64,000 bases of DNA from Bryopsis sp. KO-2023 (Eukaryota; Chlorophyta; Ulvophyceae; Bryopsidales; Bryopsidaceae): positions 4,712,001 through 4,776,000 of the forward strand of contig BSYQ01000009.1 of assembly GCA_030272585.1 (NCBI GenBank), in the 5' to 3' direction. Under the pieces are notes generated by a model. The model was not told where the DNA came from. It did not search any database and was given only the letters and a program-made list of their open reading frames with translations. Shown here in pieces: positions 1 through 64,000 of the stretch; position 1 is the stretch's first letter; the number at the start of each line of letters is the position of its first letter. The translations under genes and the position numbers were made by a program.

Positions 1-3000
1 TTTCAGCGATATGTTCACACATGCTGAATCCGAGGGGGGAGTGTGCCCTAATGGACTGGAACTGGTCTCTATCGGAGGTGAGATTCCATTCGCCATTGAC
101 CAAATAGTTCAACCCAGCAGAAAATGAGGCGATTCGAGTTTCCCAAATGAATTCACAGACAGCAGAGGATGACCCTACGCCTCCACTCGAAAAGCGTACT
201 GTATCGCTGTTCTGAAAGGGATGGCATGAATGTGCAGGTGAGGAGGAGTGTCTTAAGATGATCGATGCTGAGTTGGCTGCTGTCTTCGAGCCTGAGAGGG
301 CTGCTGCCCTTGTCGGAGGAACTGTCGGTGTTTTCCAGTTCTCCGAAATGGCCACCCGTTTGGACTCCGACAAGTTTTACCTCGGCACCCGTGAAATTCT
401 CGGTGGAGAGGTGGATGTGGATCTTGGGAAAGCAAACGGAGCCGACAACCCCAACGCCCCCATCACACCCAACGAGTGCGGATGTGTGTTTGAGCTCCAG
501 GTCGATGAATCTTTCGTGGCCACCAGCATGATTGCGATCATGTGTGGTACCAGCGAAGAAGGCGGCGATGAATTGAACAAGTGCAGCACTGAAGGTGTTG
601 CTAACCCGAGGTCGCTGACGTATGTTAACCAGTTCGAATACCTCTTGGTCGGAGAGGATACGGAATTCCACGAAAACAACTACGTGTGGGCATGGGATCC
701 AGAAACCAGGAATCCAACCAGGATTTTCCATGCTTCCGCTGGCGGTGGTGTGACCTCGCTGTCTTGGTTCCAGGATGTTGTTGGTGGAAACAACTACATC
801 GGAATCACGATTTCGAAGCCGATCGATCTGTTCGGATGGCTGTCGTACTTTGGGTCGTTCGACCTCACCACGGCTGAGAAGATGTCCTTCAGCAGCGTTG
901 CGGTACCATATGCTAGAGGTCCAAAGAGGCTGCCGATTTCCTTCTCGCGAGTGACTGTGGGAGAGGGAGAGTACTTCGGAGGCTACAAGGAGCTTTTCAA
1001 GACTGGAATGAAATTGCCGAGAACGGGAAACAAGAAGCAGTCCATCAAGTTGGGACAAGTTGTGGATTCCGAATACAATCCGGTGCAGAGGTGAGAGCGT
1101 ACTGTGATGACCTCCCCATTTTTCTGGAAATTATTAAAGCTTGTATGGTTTCGACTGAATATGTTTATCTTTTTGCCTGCAGCTACAAGGACGGTCCAGT
1201 GGAACCTCTGGTGGTCAACCAAGAGGAGATGCGACACAGGCTGGGTTTCACTTCCATGATCGACATGTGCGGTAGTCTCTATTCGGTGGCTGTCGTGGAC
1301 TCTCTCCCTGGTGCCAGTTACGTGATCACGCTGAAGGAGTCGAAAAAGACTGGAAAATTGCAAGCCGTCAGTGCTGATTACAGTGACTGGAAGCGATGGG
1401 GTGGTCTGTGGCAATCCGCTGGTGGAACTATCTCGCCATGGAATTCCCACATTGGTGGAGAAGTTTTTGAGCCAGACAGTAAGTGCACCGTCCATCCATT
1501 TCCTGGAGATCTGTCAGCTTTTCTGCAGCTGGTTATGGGAATGTTGTACATTCAAATGAACTGAGCTGGTTTTCGTATTCTGCTGCTCCATCAGGTTTGG
1601 ATTTCATTGGGTTCCCGTGCTTGACGGGTTTCTCCAGTTGTTTCAAATCGAGGGCAGAGGATGCGTTCGAGAAGAGTATCAAGTTCATTCGTTATTTCGG
1701 TAAATACTTCAAGAGTCTGAAGAACAAGTTCCAGAATCTGTCGGCCGTCTTCAATCCATACAGCTATGGATATGCCTACGAAATCGATGTGAACAAATTC
1801 GGCTGCTCCAGCACCACGAAGCTGATGACCTTGGGCCGATTTTCGCATGGGGACATTGAAATCATGCCTGACCAGAAGACTGTCTACATGACTGACACCA
1901 CAGCTGGTGCGTTCCCAACCCCCCTTCAATCGATTCACCATCGTACTCATGCAGAGATTCATGCATGTCAACAATTGCCCACCATGCGCAGGGGTTGATC
2001 CAGAAGCATGTGTGGTGTTTCAGGACGTGAAATCGGTGGAGGTCTGTTCAGATTCATTGCTAAGAAAGCAGGCGACCTGTCCGAGGGAACGTTGTATGCT
2101 GCAAAATTGAAGCCAGTGTTTGGTACTTTGAAGCGATTCGAGCTCAAATGGATCAAACTGGGATCTGCATCCAACTCCGAACTCGTCCTCAGGTCCAGGA
2201 AAATCAAGTTCACCGATATGTTTGATTTCATTCCCTCCTCCAAGCGATGCAGACTGAAGGAGGTGAACGTCAAGTCCAACGTCGAGTGCATTGATGTCAA
2301 GAGTAAGCAAGACAAGATGGCCGCCTTTTTCGAAACCCGTCGATACGCCGCATTGCTGGGAGCCACCATCGAGTTCGCCAATGTCAAGGGTCTGACTTTC
2401 GACAGAAACACACAGAAGGTGAGAAAAAAAGCATGCATATATGCGCAGTTTTCCCCCCTCTTTTCTCCTCCCTGCTAGTGTTCAGGTTTTCCTGCAGACA
2501 TTGGATATCCTTGCTGATTTGCATGGTTTGTTTTGTACAGCTCTTCCTGTCGATTTCCAGAGTGACCAAGAGGGACAGAATCATGCTCCAAGACGATATC
2601 GACGGCAGTTCCAACGACATCAAGGTTTCCGCGTCTGACTGCGGTATGATCTACGAGATGGCAACCGAAGAAACCGACGACACTGAGTACGACGTCAGCG
2701 AGTTCAAGGAGAGCTACAGAGGCACCCGTGACTCTGGCGTTTTCGGCCTGAATCAGTGCAGCGTGGAGCACCCCGCCAACCCTGGAGTCATGACCTCGAT
2801 CCCTGGCCACAACCAGTTTTTGATCGCGGAAGACTCATGCAATCTCGACAGGGGGAGCAACGTTGCATGCGGACATGAAAACAACGCCCTTTGGGCTATG
2901 GATCCCTTCCTCGCCCGAGGCAAACGCGGAGAATCCAGAGAGAAAACTCGAATTCTTACCGTTCCTCCTCTGTCCGCGTTGGAGTCGATGAACTGGTACG

Positions 3001-3239
3001 CCCAGATCGGAGGGAAATCGTACATCAGTGCTGGAGTGAATGAGCTGTACCTGGGTGGATTTGACGGGCTGGTCGACAAGAACGAGCCGGGAGCGAGGTT
3101 TGGTTATTTGGGACCATTTACAAGTGCGGAGGCTGACAAGCGTCGCCCCGAAATAAAGGGAATTAAGCAAGTCTGCGATGATAAGAAACCCTCGAGGGGA
3201 GGGCGATTCGAGTGTCCCAAGAACTTCAAGTACAACTAA
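1..3239 (+). CDS. Tandem PhoX (DUF839)-type phosphatase-like protein, 5' end outside window
   Basis: Exons by phase-consistent splicing: 7-77 (its acceptor is the first six bases of the window), 238-1090, 1183-1478, 1595-1906, 2024-2418 and 2541-3239 (TAA). They give about 874 codons with no internal stop. PhoX enzymes are calcium/iron-dependent secreted alkaline phosphatases that release phosphate from organic esters. The family pattern is clear: GGTISPWNSHIGGE (compare the PhoX GG-TPWGTW region), ALGRF-like LGRFSH, a TVYMTD strand, GGGLFRF and EGTLYAAKL, then the C-terminal block with GEDT and HENN. That C-terminal block occurs twice, near 490-700 and 2640-2900, so the protein carries the end of one domain followed by a complete second one. 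The part in the window shows no signal peptide; that end is missing. Family is confident. Catalysis is inferred, because the metal ligands were not checked against a structure. Confidence 0.8.
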
Positions 3240-4552
3240 ATGGAGACGGTCGATATATTTGTTTGATGTTGTTATATTTCTTGGGGATTTGGGAGGGATA
3301 TTTGTAACGTGGGAGGGAGAAAAGTGTGAAATGAACCCTTGAGGAATGGGTCGGCGTGGAAAAAAGAATATAAAAACTAAAAGCAAGGAGGAAGGTTTTT
3401 TTGTTTTTCTATTGACCTGGAGCCATGTGGGTTTTATTTCAAATTGTGACCTGATGATATACTTTGGGCTGCCGTGTCAAGAAGGCAGCAACACTCGGGG
3501 ACCTTTTGCGCATGCAAACTATTAGACTCATTTCCCGTTTTTTCTTTCTTTTTAATTGATAGATCATAATAGCCGATTTGACGGTTCAAGAAAAGACTGG
3601 GAGGGGCTTCAGGGAAAGAAAAAAGGAAGAAGTAAAAAACTCTGAGCTGGAAATTGCTCCTCTGGTAACAAGTTTCGGATGGGTAAGACAGAGAGAGAAG
3701 GAGAGAGAAAAAAAAAACCAAGGAAAGAAAAAGATAAGACGGGGCAGGGGTTATAATATATCTCTTTTTTTTGGGGGCCTTTTTACCGTTGTTTTTAAGT
3801 TTGACAGGTGCTCGCGATCAGGTTGGAAAGAAAAGAAATTTTAAATTGTTTTTGCGAATAGGATGGTGCGTCTTTTACAGATATAGGCTTTGAAAGTTGA
3901 AAGGAGGGGGGGGGGGAGTATAAGAGAAGGGGGGGGGGGAAGATGTTTGGAGTTGGCCCTCCCCATACTATGCAGGATATTCCATTGTGCCGGGGTTTTC
4001 TGTCTGCGCAAGTTCTTTTTCGCATTTTATGAGCCAGAGGAACTCGTACCTAGCATGGGTAATGGTCTTTGTGATTGCTTTGAATCAGAATAGGATATTT
4101 GGATGGAAAACATATCAGCAAGGGGGTTATTTGCCTTTCCGATTCCACCATGTAGTCGAGTTTGTTCATTATTATCCTTTATCAATGTGAGAAAATCATC
4201 TTGGTTAATACGTTTCTGTTGCCATCCATGCCTGTCTGTCTGTTTGCTCAACATCCTGTGGGAAAGTTTGATTGTACATGAATCAAAATGCTGGTCATCG
4301 AGAAGGAGAGTAGCAATTGTTGAATTCACATTTACTACAAAAAGTATCAACCCCTATTCCCTGTTCAAATACTACAGCCTGAAATCCTAACTGTACAAAC
4401 TGCCAGCAACTACCCAACTGAATTGCTCCTTTCCACTCATCGAAGAAGTGATCGTTTCGAACTACCCCCAAGAAATTAACGAGCCCGCCGATGTTTGTGA
4501 ATTGATCCAGCGTGAAATAGGTGTTCAGTACCAGATGTCCAAACATGTTCCC
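3240..4552. other. Gene-free AT-rich gap downstream of the PhoX gene
   Basis: No reading frame here resembles a protein. The stretch holds homopolymer runs (a T-run followed by G near 3767-3778, G runs near 3905-3915 and 3930-3940) and A-rich purine tracts. It probably includes the PhoX 3' UTR, but no clear AATAAA lies just after the stop. Confidence 0.6.
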
Positions 4553-4830
4553 CCTTCAGTGTGCGCCCTTGCGCATCGCGCATCCTGTATGGATCGGGTT
4601 TCTCTACTTGAAAAAGAAGTTGAAAAAGTCTTGAGCGTTCTTCTCATAGGGCTGGGGATGAGGAGCAAAACCTACAGAGTCGTTGGAATGTAGTCGTTGG
4701 TTGAAAAATGCATTCGGCCAATTGCAGAGTGGGCTTCTGTGCATGGAACATTGATTGATTGGTTCATTGAATCCTAAGGTATTGTATTGACTGATTGATC
4801 CATTGGAGTGGGAGTTAGGTCTTGTGACTT
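4553..4830 (+). repeat. Duplicated block A, inverted partner at 28383-28672
   Basis: This sequence reads, with scattered mismatches and small indels, as the reverse complement of 28383-28672. Shared stretches include TGCGCCCTTGCGCAT-like, TTTCTCTACTTGAAAAAGAA-like and GTGGGAGTTAGGTCTTGT segments. Similarity stops sharply after GTCTTGT at about 4830. No protein is recognisable in it. It is colinear with block B (8815-9878), so both belong to one inverted duplication. Confidence 0.8.
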
Positions 4831-7800
4831 TGGCAATATACATGATCTGCAAACTTTCAACTTATCGTTCAGACTTCGAAAGTGCGTCTCATAACAACCA
4901 AGCGGCCAAACCATGGCGACAGAATTTTGCACTCCTGCCAGGTGTGTAAAAATTAGCCCAGACCGGCTCGACCCCAATGATGCTGTCCATATTAAACTGA
5001 TATTAGTGGGTGACATTGATTTTAGCTTTTTCACCCGTCTCGTGCAGGGTTTTTTTTCTGCAAGGTGTCGTGTTTGCATTTCAGTTTGCATCCTCTCCCA
5101 ACCCTGACGGTCCGACTCTTGTCACAAGCAAAATAGGGGCAATTTGCGACGTTGCGTGGTTTTCAGTTTGAGCTGAAATAAAAGATTCGACCTCGTTCCG
5201 GAGCTGATTTACCAACATTCAGCAAGCACTTACACACTCTCGCTTTGGCCCAACTGCCCCACCCGAACGATTTCATCCCTTGATTTTGCAAACAAACACC
5301 CCTCCAACCCAAGAACTTCAAGGAACCCCCTCAGACGTCAAGATATTCTCAGTCGCCACTACAAGTCATACATCGCTCTCGAGGTGGCCAAGACAAACTG
5401 CGAAAAACAAACATCTGCAAGCGTCGCCTAATGTACTGGGGAGCGAAAGGTCAAGTAAGATGGGTAGAGAAAAAACGCGCCACCAGTTCATGGAGATAAT
5501 CACTGCTCAGCAACACTCCATAGAGGTTGATGTGTTTATCAAGGCATACCTCCAGTCGCTCATCAAACTTGTCAAGATCGTTCATCGCTTGCTCCAGCTC
5601 TCTTGCAGCTCGATTTCTCGAAGCGGAGTGGACAGGCCGTCTGCGGTCGGTTGGAGGAGGAGATTCGCAATCGTTTTCATCCTCCTGGGAACGCAAAAAC
5701 AGTGCTCGACAACCCAGTACTTTGAACTCAGTGCTGATTTCATCTCGGAACGTAACCCACTTGAAACGTGACTTTCCGCTCCTGTCCTAAAGATGCCATA
5801 GCGCTCTGGGGTCTGTTTCTTGTCCTGTGCGGCGATACCATCCTCTGGCCGCTGATATGATGCATAACCTCGTTTCTGTAGCATTGACCCTGAAACAGTT
5901 CCCTTTGTGCTTTTGACTGCTCATCCCTGTGTCGCACATGTTTGAACAGTTGCGTCAGCGATTGCCGTGTTCGGGTCATATGGATACACCGCCGCAGAGA
6001 CAGTAAACCATGCCTGAGGCTCCTGGCGTTTTCTCTCGTTCGGTACAGGCGCCGCACCCGTTGTGTTTCCAGCTTTTGGAGGCATTGGACATGGTCATTG
6101 ATCACACGGGGCTCGGTTTCGTAGTACGAAATCGCCCGCCACTTTGGGCCCAAGTCCTTGATGTCCCTTGCCGACGAGGGTCGGGAAGTTGGACGAAAAC
6201 CAGAGGGATGTTTGCAGCCCTATTCGGTGCGCTGGACACATGTTCGTTCAGCTGATGGACACGCTCAGGCACTTGCGCAATCTGACGCGTGCAGGACACT
6301 GCCAATCACCTGATAAACCTGTCTTGTTTGCCTGGGTCCCCTGGTACTTGATGTGCTCGGAAGAGTCGCGGGGCCCCTTGCCAGCGTTGACAAAAAGTAA
6401 CCAACTCCGCCCTTTGCGGCCCCGTGATAAGCGACCATTCTATCGTCGGTGTAAGTCCATTCAAGGACAGCAGTCGTATCGTCTTTTTCGCACGGTGCGA
6501 CAGGCATCAATGGAGCTCGAAAAGAAGTCTTTTTCTGCTTTGGAGATTGTGTGATGAGCTCTTCTGACCTCCCAAAGCGTTTGGGAGTGTTTTTTACTTT
6601 TGGGGGTTCTGGTTTGGACAATAAGAACGAATGTGGTGTTTGCTTGGGCACGATATCTCCTCAAACGATACAGAACGTTGGGGACCCGTTTTGTTATATT
6701 ACACAGGATGAGACTACTCAATGACAGTGCGGCTCAGACGAGAGCAGCTACTATTGTGGTGTCCGATTTCTTTGCAACATCAACATTGGATGACCCCCCC
6801 AACCCGTGCATGTCTCTGATGAAGGTTCAGAATTTTACGCCGAGACGAAAATACAACAAGTCTTGCTCCTGCACCAGACCAGACAATAACACCGCAACCA
6901 AGAAACGTCTTGTTCCCTCTGACTCCAGTCAAACTGAAAAGTTGATCTCCAATCCGAAAAATCGGAGCTGTGCAAATAGAACCCAACTTTTTCACGAGTG
7001 ACACTCTCTCGTTCCGTTCTCGTAACAGAAACTGAGGTTTACCCCCTTTAAAGCACCCAGAGTGTTAGCTATGGGTTTGCTGCGCTTCAGGATGTGGGTC
7101 AGTGCCACTCAGTGAGTTATTGGTTTTAGTTTTGTTTCCCTGTTGGCCGAGTTTGGCCTTGATTTTGAAAGACCCAACAATTCCCTATATAGCTGTAGGA
7201 TATATCCTTTTTCATTCCAGCTGAGTCATCCTTACAACACTCTTTGAGTCCGGTCTCTTTCACTCGGCCTGTGGCCGCTCTTCACGCTCATCAAACTTCA
7301 TCTAAATTCAACACTCTTGAAAAGTAGCTGCAGCCTGAACAACGAGCTCGTTCCTTTTTGGTCACATTTCTACTTTGCCCTGTTTTGTCTTCCACCATTA
7401 GTTTACTTGGTCTAGACAATGATAATAGATGAACGTGATTTGAGGGATTTGTTGTCAAGATGAGAGAGGAAATGGGGATGGTTTCGGTTGAAATATCTCT
7501 CCTACACAATGTAATTGATGATGGTTAGTTTGTTTGTTTGTTTCGGTTGAGAGAGGAACTGACACATTTGACAGAAATTGCCGCGCGCGTGGGGCCAGCG
7601 AACAATCCATCCGCTGAGAACTCCCAAAGAACATTGGGTGCCTCTTCGCTTCAGATCTGCGTGCGCCCCATCGCCTTCTCATCTGGATATCCGAAAACAG
7701 ATCTCTGACTATCACTGTCCGTTTTCCAAATGAAAACGAAGACGAAAGATACTTGTGAAGCTTTATTCAACCCAGCTTTTGTCGGCAAAGGGTGTCGGAA

Positions 7801-8814
7801 AAAGAAACAACACACAGCCGGTGCGCGCTGTGCATCTGACAGGATGCACGAAATACCCTGCCGCAAGTTCCACGATTGGAGAACACTTGCACAAAATATT
7901 TTCTCAGAACAAAACCACACACGTAATCTTGAGGGGGGATATTCAGCTCCAGTGTGGGATACTGGCATCTGTCCACATTTTTTTTTCCCTATCGAGATCC
8001 ACCAGAGTGGAGTGAAGTTCGATCTACACAGCTTGGGACAGCGTCCCCAGAGGCGGCTTTGTGGTGCATCGACAAAAGCACCTGTCATAGACGCAACGCA
8101 GTCTGGCGGAAGGCCTCGTGACGCAAAATCATTCTTCGAAACGAAAAACAGCGAATCGAACGCGATCAAGCGTCGTGGCTTTACAAGAGAGCTGGGTCAG
8201 CCAACGACTTCTGGATCTTTCCTGTCGCGAACGTGCGGCCGAGAAGCGCGCATCCACCATGGGCACACGAAGTGTTCGACTACTGTTGGAGTTTCAGGTC
8301 AGATGGAGCTGATCCAAATGAAGCGCGGGTGGGAGAGGTCGGGCAGCACTACAACCGTCAAAACACCCATCATTCGCGCGCCGCAACAGAATCCAAAAGC
8401 GTCAAATATCATCAGAAATCGTCAGTCACGTTGGTGGATTTTTGGGTGACTGGCGCATCTGAATCTCGGGGGGCGAGTAACACCTCGCCGCAGTCTTGGT
8501 TCCTTTTCGTTCGCCGCCACCTGCCGCCACATGTCCGTCCTGTCGGCGCCTCCGAGACAATTCGGTTTTGTGGAAACCACGAAAAACATCCATTTTTTCA
8601 TTGGAGACAAGCAATCGCAGAGCTGTGCCAAGGTTTTGACATTACTCATCCACATGGGACATGTTCTCCGACACAACCCCGCATGACTTGGAAACCTAGT
8701 GTATATGCTTGAAACCAGGACCGCTCCCGGTCAGCGTCACCTCTACGGCGCGACGTTTTTTTTCAAAAGTGCGTGCTGGGGACTTCTTCCTTTGGGAAAC
8801 CACGGTTTGGTTCA
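4831..8814. other. 4-kb segment absent from the inverted copy; no recognised gene
   Basis: The inverted copy has only about 310 bp in this position, so this segment was either inserted here or deleted there. GC content is higher than in the flanks. Several overlapping open stretches lie on the minus strand between 5450 and 6720 and one of 239 codons on the plus strand at 7730-8449, but none matches a family I know. I see no clear terminal inverted repeats or target-site duplication at the borders. Confidence 0.4.
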
Positions 8815-9878
8815 GACCAGCCGACATTGTGCTATACATCAGTCCTGGAGAACTTCCCTCCTGCAAGCCGCTGCCTGGCAAAACAACTGGGTGGACCAGT
8901 GTTACGGAGTGTAACGTGTAACTCACCAAATACTTCTTGAAGGAGGTGGACGGAATGGGTCGGGATAAGGTGCATTTGGTGAAGGCCCGTAGCAGCTCCC
9001 AATTGGACGCGAGGAACTCTGGAATGCGACTATCTGGAACAGTGAAACCTTCAGTTTTGCATGGAACTGTGACGAGAACAGCGTCCGCCAGGGGCCACGC
9101 CACCGGACCGAGCATGACCGGAGAAACGCCATCGCTAACTCGGAGGACGGCCGAAAAGCCGGCGAGCGAAGAGAACAACCAGCAAAAGGATTCTATCGTC
9201 GTCGCTGTCCGGTTTCGCCCTTTGAAGTACGGACTTATATGATTGCTTCACTCTATGCTTTTTTTTTTGTTCCCCTTTTCGATGGGCTTCTGGTGTGGAA
9301 TGTTATCGGCGTCCAGAAACGCCTCCGTTTTTTCTGAGGGGTTTCCTCTCTTGCAGTTCCCTCTCGTTTTTTGTGGATGGCGCTGATGAGGGTTGGGCGC
9401 TCGTTTTGTTGTTTTTTCTGGAGGAGCCAATGTTTTTTCTCGCGCACAGAATCGCCTTTTTGTCGTTCACGTGGTTTGGAAACCGTCGGGGGGGGGCAGT
9501 TTTTCTGTTGAATAAGTATGTACCGTCGAGGAAAAGGGGGGGGGGGAGCGTTTCCTTCCCCCCCAGGCGTTCTACATCTTAACGGTTGGCAGTGAGGGTG
9601 GGCGTTTACACTTATTGGTGTTTCTTTTGGAAGGGCGCCTTGGTTGGTCAATTCTCCAACTTATTGTCGACGTACGGTACTTTTTCTCGCGCGCGTCGGC
9701 GGTACCCTCGTCAAACACGCTGCCCGCTTTCGAGCCCCCGTTTATTCTGACGTCTTGGTTTTGACTGCTTTTTTTTTTCCCTTGCCCACAGTGAAAAGGA
9801 AAAGTTGAGAGGAGATGGCATCGTGTGGAGTGTGGATGACTCCAACACAGTGGGTTTGCTGGTTAGAGGAACATTCAA
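8815..9878 (+). repeat. Duplicated block B (kinesin 5' end), inverted partner at 26989-28070
   Basis: The block covers sequence before the kinesin start, exon 1, all of intron 1 and the first codons of exon 2. The reverse complement of 26989-28070 matches it throughout, including the intron. The duplication was therefore genomic and not through a spliced RNA. Similarity ends just after the Arg-Gly-Thr-Phe codons of exon 2. Confidence 0.85.
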
Positions 9879-11712
9879 GCCCAAGTTTAATTACGACCAT
9901 GTGTTTCGGGATTCTGCGGACAATCGAGAGGTCTACAATTCGGTGGCTGGCGATGTGGTGAAAATTGCCATGAATGGAATCAATGGAACCATTTTTGCGT
10001 ATGGTGTCACCAGCAGCGGGAAGACTCACACAATGATGGGTAATGAAAAGCAGCCTGGGATCGTGCCACAATCCATCTGTCAGGTTTTCGAAATGATCGA
10101 GAACATGCCGTCAAAGGAATTCCTACTGAGGCTGTCGATGATGGAAATTTACAACGAGGTGGGGAAATCAACTGATTGAAATATATATATATTTTTTTTT
10201 ATTTTCGGGGGTGGGGGTGGGAAACTGTAGGTGGTTATTTTTATTCCAGACAATCTTCCTGATACGAACATGATTTTCTCAAACAGAAATTTCTGCCCGA
10301 TGGAAGAAATAATCAAGCGTTTTCTTTTTCTTTTCTTTTTTTTTTTGCTGGTGTGCGAAATGGGATGTTGATATTTATCGAATCGAATCCAAAGTATTTT
10401 ACACAACGCCAAACGGAAAAAATGTTGGGCTGTGTATATATATATACATGTATACAACTGAACATTGATGGATTTGGACTTTTTTCCTGGTGCAGATTTT
10501 GAACGACCTGTTGGATCCAGCCCGAAACAACCTTCGAATCAGGGAACACAAAGCGAAGGGTGTGCATATAGATGGGTTGAAAGAGGAGGTGGTGCTTTCG
10601 GCAGAGCATGCGCTTTCTTTGATTGCTGCTGGTGAAGCCAACAGGAAGGTCAGCTGTACGGCATTCAACGAAGACAGCAGCAGAAGTCACACCATTTGCC
10701 GTCTTTCGATTGAAATTAGCGACAGGACAACAGATGATGAAGAAAAGGCGAACGTCGGCCGGACGTTATCATATCTCAATCTCATTGATTTGGCTGGATC
10801 GGAGAGTGCCAAGGTAAATTTTTTGAAGCGATTTCCCCCCCCCCCCAAAAAAAAACAAATAAAAACAATCCTGAAATCTTGTGGAATAAGCTGCTGTGGA
10901 AACGACCATGCTTTTTTTTTCGGAGTGGTTTTGGACAAAAAGGGGGGGGGAGAAAAAGCTTTGATGGGAAATCTTCCAAAAGTGTGCAATATATATATTT
11001 TTTGGGGGGGCTGCTTAAAACCAAAATGAAAAATTGAACTGAATTTCTTTTTGCAGAATAATTAAGAATTGATGTGCGGAACATGTGTTGGTGTTTGGAA
11101 TAAAAATTTATACCTCTTTTTTTTTGGGGGGGGGGGGGAGTGGGAATTATCAAGTTTTCATAAACAAAACTGTCGGTGGTTCAAGCTGAGAATTATCAAG
11201 TTTTCATAAACAAAACTGTCGATGGTTTAGGCTTTTTCGTGTTTGAAGTTTTTTTTTCCAATTAAATTCCCAATTGCCCTGATTACTTTTCCTGATGCCA
11301 TTCTGTGCAGGCTGCCGTATCAAAGGGCCATAGGGTGGAGGGCAGTTACATAAATAAATCTCTTCTGACGTTAGGCACGGTTATTCACAAGCTTAGCGAC
11401 GGGCATTCCATTCACGTCCCTTTCAGGGACAGCAAACTCACACGATTGCTCCAGTCTTCGCTGTCTGGAAATGGGGCGAAAATTGCGATCATATGTACAG
11501 TCACACCTGCCTCCATGCAAGCAGAAGAAGCTCACAACACACTTAAATTTGCATCCAGGGCAAAGAAGGTAAACATCAAAAAAAAAAATCAAAAAAGTGA
11601 AATCCTCTTGGTTGTTTCGGGCCAATTTTACTTTTTTCTTTCCAAATTTGCGACGAGGATGAAAAAAATGGTTTTGGTGTTTTGTTGTCTATTGTTTCGA
11701 TCTGACGGTGGC

Positions 11713-11754
<42 letters not shown>

Positions 11755-14700
11755 ACAGATTGCGATTAGTTGTGCGAAAAACGAGATCATGGACGAAAAG
11801 TCGCTCATTCGCCGGTACCAAGCAGAGGTCAAACAACTCAGGCGCCAGCTGGAACTCACTATGTCTCAAAGTGAGTCCTCATCCTCAGTGTTTTCAAAAT
11901 CACAGCTGCAAATTTACCGATGACAGTTTCGGAATGCATTTTTTTCGTTTTGTGGGTGCAGGGGAAGCTCCTACTCCACCGGCAGCGCAACACAAGGAAA
12001 ACGATGAAGTGGAAGAAGAAATCTCGACGCTCAGGTGTGTCTTCGGACGATTTGACCCGTCGCCAGAAAAATATGCTCATGTGAAGAATGTGGGAAAACA
12101 AAAGAGAACTTCAGGGTTTTCCCCGAATTGTTGAATCTGGAGTATTTCCCCGAATTCCTGCCTCTGGAGTATTTTGGCAGACAAAATGGGATGCAGTCAA
12201 AGTGCATATTTACATGTATATATATTACTGTGTGCGCACATATATATATAATATATCTACGAAGTGAATTCCTGTGGAATGATGTTTTTTTTGGGGGTGT
12301 GTGTGCTGCAAATGCTCAGGTCGCGTTTGGAAGAGGAATTGCGAACCCGGATGAAGAGGGAGCATGACAAGGTTGGATTGGAGGCAAGAATAGAGCGGTT
12401 AACCCGGCTCATCCTCACTTCAACCCGCCAACAGCAGCAAACGCCGAGACAACCTGCCAAGTTCCAGCGATCCCGGAGTTTTGAGGTATTTCCTATACCT
12501 TCCTGTATTTCCCTTTTGTTCCCCCCCCCCTATTTTTTTGTTTAAAAGCAAAACGAAACAGAATTCCTGTTTTTCTTTCCCCCTCGAAAAAAAAATAACC
12601 CAGAACTTTTCCAGTTCTGTATGGGAGAAGGTGAAAAAGAAAGTCATCGAGAAAAGCCGTTTTTAAAGTGGAAAGTGAAAATGTGCAACTTGCAAAAAAA
12701 AGGGAGGTGTGAATCTCAGTAGATTTTTGTTTTCTTTTGAAAGATTATTCTGGGCAGTGTTTTTTTCTCTCTCTCTCTTTTTTTTTTTGGGGGGGGGGAT
12801 GTTTGAATGTATTTGACTGTTTGCAGACGATGCATCATTTCTGTTTGCTTTTTTTTGTTGTTGTTGTGAAGGCACCACGATCCATGTCGATGGAAAGTGC
12901 AATGGATTTATATCCAAACCAGCCTCTGAATGAGTGTGCCTCCATGTCAAGCAGTTACAGGAGCCCCACCAGCTCAAGTACGAAACATTCATTTTTTATT
13001 TTTGTTGTACATGTATATAATATGATAACTGTGCTTTTTTTTATCATTTCATTTTAAGTGTTCCATTTATTTTCAAAGGGGGGGGGGAAACAAAAACTCA
13101 AAAAACAAAGGTCGAAAACGATATGAGGTGGTGGTTGTTTTTTTTGTTCGTAGCAGTTGGGGGTGATTCGCTGGGGTCCATGCTCTCGCCGGCATCTTCC
13201 AGACGGAGTTTCAGCAGCGATGCCAGGAGCATGTTGTCTCATTCTATAGACCTCCTGGATACGAAGGTGAAAGAGCAAAACCAGCAGCTGAAGGAGCAGC
13301 TCAGGTTAATGGCGCAAGCTATGGACGAGCGGGAAAGAGATATGGAAGAGCTCAGATCGCAAACCAGGCTCCAGGTAGGCTGTATATGAATATATATATA
13401 TGGCCGCCCTTTTCCTTTTCGAGAAGCATGGGGTGTGATAGAGTTTTTTTTTTCCAGTGGGGGAAGGAAAAAAGGGGAAAAAAAAGGGGGGAGGGAAGAG
13501 AGCGTCTGACAGTTTTCTTTTTGACAAAGGTCGAAGGGAAAATGGATGTGGTGTTGCTTGAATGATATCGATAAATGTGTGTTTGTATTGGCAGGGTGGA
13601 TCGCCCAAATGTATAGCGACATGCTCCCAAGGCACGACCACTGATGGAGACCTCGATGTCATGGTATGTTGGCTATTAGATGGCTATTAGATGCTAGGAC
13701 ATCACTCACCCTACAAAATCAGGAGTTTTTTTGCCCTTTTTTTTGCATTAACTGGATTTTTTTGCCTTCTTTTTGCATCAACTGGAGAGGAAAAAGAGTT
13801 TTCTTTTTTTTTTTTTGGGGGGGGGGCCCCTTAACTGGAGAGGGAAAAAGAGCCCTTTTTTGTCGACGCCGAAAAAAGAAAGTTTCCTGCATCTCCTTGG
13901 CATCAAGAACGGAAAAAAAAATTAAAAATTAAAAAGATATGCATTTGTAGATCTGAAAGAAACAAATGAAACAGAGTTTGTTTTTTCCTCTTGCCCTGAT
14001 ATTAATCTTGAGAAGCATGATATGCTGAAATGTGGTGGCGATCGACAGATATATAGGTAGGTACCTATATTACATAATGTATCCATCCATATGTATGAAT
14101 CAAATTACGCAAAAATATATAGATACATGAATGTTCAATTTACATTAGGCAAACTTGCCCAACGAAGGCCGGCCAAAACGAGGTGATTTAGCTCTGCCCT
14201 TGGTAAAAATCCAGCTCCATATAGTCGGTTCTGGAAAACCCTCCACAGTTGCATCTAAAGTAGAGAGTAAACCTAGTTAGGTATATGTATATATATATAT
14301 ATATATCTTGTCTTGTTGTTAAATAGCAGATGATGCAGGCGGACAGAGAAGTTCTCAAAGGCAGCCTGGATTTTGCCAAGAGGGAAAATGCTCGATTAAC
14401 GGCTGATCTGGTCAAAGCCAGGGTTGAGCTCAAGAGGGCTAAATCGGAAAATAGACGCCTTGCCGAATTGGAAAGGTCAAATTCTTTGGGGGATAGGAAG
14501 GTGGGTGTTGGATGGATGTTAAAAAGGGATATATATATATATATATATATATGTGTGTTACATAGCTGAAAGCATACGCAGTTCAAAACACACATTTGAT
14601 TGTTGATGGTGAATGAGGCGGCGTTTCATGAATCCGTAAAGTACACCAAATCACATTTTTTTTTGTTCCTTATGGAAAAGCCCGGCATTTTTTTTGTCAA

Positions 14701-14775
14701 AAGGGTTGATTAAGCAAGGTGACAAAAAGGAAATATTTGTTTTTCTTTCAAGGGTTAGCATTTCTTTGATTGTTT

Positions 14776-14819
<44 letters not shown>

Positions 14820-16170
14820 TGGTGGGGTAGCTTTTATTTGCACCAAGCTGTATGTCATCGTCAAGAGCAGATTCAACTGCCACTGACACAACACAGGCAG
14901 AGATAGGGAAAGTCTCCCCGTTTCCCGAAACACCGGTATCAATGAGATCCACTCGGTAAGCTAAAGTGGCTTGGGAAAAAGACCCACAAAAAATGATTTT
15001 TTTTCCTTTTTTTTTCTTTTTTTTTGTTTTTTCGGGAATATGTCGGCCAACCAAGAAAAAGCATACAATAGATTCGCGCATAAACGAGCACTCCACCGGG
15101 ATTCTTTGTTTTGTTTTGTTTTTTCTTCGGGGGCTCAAAATTTATGTAGGTCTGCCTCATTGTATGTATGAAATGAGCGTGTTTTTGAATATATTGATGT
15201 GTATTCCTGGCTCATTTTATGAATAAAATGAGTTTTTGTTTTGTTTTTTTTTTGAAGCTACACGATCTGTAGTTTTAGTGCATTTTGTGTATAAAATGAG
15301 CCTTTCTTTTTTTTTTTAATGATGTCGATTTGTTTTCGAAGCAGGGATTGTAGTTGCGGAACCGATAGCAGTCAGATGCTGAGGCAAGAAGCTGAAATGA
15401 AGGAACGGGTGGCAAGATTCGACCAGAGAATTCAAGCCGCCGTTTCTGAGGTGATGAAGAAGGAGCAGCTTCTGACCACCATCCGGGACGATCTCAAGAG
15501 TATGCGATGTGCGAAAGACAGGGTGGAAAAAGAGCTGCGAGATGTTTTCGGAGAGAATGAAAAATTGCGAAGGGATCAGCAGAGACAAGAGTTGCAGAAC
15601 AACAGGTGTGGGGGGAAGTCGCTTCTCGATCACATGATTAGCTTTTTCCCGCTTCGTCTGTCTGTCTGACTGACAGTTTTTAGGTCTTAAGAAATCAGCC
15701 TTTTGTGTGGCTGCCTTGGTCGCTGGGATATATATGTTCTATTATTTTTTTGGTTTTAATGTGGTGATATTCCTGCGGAAATGTATATATATTTAAAAAC
15801 AAAATTGAGCCCCATCTACTAAAAGAAATGAAGAAAAAAAGAAAAATGATGGGAGGGTCATATATATATTCTTCGATTCTCTGTGTGGTTTCCCTGTCTG
15901 TCTGTCTGTCTGTCTTTTTTTTTGGAGGGCAGAACCAGGATCCACTGTTTTATGTGTCTGCTTTTTTATTTTTTGAACGCAAATCTCAGGCTCCAGGGTT
16001 ATCTGCTGGACGGCATGTCTTCTGAACAACTCAACGAGCTGATCCGCAATTTGACCCAAGCTGCTGAGCGGGTTCGACTCACCGTGCAACTCCGCCGCCT
16101 CTCCACCGTTTCAACATCCGCCAACTGCGATATCGACAATAAGGATTCTTCGGACGATGGCGTCCTTTAG
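8955..16170 (+). CDS. Kinesin motor protein, kinesin-7 (CENP-E)-like
   Basis: Fourteen exons with matching phases: 8955-9226, 9792-10158, 10496-10813, 11311-11568, 11759-11870, 11962-12034, 12320-12485, 12872-12977, 13157-13374, 13595-13663, 14330-14500, 14831-14955, 15345-15605 and 15990-16170 (TAG), about 898 residues. It is an ATP-driven microtubule motor. The motor domain runs from about residue 80 ([11 protein letters not shown]) to 405, with the P-loop [13 protein letters not shown], switch I SSRSH, switch [10 protein letters not shown] and [23 protein letters not shown]-like sequence after the neck and [13 protein letters not shown] are typical of kinesin-7, whose members act at kinetochores or in cell division. 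The tail is coiled coil. ATG 8955 is chosen because an in-frame TAA lies 12 codons upstream. Exon 12 is the least certain; its acceptor is GGGGTAG. Class assignment is probable, motor identity certain. Confidence 0.88.
9227..9791 (+). other. Kinesin intron 1
   Basis: This 565-bp intron carries G-runs near 9487 and 9536 and a C-run near 9559. It is conserved in the inverted copy (about 27090-27655). No gene is seen in it. Confidence 0.8.
11715..11753 (+). repeat. (GT)n microsatellite directly before a kinesin 3' splice site
   Basis: About 19 GT units end five bases before the CACAG acceptor at 11758. The tract stands where a polypyrimidine tract would be expected. Confidence 0.95.
14789..14816 (+). 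repeat. (GT)n microsatellite in kinesin intron 11
   Basis: About 14 GT units follow a (TA)n stretch and precede the proposed acceptor at 14830. It is a second GT tract placed close before an exon of the same gene. Confidence 0.95.
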
Positions 16171-19100
16171 GGCTCCGCACTCCATATGCATTCAATCTCG
16201 TCAAGCCGTGCAAAACATAAAGGAGAGAGAGAAAAAAGGGCAAAAAAAAAAAGGAAAAAAAAGAAGAGACAGACAAGAGAAAACAGAGAGAGAGAGAAAA
16301 AGAGCAACCACCCAAAAATACAAAGCAGAGAAAAAGAATGGGGAAAAGAAGAAAAAAAAATCAAAAAAAAAATTGTATGTACGTAATTCTACAGCACAGA
16401 AAAGAGACACGAGCGAAAAATGGAGCCCAAAAAAAAAGGCCAAAGGACTACACTTTGAGAGCAGTTCGTTTTTCTTTTTTTTTTTTTTTCAGAAAATAGG
16501 GATGCCCGTCGGTGGGTAACCCGTGTAATCAAACTGGATTTTTAGCAGATGCTCGACTTTAAGGAGCAAAAAAAAAAAAAACTTGGATAAGATGGTCGGA
16601 AGGCCACAAAAAGCGAGATCTATAAAAACAGGGCATTCAGAGGGGGTTTTGGATAGGTAAATGTTTTATGCATATGCTGGGAAAGGAGCATGCATAAATA
16701 ACACTTGAAAGGACAGGGAAAAGAACGAGGAAAAAAGGGAAAAAAAAAGAAAAAACATGAAAAAACGACCATTGAATATCGATTGCAGCGGATTGATTCC
16801 ACATATACACATCAAAAGGGGGACTTCGAAAAACATTGGACCTCGAAAAACATCCATCCGATATCAATGGTGCAGTTTTTTTCTTTTCTTTCAAATTCGT
16901 TTTTTTTTTTTTTTTTTTCGAGATTCTTTTGTTCGTTTTCTAATTGGGCCTAGAGGGGGTAAAAAAAGAAAATTTAGCAATCTCCGATTTGAGGGGAGAA
17001 TGAGTGGTGGTGGTGTTTTAGTCTCTTCATCTCGCTGGATAACCAGTTTGCTATAAAGATCATTGTTTTCACTTTTCAAATAGGGGGCTAGGGAATGTAG
17101 GGGGGAAAAAAACAACAGGAAAAGAAAAAATTGTATGAGAAAATGGGTGGGAGAGACATGGTGATTCTGAAAACCATTGTTACGCGCGATCGTTTGGACA
17201 AGCAAGAAAAAAAAAAGAACAAATTTAGAAAAAGGGAGGTAGGGGGTGCAGGCAAGGGGGGATTTAAAAAAAAAAAAGAGAGAGAAAAGGAAATTTTTTT
17301 CCGAACCGAGATTGGGAAATCATGCACAACATATGCTTTTGTTGAAAGACGAGAAAATGAAAGAGACAAAAACAAAAAAAAAAACACTGAGGGGGAAAAA
17401 AAAACTGTTGCACATTAGGGGAAATATATGCATGCACATGGGAAGAAAGCATTCCAACAAGAAAAAAAAAGGAAAGGAAAGGAAAAAAAAAGAGAGAATT
17501 CTGGCTCCTTCCGAGAAACTGGTGAACTCCCTCATTCCTCCCCCCCCCCCCCTTTTTTCCACATCTCGTTTTCCCTTGCCTGTCTCCTGAAGCAAAATCG
17601 TTGTGCGTCCGGTGTGCAACTGGGGGAGCATTTTGCTTGGTACTGAGAGAATGCGTAGATCGAGAATGCGTAGATCAACCAAAAAAAAAGAGGATGGTGG
17701 AAAAAAAAGTTCTATGTTGGAGGGAGGGAAGGGGTGGGGAAGCCGGGGGGGGGGGGAGGACCAGCGAAATAATAGCTGGATGGGAGATGTGCTGAGAAGT
17801 ACATTTCTGGTTTTCCCATTATTTCCTCCGACCCTTCCCCCCGCTCGTTTTCTTTCTTTCGGTCATTCTTCTTTTTTTGTTTCTGCTGTACGTCCGTGTT
17901 TGATACGGAGGGAGGTAAAATTATGTTTGCAGGGAGGGAGCCCTCAATAGCCATATTTCCATTCTCTGTGTTTTTCAGCCCCTCGTTTTGAATCGCTCCG
18001 CTGCACCTCCTTTTCTTCAGCGAAATATGGACCGAAAAAAGAAAGAAAGAAAGAAAAAAAAGAAGAAATCGGTATTTTTCTTTTTCTCCTTTTTTTTTTT
18101 TTTTTTCGTGGGTATATTGGAATTCGGGAATGTATGGTTTGTACCATGCAATCATCCACCATGAGTTCTTTCATGGGGCACCCATTATATTTTTTTGTTT
18201 TTTTTGGTGAAACGGGGATTCCCAACGGGGGAGGAATTTTTTTTTTCTATAAATAGATGCACATAATTGTCAGAACTCGATTTCTTTCTCAGATGCGTTC
18301 GAGGTGGAGTATTTGTTTTTCCTTTCAAGGGAGTTTGGGGTGCCTTTTTCAAAAAAGGGGGGGGGGGGGAAGAGGATGTATTGACGATCTCATTTTACCC
18401 AAGCATTATTCTTTGGGGGTTGGGAAAAAAACAGACCAAAAAAAGAAAAGAAAAAAAAAAATGGAAGAGAGAGATCGGAGGAGAGTGTTGAGTTGGAATG
18501 GTGCAGGCATTGTGTTGGTTTTGTCTTTTCCTCTTTTGATATTTTTACCTATGTACAGTTGAACAACAGGAGTTTGCTGTTTTGAAATGGCAGCAAGGCA
18601 GTTGAATGGAGGGGAAAAAAAAGAGCCGTTTTTATGAGGTTGGCTATCCAACCTTTGGGTAGTGCTTTTTTTTTTTCTTCTTTTTTTTTTTTTTTTTCTC
18701 CTTTTTGTTGGAATCCTTGATGGTTATGAAGATAGTGCAGTGTTGGGCTGATTGTTTGTTTTTGTAATATGTCTGGGGTGGCAGTGGTTTCCCTCCACCC
18801 ATTCTTTGAGAGAGAACCGGAAAAAAAAAGAAAAAAAAAACATTCAAAATTTAACAAAAATTTGAGCTAAAATCTGTGCACATTCGAGAGGAAAAAAAGA
18901 GAGAAAAAAAGAAAAGAAAAGATAAAAGAGAGAGGTAAAAAGAAAAAAAAAAAGAAAACAACAAAACACAAAGAAAAGAGAAAAGAGATGCCTACGGGAT
19001 TATATATAAAAAAAGAAAGAAAAAAACGAAAAAAGGTTTATGGATATATATATATGTTTCGATGCTTGCAGTGATGATCTTGATTTTATGCTTTTTTTTT

Positions 19101-22100
19101 TATATCGATTTTTGGTTACACACATGAGACCTTTTTACATATATATAATTTTTAGGGGGAGAAAAGTTGGCACTGAAAATGAAAGGAAAATTGGGCGGTG
19201 TAGGGGGGTCTTTGTGTATTGTGCTTCTCTTTAGGTTTTTTTTTTTTTTTTCCCATGCTGACCCAGGAAAAGAGAGAAAAATGAGATAGAGATAGAGATA
19301 TTTTGTAAAGAAAAAAAGAAAAGGAAAGAGGGAATTTTTTTTTTAATTAACAAGAAGTGGTGGAAGGATAGAGAGAAAGAAAAAGATTTGACATTTTGGG
19401 GAGAGAATTTGTGTATGGATTTTGAAGGGCGAAAAAATTCGGTGAAAATGAGATTTACAACAGTAAATCTTGCCCCGGATAAGCCTTCTGTAAGAAAAAA
19501 AAAAAAATGAAAAAAAAGAGAGAAAAAAAGAAAAAACATTTCACGAAACAAAAGGAAAAGTGAAGAAGACCACACGAGGGAAAAAAGGTTATATCGAATA
19601 AGCTATCCATATTCTGGGTTGGCAGTTTGAGTTTCGATAATTTCCACGCTTTATGAGGTTCTCTTGAACGTTTGAGGGGGTGGGGGATGGGTGTCCAGAA
19701 AGAAAAAAAAAATAATAATGCCACTATGTCTTGTCGATCTCTACTCAAGTTCCGAATTCCCTATCCTATTTATCAATATTTTATTTTTCTCTTTTCTTTC
19801 CCCTGTATGTCGATGCCCCCTTTTTCTCCTCTTTTTTTTTTTTCGACTCTGTATTTTGCCCCTCTCATCGAAGCCCGTTCTTTTTTCTCAATTTAGCTGC
19901 CCCTTTTTCCGCTTTTTTTTTTTTTTTTAACTTTCCTAGAAACAGAGACGAAAGAAATTGTATTGCCCCTCCTTGACAATGGCGTTATTTAGTGGGGGTT
20001 TTTTTCTCCCTTTTTTTTTTTTTTTTCTTTTTTGAAATATTGGGTGAGGGCTGTTTTTGATGTGGTTTCTTTTTTTTTTTTTGTGCATTGCTTTTTCTGC
20101 TTGTGTATTTTCGTGTTTTTTGGCCTGGAATGGGTTTTTGTTGTAAACCAGAAAAGAAAGGAAAAGAAAAAAAGAAGAAGAATATAGACATATATAGCGT
20201 GCGGTTTTTTCTTTTAAAAAAAGAGGAAAAAAAAAATACTGGAAAGAGCTAAAAAGAAAAATTAAGATGAAGTAAAGCAGGATGGCGAGATTCTTGCAAA
20301 GTGGGGGGTTAATATATGGTTTTGTTGTTGTTGTTGCAATGTTTGGGTTGGAAAAAAAGAAAAAAAAAGCCAAAAAAGGTAAAAACCAAAAAAGACTTGG
20401 GTAAAGAAGAAGAAAAAGAAGTGAGGATAAAAATTCCTCTACAAGAAATGGATGTATGCGAAAGTAAGTCTAAAGATGAAAGAAGAAAAATTCAAGGAGA
20501 GCACTGTTGATATTTTATTTGGGGGAATTTTAGGGGGGGGGGGGAGGTAGAGGGTTGCTTGCTTGTGTTCTTGTTTTGGCGATATTGGTTGATGATATAT
20601 ATATTAAGGTTGGCCTGCTTTTTGTTTTTTTTGAAATTGATGTTTTCGTGTGGAGAGGACGAGGCAAGTCCTTTTTTTCGAGAAATTTTTGACTAGAATC
20701 AAAGGACGGAGCAAAGTTGTGTGTGAAGAGGAGGGGAGATTTTTTTTTTCTTTTTCTTTCCCAACTCCGCTTATTCCTGATGGGAAGCTGTGTAAAACGA
20801 ACGCACCACACCGGTTGTTTGCGACTTATTTTCACATCGAGCAAATTTGGGGGGAAAAAGAAGAAGGGGGTTGGGGGGGTTGGGGGGGGTGGGAGAAAAT
20901 GCATATTGTGATGAAGAATTCGGGAAAGGTTGGGGGGGGGGGGGTAAAGGAAAAAGAAAGGGAAAAGTGAAAAAAAGGGATGCCGTGTATGTTGTCTGTT
21001 TTTTGTTTTTTTTAGGATGTGAAGCTGTAGGAAAGAAATGCTTGATTTTCTTTTTTGAGGGGGTGTCGCCCCTTGCTTCGCAAAATAGGGAGAGAAAAAA
21101 AGAAAAGAAAAAAAAAACGGACAGAAAATCCTTGAAAGATGAGCAGGTACAAGAAGACAGGGATTTTCCAAAAAAAATTAAAAATCGGCGACAAAGAGCA
21201 TCTATATATGAGTCATGCACAAGAAACTTGGCTGCTTTTTTTTTTTTCCTTCTTTTTTTTTGTCTTCTTTTGAACATGTTTTGTTTGTTGGTTGTTTTTC
21301 TTTCAATTTGGTGGGATTCGATGAAGGGACCTCTGGGTTGACAGGATTTAAAACGGATGCTGCTTTCCACACAACACAAAAATATCAGAAACTGAAAAAA
21401 AAAGAAAAAAAAAGTGGTGGTGGCATTGTGTGGGGAAATTTTGACCTGGTGTGCTGGGAAATCGATTTAAGCAAGTTCCATGGAAAAGTCAAGAAAAAAG
21501 CTACAAGGCATTTTCGCTGCAGAGGGGTGGTTATTGGATCAAGGCCCCATCTCGCTCAGTTTGTTTTTTCTTGTACAATTCTCTTTTTTTCTTGTATCAT
21601 TTTTTTTTCTTCCCTTTTTTTCTTTTTTTTTAATTTTTAACTGTGATTGTTTTTTTCGCCCCTGTACAATTGCCCTCAAACTGGGATACTGGGGTTCGGT
21701 GATTTTGTAGGTGGGATGTGTGTTGCATTGTGGAATTGACATTTTTTTTTCCTTGGGGGAAAACTGAATTGTGGGTTTTTAGGAAGGAAAGATATTAATA
21801 GATGGAGGGGGGGGGGGATTTCTGGAGGTTGATTTGTTGGCACTGACAATGAAAAATGTCGGACGATTGTTTTGTTTTGCCGAAACCGTGTGGGTGGGGG
21901 GTTGGAAAAAGAAAAAGAAAAAAAAAAAGAAAAAGAAATTTGCTCATGTATCCTGAATTCCCCCCAAAAAAAGAGAAAAAAAAAACGAAAAAAAACAAGA
22001 AAAAGATTTTTTTTCAACAAAAAATTGCAAAAAGAAAAGAAAAAAGTGAAGAATGTGGTGGGAGTATGTGACTGGGCGCCACAAAACATAAGAAAACTTT

Positions 22101-24180
22101 CCACCCATTCACAGCGATGGTGGCATTCGTTATGATAATATTGCGAGGAAAATCTGCTTATTTTAGAACCTTACTCCTGACTTTGAATTCTTCTTTTTGT
22201 AGAGATATTTTGGACGGGGGGGTTGGGAAAGAGGGGTTAGTAATCGGTAGGGGTTGTGTGGATAGATTTTTGGGGAGACAGACATACAGGATTGGGTGAC
22301 TTTGGTTGGGGGTTTGGGGAGGTTGGGGGGAAATCTGCATCTAATCTCCTTTGTGTTTGGGGTTTTCAAATGTACGATTGTAGTTGTGGAATTCAAAGAT
22401 TGAATAGAAAGGCGAAAGAGTTCTTTTTTCTTTTTTTTTAAGAAGAGAAAAGAATGCACAGTGACTCCTGTCTGAAGATCGATCATTTCAAGGAAAGAAG
22501 GAAAGAAAAAAAGTGAAATATGATTTCAATTACTTTTTTTTTTTAATCATAATTTACTGCCTGTTTCTTCCTGTTATTTTTTCGGGGCGGAGGATGATTT
22601 TTCTTTTTCTTCTTTTTTTTTCTTTCGTCATCTGCAATCTGCACAAACACAGTTTTTTTCAAAAAAAAACAAAACTGCCCCTTCCCCAGTCTGTCTCGTG
22701 TGTTTTTTCTTTTGGGTTTTCTTCTTGTTTTTAGCTTTTTGCACCCCTTGCACGACCAGAGTGATATTTTTTTTTCCTTTTTCAAACTCTTTCTCTCTTT
22801 CAATGGCCTGCCTCAGGAAGAAAAAAAAAACAAACAAACAAAGAATGTTTCTGTGATGAAAAAAAAGAATCTTGTTTTTTAAAGATAAAATCCTTGTCTG
22901 TACGAAATTGGGTTGATTTCGAGGTTCGAAAGAAAACAAAACAAAAATAAGAACCCTTTGTAAAAAAAGAAAAAAAAAGGGGGGGGAAGAGAAGAGAAGG
23001 AAAGTTGCTGACAGAATATATTAATATTTTTTTTCTAGCAGTTTTGATGCCTTTTGTTGAGAATTTTGGGCTCCTTCTCAATGCGCGTAGCAATCGGACA
23101 AACGAAAGGTGATTTTTTTTTCATAAGAAAAATTTAACAGGAACTCCTGATGAATTTCAAAAAAAAAAAAAAAAGAAACTGACATTCTTTTTCAAAAAGA
23201 AAGGGAAAAAAGCACGGCTGGTGAGGGAGGATTGGGGTGTGGTTTCTTCAACATAGAGGGAAGATTTTAGGAAAAGGGGGGGTGGGTGGGTGGGAACATT
23301 TTGCTAGATATTTCTTAGGATGTGCAGATAGATACATCTAGATTTTCAATATTAGAGAGCAGGAAAAGAAAATGCTTTTTTTTTCATATTCAAAGTTGCT
23401 TGTCCTAACTATGTCCATCTTTTTTTTGTCCAAAAGTATCAAGTCTTATGGCATTTTGGGAAGGTGGGGGGGAAGGGGGGAGCTGGTTTCTGAAGCCACC
23501 CTTTTTTTTTTAAATATAATGGGGGAGGGGTTGAGGAAAAAAAAGAAAAACGTATCGAAGAAAACAAGGCAAAACAACCAAGGGGAAAAAAAAAGGTTTA
23601 AAAAAAATTTAAAAGGAAAAAAAAAAGGGGATGGGTTTTCGTGCTTGGGTTTTTTCTTTCGCACGCTTGTATACATTTCGATTTATGTCGCGGTGGGGGT
23701 GGGGGGGGGGAAAAAAAACAGATTTCAAGTCGAAAGCATTATTCATCTCGACTTGCTTTTTCTCTTTCTTTTTTTTTGTTTTTTTTTTCAACTTGCCAAA
23801 ACGCGACGCTCTTTGTGTTTTGCCTCGATAAATAATCGTGGGAATGGTTTGGGTTTTTTTTGAAAAAAACCTTATTTTTTTTTATGAATTTTCTTTTTTT
23901 TTTTCATTTGGTTTTTTTATCAACATCTGAAAAGATCGAGAGGCACTCTTGATATAGGAGGATGAAGGGGAAAGTGTGATATTACACATTGTTGTAATTA
24001 TAGCAAAAAAAAGGGGAAAAAATCATCCTTCTATTATTCTCTGATTCGGGTGGAAACCATGAAAAGGAAAAAAAGAAAAAAAAAAACGATGGAAAGAGGA
24101 TTCGACAAAGAAAAAAGTACCTACCTTGTTTGAATGGATGAGCAATTAATAGCTGATTTTAAGACATTTCATTTTCTCAG
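16171..24180. other. 8-kb homopolymer-rich gap without genes
   Basis: Long runs of A, T and G (8-20 bases) alternate with GA-rich and TC-rich tracts. C runs are rare (one near 17540). Reading frames here are low-complexity Lys/Phe/Gly translations of the runs and show no codon structure. The first part may be kinesin 3' UTR. There is a TATA-rich stretch near 19040-19160 but no supported gene. Confidence 0.7.
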
Positions 24181-24754
24181 GGTATGGCAGCAAAGGCAAA
24201 TCTTAGCCACCTTTGCTCCCCTGGAGGAAAAAAAAAACTAGCTATGAAAAAAAGTGAAAAAGGCATACAGCAAAGAGTTGTTCAATACCAGCAGGACAGA
24301 AGAACAGTTTTCTTTCTTTTCCCCAGACAAAGACGCAGTGTTTCTTGTATGATATGGTTGCATATATCTATCTCATTTTGTACTGGTTTTTGTGTTTCAT
24401 TCTCTCAACCTGGGGTCGCCTCCACGAGGAATCTGGCGCAAAAACTGGCTTGTGCTTTTGTGGTTTTGCACACTGGAATTATCAAAAAATGATCAAGATG
24501 AAGCCTGAACCTTTCTGTTTGTTTTCAGTTACACAACAGCCAAAAATCATGGAAGTGAAAAATTTCAGGAGTGGTCTCTCTCGCTGTCACAAAAGCAACA
24601 GCCAAAATCATGGAAAGCATGTGCGATCTCCTATCGTAAAAAATGATATAAATCCCTTTGCTTTCGGCTGATTTTATATCGTACGATGAAAAAACATCGC
24701 ATGCAGAAGGTGTCCAAGCCGCAGAGCCGTTGCCTTCTTTACCTTCTTTCAGTG

Positions 24755-24818
24755 GGGGATACCGCGCATCTTGTGAATGTCACTCACAGTGCGGTAAAGA
24801 TCCCACTGCGGTATCCCC
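24755..24818. repeat. Inverted repeat with 11-bp perfect arms
   Basis: GGGGATACCGC (24755-24765) and its exact complement (24808-24818) flank a 42-bp loop. It could fold as a hairpin. Function is unknown. Confidence 0.75.
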
Positions 24819-24879
24819 AACCTATTTGTAGCATCCACACCTCTGTCTTTTGGGACCGGGTGTTGAAAAAGTAGGAAAG

Positions 24880-24940
24880 CGCGAGGGAGTCGAACCCTCT
24901 GAGTATCGTGGACCAACTCCACCGCTTCTCTTTTCTTTTT
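24880..24940 (-). other. tRNA-like T-arm / Pol III B-box remnant
   Basis: The minus strand reads GAGGGTTCGACTCCCTC, a perfect T-arm hairpin matching the B-box consensus (plus coordinates about 24884-24900). Upstream there is only a weak A-box-like GTGGAGTTGG, and no full cloverleaf can be built. It is likely a tRNA or tRNA-derived SINE remnant, not a working tRNA. Confidence 0.3.
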
Positions 24941-25798
24941 TTCCCCCAAAGTCTCCCCACACTCACTCGTCAAGGAAACACTGGTGTGGTGGTGGATGTG
25001 ATGATTGAGGGAAATAATTGTTGTTATATTTTTCGTGGTAACATGGCTGCGCTGTAATTTTTCGAACCATTTTCCTTGCCGCTGCTGTCGAGACTAGGAA
25101 CTAAGCGGGAGAGAAACAACAACAGGGCGGCAACCGAAAAACGTGAGCTGCGAAGGACAGGCCTGCGGCAGCAAAGGAAAAAATGAAAGTCCTTTGCGAA
25201 GTTCGCCAAACCTTGTTGTGCGGTACCGCCTCTCCAGGTTTGGGGGCTCCGTTGTTTTTTCTGTAGGTTTGACACAGGGAAGTAAAAAAAAAAAAACAAG
25301 AAAAAACAAACGCGATCCCAGATCAGGGTTGGCGATAATTGCTGTGCTTTGAAAAATTATGACTGTTTTGTCTTGCCCTTTGGTGTGGTCTTGGGGTTAT
25401 GATGGTTGGTAAGTGTATTGATTCGATCAGGGATAAACTCCACCTGGACATCGAAAACTTGTTGGATGTATAGGTAGACCACCGAGCTCGGCAAGGAAGC
25501 CAGATTTTCCCAGTGCTTCTCATGAGTTTGCTGCTGATGGATGTAGAGAAGTGGAGGTTGGGACTTGGCGAAGGAAATATATTTGGTTTCTCAGCGACTC
25601 GGATTGCCCGCCGAATTATGGAAGCTGGACAGCAAGGTGGGGCTTCCTCTCGTTCTTCATTCTGTTGCAATAGAGTGATCCATCGCATTGATGTTTATTT
25701 AAATTGAATTAGTTTATTTTGAGATTCCCAAACTTCTGCCCCAATCAGGCAAATCTATACAGTGCACAGATGTTTTCCTCATAGTTCAAAATCTGGGA

Positions 25799-25917
25799 AT
25801 GAGGAGCATCCTTATGTTTTTGACTACCCAACACCTTCACCCACCCACAAAAAATAAGGATGCTCCTCATTTCTTGGTGCTGATGGCTCAACATAATTCG
25901 AGATGTTGGGTAGTCAA
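25799..25917. repeat. Interleaved pair of perfect inverted repeats
   Basis: Arm A (25799-25815, 17 bp) pairs with 25854-25870, and arm B (25820-25832, 13 bp) pairs with 25905-25917. The order is A-B-A'-B', so the two stems cross. In RNA they would form a pseudoknot or two alternative hairpins. No gene overlaps. Confidence 0.8.
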
Positions 25918-26129
25918 GAATCTGAGGAGAGGTTGCTGAGGTTTGGGATAAAAGGGAAAACAACGGAAGCAGGCATCGCAGATTTCTGGAAAAAAAAGAG
26001 TGCAGGAGAGAAAGGCGTGTGCTTGACACAAAGCAACAAAAACTGGGCGAGTTGTCCTTTTTTTTGGGCGGAATATGCTCTTTTTTGGTGAACCTTGTAG
26101 TTGTATTTTCCTTTGTTTGTATCCAGTAG

Positions 26130-26540
26130 TTGGCAGTCAAGGACATTATGGATCACCACCGTGGTGGAGACATTGTTTTGCTGAGTGGTGGGACGAGGCT
26201 GCTGCAACAGTTAATCAAACAATTTTGTGGCAGTGTGTGCCTCTTCGTGTGGGAGGGGATCACCAGGATCGCAAAAATACATAGCTCTCGGGTGGATACC
26301 CGGCAACTCTGATGTCGAAGGGACTCTGGAGGTCGAGGTAAAGCATGTTCAATTCTTATTTGGTGTGGACAACCCAAATCTATCGAATGGTATTGCTTTT
26401 TGCCAGACCCTACCCTTTTCCCTTTTAAGGAAGTGGACTGGAGGAGATCAAGAGCCATCTTTGCCATCTAAAGTTCCAATGGACACGGGGAGGCAATGCT
26501 GGCTGCATGTAGAAAAAGCTAACGATCAAAATTGAAAAGG
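26130..26540 (+). mobile_element. Degraded retroelement scrap, RNase H-like
   Basis: A translated segment near 26280-26330 contains ALGWIPGNSDVEG, which resembles the W-x-P-G-H-x-x-x-x-G-N signature of retroelement RNase H domains. Nothing else of the element is identifiable and the region looks old and broken. Family (LINE or other) cannot be told from this scrap. Confidence 0.35.
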
Positions 26541-26988
26541 AGGCACAAGACAAGGCAGCCCTTCTTGACTGGGTTCAGGCAAATGCATGTGACCTCTTAG
26601 GGGGCAGTGCATCTTTTTTCATGTGTGTTCCAGAGGATTTGAAAAAAAGCAGACTGTAAAGATGATATGCCAGGTGGCAATCCAACCAGGTTCAAGTCCT
26701 GAATATCATTAAATTCTTTACCATACAAAAAAATTATCATAAATCGTGCGGTTGATAGTGTTGCTTTACTATAAACAGAGCTGCACAACACACATCATAC
26801 AAGCCAACAGTTCTACTATTTTTGTTCCACGATTCTATCAAGGTGTTCCAAGATCAACCATTTCAAGGATAATTATTTGTCCAAAAGTAAAACTCAGGTG
26901 AAAAAGTTCGATTGCTAGGAGTACTTTTCGTTGCACATGATATAGCACCGTAAAAATCAAGCTAAGGAAACCAGGATTCGTATGCATG

Positions 26989-27946
26989 AAAGTTCCTCTA
27001 TCCACTAAACCCACGGTGTTGGAGTCATCCACACTCCAAACGATGCCATCCCCTCTGAACTTTTCATTTTCGCTGTGGGGAGGGTAGAAACAAAAAACAG
27101 TCAAAACAAAGACGTCAAAATAAACGGGGGGGCTCGAAAGCGGGCACCTTGTTTGACGAGGGTACCGCCCGACGCGCGCGAGAAAAAGTACCGTACGTCG
27201 ACAATAAGTCAGAGAATTGACCAACGAAGGCGCCCTTCCAAAAGAAACACCAATAAGTGTAAACGCTCACCCTACCCCACTCACTGCCAACCGTTAAGAT
27301 GTAGAACGCCTGGGGGGGAAGGAAACGCTCCCCCCCCCTTTTCCTCGACGGTACATACTTATTCAACAGAAAACTCCCCCCCCCCCACGGACGGTTTCCA
27401 AACCACGTGAACGACAAAAAGGCGATTTTGTGCGCGAGAAAAAACGTTGGCTCCTCCAAAAAAAACAACGAAACGAGCGCCCAACCCTCATCAGCGCCAT
27501 CCACCAAAAAAACGAGAGGGAACTGCGAGAGAGTAACTGCGAGAGAGTAAACCCCTCAGAAAAAGGAGGCGTTTCTGGACGCCGATAACATTCCACACCA
27601 CAAGCCCATCGAAAAGGGGAAAAAAAAACATAGAGTGAAGCAATCATATAAGGCCGTACTTCAGAGGGCGAAACCGCACGGCGACGACGGTAGAATCCTT
27701 CTGCTGTTGGTTCTCGTCGCTCGCCGGCTTTTCGGCCATCCTCTGAGTGAGCGATGGCGATTCTCCAGTCGTGTTCGGTCCGGTGGGATGGCCCAACAGA
27801 CCGAGCACCACCGGTTCGGTGGCGGACGCTATTCTAGGGACAGCTCCATGCAACACTAAAGGCTTGGTCATTCCCGATAGACGAATTACAGAGTTCCTCG
27901 CATCCAATTCGGAGCTGGTACGGGCCTTCACCTTATCCCGACCCAT
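26989..27946 (-). pseudogene. Truncated inverted copy of the kinesin 5' end
   Basis: On the minus strand the ATG at 27946 opens a frame matching kinesin exon 1 ([28 protein letters not shown]). It continues to the same donor and intron, and then about 30 codons of exon 2 ([16 protein letters not shown]). The match stops after Arg-Gly-Thr-Phe and no further motor exons follow; P-loop and switch regions are absent. Exon 1 is still open, so decay is recent or the piece is used as something else. It is most simply a non-functional fragment left by the segmental duplication. Confidence 0.8.
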
Positions 27947-28070
27947 GCAGTCCACCTCCAAAAAGTATTTGGTAACACGTTGCACGCGTAACACCCAGTT
28001 GTTTTGCCAGGCAGCGGCTTGCAGGAGGAAGTTCTCCAGGATTCATGGATTTATATACGTCGGCTGGTTT

Positions 28071-28382
28071 TACAATGGAACAACCGGAGTTGATTACACA
28101 ATATCCTTTCCACCTTAATAGTCCCTGGGCTTGTGGAGCCAAACCAGACTAACCATGCAACTGTGGATAACCGTGCACAACACCTAATTCCAACTGGCTA
28201 CCAGTCTGACATTCAATCACAATGGCATAATCTACTCATGGCTAAGATCACCATGCTCCCTTCACTCCTATACAATCCACCTGGCAGAATGCACCAAGAC
28301 ATGTGGCGACACCCGAAAGGGACTGACTGCCAGCATCCATCAATAAAAACTGATCTGCCATCATTTCTGACACCCCCCTGTG
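28071..28382. other. Spacer between the two inverted duplicated blocks
   Basis: About 310 bp sit where the forward copy has 4 kb. The sequence is unique within the window, with no gene. Confidence 0.55.
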
Positions 28383-28672
28383 TACAAGACCTAACTCCCA
28401 CTCCGATGGATCAATCAATACCTCAATTACAATACCTCAGGATTCAATGAACCAATCAATCAATATTCCATGCACAGAAGCCCACTCTGCAATTGCCGAA
28501 TGCATTTTTCAATCAACAACATTCCAACGACTCTGTAGATTTTGCTCCGCAGCCCCAGCCCTATGAGAAGAGCGCTCAAGACTTTTTCAAATTCTTTTTC
28601 AAGTAGAGAAACCCCATCCATACAAACAGGATGCAGGATGCGCAAGGGCGCGCACTCAACTCGAGAAGGGAC
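28383..28672 (-). repeat. Inverted partner of duplicated block A
   Basis: Reverse complement of this block aligns with 4553-4830. Together with 26989-28070 it preserves the order of blocks A and B in the other orientation. It lies about 190 bp beyond the 3' end of the JMJD7-like gene. Confidence 0.8.
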
Positions 28673-28863
28673 CAATCCGGCTCTATCACTGGAACGCCGC
28701 CAACCCAACCCAATCTCTGTTCAGGGATGTTCGCTTGGGATGAGGCCACAGGCACAGTTCGAATTTTAAATGGCATCCACAATCAACCACCCCCCCCCCC
28801 CCAAGATGAAAAACCTAATAAACAGCTGCTCACAATTGGCCTACCAAATCAAGTCATCCAAGT

Positions 28864-31732
28864 TTATCCGATGCGCCTGCCTTCTATCAGGCCAGCTCTG
28901 CCAGCAACATCCTCCACAAACTTGTGATACGCAAACCTGGCATCGAATTTCATGTCGTACCAAAAATTGACTGCGACTACCCATTGGGAATCCACGTCAG
29001 GTCGCTGCTGGACGTGGTGATACCACAAGCTGGGGAGGAAAAGCACTTCCCCAGCTTTCACCTCGCACTGAATGCAGGGAGGCAAATCCTCCGAGAAGAA
29101 TAAGGGCCATTTCAATTTTGCTTCACTCAATTTCTCCGGATCTGGATCCACACACAACATGCAGCAATTCAAAGCAACGATGGGTAGTATTGACAGAACA
29201 TACATATAGTCGGGAGGAAATTAGTCTGTGAATGGAGATCGCTCCTCCACCTTGAGAATTCACCGTGGATTTTTTTTTTTGCAGATGGTCAAATATACTT
29301 CGAAAATTTATAAAAAAAAATTGGAAGATATTAAAAAACATTATAAATTTCCATCACGACTTGCCAACTCCCAAATCCCCTCCCCGGGAAAACGTTGAGT
29401 CAAGAATCTCAGCAGTTTCTAGAAGTCCAGGTTAATGATGCTAAAAATAAGCAAAAACAGGAGCTTCAACAAGAGCTTTTTAAGAAAATTAAAAAAAATA
29501 AAGTATGGGAAGTACATGCATGTAAAAACTGAAATGAAACTCGATGTACTTGAACACGAACTTCGTCTAGCCGAATAGCCAAGCGGACCTTGAGAATACG
29601 AAACTCAAGGAAGTTCCAGCAGCTTATTGCAGCATTTGGGTTTCAGTATTTTCTCACCTTCTGGCAAGTCGACGGGGGACCATGGCACTTTTAGAGAATC
29701 CGTAAAAGCGAGGTTCAGCTCTCCATTCATATCCCGGATGTACTTTGCACTAGGGTATTCTTTGATATGCATTCGAAAAACCTCCGTTGGTGGAAGCAGG
29801 GTGAAAATTTTGGAGCCCCGTACAACGACGTAGATATTTTCATAGTGATCTGGAGGGGGCAAAAAAAAAAGTGAAAAAAAAATGAAAGCTGAAACAAAAA
29901 ACAACAACATCAATTGATCCACGGCCCTGACCAGAATTTTATTCAGAATCCTGTCAAAGCTTGCAGCACCGACTATAAAAATGATACAGCAGAGATGCAA
30001 AGGTCAGCCAAAAACCTCAAAAACTACATCTAAGTTTGGGTTGTAGTTTGGCTGCAACTCGCCCACATCGAATTTCGAAATCGCTGGTAATTGCAGGTCA
30101 GTCATACTGCGGTGAATGCAAAACAATATGCATCTCTGCCAAAAACAACAAAAAACAAGGCTGCTACAGTTGAAAACAACAATAAACCCAGTGCAGAAAC
30201 TTCCTTGCGTATCGACACAAAATTTTATTGACCTTTGTGAAAAGATGTTACGCTTCTTTCATCCCCGATCCAAATATTGACAGCTTCAGGGTTGCAGCCA
30301 AAAGCGCTTTTTGCCCAATCTGGCCCTTCCGGGTGAATATCACTACACAGCTCTGGGAAGCTCTCCTTTAAATTGTTGTTCTGGTGCTGCAAGCAGCCCC
30401 CCCCCCCCAGAAAAAAAAAAAATAAACGAAACTTTGTCAGAAAAAATGCAAAAAGAATAAGGATACTTACTATTAAAGCATTTTGTCCAAGAAAGTTTCT
30501 AATAATAAAAAAATAGGATATGAACCCATAATTTTTTTTTAATTAATGCATTGTTAGGTTTCTGTTTTTTTTGTTTTTTCTAGTATAGATTTAACAATTT
30601 TTTTAAAAAAAAGGAGGCAAAAAAACTGACGTCTGGTTGATTGGGTCGAATGCGCGCTTCCTGAATTATAGGCTGCCACTAAGTGGGCGTTCATTTTTCA
30701 AACTGAGCATTCGCAAATTCTATTAATAGAATTCTTTCGTTCCCATAGAAGCACTCTGCTGAGTGATGAGCAAGTCTGACATGGCCACATCTGAAAGAAA
30801 ATGAAAGAAAACCCAATCCAGCTTCGGCTGGAATGACTGGGACACCTTAGCATTTCACAGGTGACTCACTTGCAGGTAAGGAACTTCAGGAGGCGACCTC
30901 AGTCGGCTTGCTGCTAGAAAATCAAGAAAACCACGGAAGTCCATCTGCTCTTGATGGGGCTCCGCAAAGCATTCGGTCCCACCACCACAGGAATCCTCTA
31001 CAAACCTTGCACAAATACTGATCATTCAGCCGAGTTGGGAGTAAACCAAAAAATTATTTTGGCAAATCAACAGAGCTGCACTGAAGCCAAGAAGGAGAAG
31101 AAGAAAACTACCAAGTGAAAGCTGATTTTCCTTTTTTTTTAGTACGATATATTTCTATGGGCGAAAAAACGAAAAGCAGGGAAAAATATAAATCTCTCAC
31201 CTGCAACCACTACGGAATCCGCCCTGCCATGCGGAGTGACCTCGATTGGAATTTTCTTGCAACCCATTTTTTCAGCTAGATATTCAGGTGACCAGTCTTT
31301 GATTGCAGTCCAATCATCCACACAATCTAACACACACCACACACACACACTATCCTTTGAAAAAACTACCCTCATTTCCTTTTAGATTGTTTTGCACTGA
31401 TTCTATCTTTGGCACCACCACCACAACAGTTCATTCTGTAGCAATGTTCAGTCTCGGTGAAAACTGGGCATGCCATGCAAGTCCACCTGTGAATATGACT
31501 GGCTTGTTGGCACTGACAAATTCTCTCTGGAAATTCAAAGCTGTAGGGGGCCCTTTCAGTCTTTGCACCGTTCCTCCAACATCCAGATCTGAAATGAAAC
31601 CACAGAAGAAATGGCACCTTACAGCAAAACGTCCAAGTGAAGTTTCACTTTCTCCTCTTCAAAAAGAACGCTTGCTGTTTTACCACGCAACTCCCACGAC
31701 AGTTTCTTGAGACTCTCCATCCCGTCGGCCAT
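28864..31732 (-). CDS. JMJD7-like JmjC oxygenase (lysyl hydroxylase family)
   Basis: Seven exons, all phases matching: 31684-31732, 31487-31588, 31201-31326, 30870-30997, 30233-30386, 29658-29849 and 28864-29141 (TAA); 342 residues, close to animal JMJD7 (about 316). Family hallmarks in order: PPTALNFQREFVSANKPVIF, DDWTAIKDWSPEYL, EVTPHGRADSV, EQMDFRGFLDFL, NIWIGDERSVTSFHKDHYEN, VVRGSKIFTLLPP, VPWSPVD, LPSLWYHHVQQ and AVNFWYDM. The iron ligands are His185 and Asp187 (split by intron 5) and a distal His at 292 or 293. Known JMJD7 is a 2-oxoglutarate/Fe(II) (3S)-lysyl hydroxylase of the translation GTPases DRG1/2. Substrate here is inferred. It is divergent from the secreted-protein gene starting 329 bp away. 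Confidence 0.92.
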
Positions 31733-32060
31733 CGCTCGCTGGATTTTTTTTTTTTAGTGAAAATCGCTGGAATCGTTCATGCGTGGCACTCAGGGGGGTT
31801 GATTTCATTCCAATGAAAACTGTGGGGTGACTCCGCCCACTGTCCTCTTATTGACAGTAGAAGGAGTCACCTCACTCCGCCGCAGCCACCCCCAAAACAT
31901 CGCTTTCCCCCCCCTTTAGCGGTTTCCGCTGAACGCTCCCAGGCCGAAAAGCTCTCATTGAAGGAGCCGATATTAATCAAGACACAGTTCCCTTGGGATG
32001 CTTTCTATTGAAGGCTTCCTTTCTCGAGAGGAACTCTTGTTGCGGGACCTGCCACTGAAA
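31733..32060. promoter_or_regulatory. Shared intergenic region between divergent genes
   Basis: 328 bp separate the JMJD7-like start (minus) from the first secreted-protein start (plus), so both promoters must lie here. It holds an imperfect inverted repeat around GGTGACTCCGCCCACTGTC and GACAGTAGAAGGAGTCACC (about 31826-31872). No convincing TATA box is seen. Confidence 0.5.
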
Positions 32061-33594
32061 ATGAAGGGGATTGCGGACAATCAACTCGTCCGTCTGGCAG
32101 TGACGCTCGCGTGTGTTTTCTCAGCGCTGCAAGTATCCGATGCCACACCCATGATTTCCAGAAAAGGTGTTCGTTGTTTGATTCATACTGCTGGACACAC
32201 CGACTGAACACCCACTGTTCTCTCGATCGAGAGAGAACAGCTCACGAGCTGTGTTGTTATCAGCTGTTGGCAATTATGTAGTTCGTTTGTGACGGTAGGC
32301 TGTGAAGCTGTGGAGTTGGTGCCGAGATACAAGCACCTGAGGGCTCATTGCAACGCATTGCTGGAGGAAGAAGAAAGGTAAAGATTCGACACATCGTTTC
32401 GCTGTTTTCTTGGCTTGCACGCTCGCTGACGAGTTGCTCTCCGACAGTGAAATCGATGAACTGTTCGCCGCTATGCCCGCTGTGACACCTGATATGCCCT
32501 TCCCTTTGGCTGGGTGCGTAGCAGGTATGAATTCGCAGCCGCTCTTCGAACGCCACGAGAAGAACTGTTGAATGTGTTGGTGTGCTCTCTGAACTGGTGA
32601 GAATAAAAGCAGGTCCCGATGGCACTGGGATATGACATGATATGCTGATATGATAATTGATTTGTTGATATGCTGTAGGGTGCCCAGCTGGCCAAGTGTG
32701 GAAACAGTTTTCTGGTGGAGTGGCAAAGAATAGCAGTTTCCGTCAGATGTGTTTCATGAATGTTGTGGAGGGGGATTTTGCCACTGGTGTTGTCGCTATG
32801 ATCCATAGACCTGGCCAACCTCCAGTATCTGAGGAGATCGCCGTGGAGGACAGCTGGTAAGCTTGCACCGAAATCTTCAGGGGATGGCCTGCACCTGTAA
32901 GAGTGTCTTATATGCGAATTATGGAAACGGACTGAAACTGGGCTCACAGACTTTCGTCGACACAAACAATGGTTGGTATGTTGCTTCATTTGAGGTGCTG
33001 CCCGATTTTCGTACAGGTCAAACACGATTCGGGAGAAAAATCGGGGACCAGGGGTATGGGCAATAAACTACGGGGACGACGGACCTTCTGGTACTCTCGA
33101 GGCTAGCAGTTATGTAGTTGTCAGGGAGGAAATGCGACAGGTGGTGAAAATTGAAAACAGAGCGAACAAAAGCAGAACTGCAAAAAACACACTCGAGAGT
33201 GCACTGACAGGTTTTCAAGTATGATTTTCTTCTTATTTTGCAGGGCAACCGCAACACTCTCTTGGTTAAAGATTTTGTGAAGGTGACGTTTGATAATGGA
33301 GAGGTAGCGTTCGCTGAGTTCGTTTACGCCTTATTCCAGGTAAAGGATGATGAACATAATTTTCGTCCTTTTCTGCAATTTTTTTGATACGTTAGTCTCT
33401 GTTGATATTTCTTGCCCTGTGTTTAGGGGAACATGGTTGGTGTTTGGTTTCGTTTGCTGTAGCTTATTTCCAAACCTATCTGGTCGCTTTTTTAAACAGT
33501 TGTGTGATTGTGATTGAAGGTCTGTGAATCGGATGGAAGCTATGCCTTGACACCAATCGAATCGATAATGCCATCTCAATTGGGCATGAAGTGA
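32061..33594 (+). CDS. Secreted six-cysteine protein of unknown family, paralogue 1
   Basis: Seven exons: 32061-32166, 32299-32377, 32448-32524, 32679-32856, 33017-33140, 33244-33339 and 33520-33594 (TGA); 244 residues. ATG 32061 gives a clean signal peptide (basic start, hydrophobic LAVTLACVFSAL, likely cut after SDA). An upstream in-frame ATG at 31998 would bury it. The protein aligns along its whole length with the next gene: identical spacing of the first two cysteines (15 residues), FPL-x-GC, CF, an acidic ES/DSW motif, GVW-(I/L)-(N/D)Y-(G/S)D, FVYALFQ and a final Cys. Six cysteines are shared, suggesting three disulfides. I recognise no family. Splice sites were chosen partly by this alignment, which all seven junction phases support. 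Confidence 0.75.
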
Positions 33595-34528
33595 GCCCGT
33601 CGTACCCTGGCGCAATTTCACCGATGCATACATTCGATTGTGATTTTGATTGTGATTGATTGATTGTGATTTTGGTAGCTGAGGCGTTGGTCTTCAAGTT
33701 GCACATATGCCATGGCCATTGAGGTGGCTCTTTCGCGTGTAAACATGTTATCTTATTTCTCTGAAACATAATTCAACAAATCTGATGTATCGATCCTACG
33801 TAGCTCCACAGAGAATGCTTCCCGAGATGATCAAATATGGATTTGGGGAGCCAAAAAAGTACCCCACCATTTCCTGTGAATCCTACTGCCTCAACCTTCT
33901 TGTATGGTCGACGTCAAAACACTTCTCTTACAGAATTTCTCGTCCTCCCGACCCTTTGTCGACAACTTATTTCTCAATCAGTAAATACGACCCACAGCAA
34001 AAGAAAGCCACACCACAGTTTCTCTGGCATTGATTGATCTTCCATATGATTACAAACAAACGCTGACAAAAACGGAAATAAAGAAACGACCATCATGTGA
34101 CGCGCAATAAAGAGTCGGCACTTCGTGTGGTTGCATTCACAGAATTAATACCTAGTCTGAAGGCCAAATTTCAAACAATATATTGCGTATATATACACAA
34201 TCAATAATTACAGCCCACAGCAAAAGACAGCCACAGAACCTTTCTGGTACCCCTGGTGCGTCATGACTCCTCTTGTACAGGGCGGGTGTTGTGCAACTGT
34301 GGTTTCTTCTTGTGATATTTCTTTTTCCAATCGTCTCGATTGCGATTTCTTGGTGCAAGGGATGATCACGAGATCCAACACATAATATGTGCAAATTACT
34401 CGCTCCGAGAAGGGAGAAGGGGGTCGATAAGCAATCAAGAGAACAAAGCTCCCAACCCTGCCCCCATCAATCCAACGCAAAACATTCCCCTGTCGACAAG
34501 AGCAGTGTTCAGAGCTGCTGCCATCAAA
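33595..34528. other. Gap between the secreted paralogues, with an imperfect direct repeat
   Basis: Sequence around 33990-34030 recurs around 34210-34250 (shared CCCACAGCAAAAGA and AGCCACA), which looks like a leftover of the tandem duplication. Two AATAAA hexamers near 34075 and 34105 could serve the first paralogue. A GATTGTGATTTT-type simple repeat lies at 33637-33678. No further gene. Confidence 0.5.
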
Positions 34529-36354
34529 ATGCATGCCTTCGAGATATTGCTCCTCGCAGTGGGGGTGGTTTCAATCATATCCGCCGCGCCTGTGTTCCCA
34601 GAGACCAGTAAGTATTGCGTCCTGACAAACGGGCTGCCTAAGTTGTTTTTACGTTTTTGGCTTGCTTCTGGGGACGAGAACTGTGGACCACGTTGGCTGA
34701 AAGGTTTCTGTGTTTAATTCTTTTTGAAGGCTATGAAAAGTCGCAGAGCGCCACGGGCTGTGTTCCCATCAATCTACCCGACCGGTTCGACAATTTCGAT
34801 CAGTACTGCCGCCATCTTCAGAACCTCGACGACAGGTGAAAACCGGGGGCGATAACCTTCCCGACATGTTTTTTTTGTTTTCGAAGGCGTGATTTCACAA
34901 TTGTGCCTGCGTATGTGTTCTGGAGCAGTGTCTTTGAGGAAATGTTCTTGGAGGCCCCTTCCATCACGGAAACGACGGAATTCCCGCTCAAAGGGTGCTC
35001 CTTCGGATGTGTCGTTGGTAGCTCGCCAGGGGCGAGCTATGCCAATCGCCGGAGAAACGCAGGAAGCTGGAACGGCAAGTGTTTCAAAGAGTTCGAGGAT
35101 GGAACGATGCCAAAGAAAATCACCAACATCGTGAGCTTCAGGGGACGAACAGATGATAGGGAGGCATACACAGCCAAAATCCATGTGGACGAGAGCTGGT
35201 GTGTGTGTGTGTGTAATTCCGATTAAATAAAATATAAAGTACCCCAAACACATTCATAAGGTAGAAATCCCGAGTCCACAACTAGGTGATGTTAGACGAG
35301 AGCTGGTAATACTAGCCCCTGGGCCCGCTTTTTGCTGTGTCGATGAAAGGCTTTGGTGCTGGTATGGCATGCGTCCAGCAACACTTGAAGCTGTGGATAA
35401 GATATCACTGCTTATTTCTGTTTCTGTTTTTTGTGGATAAGAACAAGTTTGCCAGCGATTCTTTTTGAGTTGCATGTTTCCTGTGATTTCGAACTCGTTT
35501 GAATTTCTGGGACAGGGACGACGACGTTCAGAGGTCTGGAGACAAGGGTGTTTGGGTGTTGGACTACTCAGATACCCCCCTGGAATATGGACGATCGTTC
35601 AGAGGGTATCGAGATGAGCTCAGAGAGGTACCCAAGAGTTCAAATTCTGAATGGGAATGTGCTGTTCGACGGCAGACCCCTCGTTTCTACTCCCGTTATT
35701 TGGTTATGGATCTTTTCGATAAAAAATACTTGGGTCCATTTTTGACCTTTCCACTCAGGAAAAAGCCTTGACGGATAACTTCTTGTTGATTCATGCTGTT
35801 TTCAGATTGCTCCCGGCATAATGGTCGGAAAAGTGTTTCTGAAGCCCGGCAGAACACCATATAACTTTTGGAGGAGGGATTCTACCCTGGCCTTCAACTT
35901 TGTACTGTTTCAGGTGACGTATGGTAGAAATCACGCTGTGTAAAAACTGGAGAGAGAGAAAAAAAATGAAAATGAAAAAAAAACCATAAACACAAAACAT
36001 AAACCTTCACAGCTTTAGGTTCCCTGTCCAAAATCTATGACAATCAAATATCGAACACCCCCCAAATAGAATTGATTAAATTTTATTTTTAAGTGAAAAA
36101 GAAAGTTAGTTATTTTATTATAAGTTATAATATATATATATATATATATAACTTGAATATATGTTAATAGAGTGGAAAATTAAGCAATTTCTATTCTTAA
36201 CTAGTTTCTGCAAGATAGAAAATAATGCAATGGATGGTTCTTGCTCAAACAGATTTTTATCAACGACTAAGAAACGTTTTTTTCATTACAGATGTGCGAT
36301 AAGGGTGGAAATTTTCCAAACGGAGCCAAGGATCGAGTTCTTCAAAAAAATTGA
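34529..36354 (+). CDS. Secreted six-cysteine protein of unknown family, paralogue 2
   Basis: Six exons: 34529-34607, 34730-34835, 34887-35198, 35516-35627, 35806-35913 and 36292-36354 (TGA); 259 residues. The signal peptide MHAFEILLLAVGVVSIISAA is obvious. All intron positions and phases equal those of the first paralogue, except that its exons 3 and 4 are one exon here. Shared features are the six cysteines, EFPLKGC, KCF, IHVDESW, GVWVLDYSD and FNFVLFQ. It is longer mainly by about 13 residues after the second cysteine. Function unknown; an extracellular, disulfide-linked, beta-rich domain is my inference. The last exon is short (20 codons) and the least certain. Confidence 0.75.
35226..35231 (+). 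promoter_or_regulatory. AATAAA inside intron 3, candidate alternative polyadenylation signal
   Basis: If the donor at 35199 is not used, the frame runs eight codons past Trp and stops at 35224-35226. The AATAAA hexamer overlaps that stop, followed by an A-rich tract. A shortened secreted form lacking the C-terminal third is possible. Confidence 0.35.
36129..36150. repeat. (TA)n microsatellite in the last intron of paralogue 2
   Basis: About 11 TA units in an AT-rich intron. Confidence 0.95.
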
Positions 36355-36747
36355 TGGAAAACTTTGAGACAAATCGTACAATTGGGCCCTTGCAACACAG
36401 GTTGATCGTACTATGTAGACCTTTCAGTTTGTGAAATGCAAATTCTGTGCTTGTCCTGTGCAAACCGCAGAATTGTTTTTACAAAGATGCCACACCAAAG
36501 CTATAATATGTTGTATGTTTGTTTATGGAAGCATACAACAAACTTTGGGAAAACGAAACCATATCTACCAAACCCAGCATTCTTTTTTTTTTCAGCGACT
36601 GTTGTACATCTGCATTTCGATCCTCCATTCCACAAGACCCCCCCCCATCCCACTACAACTAAAAAAAAACATCTATGCCCCCATCCACGCAGGTCCCCAA
36701 CAACAAAATCACTCCATTCACACACAACCAAAAGATCATTTTTTCAT
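36355..36747. other. Convergent gap between paralogue 2 and the ARM-like gene
   Basis: 393 bp between two 3' ends. It contains a T-run near 36582 and C-rich tracts; no gene is seen. Confidence 0.5.
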
Positions 36748-39700
36748 TCAGCCACCAAAAGATCCCCTTTCCTCCTCTTCCAGCCCGATCAGCCATTCCG
36801 ACAGCGTTCCTTTCGCCACTTCAAATCGATTTTTCCATCCCCTGATTTTTTCCTTTCCTCTTTCAGTTCTTGCTTCAGCCAGAGCTTCCATCACCTTCAC
36901 CAATTCCAGCTCGAAAGTTGCAATCAGATTCAAACCACAACACCTGGCATATTGCATGCATGAAGGGGGAACCCTGCGGAAGAAAAAATCAAACACAACA
37001 GTCGTCCTCAGGGTGGATAGAACCAGGTCCAGCAAAATTGCTTGGATCAAGTCAGTCTGTCAGTCAGTCAGACAGGCAATCAGTCAGTCAGTCAGGCAAT
37101 CAGTCAGTCAGTCAGTCATCCACGAGAGCAAAGCTGCCCAAGTGCAGACCTCACAAGACGATGTACAACGCTGATTCAATTCAGACCCGAATCAGCATCA
37201 TGTACCTGGGCCTAGTGATTTTCTTGACGTCTCGAGAAACCACTCTCAGCGGTTCTTTCATGTTTTTGTTCCTTTCGGCTTCGATTCGCAAGCCTCGACT
37301 GACGAAAGAAAGAACCGCCCAAATGGCGCTCATCTGCACCTCCGGGGCATTGCTGTTGAAGTCAAAGTACACAATCTACAACAATGAAAAGAGCTGTGAT
37401 TCTCCCCAGTGAATTTTTTCAACCAAAAACACCACAAAAAAATGGGTTGTCCCCTTTCGAGCCATCCCCAGAGCAACCCAGCATCAATTTGACGTTTCTA
37501 CTGTTTCTGTTTTCGCCCCACAGATCCTATTGAGTCTGACTGACAAGCTTCAAACCCTCTTTCCCAGTTCCTCTTCCAAGCAAAAAAAAATTGGTGGTGG
37601 AAGCGAGCGGTGGGGTCCATAATTGATAAATTATATGACTAGGGTTGGCAGACTGGGAGGGTTTTTTTTTGGGGGGGGGGGGGGGAATAGAGTTGGGACG
37701 GAGAAAATGCCAATCTACGAAAAGCAGAAAGGGGCAAGCATTGAAGAGAAAACAACAGCAGCATGCCGGACGAGGGGAATTGAACCCATCGTTGCTACTC
37801 GAGCTGCCACAAGAAATTCGCCCCCACTGCTCGGCGACAACCAACCTTGAATCCGCATGTAATTCTTTCTCAAAAGAAAAAACCTCAAAGTGCAAAAAAA
37901 AAAGAAAAAAGCTGCATTTCGTTTTTCTTTCACTTTGAGAGTGTGAGCTCGGGTCGGGGTAAGCAAGGGGAGCAGGAAATTCTTTTTTTTGTTGAAAGCA
38001 ACCCCACATCATTTCCCTCCCAAAATGAAACAAATACAGCCAAGCCACACTGCTCCAAACCTGTTGGGACTGTGGAGTAAAGATTGCCCAAAGACCACAA
38101 TTCTTTTTTCTTCCGATTCTCTTTTTCAAACTATGTTTCCTTATTTTTCTTATTTTTTCCCAACCATTCTTTGAATAAATCGCATACAGTGACCTAAATA
38201 CGATACAAATTAGTAAAGGGAGGACCATCTGACAAAAATGCCATCCACAAAGTCAGACATGCATGCATGCCCAACACAATTACTCCATAACAAGAAGATT
38301 TGTGTTGGGCACGCACTATTTTTTTTTGAGCAGTAATGGCTCTACATGGTGGTGCCTTTCCAACCTAATCTAACCCTATCCAGCCAGCTTGCGGTTTGAA
38401 AAAAAAAAACTGTTTTCTTTAAACAACGCCAGCACTAGACAAGCAAATGTCCTCACTGAAAAGAGAATGCAAAGAAATGGCCATACCCTACCTGCATGAG
38501 CTTTTCCAATCCTTTAGCATCGCGCAGGATTCGGCGGAGAGGTCGGTTGAGGGTGGCCATCACCAACACCAATTGGTCATCCAATCTATCATAGTCTGAC
38601 ACCAGCCACAAATGATACAAACACATCAACAGGCCGGCGTTCCCAGAAAGCGCCTCGACAGCTTCTTCGATTTGCGTGGAGGCGTAGAGGGCTCTCGTCG
38701 CAGATATCACGGTTTCCCCGCTCAGGGTGGGGCATTTCCTCTCCACAGTCAGTCTGGTGGCTGGGCTCAGCGTCATGTCAGTCTCAAACCCTGCCATCGT
38801 TTTTTCGGCAGCAAAAGACATAGAAAAAAAAGTGAATGAACGCAGAATATGGACCAACCGTTTGATCCGATTTGGTTGTAATGGATCTGGACATCAGAAA
38901 TACGATTAAGTAGTAAATACTGTTTGATGACCGCAGCATGGGAAGGCGAGAATTTTGCATATGCGAATTTCATCGAATGAACAGCAGCTTCCCGAAAGCT
39001 TTTCAAACGATGGCGCTGGCAAATCCCCACTGACCTGATTCCTTAACCACATATGAGTTGAAAATGGACACGAGCAAATCCAACAACCCCAGTTTCACGA
39101 AATTGGCGATGACATGCTCGTGATTAGTCATGCACGTTTCGATGAAGGAGAAGCCTTGCCCCAGCAAGGTATCGTTAAGTGTGTTGTCTAATATCCACAT
39201 CAACCGCTCCATACAATCCCTCGTCTCGATCAATTTCATCCACTCCTCTTTTCCCTGATGGCGCACCCCACAGATGAATTAACTTTTGAAACGAGAAGTT
39301 CTCTTGATTGAGTTCACCAAAAAAAAAATGTGGAAAATATCAGGCCGACACATATTTATACATATTTGAACCGAAATTTGCAAAAAAGTGTAACAATACC
39401 ACGCCGATCAATTTTTTTTTAATTTGAAAGTATTCTACACATGGCCAAATGGCCGAGTGCACCCCGTTCACGGGAATGTGTTATAGTCTGACTCAGAAAA
39501 AACCCAAAAAACACCGTATCATCACAATGTCTATATCTAGCTCTCTACCCCAAAAACAAACAAAGAAGAAACTGATTCGAAAACCTCCAGAAAAAACGCT
39601 GACTGGAATTGCATGGGTAAACCAGAAAAATACATATTTTTATATTTGTATAAAAAAAAATATCGCTTATCCTTTTGTGAAAACATATATTGCTGCTCAA

Positions 39701-41206
39701 AAAAACTTCCATAACTTTTTCCTTTCGGTTGAATTCCACCCACCTCAATGATTAATCCACTGTTACAAGCGTTTCTTAGTGTGTTTTTTTTGGGTTAATT
39801 TCAAGTTTTTTAGTCCTGATCCTAATCGCTGACAAGAAGAAAACAAATAGAAAATTCAAGGAAAAATTGAAACTTTCCATTTTTTTGTGTGGAAATGCCA
39901 AAATTTTGGCGCAAAAATACCTGCCTGACCACTACATTGGATAGCAGCCGCAATACTTGCACCAACACGTCCGAATCCATTATGGAAAACACCTTCCCGA
40001 TGACTAACTCCTTCAGCTCCGGCTCAGAAGCAACCTTCTCCCATCGAATTATAAAAAAAAAATAAAAAAAATCAGCAGCGATCGACTTTGAGTAAAAGCT
40101 GTCTGATCGGAGGTAAGACTGATCGTGTGTGCAAGACTGACAGAATTGTTAATTTAGAGAATTAGGCAGAACTTTCTTTAAAAATTTTTTCAGAGGAATA
40201 TATATATAAATTAAATTACTGATTTATTTTTCCCCATAAAATCACTCCCACAAAAAAAAGGTACTTCATGCACAATGAACTCAAATGGATTGGAGTGTTA
40301 TATATAGCGTTTTCCCATTTTTACTCAAATTCATATATCGGCAATGTCATTGGACGAGCGAATATTGCCAGATTGCATTTGCAGCAAGAAATCGACTGCA
40401 AAAACAACTATATTATCTGTAAGTGTGTGTGTTTTTGTGAAGTTTTTAATCTCTACCTTTTCACATAGAATGTCAAAGGAAGCGATATTTGCCAAAATGC
40501 TCATCCCTTGTTCCACTAATTTCGCTTCCTCAGGCAAAAATGCAGATTTATCGACGACGGCCACGATCGCCTTCAATATATGGTTTCTGGCGAAAGTGAA
40601 AAAAAGCTGAGGTTAGAGTGCATAAAGAAAACAGAAAATGACACACAGAAATGAGTGAGGAAATGGAAATAAGCTGGAGAAACCTAAAAACAACCAAGGG
40701 GGGTCTTCGCTCGAGATTACAGATTGGAAAACAACGAACCATTTTTTTCTCTACGCAAGGAACGACGCTGACGCCTCCTCGCTCAATCAGCAAAGTACCC
40801 ACCTCAACAAAAAAGACGAGTGGTTCGGCTCCGAGGAAAGCTCAATCATCAACTCCCCAGCCGATTCTCTATCCGCTAAGCTTCGTTCGTGGTCCACGGG
40901 GTGATCGCAAATCCCGAAACCATTCCATATTCTGGCCCCCTTTTCGTCAGGGAGGAAACTTGGGCCGTCTTCTGGTTTATCGGGGTCGAGCTCAGGAGGA
41001 ACGAACGTTCGAATCAGTCGAACGACGTGCAAGGGGTCAAAGTTTTGACAGGCGATGTAGCGCTCTAGGAAGTTTTCGTCATCAGGATGGATGACGACTT
41101 CGGGCGGCTGCGGGGTGGGTTTGGGCTCGCGGGGGTCGTCGGCGTCACATGCCGCCTCCACGTCGTAGGAAGGAGTTTCGTCCAGACAAATCGGAGGGGA
41201 GACCAT
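36748..41206 (-). CDS. Armadillo/HEAT-like helical repeat protein
   Basis: Eight exons: 40803-41206, 40457-40586, 39921-40034, about 39072-39254, 38904-39015, 38492-38790, 37206-37375 and 36748-36943 (TGA), about 535 residues. After a Pro/acidic N-terminus the protein is repeated amphipathic helices: ILKAIVAVVD, GMSILANIASFD, VLVQVLRLLSNVVV, LGLLDLLVSIFNS and QMSAIWAVLSFV. This is the style of ARM folds that serve as protein-binding scaffolds. All junctions are in phase except that between exons 4 and 5. There, frames can be joined only by an intron of about 56 bp with a weak GTGTCC donor, or the gene has a frame break near 39020-39070. The exon order and helix pattern are sound; no specific orthologue is recognised. 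Confidence 0.68.
37050..37121. repeat. TCAG/CAGT tetranucleotide repeat
   Basis: Repeated CAGT units with interrupting CAGGCAAT variants lie in the last intron of the ARM-like gene. Confidence 0.9.
37376..38491 (-). other. Longest intron of the ARM-like gene, with tRNA-like remnant
   Basis: This 1.1-kb intron holds a T-run plus G-run at about 37660-37685. Near 37760-37845 the minus strand carries both an A-box-like TCGCCGAGCAGT and a perfect B-box GGTTCAATTCC at roughly tRNA spacing. The acceptor stems do not pair, so it reads as a degraded tRNA or a tRNA-derived SINE head. Inverted copies of TGTTGGGC flank 38271-38308. Confidence 0.45.
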
Positions 41207-41923
41207 CGTGCAACAAAACCAGGGCCAGAGGTTGTGGGGTGCATGGGTTGTGCGACCCCATTTGTGATCATCCCAGTGCGACCTGCAGGGATGTCCTTCG
41301 TCAAAGGAAATCCCTTGCGTGTGTGTGTGAGTTTTGATTCACTGTGCATTGCTTTTCGATTGCAACACAAACTCAGGCTCCTCAGGCGACAGCGTAATCA
41401 TTCTCATTCTCATTCGATTGATTCAACGGGAACTTCCTGTACATGATTCAAGGGGATTGCATGGCCAGACTCTGCCACACTCTCCCAAGTGTGTGTATAT
41501 AGGTCCGGGTTGGCTGTAGGGGAAAAAAAACCGATCCTACCCCATCCCCGCTGGAAAAAAATAGTTTATAGGCTATGGGGAGCGCTCCTCTCATCTTAGA
41601 GAAGCTTCTGAATCATAGGCTCGCCGCCCTCGGTCGACCTTTCCCGTGTTTCTTAGAAGGAGAAAATTGTAGACTTACCTCCGTACCAAAAAAAGGCCAA
41701 TTATTTTCAAGCCCTTGGGTAATTTTGAAACGAGTTCCCAAAAAGGATGGAAAACACGTACATGAATTTCAAACAATTTTACAAGACAATTTACAATACA
41801 TATCTAATGCCAGGATTACTAATCGGGAACCCACAGCAAGAATACACGATATGAGCAACAACGAAGTATCCTCGCAAATCCAATAGACTGACGTTGACGT
41901 CTTTGGGACGTCACGGACTCGCC
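41207..41923. promoter_or_regulatory. Shared region between divergent ARM-like and MORN genes
   Basis: 717 bp separate the two ATG codons. An open stretch of 103 codons at 41575-41886 has no recognisable motifs and I do not call it a gene. No clear core promoter elements are visible. Confidence 0.4.
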
Positions 41924-43100
41924 ATGGCAGAAGAAGCGGAAGAGGTCAGCTCCATCCAAATAACAAAGCACAGCTAAACGGGCCTTTTTTTTGAAGTGTT
42001 TTTCAACGATTGATCACTCTGTACTCAAAACCGAATTCTGAAAGGGAAGACAGCTCATTCCAAATCCGCCAGAAATTGAAAAGAGTCTCAATGCGCTCGC
42101 TGCTGTTGCTTTTTCTCAAGTCAGGGCCCTCCAAAAACTGGCACAGGAAAATTCTTCTACAAAAATGGTTCCACTTACGAAGGAGAATGGGCAATTCTTG
42201 AACCGGAGGCCCCCCCTCCAGTAGAGGCCAAAAAAGGGAAAGGGGCACCACCACCACCCGCCGAAGAAGAAACCACCCCTCCAAAACGAGTCAGACATGG
42301 AAAAGGCAAGCTACTAAAAAAACACCAAACGAGAGACAAAAATGGACAATGTGCCAATTTGCACCCCACCTCCTTGAGGGAAGCTTCCGAAACATGGAAA
42401 GACACTACTGCAAAAACTAGTGAAGGAGAAAAAGTTGTCAAACAAATGAAGCAACTCCTTTTTGTTTTTTCCTGGTGAAAAAAAAAGCCCTTGTCAAAAC
42501 GATTTTTCATTCCATGAGAAAAGTACGGCACGAATGCTTGAGCGACTCCCCTCATTATTTGTTTTCAGGGGTTTACATCGATGGGGACTATTCCTATGAT
42601 GGCTGCTGGTCTGAAGATCAGATGCACGGCCAAGGAAAATTCTGTTTCGCCAGCAAGGCTGCATACGAAGGCCAATGGGCCGACGACAAATACAATGGGA
42701 AAGGAAAATTCACTTTTCCCGATGGAAGCTGCTACGAAGTGAGGATCCAGTTTTCTTGTCCATAATCTTGTTCACGATTCTGCTCTGGTCATATATATAC
42801 CACAGCAACAAGAAACGATTTTCACTATTGCTTGATCGTCCCCTGACGATTGCTTCTCAACAGCCACTTACCATTTCATCGGGATTCTATGCAAGGGGAA
42901 AACGCTCCAGGTTCCAGACTAGAGTGATTCCATCATCAACTTTCCTTGGAATATTTTCTTACTCTTTTTTGCTGCTTGCGTAGGGGGATTGGCAAGATGG
43001 CACAATGCATGGAGCAGGGGTTTACCGTGATAAGTCCGGCCACCAATGGGCGGGGCAATTTTTCAATGGAAGCGGACCGGGTCTGACATGCCAACTGTAG
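41924..43100 (+). CDS. MORN-repeat protein (radial spoke head 1-like style)
   Basis: Four exons: 41924-41944, 42125-42305, 42569-42738 and 42984-43100 (TAG); 162 residues. At least five MORN motifs are visible: GKFFYKNGSTYEGEW, GVYIDGDYSYDGCW, GQGKFCFASKAAYEGQW, GKGKFTFPDGSCYEGDW and GAGVYRDKSGHQWAGQF. A Pro/Lys/Glu-rich insert of about 35 residues follows the first. MORN proteins organise membranes or cilia; the acidic MAEEAEE start followed by MORNs recalls ciliary radial-spoke proteins, an inference only. Intron 2 can be joined in frame only with a GC donor (AAG then GCAAGC at 42306), a known minor GC-AG class. The first exon is seven codons and less certain. Confidence 0.8.
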
Positions 43101-46100
43101 TTTTTCTTTTCTTTTTTTTTTTTCGTTTTCTAGGGGAAATCATTGTACCATCGTCATCTTTCATATCCATTTGCTCAACCTTGAATAGAGCCGTCCCTCC
43201 TCCCCCAAACATAACCTTAACACTGAAGCAGCCTTTTTTGATGTAATTTTTCCAATAATTTCCTCAAGAAATGACGCATGCTTTCCTCTGACTGAAAACC
43301 ATTGCTGCACTCCAAAACCAGGAAAAAAAAACAACCCCTTTTCACATCCCCTACAGAGTTTAACAGACGTTTAAAAAAACAGTCCCCCCCCCCCCACATA
43401 TGTATTTCCTTTTTTGGAAAAGCAATTTGTTACAATATAAGTTGACCCAACTTAGGTTAGGTTTGGAAGGTCCTACTAAACATTTGGTGTATACTAATAC
43501 ATCCAATCCATGACTCAGCATCATCCACAGCATATTACTAATTTTGCTTAGCATTTATGGGGATTTCGCCTGTTGTCTGACCAAGGGATCTTGACTCAAT
43601 CAAGAAAGAAAAAAAAAAAAAAGAAAGAAAGAAAGAAACCAAAAAAACCTCGATAGAAGTTCAAAAAAAAAAAAAGCTTCGGCCTCCACCATCGTTGTTA
43701 CTGGTGAGAAAGGATTTTTTTTTTCTCTTGCCAAAATATCAAACACAAAAACACACACACACACAAAGTAGAACCCCTCCCCCCCCCCAAAAAAAAAAGA
43801 AAAAGAGAGAAGAAAACTCAGTTCCTATAAGTTTCATGCTTTTTGTTTTTGATTCCCATAATGAAAAAAATATATATATTTTCCCTCCCTTACATAATAG
43901 AAAACCCTTAAACCCCCCTCCATTAAATCCACAAAATCTCACTCTTTTCTTTTTTCTTCTCTCCTTTTTTTTTAAAGCTTTATTAACTATTTTTAAAAAA
44001 GTTCCTAATTATCAAATCTTCTTCTTTTGTATATACGTGTGTGCTCGCGTTCTGAATTTTTTTCACTTTTCTTTTTTTTTTCTTCGCAATATTCAAAAAC
44101 CTGACCTTTGCTACCAGCAAGAAAAGATGCGTCCAATCAGTACTGTCCTTGTTTAAAATTAAAAAACACACACACACACAAAAAAAACACTAATTCTTTC
44201 CCTTAATAGCACCATATTGCTTTTTTTTTGTCTTTTCTCACTTTTGAAAGCAAATTTTATGGTTTTTATCCAGTTTTCTTCATCCAGTTTCCCCCCCCCC
44301 AAACTTATACATTCCCTCCAATCGTTCACAGCCCCCCCTTTCATATATATATAAAAAAAAATCAGCATTGCCAAACCAGAATTTTGCATGTTCCCTCGTT
44401 TCTTTTTGTATTTTGTTTTCTTTCTTATCAGAAAATTGGACTTGCTGATCATTGCCAGTATTCAAAAAAAAAAAAAGAGACAAAAACCTGGAAAAGATAA
44501 AACTGTTGAAAAAAAAATAATAATAGCAGTAAAGAAAAACCAAACCCCAAGGAAACTGCGCCGTCTTTTTTCATATTTTTCACATAGGAAAAGGAAAAGA
44601 AATTAGAAGAGGAAATTAAAAAAAAAACACACACACATATAAACATTAAAAAAAAAAAAAATGCTGACAAAAATCTTGAGATGCATATTATCGGAAAACC
44701 CCTTGCATGGATCGGATCTGCATTATTGAAATTTTCATTGCCGTTTTTTTCTTCATTTCTTTTTTTTTTTAATATCGCCTTCTTTCCCTACAATTTGGTT
44801 TTGGTATCGACCCTCAATACACCCCTTCAATCTTTCCCCCTTTCTTCCTACCGATTGCTTTTTCTTCTTAAAATACAATAGTGGAGTGGCAAAAAGTCAA
44901 AAAACCCATCCCTCCATAAATTTCAAGTTTCCTGCCTTCATTCTTTCAGGTTGAAAACCTCTCATTTTTAAGGGAGGCCTGCTCCAACCCTTTAAAACTT
45001 TTTTTTTTTTCCAACCATTGGGTGGGATTTTTTTTTTTTCTGTTTCAAAAAAAACACCTCCATACCCATTTTCAAAAAGCAGGGCTTTTTCCGCACCACC
45101 AGAAAATACCCAGATCAGAAAACACAAGAAAAAAAATTATATTAAAAAAAATAAAATTGGGGTCCCAAGCAAACCACCTCATAAAAATACAACCAAAGCC
45201 CACTCCATTCTTCTTGTTCTGTATCTTGCGAGTTTTTCTTTTCCTTCCTGAACCGTTTGGCAAACCTTTTGGAGGTTTGCCCAAATTCCCCCCCAAATAT
45301 TTTGATTTTATGAGGAAACCCACAAGAAAAAAACAACATCAAAAACATGCCCCCCCCTCCTTTCTTCTATTATCAAATAGAAAAGAAAAAAAAAATTCTG
45401 TCTTGCCAACTCCATCACATTCATTTATTTTTTTTTTGATCAGCGATATGTTCCTTATCTTTGTTTCTCCCCTTTTTCACCAAAAAAAAAAAAAAAGGGA
45501 AGCAGCAAAAACCAAGGGTCTACAAAATTTTAAAATAATTCCCCCACCCCTCCGTTTCTCACTTTTTTTTTTTTTTGTAAAATCTTTCCAAGAGAAGAAC
45601 TAAACTTTCATGCAAGACAAGGGAAGAAAAAAAAAAAACAGGTAAAAAAAAAACACCCACATTTTTACACCACAAATTTTCCAGCAGAAACGAAGGAACT
45701 CTGGTTTGTTCTTCCTTTAAATCTTGATCTTTCTTTTTAAAATTTATGTAAAGTTTTTTTTTGTTTTTTTTTTAAATCTCTCTCTCCTTTACTCTCCTCC
45801 CAAAACTAGGCAAATAAAAAAAATAAACTGAAAAAAAAAAACCGAAAAGCAATATTAAAAGCAAAACTCGGATACCCCCTAGTGAGACATACAGCAGTAT
45901 ACAAATATAAAGAACCACATTCATACCTTGTTTTTCCTCTTCCTTTTTTTTTTTTTTTAAACATATATTTATATACTTTTTTTTCTGTTTCCTCCTTTCT
46001 CCACAATAGGTAGGAAGCCGAAAAGAAAAAAAGGGCCAGAAGAACCACACGAAAAAAAAAAAAAAAAGGATGGACCGAAATTCATCAATTTATTCAATCC

Positions 46101-46243
46101 TTTTTTTTCTTCTCTCCCCCCCACACCCCTTCTTCTGCCTGCTACACGGAAGGGTTTTCAAAAAAAAAAAGCAAGAAAAAGAAAAAGAAAACCCACCATA
46201 CACCCTCCCCACCACCAAAAAGCAAAACGCACACGCACACCCC
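43101..46243. other. 3.1-kb convergent gap rich in A and C runs
   Basis: The gap lies between the ends of the MORN and F-box/LRR genes. The plus strand has many A and T runs and several C runs (for example 43384-43395, 43783-43790, 44291-44300) and almost no G runs. Frames here are low-complexity; no gene is supported. Confidence 0.65.
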
Positions 46244-49200
46244 CTAAATGTACACTCGAGTATTTTTCAACTCCCTCTGCAGGTACAATCGGCAAGTCCT
46301 GGTGACCGATGTCAGACCCAGATCCAATTTCGACAAATTAGTCAGGGCAACAAGCTGTCGAGCTCCAGCGTCAGACAACCCGGTGCACATCAGATCCAGC
46401 TGCACAAGATTCGTCAGACCCAGAAGATAATTGACCGCGATGTCTGACACTCGGGTATTGTTCAGGTTGAGTTTTCGGAGGTCTTTCAACCGGGCCAAGT
46501 GTTTCACTCCAGCGTCCGTGATCAAGGGGCCGAAAAGGTAGAGGAAACGAAGTTGAGTCATGTTTGCCAGCGCAACCATCCCTCGATCGTTGACCTCTGT
46601 ACGAGTTTATGAAAGAAAAAAAACACATTAAAAAACGAACCCACCAAAACACCCACACACATTTTCCCTACATCATTTTTCCACGAACTTGTGTTTTTCT
46701 TCACAAGAAATACATCATAGAAGTCCGTGAAAAAGGCCCCCCCCCCAAAAAATAATAAATAATAAAAAATAAAAATTATAACATTCAGAATTGCAACTGA
46801 CCTGTGAACTGAAGCGACAGCCAAATCAGCTTCGTGAGGTTTGCAGCCATATGGGCGAGACCTTTGTTTTCGATTCCAGTGTTTCGCAGGTCCAAGTATC
46901 GAAGATTGGACAAATGTCCAAGTTGCATCGCTCCTTCATTCATAACCTGTTTCCGGAAACAAAATATATATAAAAAATTCATCAAAACCCACCCTTTCCC
47001 ACAAAAAAAAATTAAAAAATTATTTTCCAAACGTTGGAGGGTTTCCAACCCGTACACACACTCAAGCAGGTGATCTAACCGACAGCTCCGTCTTTTTTTA
47101 GAAACGAATTTGAACCACATTGTCAAAAGAAAGGGCCGAGGAATTTGAACCACATTGTCAAAAGAAAGGGCCGAGGAATTTGAACCACATTGTCAAAAGA
47201 AAGGGCCGACCTTGGTTCCACAAAGACCGAGCTTCCAGAGATTTTTGAGGTCAGTCATGTGGCATGCCCCGATGTCATCCATTTTTGTCCCAGCGATTTC
47301 GAGCACCTCCAGTTTGGTCAGCCTGGAGAGCGTTTCCATGCCAACCCCACTGATGTTCCTACCACGGGCCGTCAGCCTCTTAAGGTTTGTCAGACCAGCC
47401 AGAAACTCCATACCCTTGTCCCCAACGTGCGAACCTGTCAGGTCTATGTTGGTCAAACTCACCTGGAAAAAAAGCAAAAAAAACGAATGCCCCAAACCTC
47501 CATCATTATTGGTAGAATAGAATCTTTGGGAAAAAAAATGAAAAAATAAAAATATATGTATTTATAAGTATATATAAAAAGCAATGCAGCATCTACTGAC
47601 AGGTCAGGTGTTGTTAAGGAAATGCTGAATTAGTCGACGGAAACCCACCACATTGGCCAAGCCTTTGAGTCCGTTGTTTTCGATGTGCGTGTCGGCAAGG
47701 TCCAAAACCATGAGGTTCTTGAACTGCGAAAACGGAGTCGTGGTGGTGATGCGAGTTTGGAAAAGATTCAACTCCACCAGTTTTGTCAGACTGGACAGAT
47801 ATTGGAGCCCTCGGTCGGACACCCGGGACTTCCCCAAGATGAGGGTCTGCAGGTTTTGCAAGCATCCGACAGCCTCCATGCTACGTGGCAGAAAGACAAG
47901 AGGTTGGGGTTTGAAAATAATGCGAAAAAAATCATCCATGCCTTTGTCGAAACTAGAAAATAAGAAAAAAAAGGGGAGAAGAGGGGGGGGGGGGAAGGTG
48001 GTCTCTTCAAATCTCTTCAAATCAACTTTTTACCCCGTGGTTTAAGGAAAAAAACCCGGGAAAAACACATGCCAGTTTCCCTCAAGTAAAAAAAGGCATT
48101 AATATGGCGTATGACCGAACCCGAAAGCGACGAATCGCTGATTTGCTGTTCAGACGGCCATACCTGGAGTCTCCGATTTTGGAGTACTTCAGATTAAGGT
48201 ATGTCAGACTGGACAAAACCGTCAGATGCCGCATCCCTTTTTCTTCGATCTCCATACTGGACAAGTCCAACTTCAGCAGTTTGCTGAGGCTGGTGAGATG
48301 GGACATTTCTGACTGGTCCAATCGCCCATGCAACACCAATCCGGTGAGTTTCGGCCATTTTGCATGGCACAGAATCTGGAGCCAATCTTCTCGACCCAGT
48401 TTGTCCCAGGACCAGTAAAGGTCCAAGGTGGAAAGATTAACGAAGCGATTTTGGACGCGCTGAATGAGACTGGAGAAGTCCATGCCAACCTGATATCAAG
48501 AAATGAAACAAATGGAAAGCAAAACAAAAACGTTGGTCGTCCTCAACCCCCGCACAGACCCCTCCAAAAAAGATGTATATATATACATATATATCTTAAG
48601 AAAATTCTCCCATAGAGCAAACGGCCAGGTTCACAACTACTCCCAATCCAGATCAACGATGTCATAAACCTTTTTTTTTCGTTTTTTTCTAATATTATTT
48701 TAAAGGAAGGATGCCCCCTAATCTATTTCTGATTCAATCTGGCAGATAAGTATCCCCTCACTTGAACATAACTTTTCCAAAGAATAGAATAAAAAATCCT
48801 GCAGACGTTGGTCAGGACTCGGAATGCATCGACTTCCAACACAATGATTATGGGAAAAAAAACTCGATTCCTATGGCGCTGCACTGACCCCCCTAAAACA
48901 ATTTATATGATTTTATCCCCCCCCCCTTTCCTTGCCCTCAAGTGAACTTGTAAGACTGGAAGACTACCCCACCTTTCCACAAATACACAGTGCCAACCTC
49001 TGAAGAATCCAATCTAAAGGAGAACAAAAATAAACATGTTGGCCGAAGCAAAAAAAAACACGACTTGGCTGTTTTTTGTTTGTTTCGTTTTTTTTTTCCA
49101 TCCTAATTTACACCATGACAACTAATTTTTATTTTTTTTTGTCCTTCCCCTGCAGGAATCGCACACACTTAAAGCCAACTCACTCTCCTTTGCACCGACT

Positions 49201-49736
49201 TTGCTCGTTCCTTTCAGGAATTCAGAATTTAATTCCCGAAAGCATTATTTAATTAAATAATAAAATATATTTATCTGATTTAATTTTCTGCATGTTCCTA
49301 TTGCTCCCACCTTTTTCATTTTCCATGCATAGAAAGTGAACTCCCTCAAGGCATGATTGACAGCTTGGCACCAGTGGGAATTCACCAGCCTCATCGCTGC
49401 AATCGGCATGTAAGTTTTCGGTTGGTCCAGAAGCTTCCCAACGATATCGACTGGAAGGACCTCCCATGGGGATTTTTCCTGCAAGAATTAACCAACCATT
49501 ACGTAATCACCCTGATGACGTCATCGTCGCCAATTCAACCCCCCGAACCGATGACGCTCCACGGCCCTCTTCGAAAAGAAAGCGCGCCAAGAAAACTGCG
49601 GAACGCGAATTCGAGCAAGACGATCGCTGAGTCTGACCTGGATTTCTTCTCCGTCTGCTTCCCCTCCAGACTCGTGGGAGGAAAGCGTGGCTCTGGTCGA
49701 CCAAGAGGAGCACCTTTCGGAACGAAAAGCCGTCAT
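46244..49736 (-). CDS. F-box-like / leucine-rich repeat protein
   Basis: Seven exons: 49638-49736, 49311-49478, 48164-48489, 47649-47880, 47211-47462, 46802-46946 and 46244-46596 (TAG); 524 residues, all phases matching. Exon 2 encodes WEVLPVDIVGKLL followed by AAMRLVNSHWCQAVNHAL, an F-box pattern. F-box proteins bind SKP1 and recruit substrates to SCF ubiquitin ligases. From about residue 110 to the end it is a continuous array of roughly 24-residue LRRs (L-x-x-L-x-L-x-x-T-x-(I/V)-x-D-x-G), as in LKDLRKLNLNNTRVSD and LSNLRYLDLRNTGIENKG. LRRs select the target. ATG 49736 is the first in-frame ATG before the exon 1 donor; the N-terminus is Ser-rich. Target unknown; the F-box assignment rests on one exon. 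Confidence 0.8.
47106..47210. repeat. Three 35-bp tandem repeats abutting a splice donor
   Basis: Units start at 47106, 47141 and 47176 and are near-identical; each holds TTGAACCACATTGTCAAAAG. They fill the start of intron 5 of the F-box/LRR gene. The last unit ends exactly at the exon border and differs by the base that creates the GT donor. Confidence 0.95.
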
Positions 49737-51224
49737 CGCATCCCGCTTGCAGCACTCCTTGGTGGAAACGGACGACACGAATGCGGGGGGCCTGGAGGAG
49801 CCTCGCTCTTGCTTCCCTTGAAGCGAAAGCTGAGCGAACTCGTTCGATGGGACGCTTTGTTGAGGTCCTCCATCGAAGCCTGGCACTAACCCCCACCCCC
49901 GACAATAAAAAAGACATCAAATAATAATCCACAAATCTGTGCTTCGTTTTTCGAACGCTCTCCCGAGCGCAAGCGAGGAACGACAATGTTTCTTTAATTC
50001 GACCAACGTCCGGCCCCCAACGAAAAGGAGGTCAGTTTTCTATTGGGTTTTTCTGAACCACGTCTTCGAGCCACGTTCGATACGCGAAGGAGAAGAACCG
50101 ACCTTTGATCAAACCTTAACTCAATAAACGCGCGTTCTATCCGCAATAAGTTTCTGTGTTTTACCTTGGAGTCGAGGCCCCAGCGCGAGCTGAGTTTGGC
50201 TACCGAAGCTGTGGGGTTTGCGATTGCACCCGTCTTTCCCCGACATCGCTGGGTCGTCGAACGACTGTGTGGAAAGGAACGCGCAGGTTTCTGGCCTTTT
50301 TCTGGTTAAATCTCTTCGATCCTGGCACACCACCACCTCCTTTTCGAACGATGGTGCTGTCCAACCCTATTTTGAGCGGCGGGCTGCAGCGATGCTGACG
50401 ACAATTGAATTTCTCGGCGCAAGGGAGGAGACTGTCGACTGCACTCGTGTGCAGCTGTTACATCCCTGGTTTCGATTGCCACTGTCTGAAAGCACGTGGT
50501 GGTGGTACGGGTTGTGAGCGTTACTGTTTCGTCAGACGGGAACACTCTAAGTTTGTTTTTTTTTTTTCTTCTTTTTCTTTGGAGGAGATCAAGGACGAAT
50601 ATTGAGATGTAAACGTTTTCCTGAACACTCTCCCTTTCAAGGATTGACAAAGAGGTCGCGCCCCGTTTGCTTTCTGTGGGGTGTTTTGCTGGCATTGAAT
50701 GGGTTCATCCCGATGTCTTGAAACACCTGGAAAACTATCCTTTCCACCCTTCTTTCTTTCACAGCGTTTGGAGGAGATCAGGGAGGTCACTCTGACCAGC
50801 TGTACTGCACAACATAGCTCCAGCACACCACACCGACCTGAAATGCTCCATAGAAATGCACATCGCTTTCATTTGATTCGATTTCCAAGTTCCCCACGAC
50901 GAGGTCAGGCACAAGTTACAAGGGTGCAGCATTACAATTTCAAAATATCCCCAACCAGGAATGAAATATCTACACAACATCACAACCCGAACCCTTGGCT
51001 ATTCGAGTCCTTGCTCGAAAAACATCTCCCCGAAAACAGTGCCGGCTAAACTCTCTACCTCCTAAACTCAAGCTTTTATGCAAATTCTCCCTAGAAAATA
51101 CGCAAAAATAAAGTGACCCCCTCCCCCCCCCCCAAAAAAAAACAAAAGAACACATCAGATACGCCTCAAAAACATGTTAGGAAGCAGAAATCCCCAACGA
51201 TTGGAGCTCCACTCAGACAACAGC
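49737..51224. other. 1.5-kb gap upstream of the F-box/LRR gene
   Basis: GC content is higher than in other gaps. Several open frames of 60-160 codons exist on both strands (for example minus 50306-50695), but none has motifs or neighbours in phase. It should contain the F-box/LRR promoter and the 3' UTR of the kinase gene. Confidence 0.5.
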
Positions 51225-54200
51225 CTAGATTCCACTCCCTACCGACAGTAAATCTCTGATTTCATCCCATTTCGACTGTTCGGGGGGTTTCTCAGCATCC
51301 ATATCCAACACTGTTTCCCTCACTATTTCAGGTTTCGCATTTTCGTCCATGAACAGAGTCCTGACCATGCTCCACCTCGATTTCGAGGGAGGCTCAGGTT
51401 TTTCCAGCACAAAATCCCGAACCTTTTTTGGGTTTACGGCGGCTACAACAGGAAACTCATCGGCCTCTGCATTGGCGGAAAAAAAAAAACCCTGTTAATA
51501 TTGCTGAACAAATCTGGAAGTAGATCCCTTAATGCCTTTTCATGTTGGACAAAAACGAAAACACAGCGGATCACCTCTGTGCACCAGCCCGCCAAAACTG
51601 GCTATGTAAAGTATATATATATATATATATATATGTTATAAAACACACAACATAAAATGCCAAGACCTGCTTCGGTGCCGAAGTGGTATTCGAAAGTAGC
51701 TGATCCATGAAAACTTCAAACCCCTCACTGGAGCAGAGCTTTCTCCCTGGAAATGCACCAGCAATTAATCAACCCATTAGACTACCCAAATCCTGACCCA
51801 CCTGGCATGGCAGACGTTGGAGTAGCATCCTTCACCAATAGATCCTTCAGGAAAGCCCAGTGCGGGTGGGTCCTCACACCACGATCCTCGAAAAACAGCG
51901 TTCGAAACAGGTCCCAATCCCCCCCTTCTGGCACATCCACTCTCTCCCTGGCAAAGGACCTCAAATCCTCCCAATCCTCCCCAAGCTCATCGTCCCTCAT
52001 CAACCACTCTCGCAGGAAACTCCATTTCTCAGGGGATGGCGGATCGTAGTCCACGATCAGCAGATCTCTGACCTTCTTCCACCGTTTCGAGGCTGGAGAT
52101 TTCAGCCGTCTGGGTCCTGAAGGACCGGTGGAGGTTGCGGAAGGGTTGATGCCGCCCTTCTGTTCGTTCAGGATCGCGTTGAGGAAGTCCCAGTGTCTGA
52201 CCAGCAGGGAGCCCTCGTTGTTGGACATCATGTGCCTGAGGAAGGACCAGTATCTCTCTGCCTTGCTGGGAAGCCTCTTCAGAACCCTGGATGCATCGGA
52301 TTGACTGCTGTCTGTTGCTTGAATTTGTGACAGAGCTAATTCATGCTCGTTTCGATCCGTCGCACTGGAGCCTGAGGTTTGGGATGACCTCCTGGATGTA
52401 GTTCTGGAGGAGGCAGCAGAGTCCGATTCGGTACCTAAAACCTATTAAAAAAGGCAACAAAACGCCTCGAAAAGAACTCCTCCCTGCTTTTCGAACAATC
52501 CTGGGGCCTTCTCGAACCACCCATATGGCGTCCAGCAGTGTTCTCTTTCTTAACCAAGATTTTTTTTTTTTTCCCTTTCGCCTGAGCGAAACTCACCTGC
52601 ATAATGACCTGCCAGCCAGGGTGAGTCTGAGGCGTTTTCTTACGCTTCACCACAGGCTCCTCACTCACGAAAACCTCCTTCAGTTTCGCCCATCTTTTTC
52701 CCGCCACCGAAACAGGCTTGGCGGTGGTTTGCTCGTCGATCGATGGCATCGTTGAGGCTGAGGAGGGGGCCGCCAACAGAATTTCCTGAACCACATCCCA
52801 GCCAGGATTTCTAGGCACGTCGTCTGAGAACAAAATGTGACGCAGCACTTCCCATTTCGACCTTGCTTCTGTTTTTGGAGCGACAGGCTCTTCGACCACA
52901 TCCCTGGCTTCCTCCTGAGATTCGACCTCTTGGCTGGGGGTGGTTGGGGGGGGGAGAGGATCAGCATTGTCAGACTCAGCTGGGGCCTCGCTGTCTACAT
53001 CAGGTAAGAGAATATTCTTCAACATATTCCAACCAGGGTGTCGTTCCTCCTCGAGAGTCTGAGATCCAAACACATCCCGGACAACGCTCCATTTCGAATT
53101 TCTCCGAAGCAAAGTTGAAGGGTCGGGTTGATTCTCTGGTGTAGGATCCACCACCTCTTTGACAGGTGTTTGTTCTTTTTGGCTGACTGCAGCCGCCGCC
53201 TCCTCCTCCACTGCTTCTTCCACGACGGTTTCCATCCCCATATCGGTGCCCTGCTGCACCATGTCTGACACCACCACATCCCTGAGCATTTCCCACTTGG
53301 CTGACAGCCGCGCCTCCGGCTTGTTCCCCAGATCGGGCAGCAGCAGAGCTTTCAGATTCTTCCAGTGAGCCTTAGCATTCGTTCTGGGCAACTCTTTCGA
53401 CGCGATGTCTTGGGACCACACCGCAAACGATGGTGGCGATTTGGGTTTTCGTGAGGAGGGTGGAGGGGAGGGGCTTGAACCAGGCGTCGCCACATTCGGA
53501 ATTCCCCTCGACGCAACCCCTTCTTTTGGGATGGTTATGGGGTCCTCATCCGTTTTCTGCGGCTCGGAGACTTCTGGGGGCGGAGGTGGAGCGGGGTTGC
53601 TGAATCGAGGTCCGCCTTGAAAAGGGGACCTGTCCTGGGGGGCTTCGCTAGTCGAAGTTGAGGATTGGGCCCTTGGGGAAGAAGGAGGCGACTTTTTGAA
53701 TGGGTTGCTCACCAGGTCGCCCAGTCTTGGGGATGAACAGGGGGGATCTGGGGTCTTGACTCTTTGGGGGGGTGCTGGTTTCTACACACACAAACACACA
53801 GATTTCTTGAGAAGAACGGATGGGAAAAGCACCCAGGTTTTTCTGAGAGGACACATAAACTTGAGATGTCAAGAGGGCTTACTGGGGAGGGCTTAGTCTC
53901 CAGCAATTTCTTGAACTCTGTCAGCCTGTGTACGATCTCAGGATAGCCCGGTCTTTTCGCTGGGTCCTTGTCCCAGCACTGAGTCATCAGCTCCTTGTAC
54001 TCGTCAAAAAAGGGAGGTCCCAGCAAATCGTCAGGGATCTCCGGACGGAGGTTTTGGTTCACCACGCAGTTAAAAATTTGGAAGGTCCCCATTGCTTCGG
54101 CCTCCCAGGGGGCAGTCCAGGTGAGCAGCTCCCACAGAATCAGCCCGAACGGATAGACATCGCTGGCTTTGGTGTGGTGCTCCCCCTCCAGGACTTCCGG

Positions 54201-55764
54201 GGCCAACCATCGAGGGTTATTCGCAGAAATGGATGAGGTGACATAGCTCGGATCAATGAAACTAAAAACAACAAGAGGGGCCAACTCACACCCGGGGAGG
54301 TTGAAAATTCAAGACGACTTTTTTTCGCATTCTTTTTTTTTTTTTTTTCTGGCCTCGAAAGACAAAAAGGAAGAAAAAAAAAACAAAAAAGCTACCACAG
54401 ATTTTGGATGTACGTTTATTTCGTCCCCTCCCCAGAAGAGTAACTTAGTTGGATAACTATAACTACAGTTTTATTTTATTTTTATTCTTTGGGGGGCGAG
54501 GTTTCTGCATTACGCTGTGATCTCACCCTCCGGCCTCTTGTCCTGGACCTCCTTGGCCTTCCCCTTCCCCCCCGGAGATCCAGGTCACAAATCTGCATGA
54601 ACATTTAGTGGTGTCTTTACCACATATAAAATTAACCCTTTTACCTTTTCCTTTTTTTATTTATTTATTTTATTTTTTATTTTTTGGGGGGGGAGAGTTT
54701 GTTTTTTCGATTTCGCAGAGCAAAGGATCGATCAGTAAGTCCCCATCCCCATATTCAACCAGCGGGCCGTTTCTGTGTGCATTACATCAACTGCAAGGGA
54801 AGGGAGGGGTCCAAGTGTGGCATCGATTTTTATTTATTTTATTTATTTATTGGCGAGCACATATGCATTCGTTCGATTCATATTCGCTACCCCTCAATAT
54901 TCTTTCCCTCCAATTTTAGTGGCCAGCTTCTCCGATCTGTTCAAAGGAGGAGGCTTATCCTCCCTCCCAACCCAAAAGAGAGATAAAGAGGGGGAAAGGG
55001 TAAAAAGAAAAAAAAAACCCAAGGAGGGAAAACAGAACTCACCGTGAGGTGTTGAAATCTGCGACCTTGCAGTTCCAGTATTCGTCCACCAGCAAATTTG
55101 GAGTTTTGAGATCTCTGTGAAGAACAGGGATGTTCCTGCCATGGAGGAAATTCATCCCTATGGCAGCATCCAGGGCCAGCTTTATCCTCATTTTCCAAGT
55201 CAACCTCTTGGCCACCTCCGGGCGATCGCGCGCCCGCGCCAGAAGCGCGTACAGGGAGCCCTTTTGGCAGTACTCCGTAATGATACAGGGGGGCTCCAAG
55301 CACACGCCCAGGAACATGACGATTTTCTGGTGGCGCAGGTTGCGCAGGATGGACACTTCTCTTTCGAGCGCGACCAAGATTTCGCCTATCCTGGCGGTAT
55401 CGTTGGTATCGCAAGCCTCCTCGTCGTCGAGGTCGCGGGAGCCGAACGAATTCGCACGCTCGCCGAGCTGGTCCACGAAATTCTTGACGGTTAACTCCTT
55501 GATCGCCACGTCCTGATCATACAAGATCCCTTTGTACACCCGGCCGAAGCTCCCCTCCCCGATGGGCCTCACGAATATGAACTGAGATTTCGGGATGAAC
55601 GGTGCGTCCCACAGTGATGGATATGTTTTCAGCAGGTGGGCATCCAGCACGGGGGGTCCGGACACCGAGGTCGACCCCGAAAAAGCTTCCTTGAGGGCTT
55701 TTTCGATCGCAGCATTGTGTACAGCTTGGCTGTCGAGCGACATATTTCCAGATAGTCCCGTCAT
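51225..55764 (-). CDS. TKL-like protein kinase with C-terminal tryptophan-repeat tail
   Basis: Six exons: 55043-55764, 53883-54261, 52597-53781, 51802-52441, 51667-51746 and 51225-51464 (TAG); 1081 residues, phases matching. The kinase domain spans about residues 60-365: GEGSFGRVYKG, VAIKE (Lys89), an acidic insert near 110-130, HRDLKTPNLLVD, DFN in place of DFG, RWLAPEVL, DVYPFGLILWELLT and KDPAKRPGYPEIV. A Pro/Ser-rich linker follows. From about residue 500 to the end there are about 16 units of roughly 17-30 residues with W-x-x-L/V-(R/K)-x-x-L/F-x-x-D (RSKWEVLRHILFSDD, HPGWNMLKNILLPD, HPHWAFLKDLLVKD). I know no named domain with this tail; it may be a helical binding array. DFN may alter magnesium binding, though Lys and HRD are intact. 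Intron 3 and 5 acceptors were chosen by phase. Confidence 0.85.
51611..51634. repeat. (TA)n microsatellite in the last intron of the W-repeat kinase gene
   Basis: About 11 TA units. Confidence 0.95.
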
Positions 55765-56905
55765 CTGATAACCAAAAACTCAAAATCAGTCGCAATGCCA
55801 AGACGCCCTCGAGCCTACGAAAAGGGTTGGCGTCCCCGTACAGCCTACGAGTCCAGCATAGGGGGAAAGAAAACCACGGTCACACGAATCCCAAAAACCG
55901 CGTTTGAAAGTCAACACCACGTTAAGTTTCTGGCTCGCTTCTTTTCACCACGTTATTCCAGCCTTTACTACGGCCGCGTTCCCCCCCCCCGCCACGCCAC
56001 GCAGGGAGGAGCACCTAGATATTTCACGCCCTGCTCAACCCCCGTCACTCTTCCAAACGCTTCGAACCCGCGCAACGACGGCACTCAGATATTTCACGCA
56101 TCTCCCCCCCCCTCCCCGGCCCCCAGAAGACAGCACCAAAAACTCCGCCGCCCATGAACAAACACCTCGACATCAGAAACGAGCGATGAGAAACGGACGT
56201 ACTTACCCACGGGTCTCAAGCCACGTCGCGCACTCTGTTCCTGCTTCCGCTCGAATAACGCACTCTTCACCAACCCTCTGACAGATACGCCATCCCACCA
56301 GCTGAAGTGTGACATTTCCATCAACCCCCCAAAACTCACTCATGAATCCACCCCTCACCGCCCCACCAGCTTCCGCCTGCCTCTGCGAATTCGAGTGTGT
56401 GTGGACTGGGTGAGCGACCGCCATCCAAAAAGAAATCCACGAAAACGACCAAGTTTCGGCTTTGGGGTTCCCTGCGTTCAGGTTTTTGTTGTCGCCAGTT
56501 TCGTAACGTATTTCGAGAATCGAAAGCGCAGATCGCCGTCGGTCGATCGATCGAATCTGGCCAATGCCGGGAACTACAGGGTTAGATCAATACGTCGCAA
56601 GGGAGCGAAAACATAAGGTCGAATGCTTTTCCGCCCCTGGATTTACCCGCACACATTGCTGCGGACCTGCAGTGTCGGGGCCAGCTCCCCCTTGATTTCT
56701 TCCTCAATGCCTCTTTCTTGTCACTCTTTTTTGGTAAAAAAACAAAGAAAAGATGGGAGTTGGGGGCAAATCTTTTCCCCTCCTTTCATTAAATCATCAA
56801 GTGTTTTTTTCTCTTTCTCGGCACCTTTTTGAATTTCTTGTGTGTTTGTGTGGGGGGGGTGTTCCCGACAGATATAGAACGAGAAATCGGAAGTGAGGTT
56901 TTTCC
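55765..56905. promoter_or_regulatory. Shared region between divergent kinase genes
   Basis: 1141 bp separate the two kinase ATGs. It is C-rich on the plus strand (runs near 55980 and 56104). An acceptor-like TTATCAG lies directly before the minus-strand ATG at 55764, so a 5' UTR intron is possible there. No coding exon is recognised. Confidence 0.45.
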
Positions 56906-59900
56906 ATGGCTGAGGAGCAGCCGCCACATTGGGGCGACACCCCGTTCATTCCCCCTAACGAGATCATATTGGTCAGGAAAATCAGCGAGGGCTCTTTTGG
57001 GGCCGTTTTCAAAGCCATTTACATGTATCAATTGGTGGCTGTCAAAATTTTCGTCAATCACAACCATACTGGGAGCAGATCTTCGTTGGATGGTAATGGG
57101 GAGGACCGGGTGCCTTTGATCCGGCAAATGGAGCAAGAGGTCAGAATTCTGAGGAATCTCAGGCACCATAACGTGGTGGGTTTTTTGGGAGCGGTGGAGG
57201 ACCCGCCAGCCATAGTGATGGATTACTGCAGGTAGGGTAATACAACAGCCCGAATTATATTTTTAGCTTTCGTGTTTTTTGGTGTGTTTCGCTTTTTCTG
57301 ATTGCCGTGGGAATGATTTTCTTGGTGCAGCGCAAGCAGCCATCTTTCTTGTTTTTTCTTTCTTTTTTCTGTCGATTTTTGGGTTTCTTGTTCAACTGTA
57401 TCCAAAGAGAAAAAAAAGCAAAGAAATAATTATTAAAAAAAAAATCCGCCCGAGAACAAAAAATGAAAGAATGAAAGAAAGATGAACAAGGTCATGATTT
57501 TGAGAGCTGGGGAAAATGGACGAGATTTTTTTTTTGTTTTTCTGGGTAGAATTCTGAAATGGAAAATTTGTGCATTGTTTTGTTGGGGTTGGATGGGGGT
57601 TGGGGAAATGGATGCAGGTCTGGTTCGTTGTGGGATGTGATCCGAAAGGCACAAATGAACGAGAATATCAGAAAAAAGCTATCATGGACCAGGAGGATCA
57701 ATCTGTTATTGGGAGCAGCACAAGGAATGGCGTTCATTCACACAAGAATAGGTGCAGCCGTAAAAGGGGAGGTACCACTTTTGCCCAGGATTTCAAAAAA
57801 AAAAAAAAAAATCTGCGCCATCAGATTTTTTTTGTTCCCTCCTCCTCGCAGTGAAGCCTCAACATAGCAGAGGATTGAATTGAATTTTATCGTCATTTGT
57901 TTTTTTTTCAATTTTCATGGGAAAAAACGGAACATTAGGTGATGAGACAACCACTCTTTCAGTTTTTTTCTTGTTTATATCAATTTAAGTGAGTTTACTT
58001 TAATTATGATAATTCTTTTTTTTTGGTGTGTTTTTAATTGATTAGTAATCCGGGTTTTTTTTGCTTTTTTTTTTTATGTCTTGGTAAGGTTTTTTGAGCG
58101 TGGTGCATTTTTTGCACCTGGCACTGATCGTTATTCTCAATGTGTTGGTATAGGAACGAAGCCCGTAATTCATCACAGGGACCTCAAAAGCCCAAACATT
58201 TTGCTGGACAAAGATTGGGTAGTTAAAATTGCCGATTTTGGGCTGTCCAGGTAACCCAACTCATGCCTTTCCCCGACACGCCGTGTGTAAGTCCCTTCGT
58301 TTCAAAAATTAAATCATAAACAGAAGGAAAAAAAGTGTCGCTTTCGTTATTTTTTTTGGTAGCATTCATATATGCAGATGCCCAGTTCCTTTTTTGTTTC
58401 ATGTTTGTTTTTTTTCACCCCAGGTTTATGGACCCCCCCCTGAACATTCAGTGGGACGTGATCGCAAACAACCCTGCTTGGATGGCCCCTGAGATTCTGA
58501 GGGCTGGTCAGTCAGACAGGGGTTTAAAGTTCAACGAAAAAACGGACGTTTATCCTTTCGGCATAATCATGTGGGAGTTATTGACCCTGCAAAGACCGTG
58601 GTCCTCCGAGGATGGGAGCATGATGTTGGTTGTGCAAATTTTTGCTTCCCTGGTGATCAGCAACGAAAGATTGCCTATTCCAGAAGACCTCGCAAGCATC
58701 CCTGGTAGGAAATACAAAAGGAAAAAAAAAACAAAAAAACACTGTGATGAGATCGAAATTTTTTCAATCCCCCCCCAAAAAAAAATAAAAAAAAATAAAA
58801 ATAAATGATGAGGTCTAATTTTTTTCGAGGGGTGCCACGATCAGTTCGAGAAGCATGCGAAGGAAAGAGAGGGAATAATAATTAAAACAATTATAATTAA
58901 TTTCAATAATGATTCAGGACTGATGCCAGGATTTGTTTTGAGATCTTTTGGATCAATGGATCAGGTGTGAGAGGTAGGATCCAAGCCCTCCAAGCATACA
59001 TCGATTTAATGAATCGCTGTTGGGCCTCCGATCAAGACGAAAGGCCCACCTACAAAGAAATCGTGGTCAAATTGCAAGACATCAAGGATCTGTTCATGAG
59101 GCGGCCACCCCCCTGCTTGGATAGAGCAAAAACCAACGAAAAACTCAAGGAAATGCTGAACCTGTATCGAAACCCAACGGTAATGCTCCTATGCCAGTTT
59201 CCGAATTGCCATCGTTCGGCGGAATTTTTCACTCACTGTGCCGAGATGTGGGGCCTCAATACAATCATTAAGGTCTCGAGGATTAGAATTGACACAGGGT
59301 GTTTTGCTGATATTATCACAATGCTCGTTCCATAAAGCGAAACTGCGTCGATTTTGGCGGAGGGATATTTCTTGGCCTTTTTGTACAGTGTGGGTTTTTT
59401 TCTGAAAAGTTTTGCTTGCACATGCATTCATCCAATATGGTCCTTTAAACAAAACGTTATCTGAATGTGATGTTTTTTTGGCTTTTTTTTCCCCTGTTTT
59501 GGAAATGTAGGGGATGCCTGGCCAGGCGATTCCTATGTCAGACTCTTTTTTCGTGAAGATGATCACCGGCGGCCAGGAGAGTGGAAGCTTCCTGGGCTCA
59601 TCTTTGATAAACCCCCCCAACGTGCCCTCCATCAGTGGAAGAATTGAAGGCACTGATCTCAACTCGATGCCCATGAGTTGCGACGGTGCTGTGGAAGACG
59701 AGGTCCCGTTTGGGAGCAGGGATGTGCCAATCCAACCACCATGCGCGGTGAGCAACTTTCCAAGAAAAAGAAAAGTATGTTTGGGTTTTTTCCTTCAGAA
59801 AAAAAATCAGTTTTTTTTTTTTTTCCTCTGGATACTTTAGTGTTTTGAAATGGGTTGGGTCGATGCCAAAAAGTTAATTGAAACCAGCCCACGATGCTAA

Positions 59901-60580
59901 TAAATGAAGCATTCCTATCTGTGGATGTTAAAACTGGAGGGTTAATTGGGTGCATAAGACAAGGATTGTAACCCCCCCCTTCCTTCGATTTCGCTTCAAG
60001 AATGTCGAAATACTGTCTCATGCAGTTCACCAGTAAATGCAGGCAGCTTGGTCGGCCATTCTCGAAGGTTTCTTTAGTTCGGCACCTTCACAGAGACATT
60101 GCCGAGTGTGAAAAAAGCTAAAATATATGTCTATGAAGTCGATACTCAAGCATACGTTTATGTGTTTATTTGCTTATTGGTGCTCTTTGTGTGTGTGTGT
60201 GTGTGTGGTTTTGCCAGGCTCCGCTGCCTCCCCCTTGCTTTCAGGAACCTTCCCCGTTCGAATCTCAAGGTCCCCCCCCTTCCAGTCCGCCATCCCCGCT
60301 GCCTGCCATCGACGAATATCACGGGCACCATGCCCATGAAGAAACCTTTTCCAAGAAATTCAGGTCTCCGTTCGAAATCGGGGACATCCAAAAAAAGGCA
60401 CAAACGCAGCCCAAGGACGATATCGCCCAATTCATGGAGGAAAGGGAGCCCTTGGACGGCATTTCGCCGTTTGGTAGGAGTTCGAATCAAAGAAAGGCTT
60501 GGCCCCCATGCAGCGAGGATTTCGAAGATGGGCAAAATGGCTTCGATATCGCCCCAGGCGGGAGAATGGATGAAACGTAG
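56906..60580 (+). CDS. TKL-like protein kinase with Pro-rich tail
   Basis: Seven exons: 56906-57231, 57618-57751, 58154-58250, 58424-58704, 58965-59179, 59511-59747 and 60218-60580 (TAG); 550 residues. All kinase signatures are present: [11 protein letters not shown] (near 27-37), VAVKIF (Lys47), [58 protein letters not shown] and [13 protein letters not shown]. It phosphorylates Ser/Thr or Tyr; the substrate is unknown. The tail of about 200 residues is Pro/Ser-rich and disordered, with no W-repeats. It shares the pre-domain PFIP motif, RNLRH and DVYPFG with the divergent kinase next door, so the two are probably paralogues. ATG 56906 begins a compact domain, with no upstream exon needed. 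The exon 5 acceptor (GATCAG) is weak but is the only one in phase. Confidence 0.87.
60188..60207 (+). repeat. (GT)n microsatellite before the last kinase exon
   Basis: Ten GT units end ten bases before the TTTTGCCAG acceptor at 60217. Confidence 0.95.
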
Positions 60581-61327
60581 TAGTGAAGGGAGGGAGGGGC
60601 AGAATGAAAAAGCGGACAAAACATAAGGGTTTTTTTCTTTCCGTTTTGGTTTTTTTGTTAATATTTTGATGGATGGAGGTGAAACCAAGAACAAAAAAAA
60701 TGAAGAAAATTTGAAAAATGGAGTATTGTATTTGCTTTGAGGGGTTTTTTAAACAGCAAATCAAGAAATTGTGGGTACGGGAAACCGCAATGAGGTGGCT
60801 GCTGAGGGGGATGATATTTGGGGGAACAGGGCGAGGTTCAAAAAAAAAGAAGAAAATCAGGGGGGGGAAGGGGGTGCGTTGCTTTTCTTCTTCTGTGGTG
60901 TTTTTTTTTTGGTTTTTTGGTTTTGTACTTGAAATGGGATGGGTAGGCAATATCGATTTTTGCACACAACACACGCGTATCATTTTTTGCACATGTATAT
61001 GTTTTCCTTGTGGGTTTGGTTCGGTGATGGCGGGTGGGAAGAGTTTTCTCAACAGATGTATGTAAGAGAAGGTATGAAAAGAGTGAGGAATGTGTGAGAA
61101 TTCGAACATGGACGACTAGAAATGCATTTCTGATCCAGCCGCCCTCTCATGTCTGATCTTCTCAGCGTCTGTTTCTGGCACCACCTCACAGGGAATCTGA
61201 AAAACAAACCACGGCACAAACCACCGTGGCAAAAGCATCCGCACAATGAAAGGTTTCCCCCACCCAAGAGTCCTCCCCTCATTGTTGCAAGAGCGTGCAA
61301 GTCCCATCAGTCCTGGCGGCGTACGAT
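60581..61327. other. Gap downstream of the second kinase gene
   Basis: T and G runs and a GA-rich stretch. A minus-strand frame near 61116-61200 has an acceptor-like TTTTTCAG but could not be joined to anything. No gene is called. Confidence 0.5.
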
Positions 61328-61447
61328 CTAAGATCCACCCATGTGTTGGATGAACCCCCGACACATCAGCTGTGCAGTTGCGAAGAGGTCCTCCGCCTCC
61401 CCTCGATCAGGATCCTTTAGCAGGGAAATCTCGTCTGGGTCACCCAA
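61328..61447 (-). CDS. Last exon of an unidentified minus-strand gene (partial model)
   Basis: A CTCGCAG acceptor opens a 39-codon frame reading LGDPDEISLLKDPDRG, EDLFATAQLMCRGF, QHMGGS and then TAG. It has a coding-like mix of residues and no low complexity. Upstream exons are probably within 61950-62200 on the same strand, where a frame with RREVRLEARGALLADLLRKK begins near an ATG at 62174 or 62189. I could not find a donor in phase that joins the two. No family is recognised. Confidence 0.4.
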   Translation of the reverse strand: MGDPDEISLLKDPDRGEAEDLFATAQLMCRGFIQHMGGS

Positions 61448-62514
61448 CTGCGAGGAGGCGTGGTTCACAAAAGGAGGTCGTGTGAGTGGGGTTTAAACAA
61501 ACGCCAAAGTTGAAAACACAAGAGCCATCCAGAGCAATGCTGGTGAACACAGCGGCTCGGATGTTCAGCACAATAAGGTTTTCCTCATCCCTCCCTCACC
61601 CCCCCCCCCCAATCAAAGATCATAAGAAATAAAGACTAGGAAGAGAAGAAAGAAAGAAAGAAAAAGTTGGAAATTGTTCAAGAAATGCATACCATCATAT
61701 ATATAGTATGCATACATATATAGTGTATATAGAATAGACGTGGTGCCCTATTCTGCTACCGAGGGCTTCAGAGCATCTGAATGTTAAAGAAATGTTTATA
61801 AATAATTTTAAAATTTTTCTGTGGTGCACTTGAGCCAGTCGAACAGCACCGAAGCAAGTGCAATGGCAAGACAAACCTTGCGTGCGGTGGCATGTTGCCA
61901 GCCTCTTTCACAACCTTGAATAAAAACCACTGGAATTACTAATCATCTATAAAATATATGTTTAAACCACAACAATACCCATACAAATTGATCAGCCCCG
62001 CTCTGATCGGCTGCACTAAAAACAGCAGTCTGCTGATTCCAGTCCATCAACTGGCAAACTCCCGCTCCCCCCACACATGGCCATCCAGAGATTTTTTCCT
62101 CAGCAGGTCCGCAAGAAGAGCTCCCCTGGCCTCCAGTCTGACCTCTCTCCTCCCAAGAAAAAAGAATGGGCCACCACGTCTTTTCATAATGGCATGCATT
62201 GAAACCCTTTTTAGGATGTAAGTGTTGGTATGTCTGACAAGTAGCGGCAATGCCAACTCCAAATTTTTCAATTCTTTTATTTACAAATTAGAGATATCAG
62301 ACAGTGTACGCCATACAGACCCAGCCAATTTCTGGCATTGACAGCGCAAAAGTGAAGAGCGTGTGAAAAAGAGAAAGAAATCGATATTATTTTTGGCCTG
62401 GTCCAGTTTCGAACAACGCTCCGTCAGGTTTCAGAGCTTTTTTTCTTTCCTCCAAACTTTTTGTTCAAGTATCGTTGAGCGTGGACAGCCAAGCTCAGGG
62501 ATTGAGGTTTGGCG
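61448..62514. other. Region between the unidentified gene and presenilin
   Basis: The gap holds a C-run near 61600, GAAA repeats near 61650 and ATATAT-rich sequence near 61700. A possible minus-strand exon sits at about 62040-62190 (see the neighbouring entry). The presenilin promoter should lie in the last few hundred bases. Confidence 0.4.
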
Positions 62515-63667
62515 ATGACGTCCGTTTTGGACGATTTGGGTGAGGAGGTCACCGGAATCGCTTTCCCGGTGTCGCTGTGCATGGCACTGACGGTGGCGTT
62601 GGTGAAAATCCTGAACCCGGATGGAGAGTCGGATAGGAAAACTGTTCTCATAGCGGCCGCTTATTACGACGAACAGGTTGGACACACGTCGGAATTTCTA
62701 CCTTCTGAACGTTGCCGTATTTTATGTTATTTCTTCCAGTTTATTTCGACTTTAGGTCAGGTAGAAAAGCAGGAGTGGACTGGTAAAAAGAAATGAGATC
62801 AAAAACCAGAATTTGACTGAAGAAAAAATCCTTTTCTGCTTGCGGAGTTTCGTTCTTGAATTTGGTTCCATTTTCAGCAAACTGTAGGAAAGACTGGATT
62901 TTTTTAATTTTTGAAATATATATGTTTAGCCAATGTTTGGCAACAGCGATTCTTTCACGATTCCGAAAGAATGTGGAAAGGTATTTCTAAAATAGAAAAT
63001 TTTAAAAATGAAATTTTGAGAATTGAGTGGCAAATCGAAAGATTTTTCTTTTTCCTTTTTTTTGAAGGGGGGGGGGTGGAGGAGGTAGATTCCTTGTCGG
63101 AACTTGGTGTTGAAAATATTATTGGAAGTCATTTTTTTTATTGCATTTTGAAAACCACCAGGAAGAAAATTTCGTTTTATTGTTTTTTTCGTTGTGGGTT
63201 TGTGATTTCAGGAGGGCGATTCCACCTCAAAGAAATTTTCGGGCTCCATCGTCAATGCGTTGATTTTTGTGGCAGCGATCGGAGTGATAACATTCGTTCT
63301 ATTCCTGCTTTTCAAGTATGGGGTGAGTGTCGACTAATTTTCTTGCTTAAATCTGGTCTTAAAAATCAAACTCCTTTTTGTTTTTGTTTTTTTAAATCGA
63401 TCATACAAAATGCCCACTTTTATTTTATTTTATTTTTCCCATTTTCTGAAAACAGAATTTTGGCACTTGGACTTTCTTTCTTTCTTTCTTTTGGTGAGTG
63501 TTGGTTTTTGTTTTGCACAGTGTGTGAAGTTCATATATGCATACATGGGCTTTGCTGTGTTGAACATCTTTTTCTTTTTGACCGGAGCCGTCCTGATTGG
63601 GTTGCTGAAAACGGGAAACATACACTTGGATGCCTTATCGCTGTGTTTCATTTTGTTCAACTTTTCG
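62515..63667 (+). CDS. Presenilin, N-terminal part (gene runs out of the window)
   Basis: Three exons, all phase 0: 62515-62676, 63212-63322 and 63521-63667. Presenilin is the aspartyl protease subunit of gamma-secretase and cuts membrane proteins within the bilayer. The match is strong: SVLDDLGEEV, APVSLCM-like FPVSLCMALTVALVKIL (TM1), LNPDGESD, EGDSTSKKFSGSIVNALIFV with GVITFVLFLLFKY (TM2), and CVKFIYAYMGFAVLNIFFFL (TM3). The 140 residues here end in TM4. The catalytic aspartates (YD in TM6, GLGD in TM7) and the PAL motif lie beyond 64000. ATG 62515 gives the short N-terminus usual in protists; a further upstream exon cannot be excluded. The final 330 bp of the window are intron. Confidence 0.92.
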
Positions 63668-64000
63668 GTGAGCGATTTCACACTTTTCAGGATGACTGAA
63701 ACAATACGAAAATCACCCAGCATTTCTTATTGTTTATTTATACAAAAATGTTTATTTTTTTTTTCTTGCCCTGATCACGGATCAGTCTGGACAGGTCTTG
63801 GTGCAATAGATTCAAAAAATACATTTGAGAAGAAAAAATTAAGAATTAAAACGGAGGGGAAACATGGGAAAATTCAATGACAGGATATTTTTGCATTTGT
63901 TTGTCGTTAGATTTGATGCTACGAACAAACCATTTTCTAAAACCAATAAAAGGATTTTATGAAGGTCGAGGGTTTTTTGTTTTCGATTGTCTTTTTTATT

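Follow-up and report, generated by a model that had tools for sequence, protein, structure and literature searches.

A tryptophan-led repeat array in the tail of a TKL-type kinase from Bryopsis and a four-unit domain shared with six other loci

Introduction

RIPK1 and RIPK2 are TKL kinases that carry a Death domain or a CARD at the C terminus. The gene described here lies in a window of 64,000 nucleotides (the whole stretch of DNA analyzed) of the genome of the green alga Bryopsis sp. KO-2023, and it resembles these proteins in its predicted layout, with a TKL-type kinase, a linker, and a small, apparently all-helical C-terminal module of roughly 80 amino acids. It differs in that its tail, like the segments of its paralogues, has no Death or CARD profile match in Pfam and instead presents a tryptophan-led four-unit pattern, with 17 tryptophan units and two units without the tryptophan.

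Myb, SANT, and MADF are three-helix domains with tryptophans about 18 to 19 residues apart and W-x-x-I/L in the helices, and the first helix of Myb is acidic (W-T-x-E-E-D). The tail likewise shows tryptophans about 17 to 22 residues apart and W-x-x-I/L, but it lacks the acidic first helix, has no Pfam match over the cut-off, and aligns to c-Myb with an hhalign probability of 7%. LIR-type motifs favor acidic residues before the aromatic residue. The tail shares with LIR/AIM motifs a repeated W-x-x-L/I/V core and linkers of disordered composition, whereas it has a basic residue, His, or Gly before most tryptophans, conservation up to position +7, and a conserved four-unit domain. TPR, HAT, and HEAT are helical solenoid repeats of short amphipathic tandem units. 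Short amphipathic units in tandem, predicted to be helical, are also found here, but each unit would be a single helix of about 13 residues, the spacing is uneven, and no Pfam repeat model is matched.

Results

The kinase gene with the repeat tail is predicted on the minus strand and has five exons that encode 1055 amino acids (Table 1), against the 1081 implied by a first-pass annotation of this DNA. The four introns, of 781, 101, 155, and 335 nt, all show GT-AG borders. Exon 1 contains the GEGSFG glycine loop and the VAIK and HRD motifs, with DFN replacing DFG; an intact DFG is absent, and the sequence reads ADFNTSR, in which the Asp is retained. Exons 1 and 2 score 98.5 and 61.4 bits against the PF07714 profile (cut-off, 23.1 bits). 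The assignment as a TKL-type kinase relies on sequence features, namely, a profile score above the cut-off together with the glycine loop, the VAIK lysine, and HRD, and not on a kinase tree. By the codon usage of the kinase, the phased frame ranks first of six in each of the three tail exons, with a narrow preference in exon 4 (0.20 versus 0.16). A separate gene for the tail exons, the case named in the first-pass annotation as contrary to its reading, is unlikely because the splice signals and phase, the codon usage, and the single frame of locus L068, which encodes a kinase C-lobe together with the four-tryptophan (4-W) domain described below, are consistent with one gene. Adjoining the kinase gene, at 46785-48495 on the minus strand, frames with leucine-rich-repeat-like sequence were recognized by eye.

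TABLE 1 Predicted features of the kinase gene and loci with paralogous 4-W domains
Feature	Position	Strand	Content
Exon 1	55043..55764	-	N terminus and kinase N-lobe up to the start of the activation loop; PK_Tyr_Ser-Thr PF07714, E 5e-28
Exon 2	53883..54261	-	Kinase C-lobe; PF07714, E 1e-16
Exon 3	52597..53781	-	Pro/Ser-rich linker, then eight W units
Exon 4	51802..52441	-	Ser-rich linker, then seven W units (W827, 846, 883, 902, 919, 938, 957)
Exon 5	51225..51466	-	Two W units (W1007, 1042), two W-less units (P988, P1021), stop codon
Entire repeat array	51225..53382	-	About aa 501-1055, counting introns
Canonical 4-W domain	51830..52033	-	aa 899-966; units A-B-C-D = W902, 919, 938, 957
4-W paralogue	C1:5837.6k
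4-W paralogue	C9:4452.9k
4-W paralogue	C9:5129.9k
4-W paralogue (L068)	C9:575.9k
4-W paralogue	C9:4441.8k
4-W paralogue	C12:2799.6k

Of the 19 tryptophans in the tail (amino acids 367 to 1055), 17 begin a unit of the form W-x-x-Φ-(R/K)-x-Φ-Φ. Positions +3, +6, and +7 are hydrophobic in all 17 of these units, with L, V, or I at +3 in 16; R or K occupies +4 in 14, and D occupies +10 in 8. Just before the tryptophan, at −1, 14 units have K, H, G, or R and 2 have D; just after it, at +1, 7 have D or E. In 5000 shuffles, no tail contained as many as 17 units fitting W-x-x-Φ-x-x-Φ-Φ (mean, 0.29; maximum, 4), and the mean pairwise similarity of the units, with the tryptophan excluded, is 8.8 versus −11.0 for segments drawn at random from shuffled tails. 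The two extra units of exon 5 keep the pattern without the tryptophan. The eight units of exon 3 (W507, 530, 598, 618, 677, 695, 731, and 757) form four close pairs separated by long linkers, and over the whole tail the spacing is 17 to 26 residues in close sets versus 35 to 70 between sets. The first-pass description of about 16 tryptophan-centered repeats with a regular core and varied spacing is therefore borne out, with the units occupying three exons rather than four.

Proline makes up 3% of the unit cores versus 16% of the linkers, where serine reaches 13%, and the linkers are probably disordered, judging from their Pro/Ser/Thr/Glu-rich composition. At 100 degrees, the units have a mean hydrophobic moment only slightly higher than that of random tail segments (0.32 versus 0.28). 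A matrix trained on the tail units and on the units of the paralogues, run over the whole window in six frames, recovered all 17 units with scores of 12.5 to 26.3. It also gave 11 other, isolated matches at scores of 9 or above, the best being 17.5 at 23291 on the plus strand; a match of 14.0 is antisense within the kinase gene (52380, plus strand). Recent tandem duplication at the DNA level is ruled out, and the units are not recent copies, because the only DNA repeat found in 2557 bases is one 21-nt pair at 81%, one copy of which is intronic. The pairing of (H/N)PGW with (S/K)(K/R)W types proposed in the first-pass annotation holds in part: close pairs are present and the types before the tryptophan are visible in a few of them, (H/N)PGW occurring three times in the tail and HPHW once, but sorting the units into two classes by their place in a pair gives no significant difference over the unit (1265/5000 permutations with four pairs and 411/5000 with seven). 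Within intron 4, at 51500-51560 on the minus strand, a frame reading HEKALRDLLPDLF resembles a W-less unit and may be a lost or alternative exon.

The region is not a uniform repeat tail, as first described, but contains a discrete domain of four units, the 4-W domain (70 to 80 amino acids), which by sequence comparison has homologues elsewhere in the genome, at six loci (Table 1). These paralogues were gathered by searching the genome with the window tail and then with the relatives as queries; a consensus query of the domain returned the six loci and the window and no further ones, i.e., at least seven in all. In the alignment over the four units, A is W-x-x-I-R in three members, B is mostly W-x-x-I/V, C is W-x-x-F in most, and D is HW-x-x-L-K/R in most. 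The paralogues keep the units in a fixed order with type-specific residues, at 24 to 31% identity to the window domain, and retain four tryptophans in three cases, three in two, and two in one. The window domain has its units in the order A-B-C-D, C reading W-x-x-F-x-x-x-F and D reading HW-x-x-LK. These two units are the clearest, while A and B are ambiguous, W902 and W919 being slightly nearer to D than to A or B by similarity to the paralogue units. Outside the canonical four, D is the closest type for 9 of the 13 units. For L021, L052, and L053, the first unit, which lacks the tryptophan, was not used in this typing, nor was the second unit of L021.

Amino acids 895 to 975 score 43.4 bits against a profile of the six paralogues built without the window. 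In 500 shuffles each, the maximum was 11.1 bits for full shuffling and 24.9 bits when the tryptophans and the hydrophobic pattern were kept. Elsewhere in the gene the same profile gives −0.3 bits for the kinase part and 19.0 bits for the exon 3 units. Direct single-sequence links between the window and the paralogues are weak. The best of them came from L012 as the query, which found the window at E = 6.1e-4 and, among the paralogues, L013 at 2.2e-4. The window tail as the query found L012 at E = 0.0055 and L013 at 0.21, L013 found the window at 0.07 along with L019 (8.5e-14) and L021 (0.0035), and L021 found the window at 0.96. L019 retrieved L052 (1.7e-4) and L053 (2.2e-4), and L052 retrieved L053 (1.0e-43) and L019 (3.3e-4), with no window match from L019 or L052 at E up to 10. 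Weak single matches at E values of 0.03 to 0.85 also pointed to L014, L015, L056, L059, and L061, but these were set aside, as none of their frames contained successive units.

One contig, which makes up 6% of the genome, carries five of the seven loci (binomial P = 1.8e-5), or four of six when the window is left out (P = 2.0e-4). A consensus query of the pair gave three matches in the genome, all in the window gene, and among the copies found in the genome only this gene has the array. A DNA pattern for HPGW matched 27 times in the whole genome versus 5 times for the control; three matches were in the window gene (two) and L013 (one). A matrix scan found no row of units at the remaining 24, and loose two-motif frames among them (L026, L042, L044, and L049) were judged to be chance. 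The 4-W domain may be older than the species because the paralogues have diverged so far from the window copy.

A kinase or kinase-like domain is situated upstream of the 4-W domain, on the same strand or in frame, at five of the seven loci. At L067, the kinase-like frame ends about 0.5 kb upstream and lacks HRD and DFG. At L068, the C-lobe and the 4-W domain are encoded by one uninterrupted frame of 359 amino acids, with a C-lobe match below the cut-off (E = 6e-4) and an N-lobe frame above it. The kinase is about 1.5 to 2.5 kb upstream at C9:4441.8k, with HRD and DFG present, and about 1.8 to 2.8 kb upstream at C12:2799.6k. Catalytic motifs vary among these kinases, from DFN in the window to the loss of both motifs at L067 and the presence of both at L075. 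Except where the frame is common, we infer that the upstream kinase and the 4-W domain form one gene per locus. The repeat without a kinase, which the first-pass annotation had suggested looking for, has two candidates, C1:5837.6k and C9:4452.9k, where no kinase was found within about 4.9 kb upstream (local kinase profile, with frames inspected by eye); a far or very diverged kinase exon may be present at either.

A second TKL-type kinase, with an intact DFG, is encoded at about 56897-59335 on the plus strand, head to head with the window kinase gene, and is 49% and 46% identical to the window kinase in two exon matches. The matrix scan gave no W-unit match after it on the plus strand up to the end of the window. 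The kinase at C9:4279.0k has no W-unit tail in the 2.6 kb downstream, where one isolated match scored 11.7. These two close kinase paralogues without a tail in the examined flank argue against a simple history.

Several other observations concern the surroundings of these loci. L068 and L017 have similar hydrophobic, Cys-bearing stretches (FLAVLSCGFIRP and FLTLLSCGLIHS) before the 4-W domain, perhaps a shared region or an anchor; because the stretches are alike, there is a hint that the L017 gene, which has no kinase beside it, is related to the L068 kinase. Upstream of the kinase-less 4-W domain of L017 (284-1336, plus strand), a frame resembles by eye the C-terminal part of a hAT transposase. 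Downstream of the 4-W kinase gene of L067 (1137-2555, minus strand), a frame that combines a zinc-knuckle-like motif with an aspartic-protease-like DSG stretch, also recognized by eye, is probably a retroelement. The whole genome contains 107 exon matches to the light-harvesting family (PF00504), several of them clustered on contig C4, and this large family points to a photosynthetic organism, an alga.

AlphaFold2 models were made from the window sequence only. The model of amino acids 877 to 972 presents five helices, each with one unit-heading tryptophan (pLDDT, 61; pTM, 0.43), and that of the W677/W695 pair (amino acids 672 to 710) presents two (pLDDT, 74.5; pTM, 0.32). Helices at the repeat units are thus credible at the low to moderate confidence of these models, and a helix at each modeled unit weakly favors the helical array suggested by the first-pass annotation. 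A search of the five-unit model, itself of low confidence, against the PDB with Foldseek gave five matches (best E value, 2.6), which were taken as noise; the result speaks neither for nor against the six-helix Greek key of Death domains and CARDs.

Discussion

The proposed explanation takes as its building block a short, tryptophan-led amphipathic helix, four of which would make up a 4-W domain that appears to follow several TKL-type kinases and pseudokinases of this algal genome. The window gene would have kept one canonical domain (W902 to W957) and acquired the other units upstream and downstream of it, mostly as close pairs that may form two-helix beads on flexible linkers rich in Pro, Ser, Thr, and Glu. 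The helices would pack through W0 and positions +3, +6, and +7. The modules could then bind one another or several copies of a shared partner, in a putatively multivalent manner, and this binding would gather substrates or cluster the kinase, with a presumed effect on its activity. Docking to partners or to the kinase itself, as suggested in the first-pass annotation, is plausible. Weighing against the proposed explanation are the low confidence of the models, the weak single-sequence links of the window to the paralogues, the slight pull of W902 and W919 toward D, a hydrophobic moment barely above that of random tail segments, the two close kinase paralogues with no tail in the examined flank, and the chance that the units are separate linear motifs instead of folded modules. 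Taken as a whole, the reading of the tail as a kinase-attached docking or oligomerization module made multivalent stands, in our judgment, about evenly between right and wrong. Considerably greater confidence attaches to the anatomy of the array and to its homology with the paralogues.

The same tail could instead act within its own molecule, folding back to inhibit or activate the kinase, with the array arising by drift and not for multivalency. The position of the 4-W domain C-terminal to a kinase or kinase-like domain at five of the seven loci fits such regulation, as do the varied catalytic motifs of those kinases (DFN, neither HRD nor DFG, or both), yet two loci have no kinase in the upstream stretch that was searched, and 17 units would exceed the need of one cis contact; this alternative is considered unlikely. 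Each W-x-x-L/I/V might also bind a partner alone and unfolded, for example, as an LIR-like motif for Atg8-type proteins. The near-invariant aliphatic residue at +3 and the disordered-looking linkers are what such motifs would give. The acidic flank known from LIR motifs is missing here, on the side before the tryptophan only, where 14 of 17 units have a basic residue, His, or Gly and two have D. Conservation moreover reaches +4, +6, and +7, helices are predicted, and the paralogues keep unit order and type-specific residues, which makes independent linear motifs quite unlikely.

A further question is whether the units are new, which here means absent from Pfam-A, the PDB, and viral contigs, with this genome as the eukaryotic sequence covered. 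Since this genome was the one eukaryotic collection covered, and the domain has diverged among its paralogues and may predate the species, membership in a repeat or domain family already described from other algae is possible, if doubtful. It is opposed by the outcome of the searches, which agrees with the first-pass view that no named repeat fits. No repeat segment exceeded a curated cut-off in Pfam-A (models to 2025), and no Pfam repeat family was matched, the lowest E values being 0.01 for DUF7660 (1 of 12 pair segments) and 0.045 for MADF. PDB profile searches came nowhere near significance (best E values of 0.21 for c-Myb and 0.17 for ZorC, with no match in the third), two single-protein queries of viral contigs gave 7 and 27 pattern matches with no relatives, and the repeat was not found in the literature at the level of search-result entries. 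The c-Myb and MADF matches could be taken to mean that the units are highly diverged three-helix domains of the Myb/SANT/MADF kind that bind protein or DNA, a reading that the spacing of 17 to 19 residues in the canonical domain also favors. In hhalign, the seven-row domain profile scores 17.7 against c-Myb R1 to R3, higher than any of 40 column-shuffled controls (13.5 or less), but at the low probability cited above; the pair alignment, with one misaligned row left out, reaches a probability of 1.5% and a score of 12.2 versus a shuffled maximum of 12.1. The MADF score is 14.6 bits against a cut-off of 22, Pfam returned no Myb, SANT, or MADF family for any of the seven domain members or 12 pair segments, and there are four units instead of three, without the acidic first helix. 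A Myb-like identity is therefore very improbable, and the resemblance is read as similar spacing and not as membership.

Beyond the docking or oligomerization reading, we tentatively advance a wider proposal that is itself doubtful. The 4-W domain would be a new helical domain family carried mainly by the TKL kinases and pseudokinases of a single algal lineage, and in one kinase it would have become a multivalent array that brings kinase molecules together through homotypic or partner-driven assembly, convergent with the Death domain or CARD arrangement of the RIPKs. If this is true, a kinase-associated domain family would join the catalogue, together with a clear case of a small domain turned into an array of its own helices. 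Having single-domain paralogues alongside an expanded copy in the same genome would offer a natural comparison for the effect of multivalency on a kinase. Should the 4-W domain self-associate, kinase clustering through a helical module at the C terminus would have been invented separately here.
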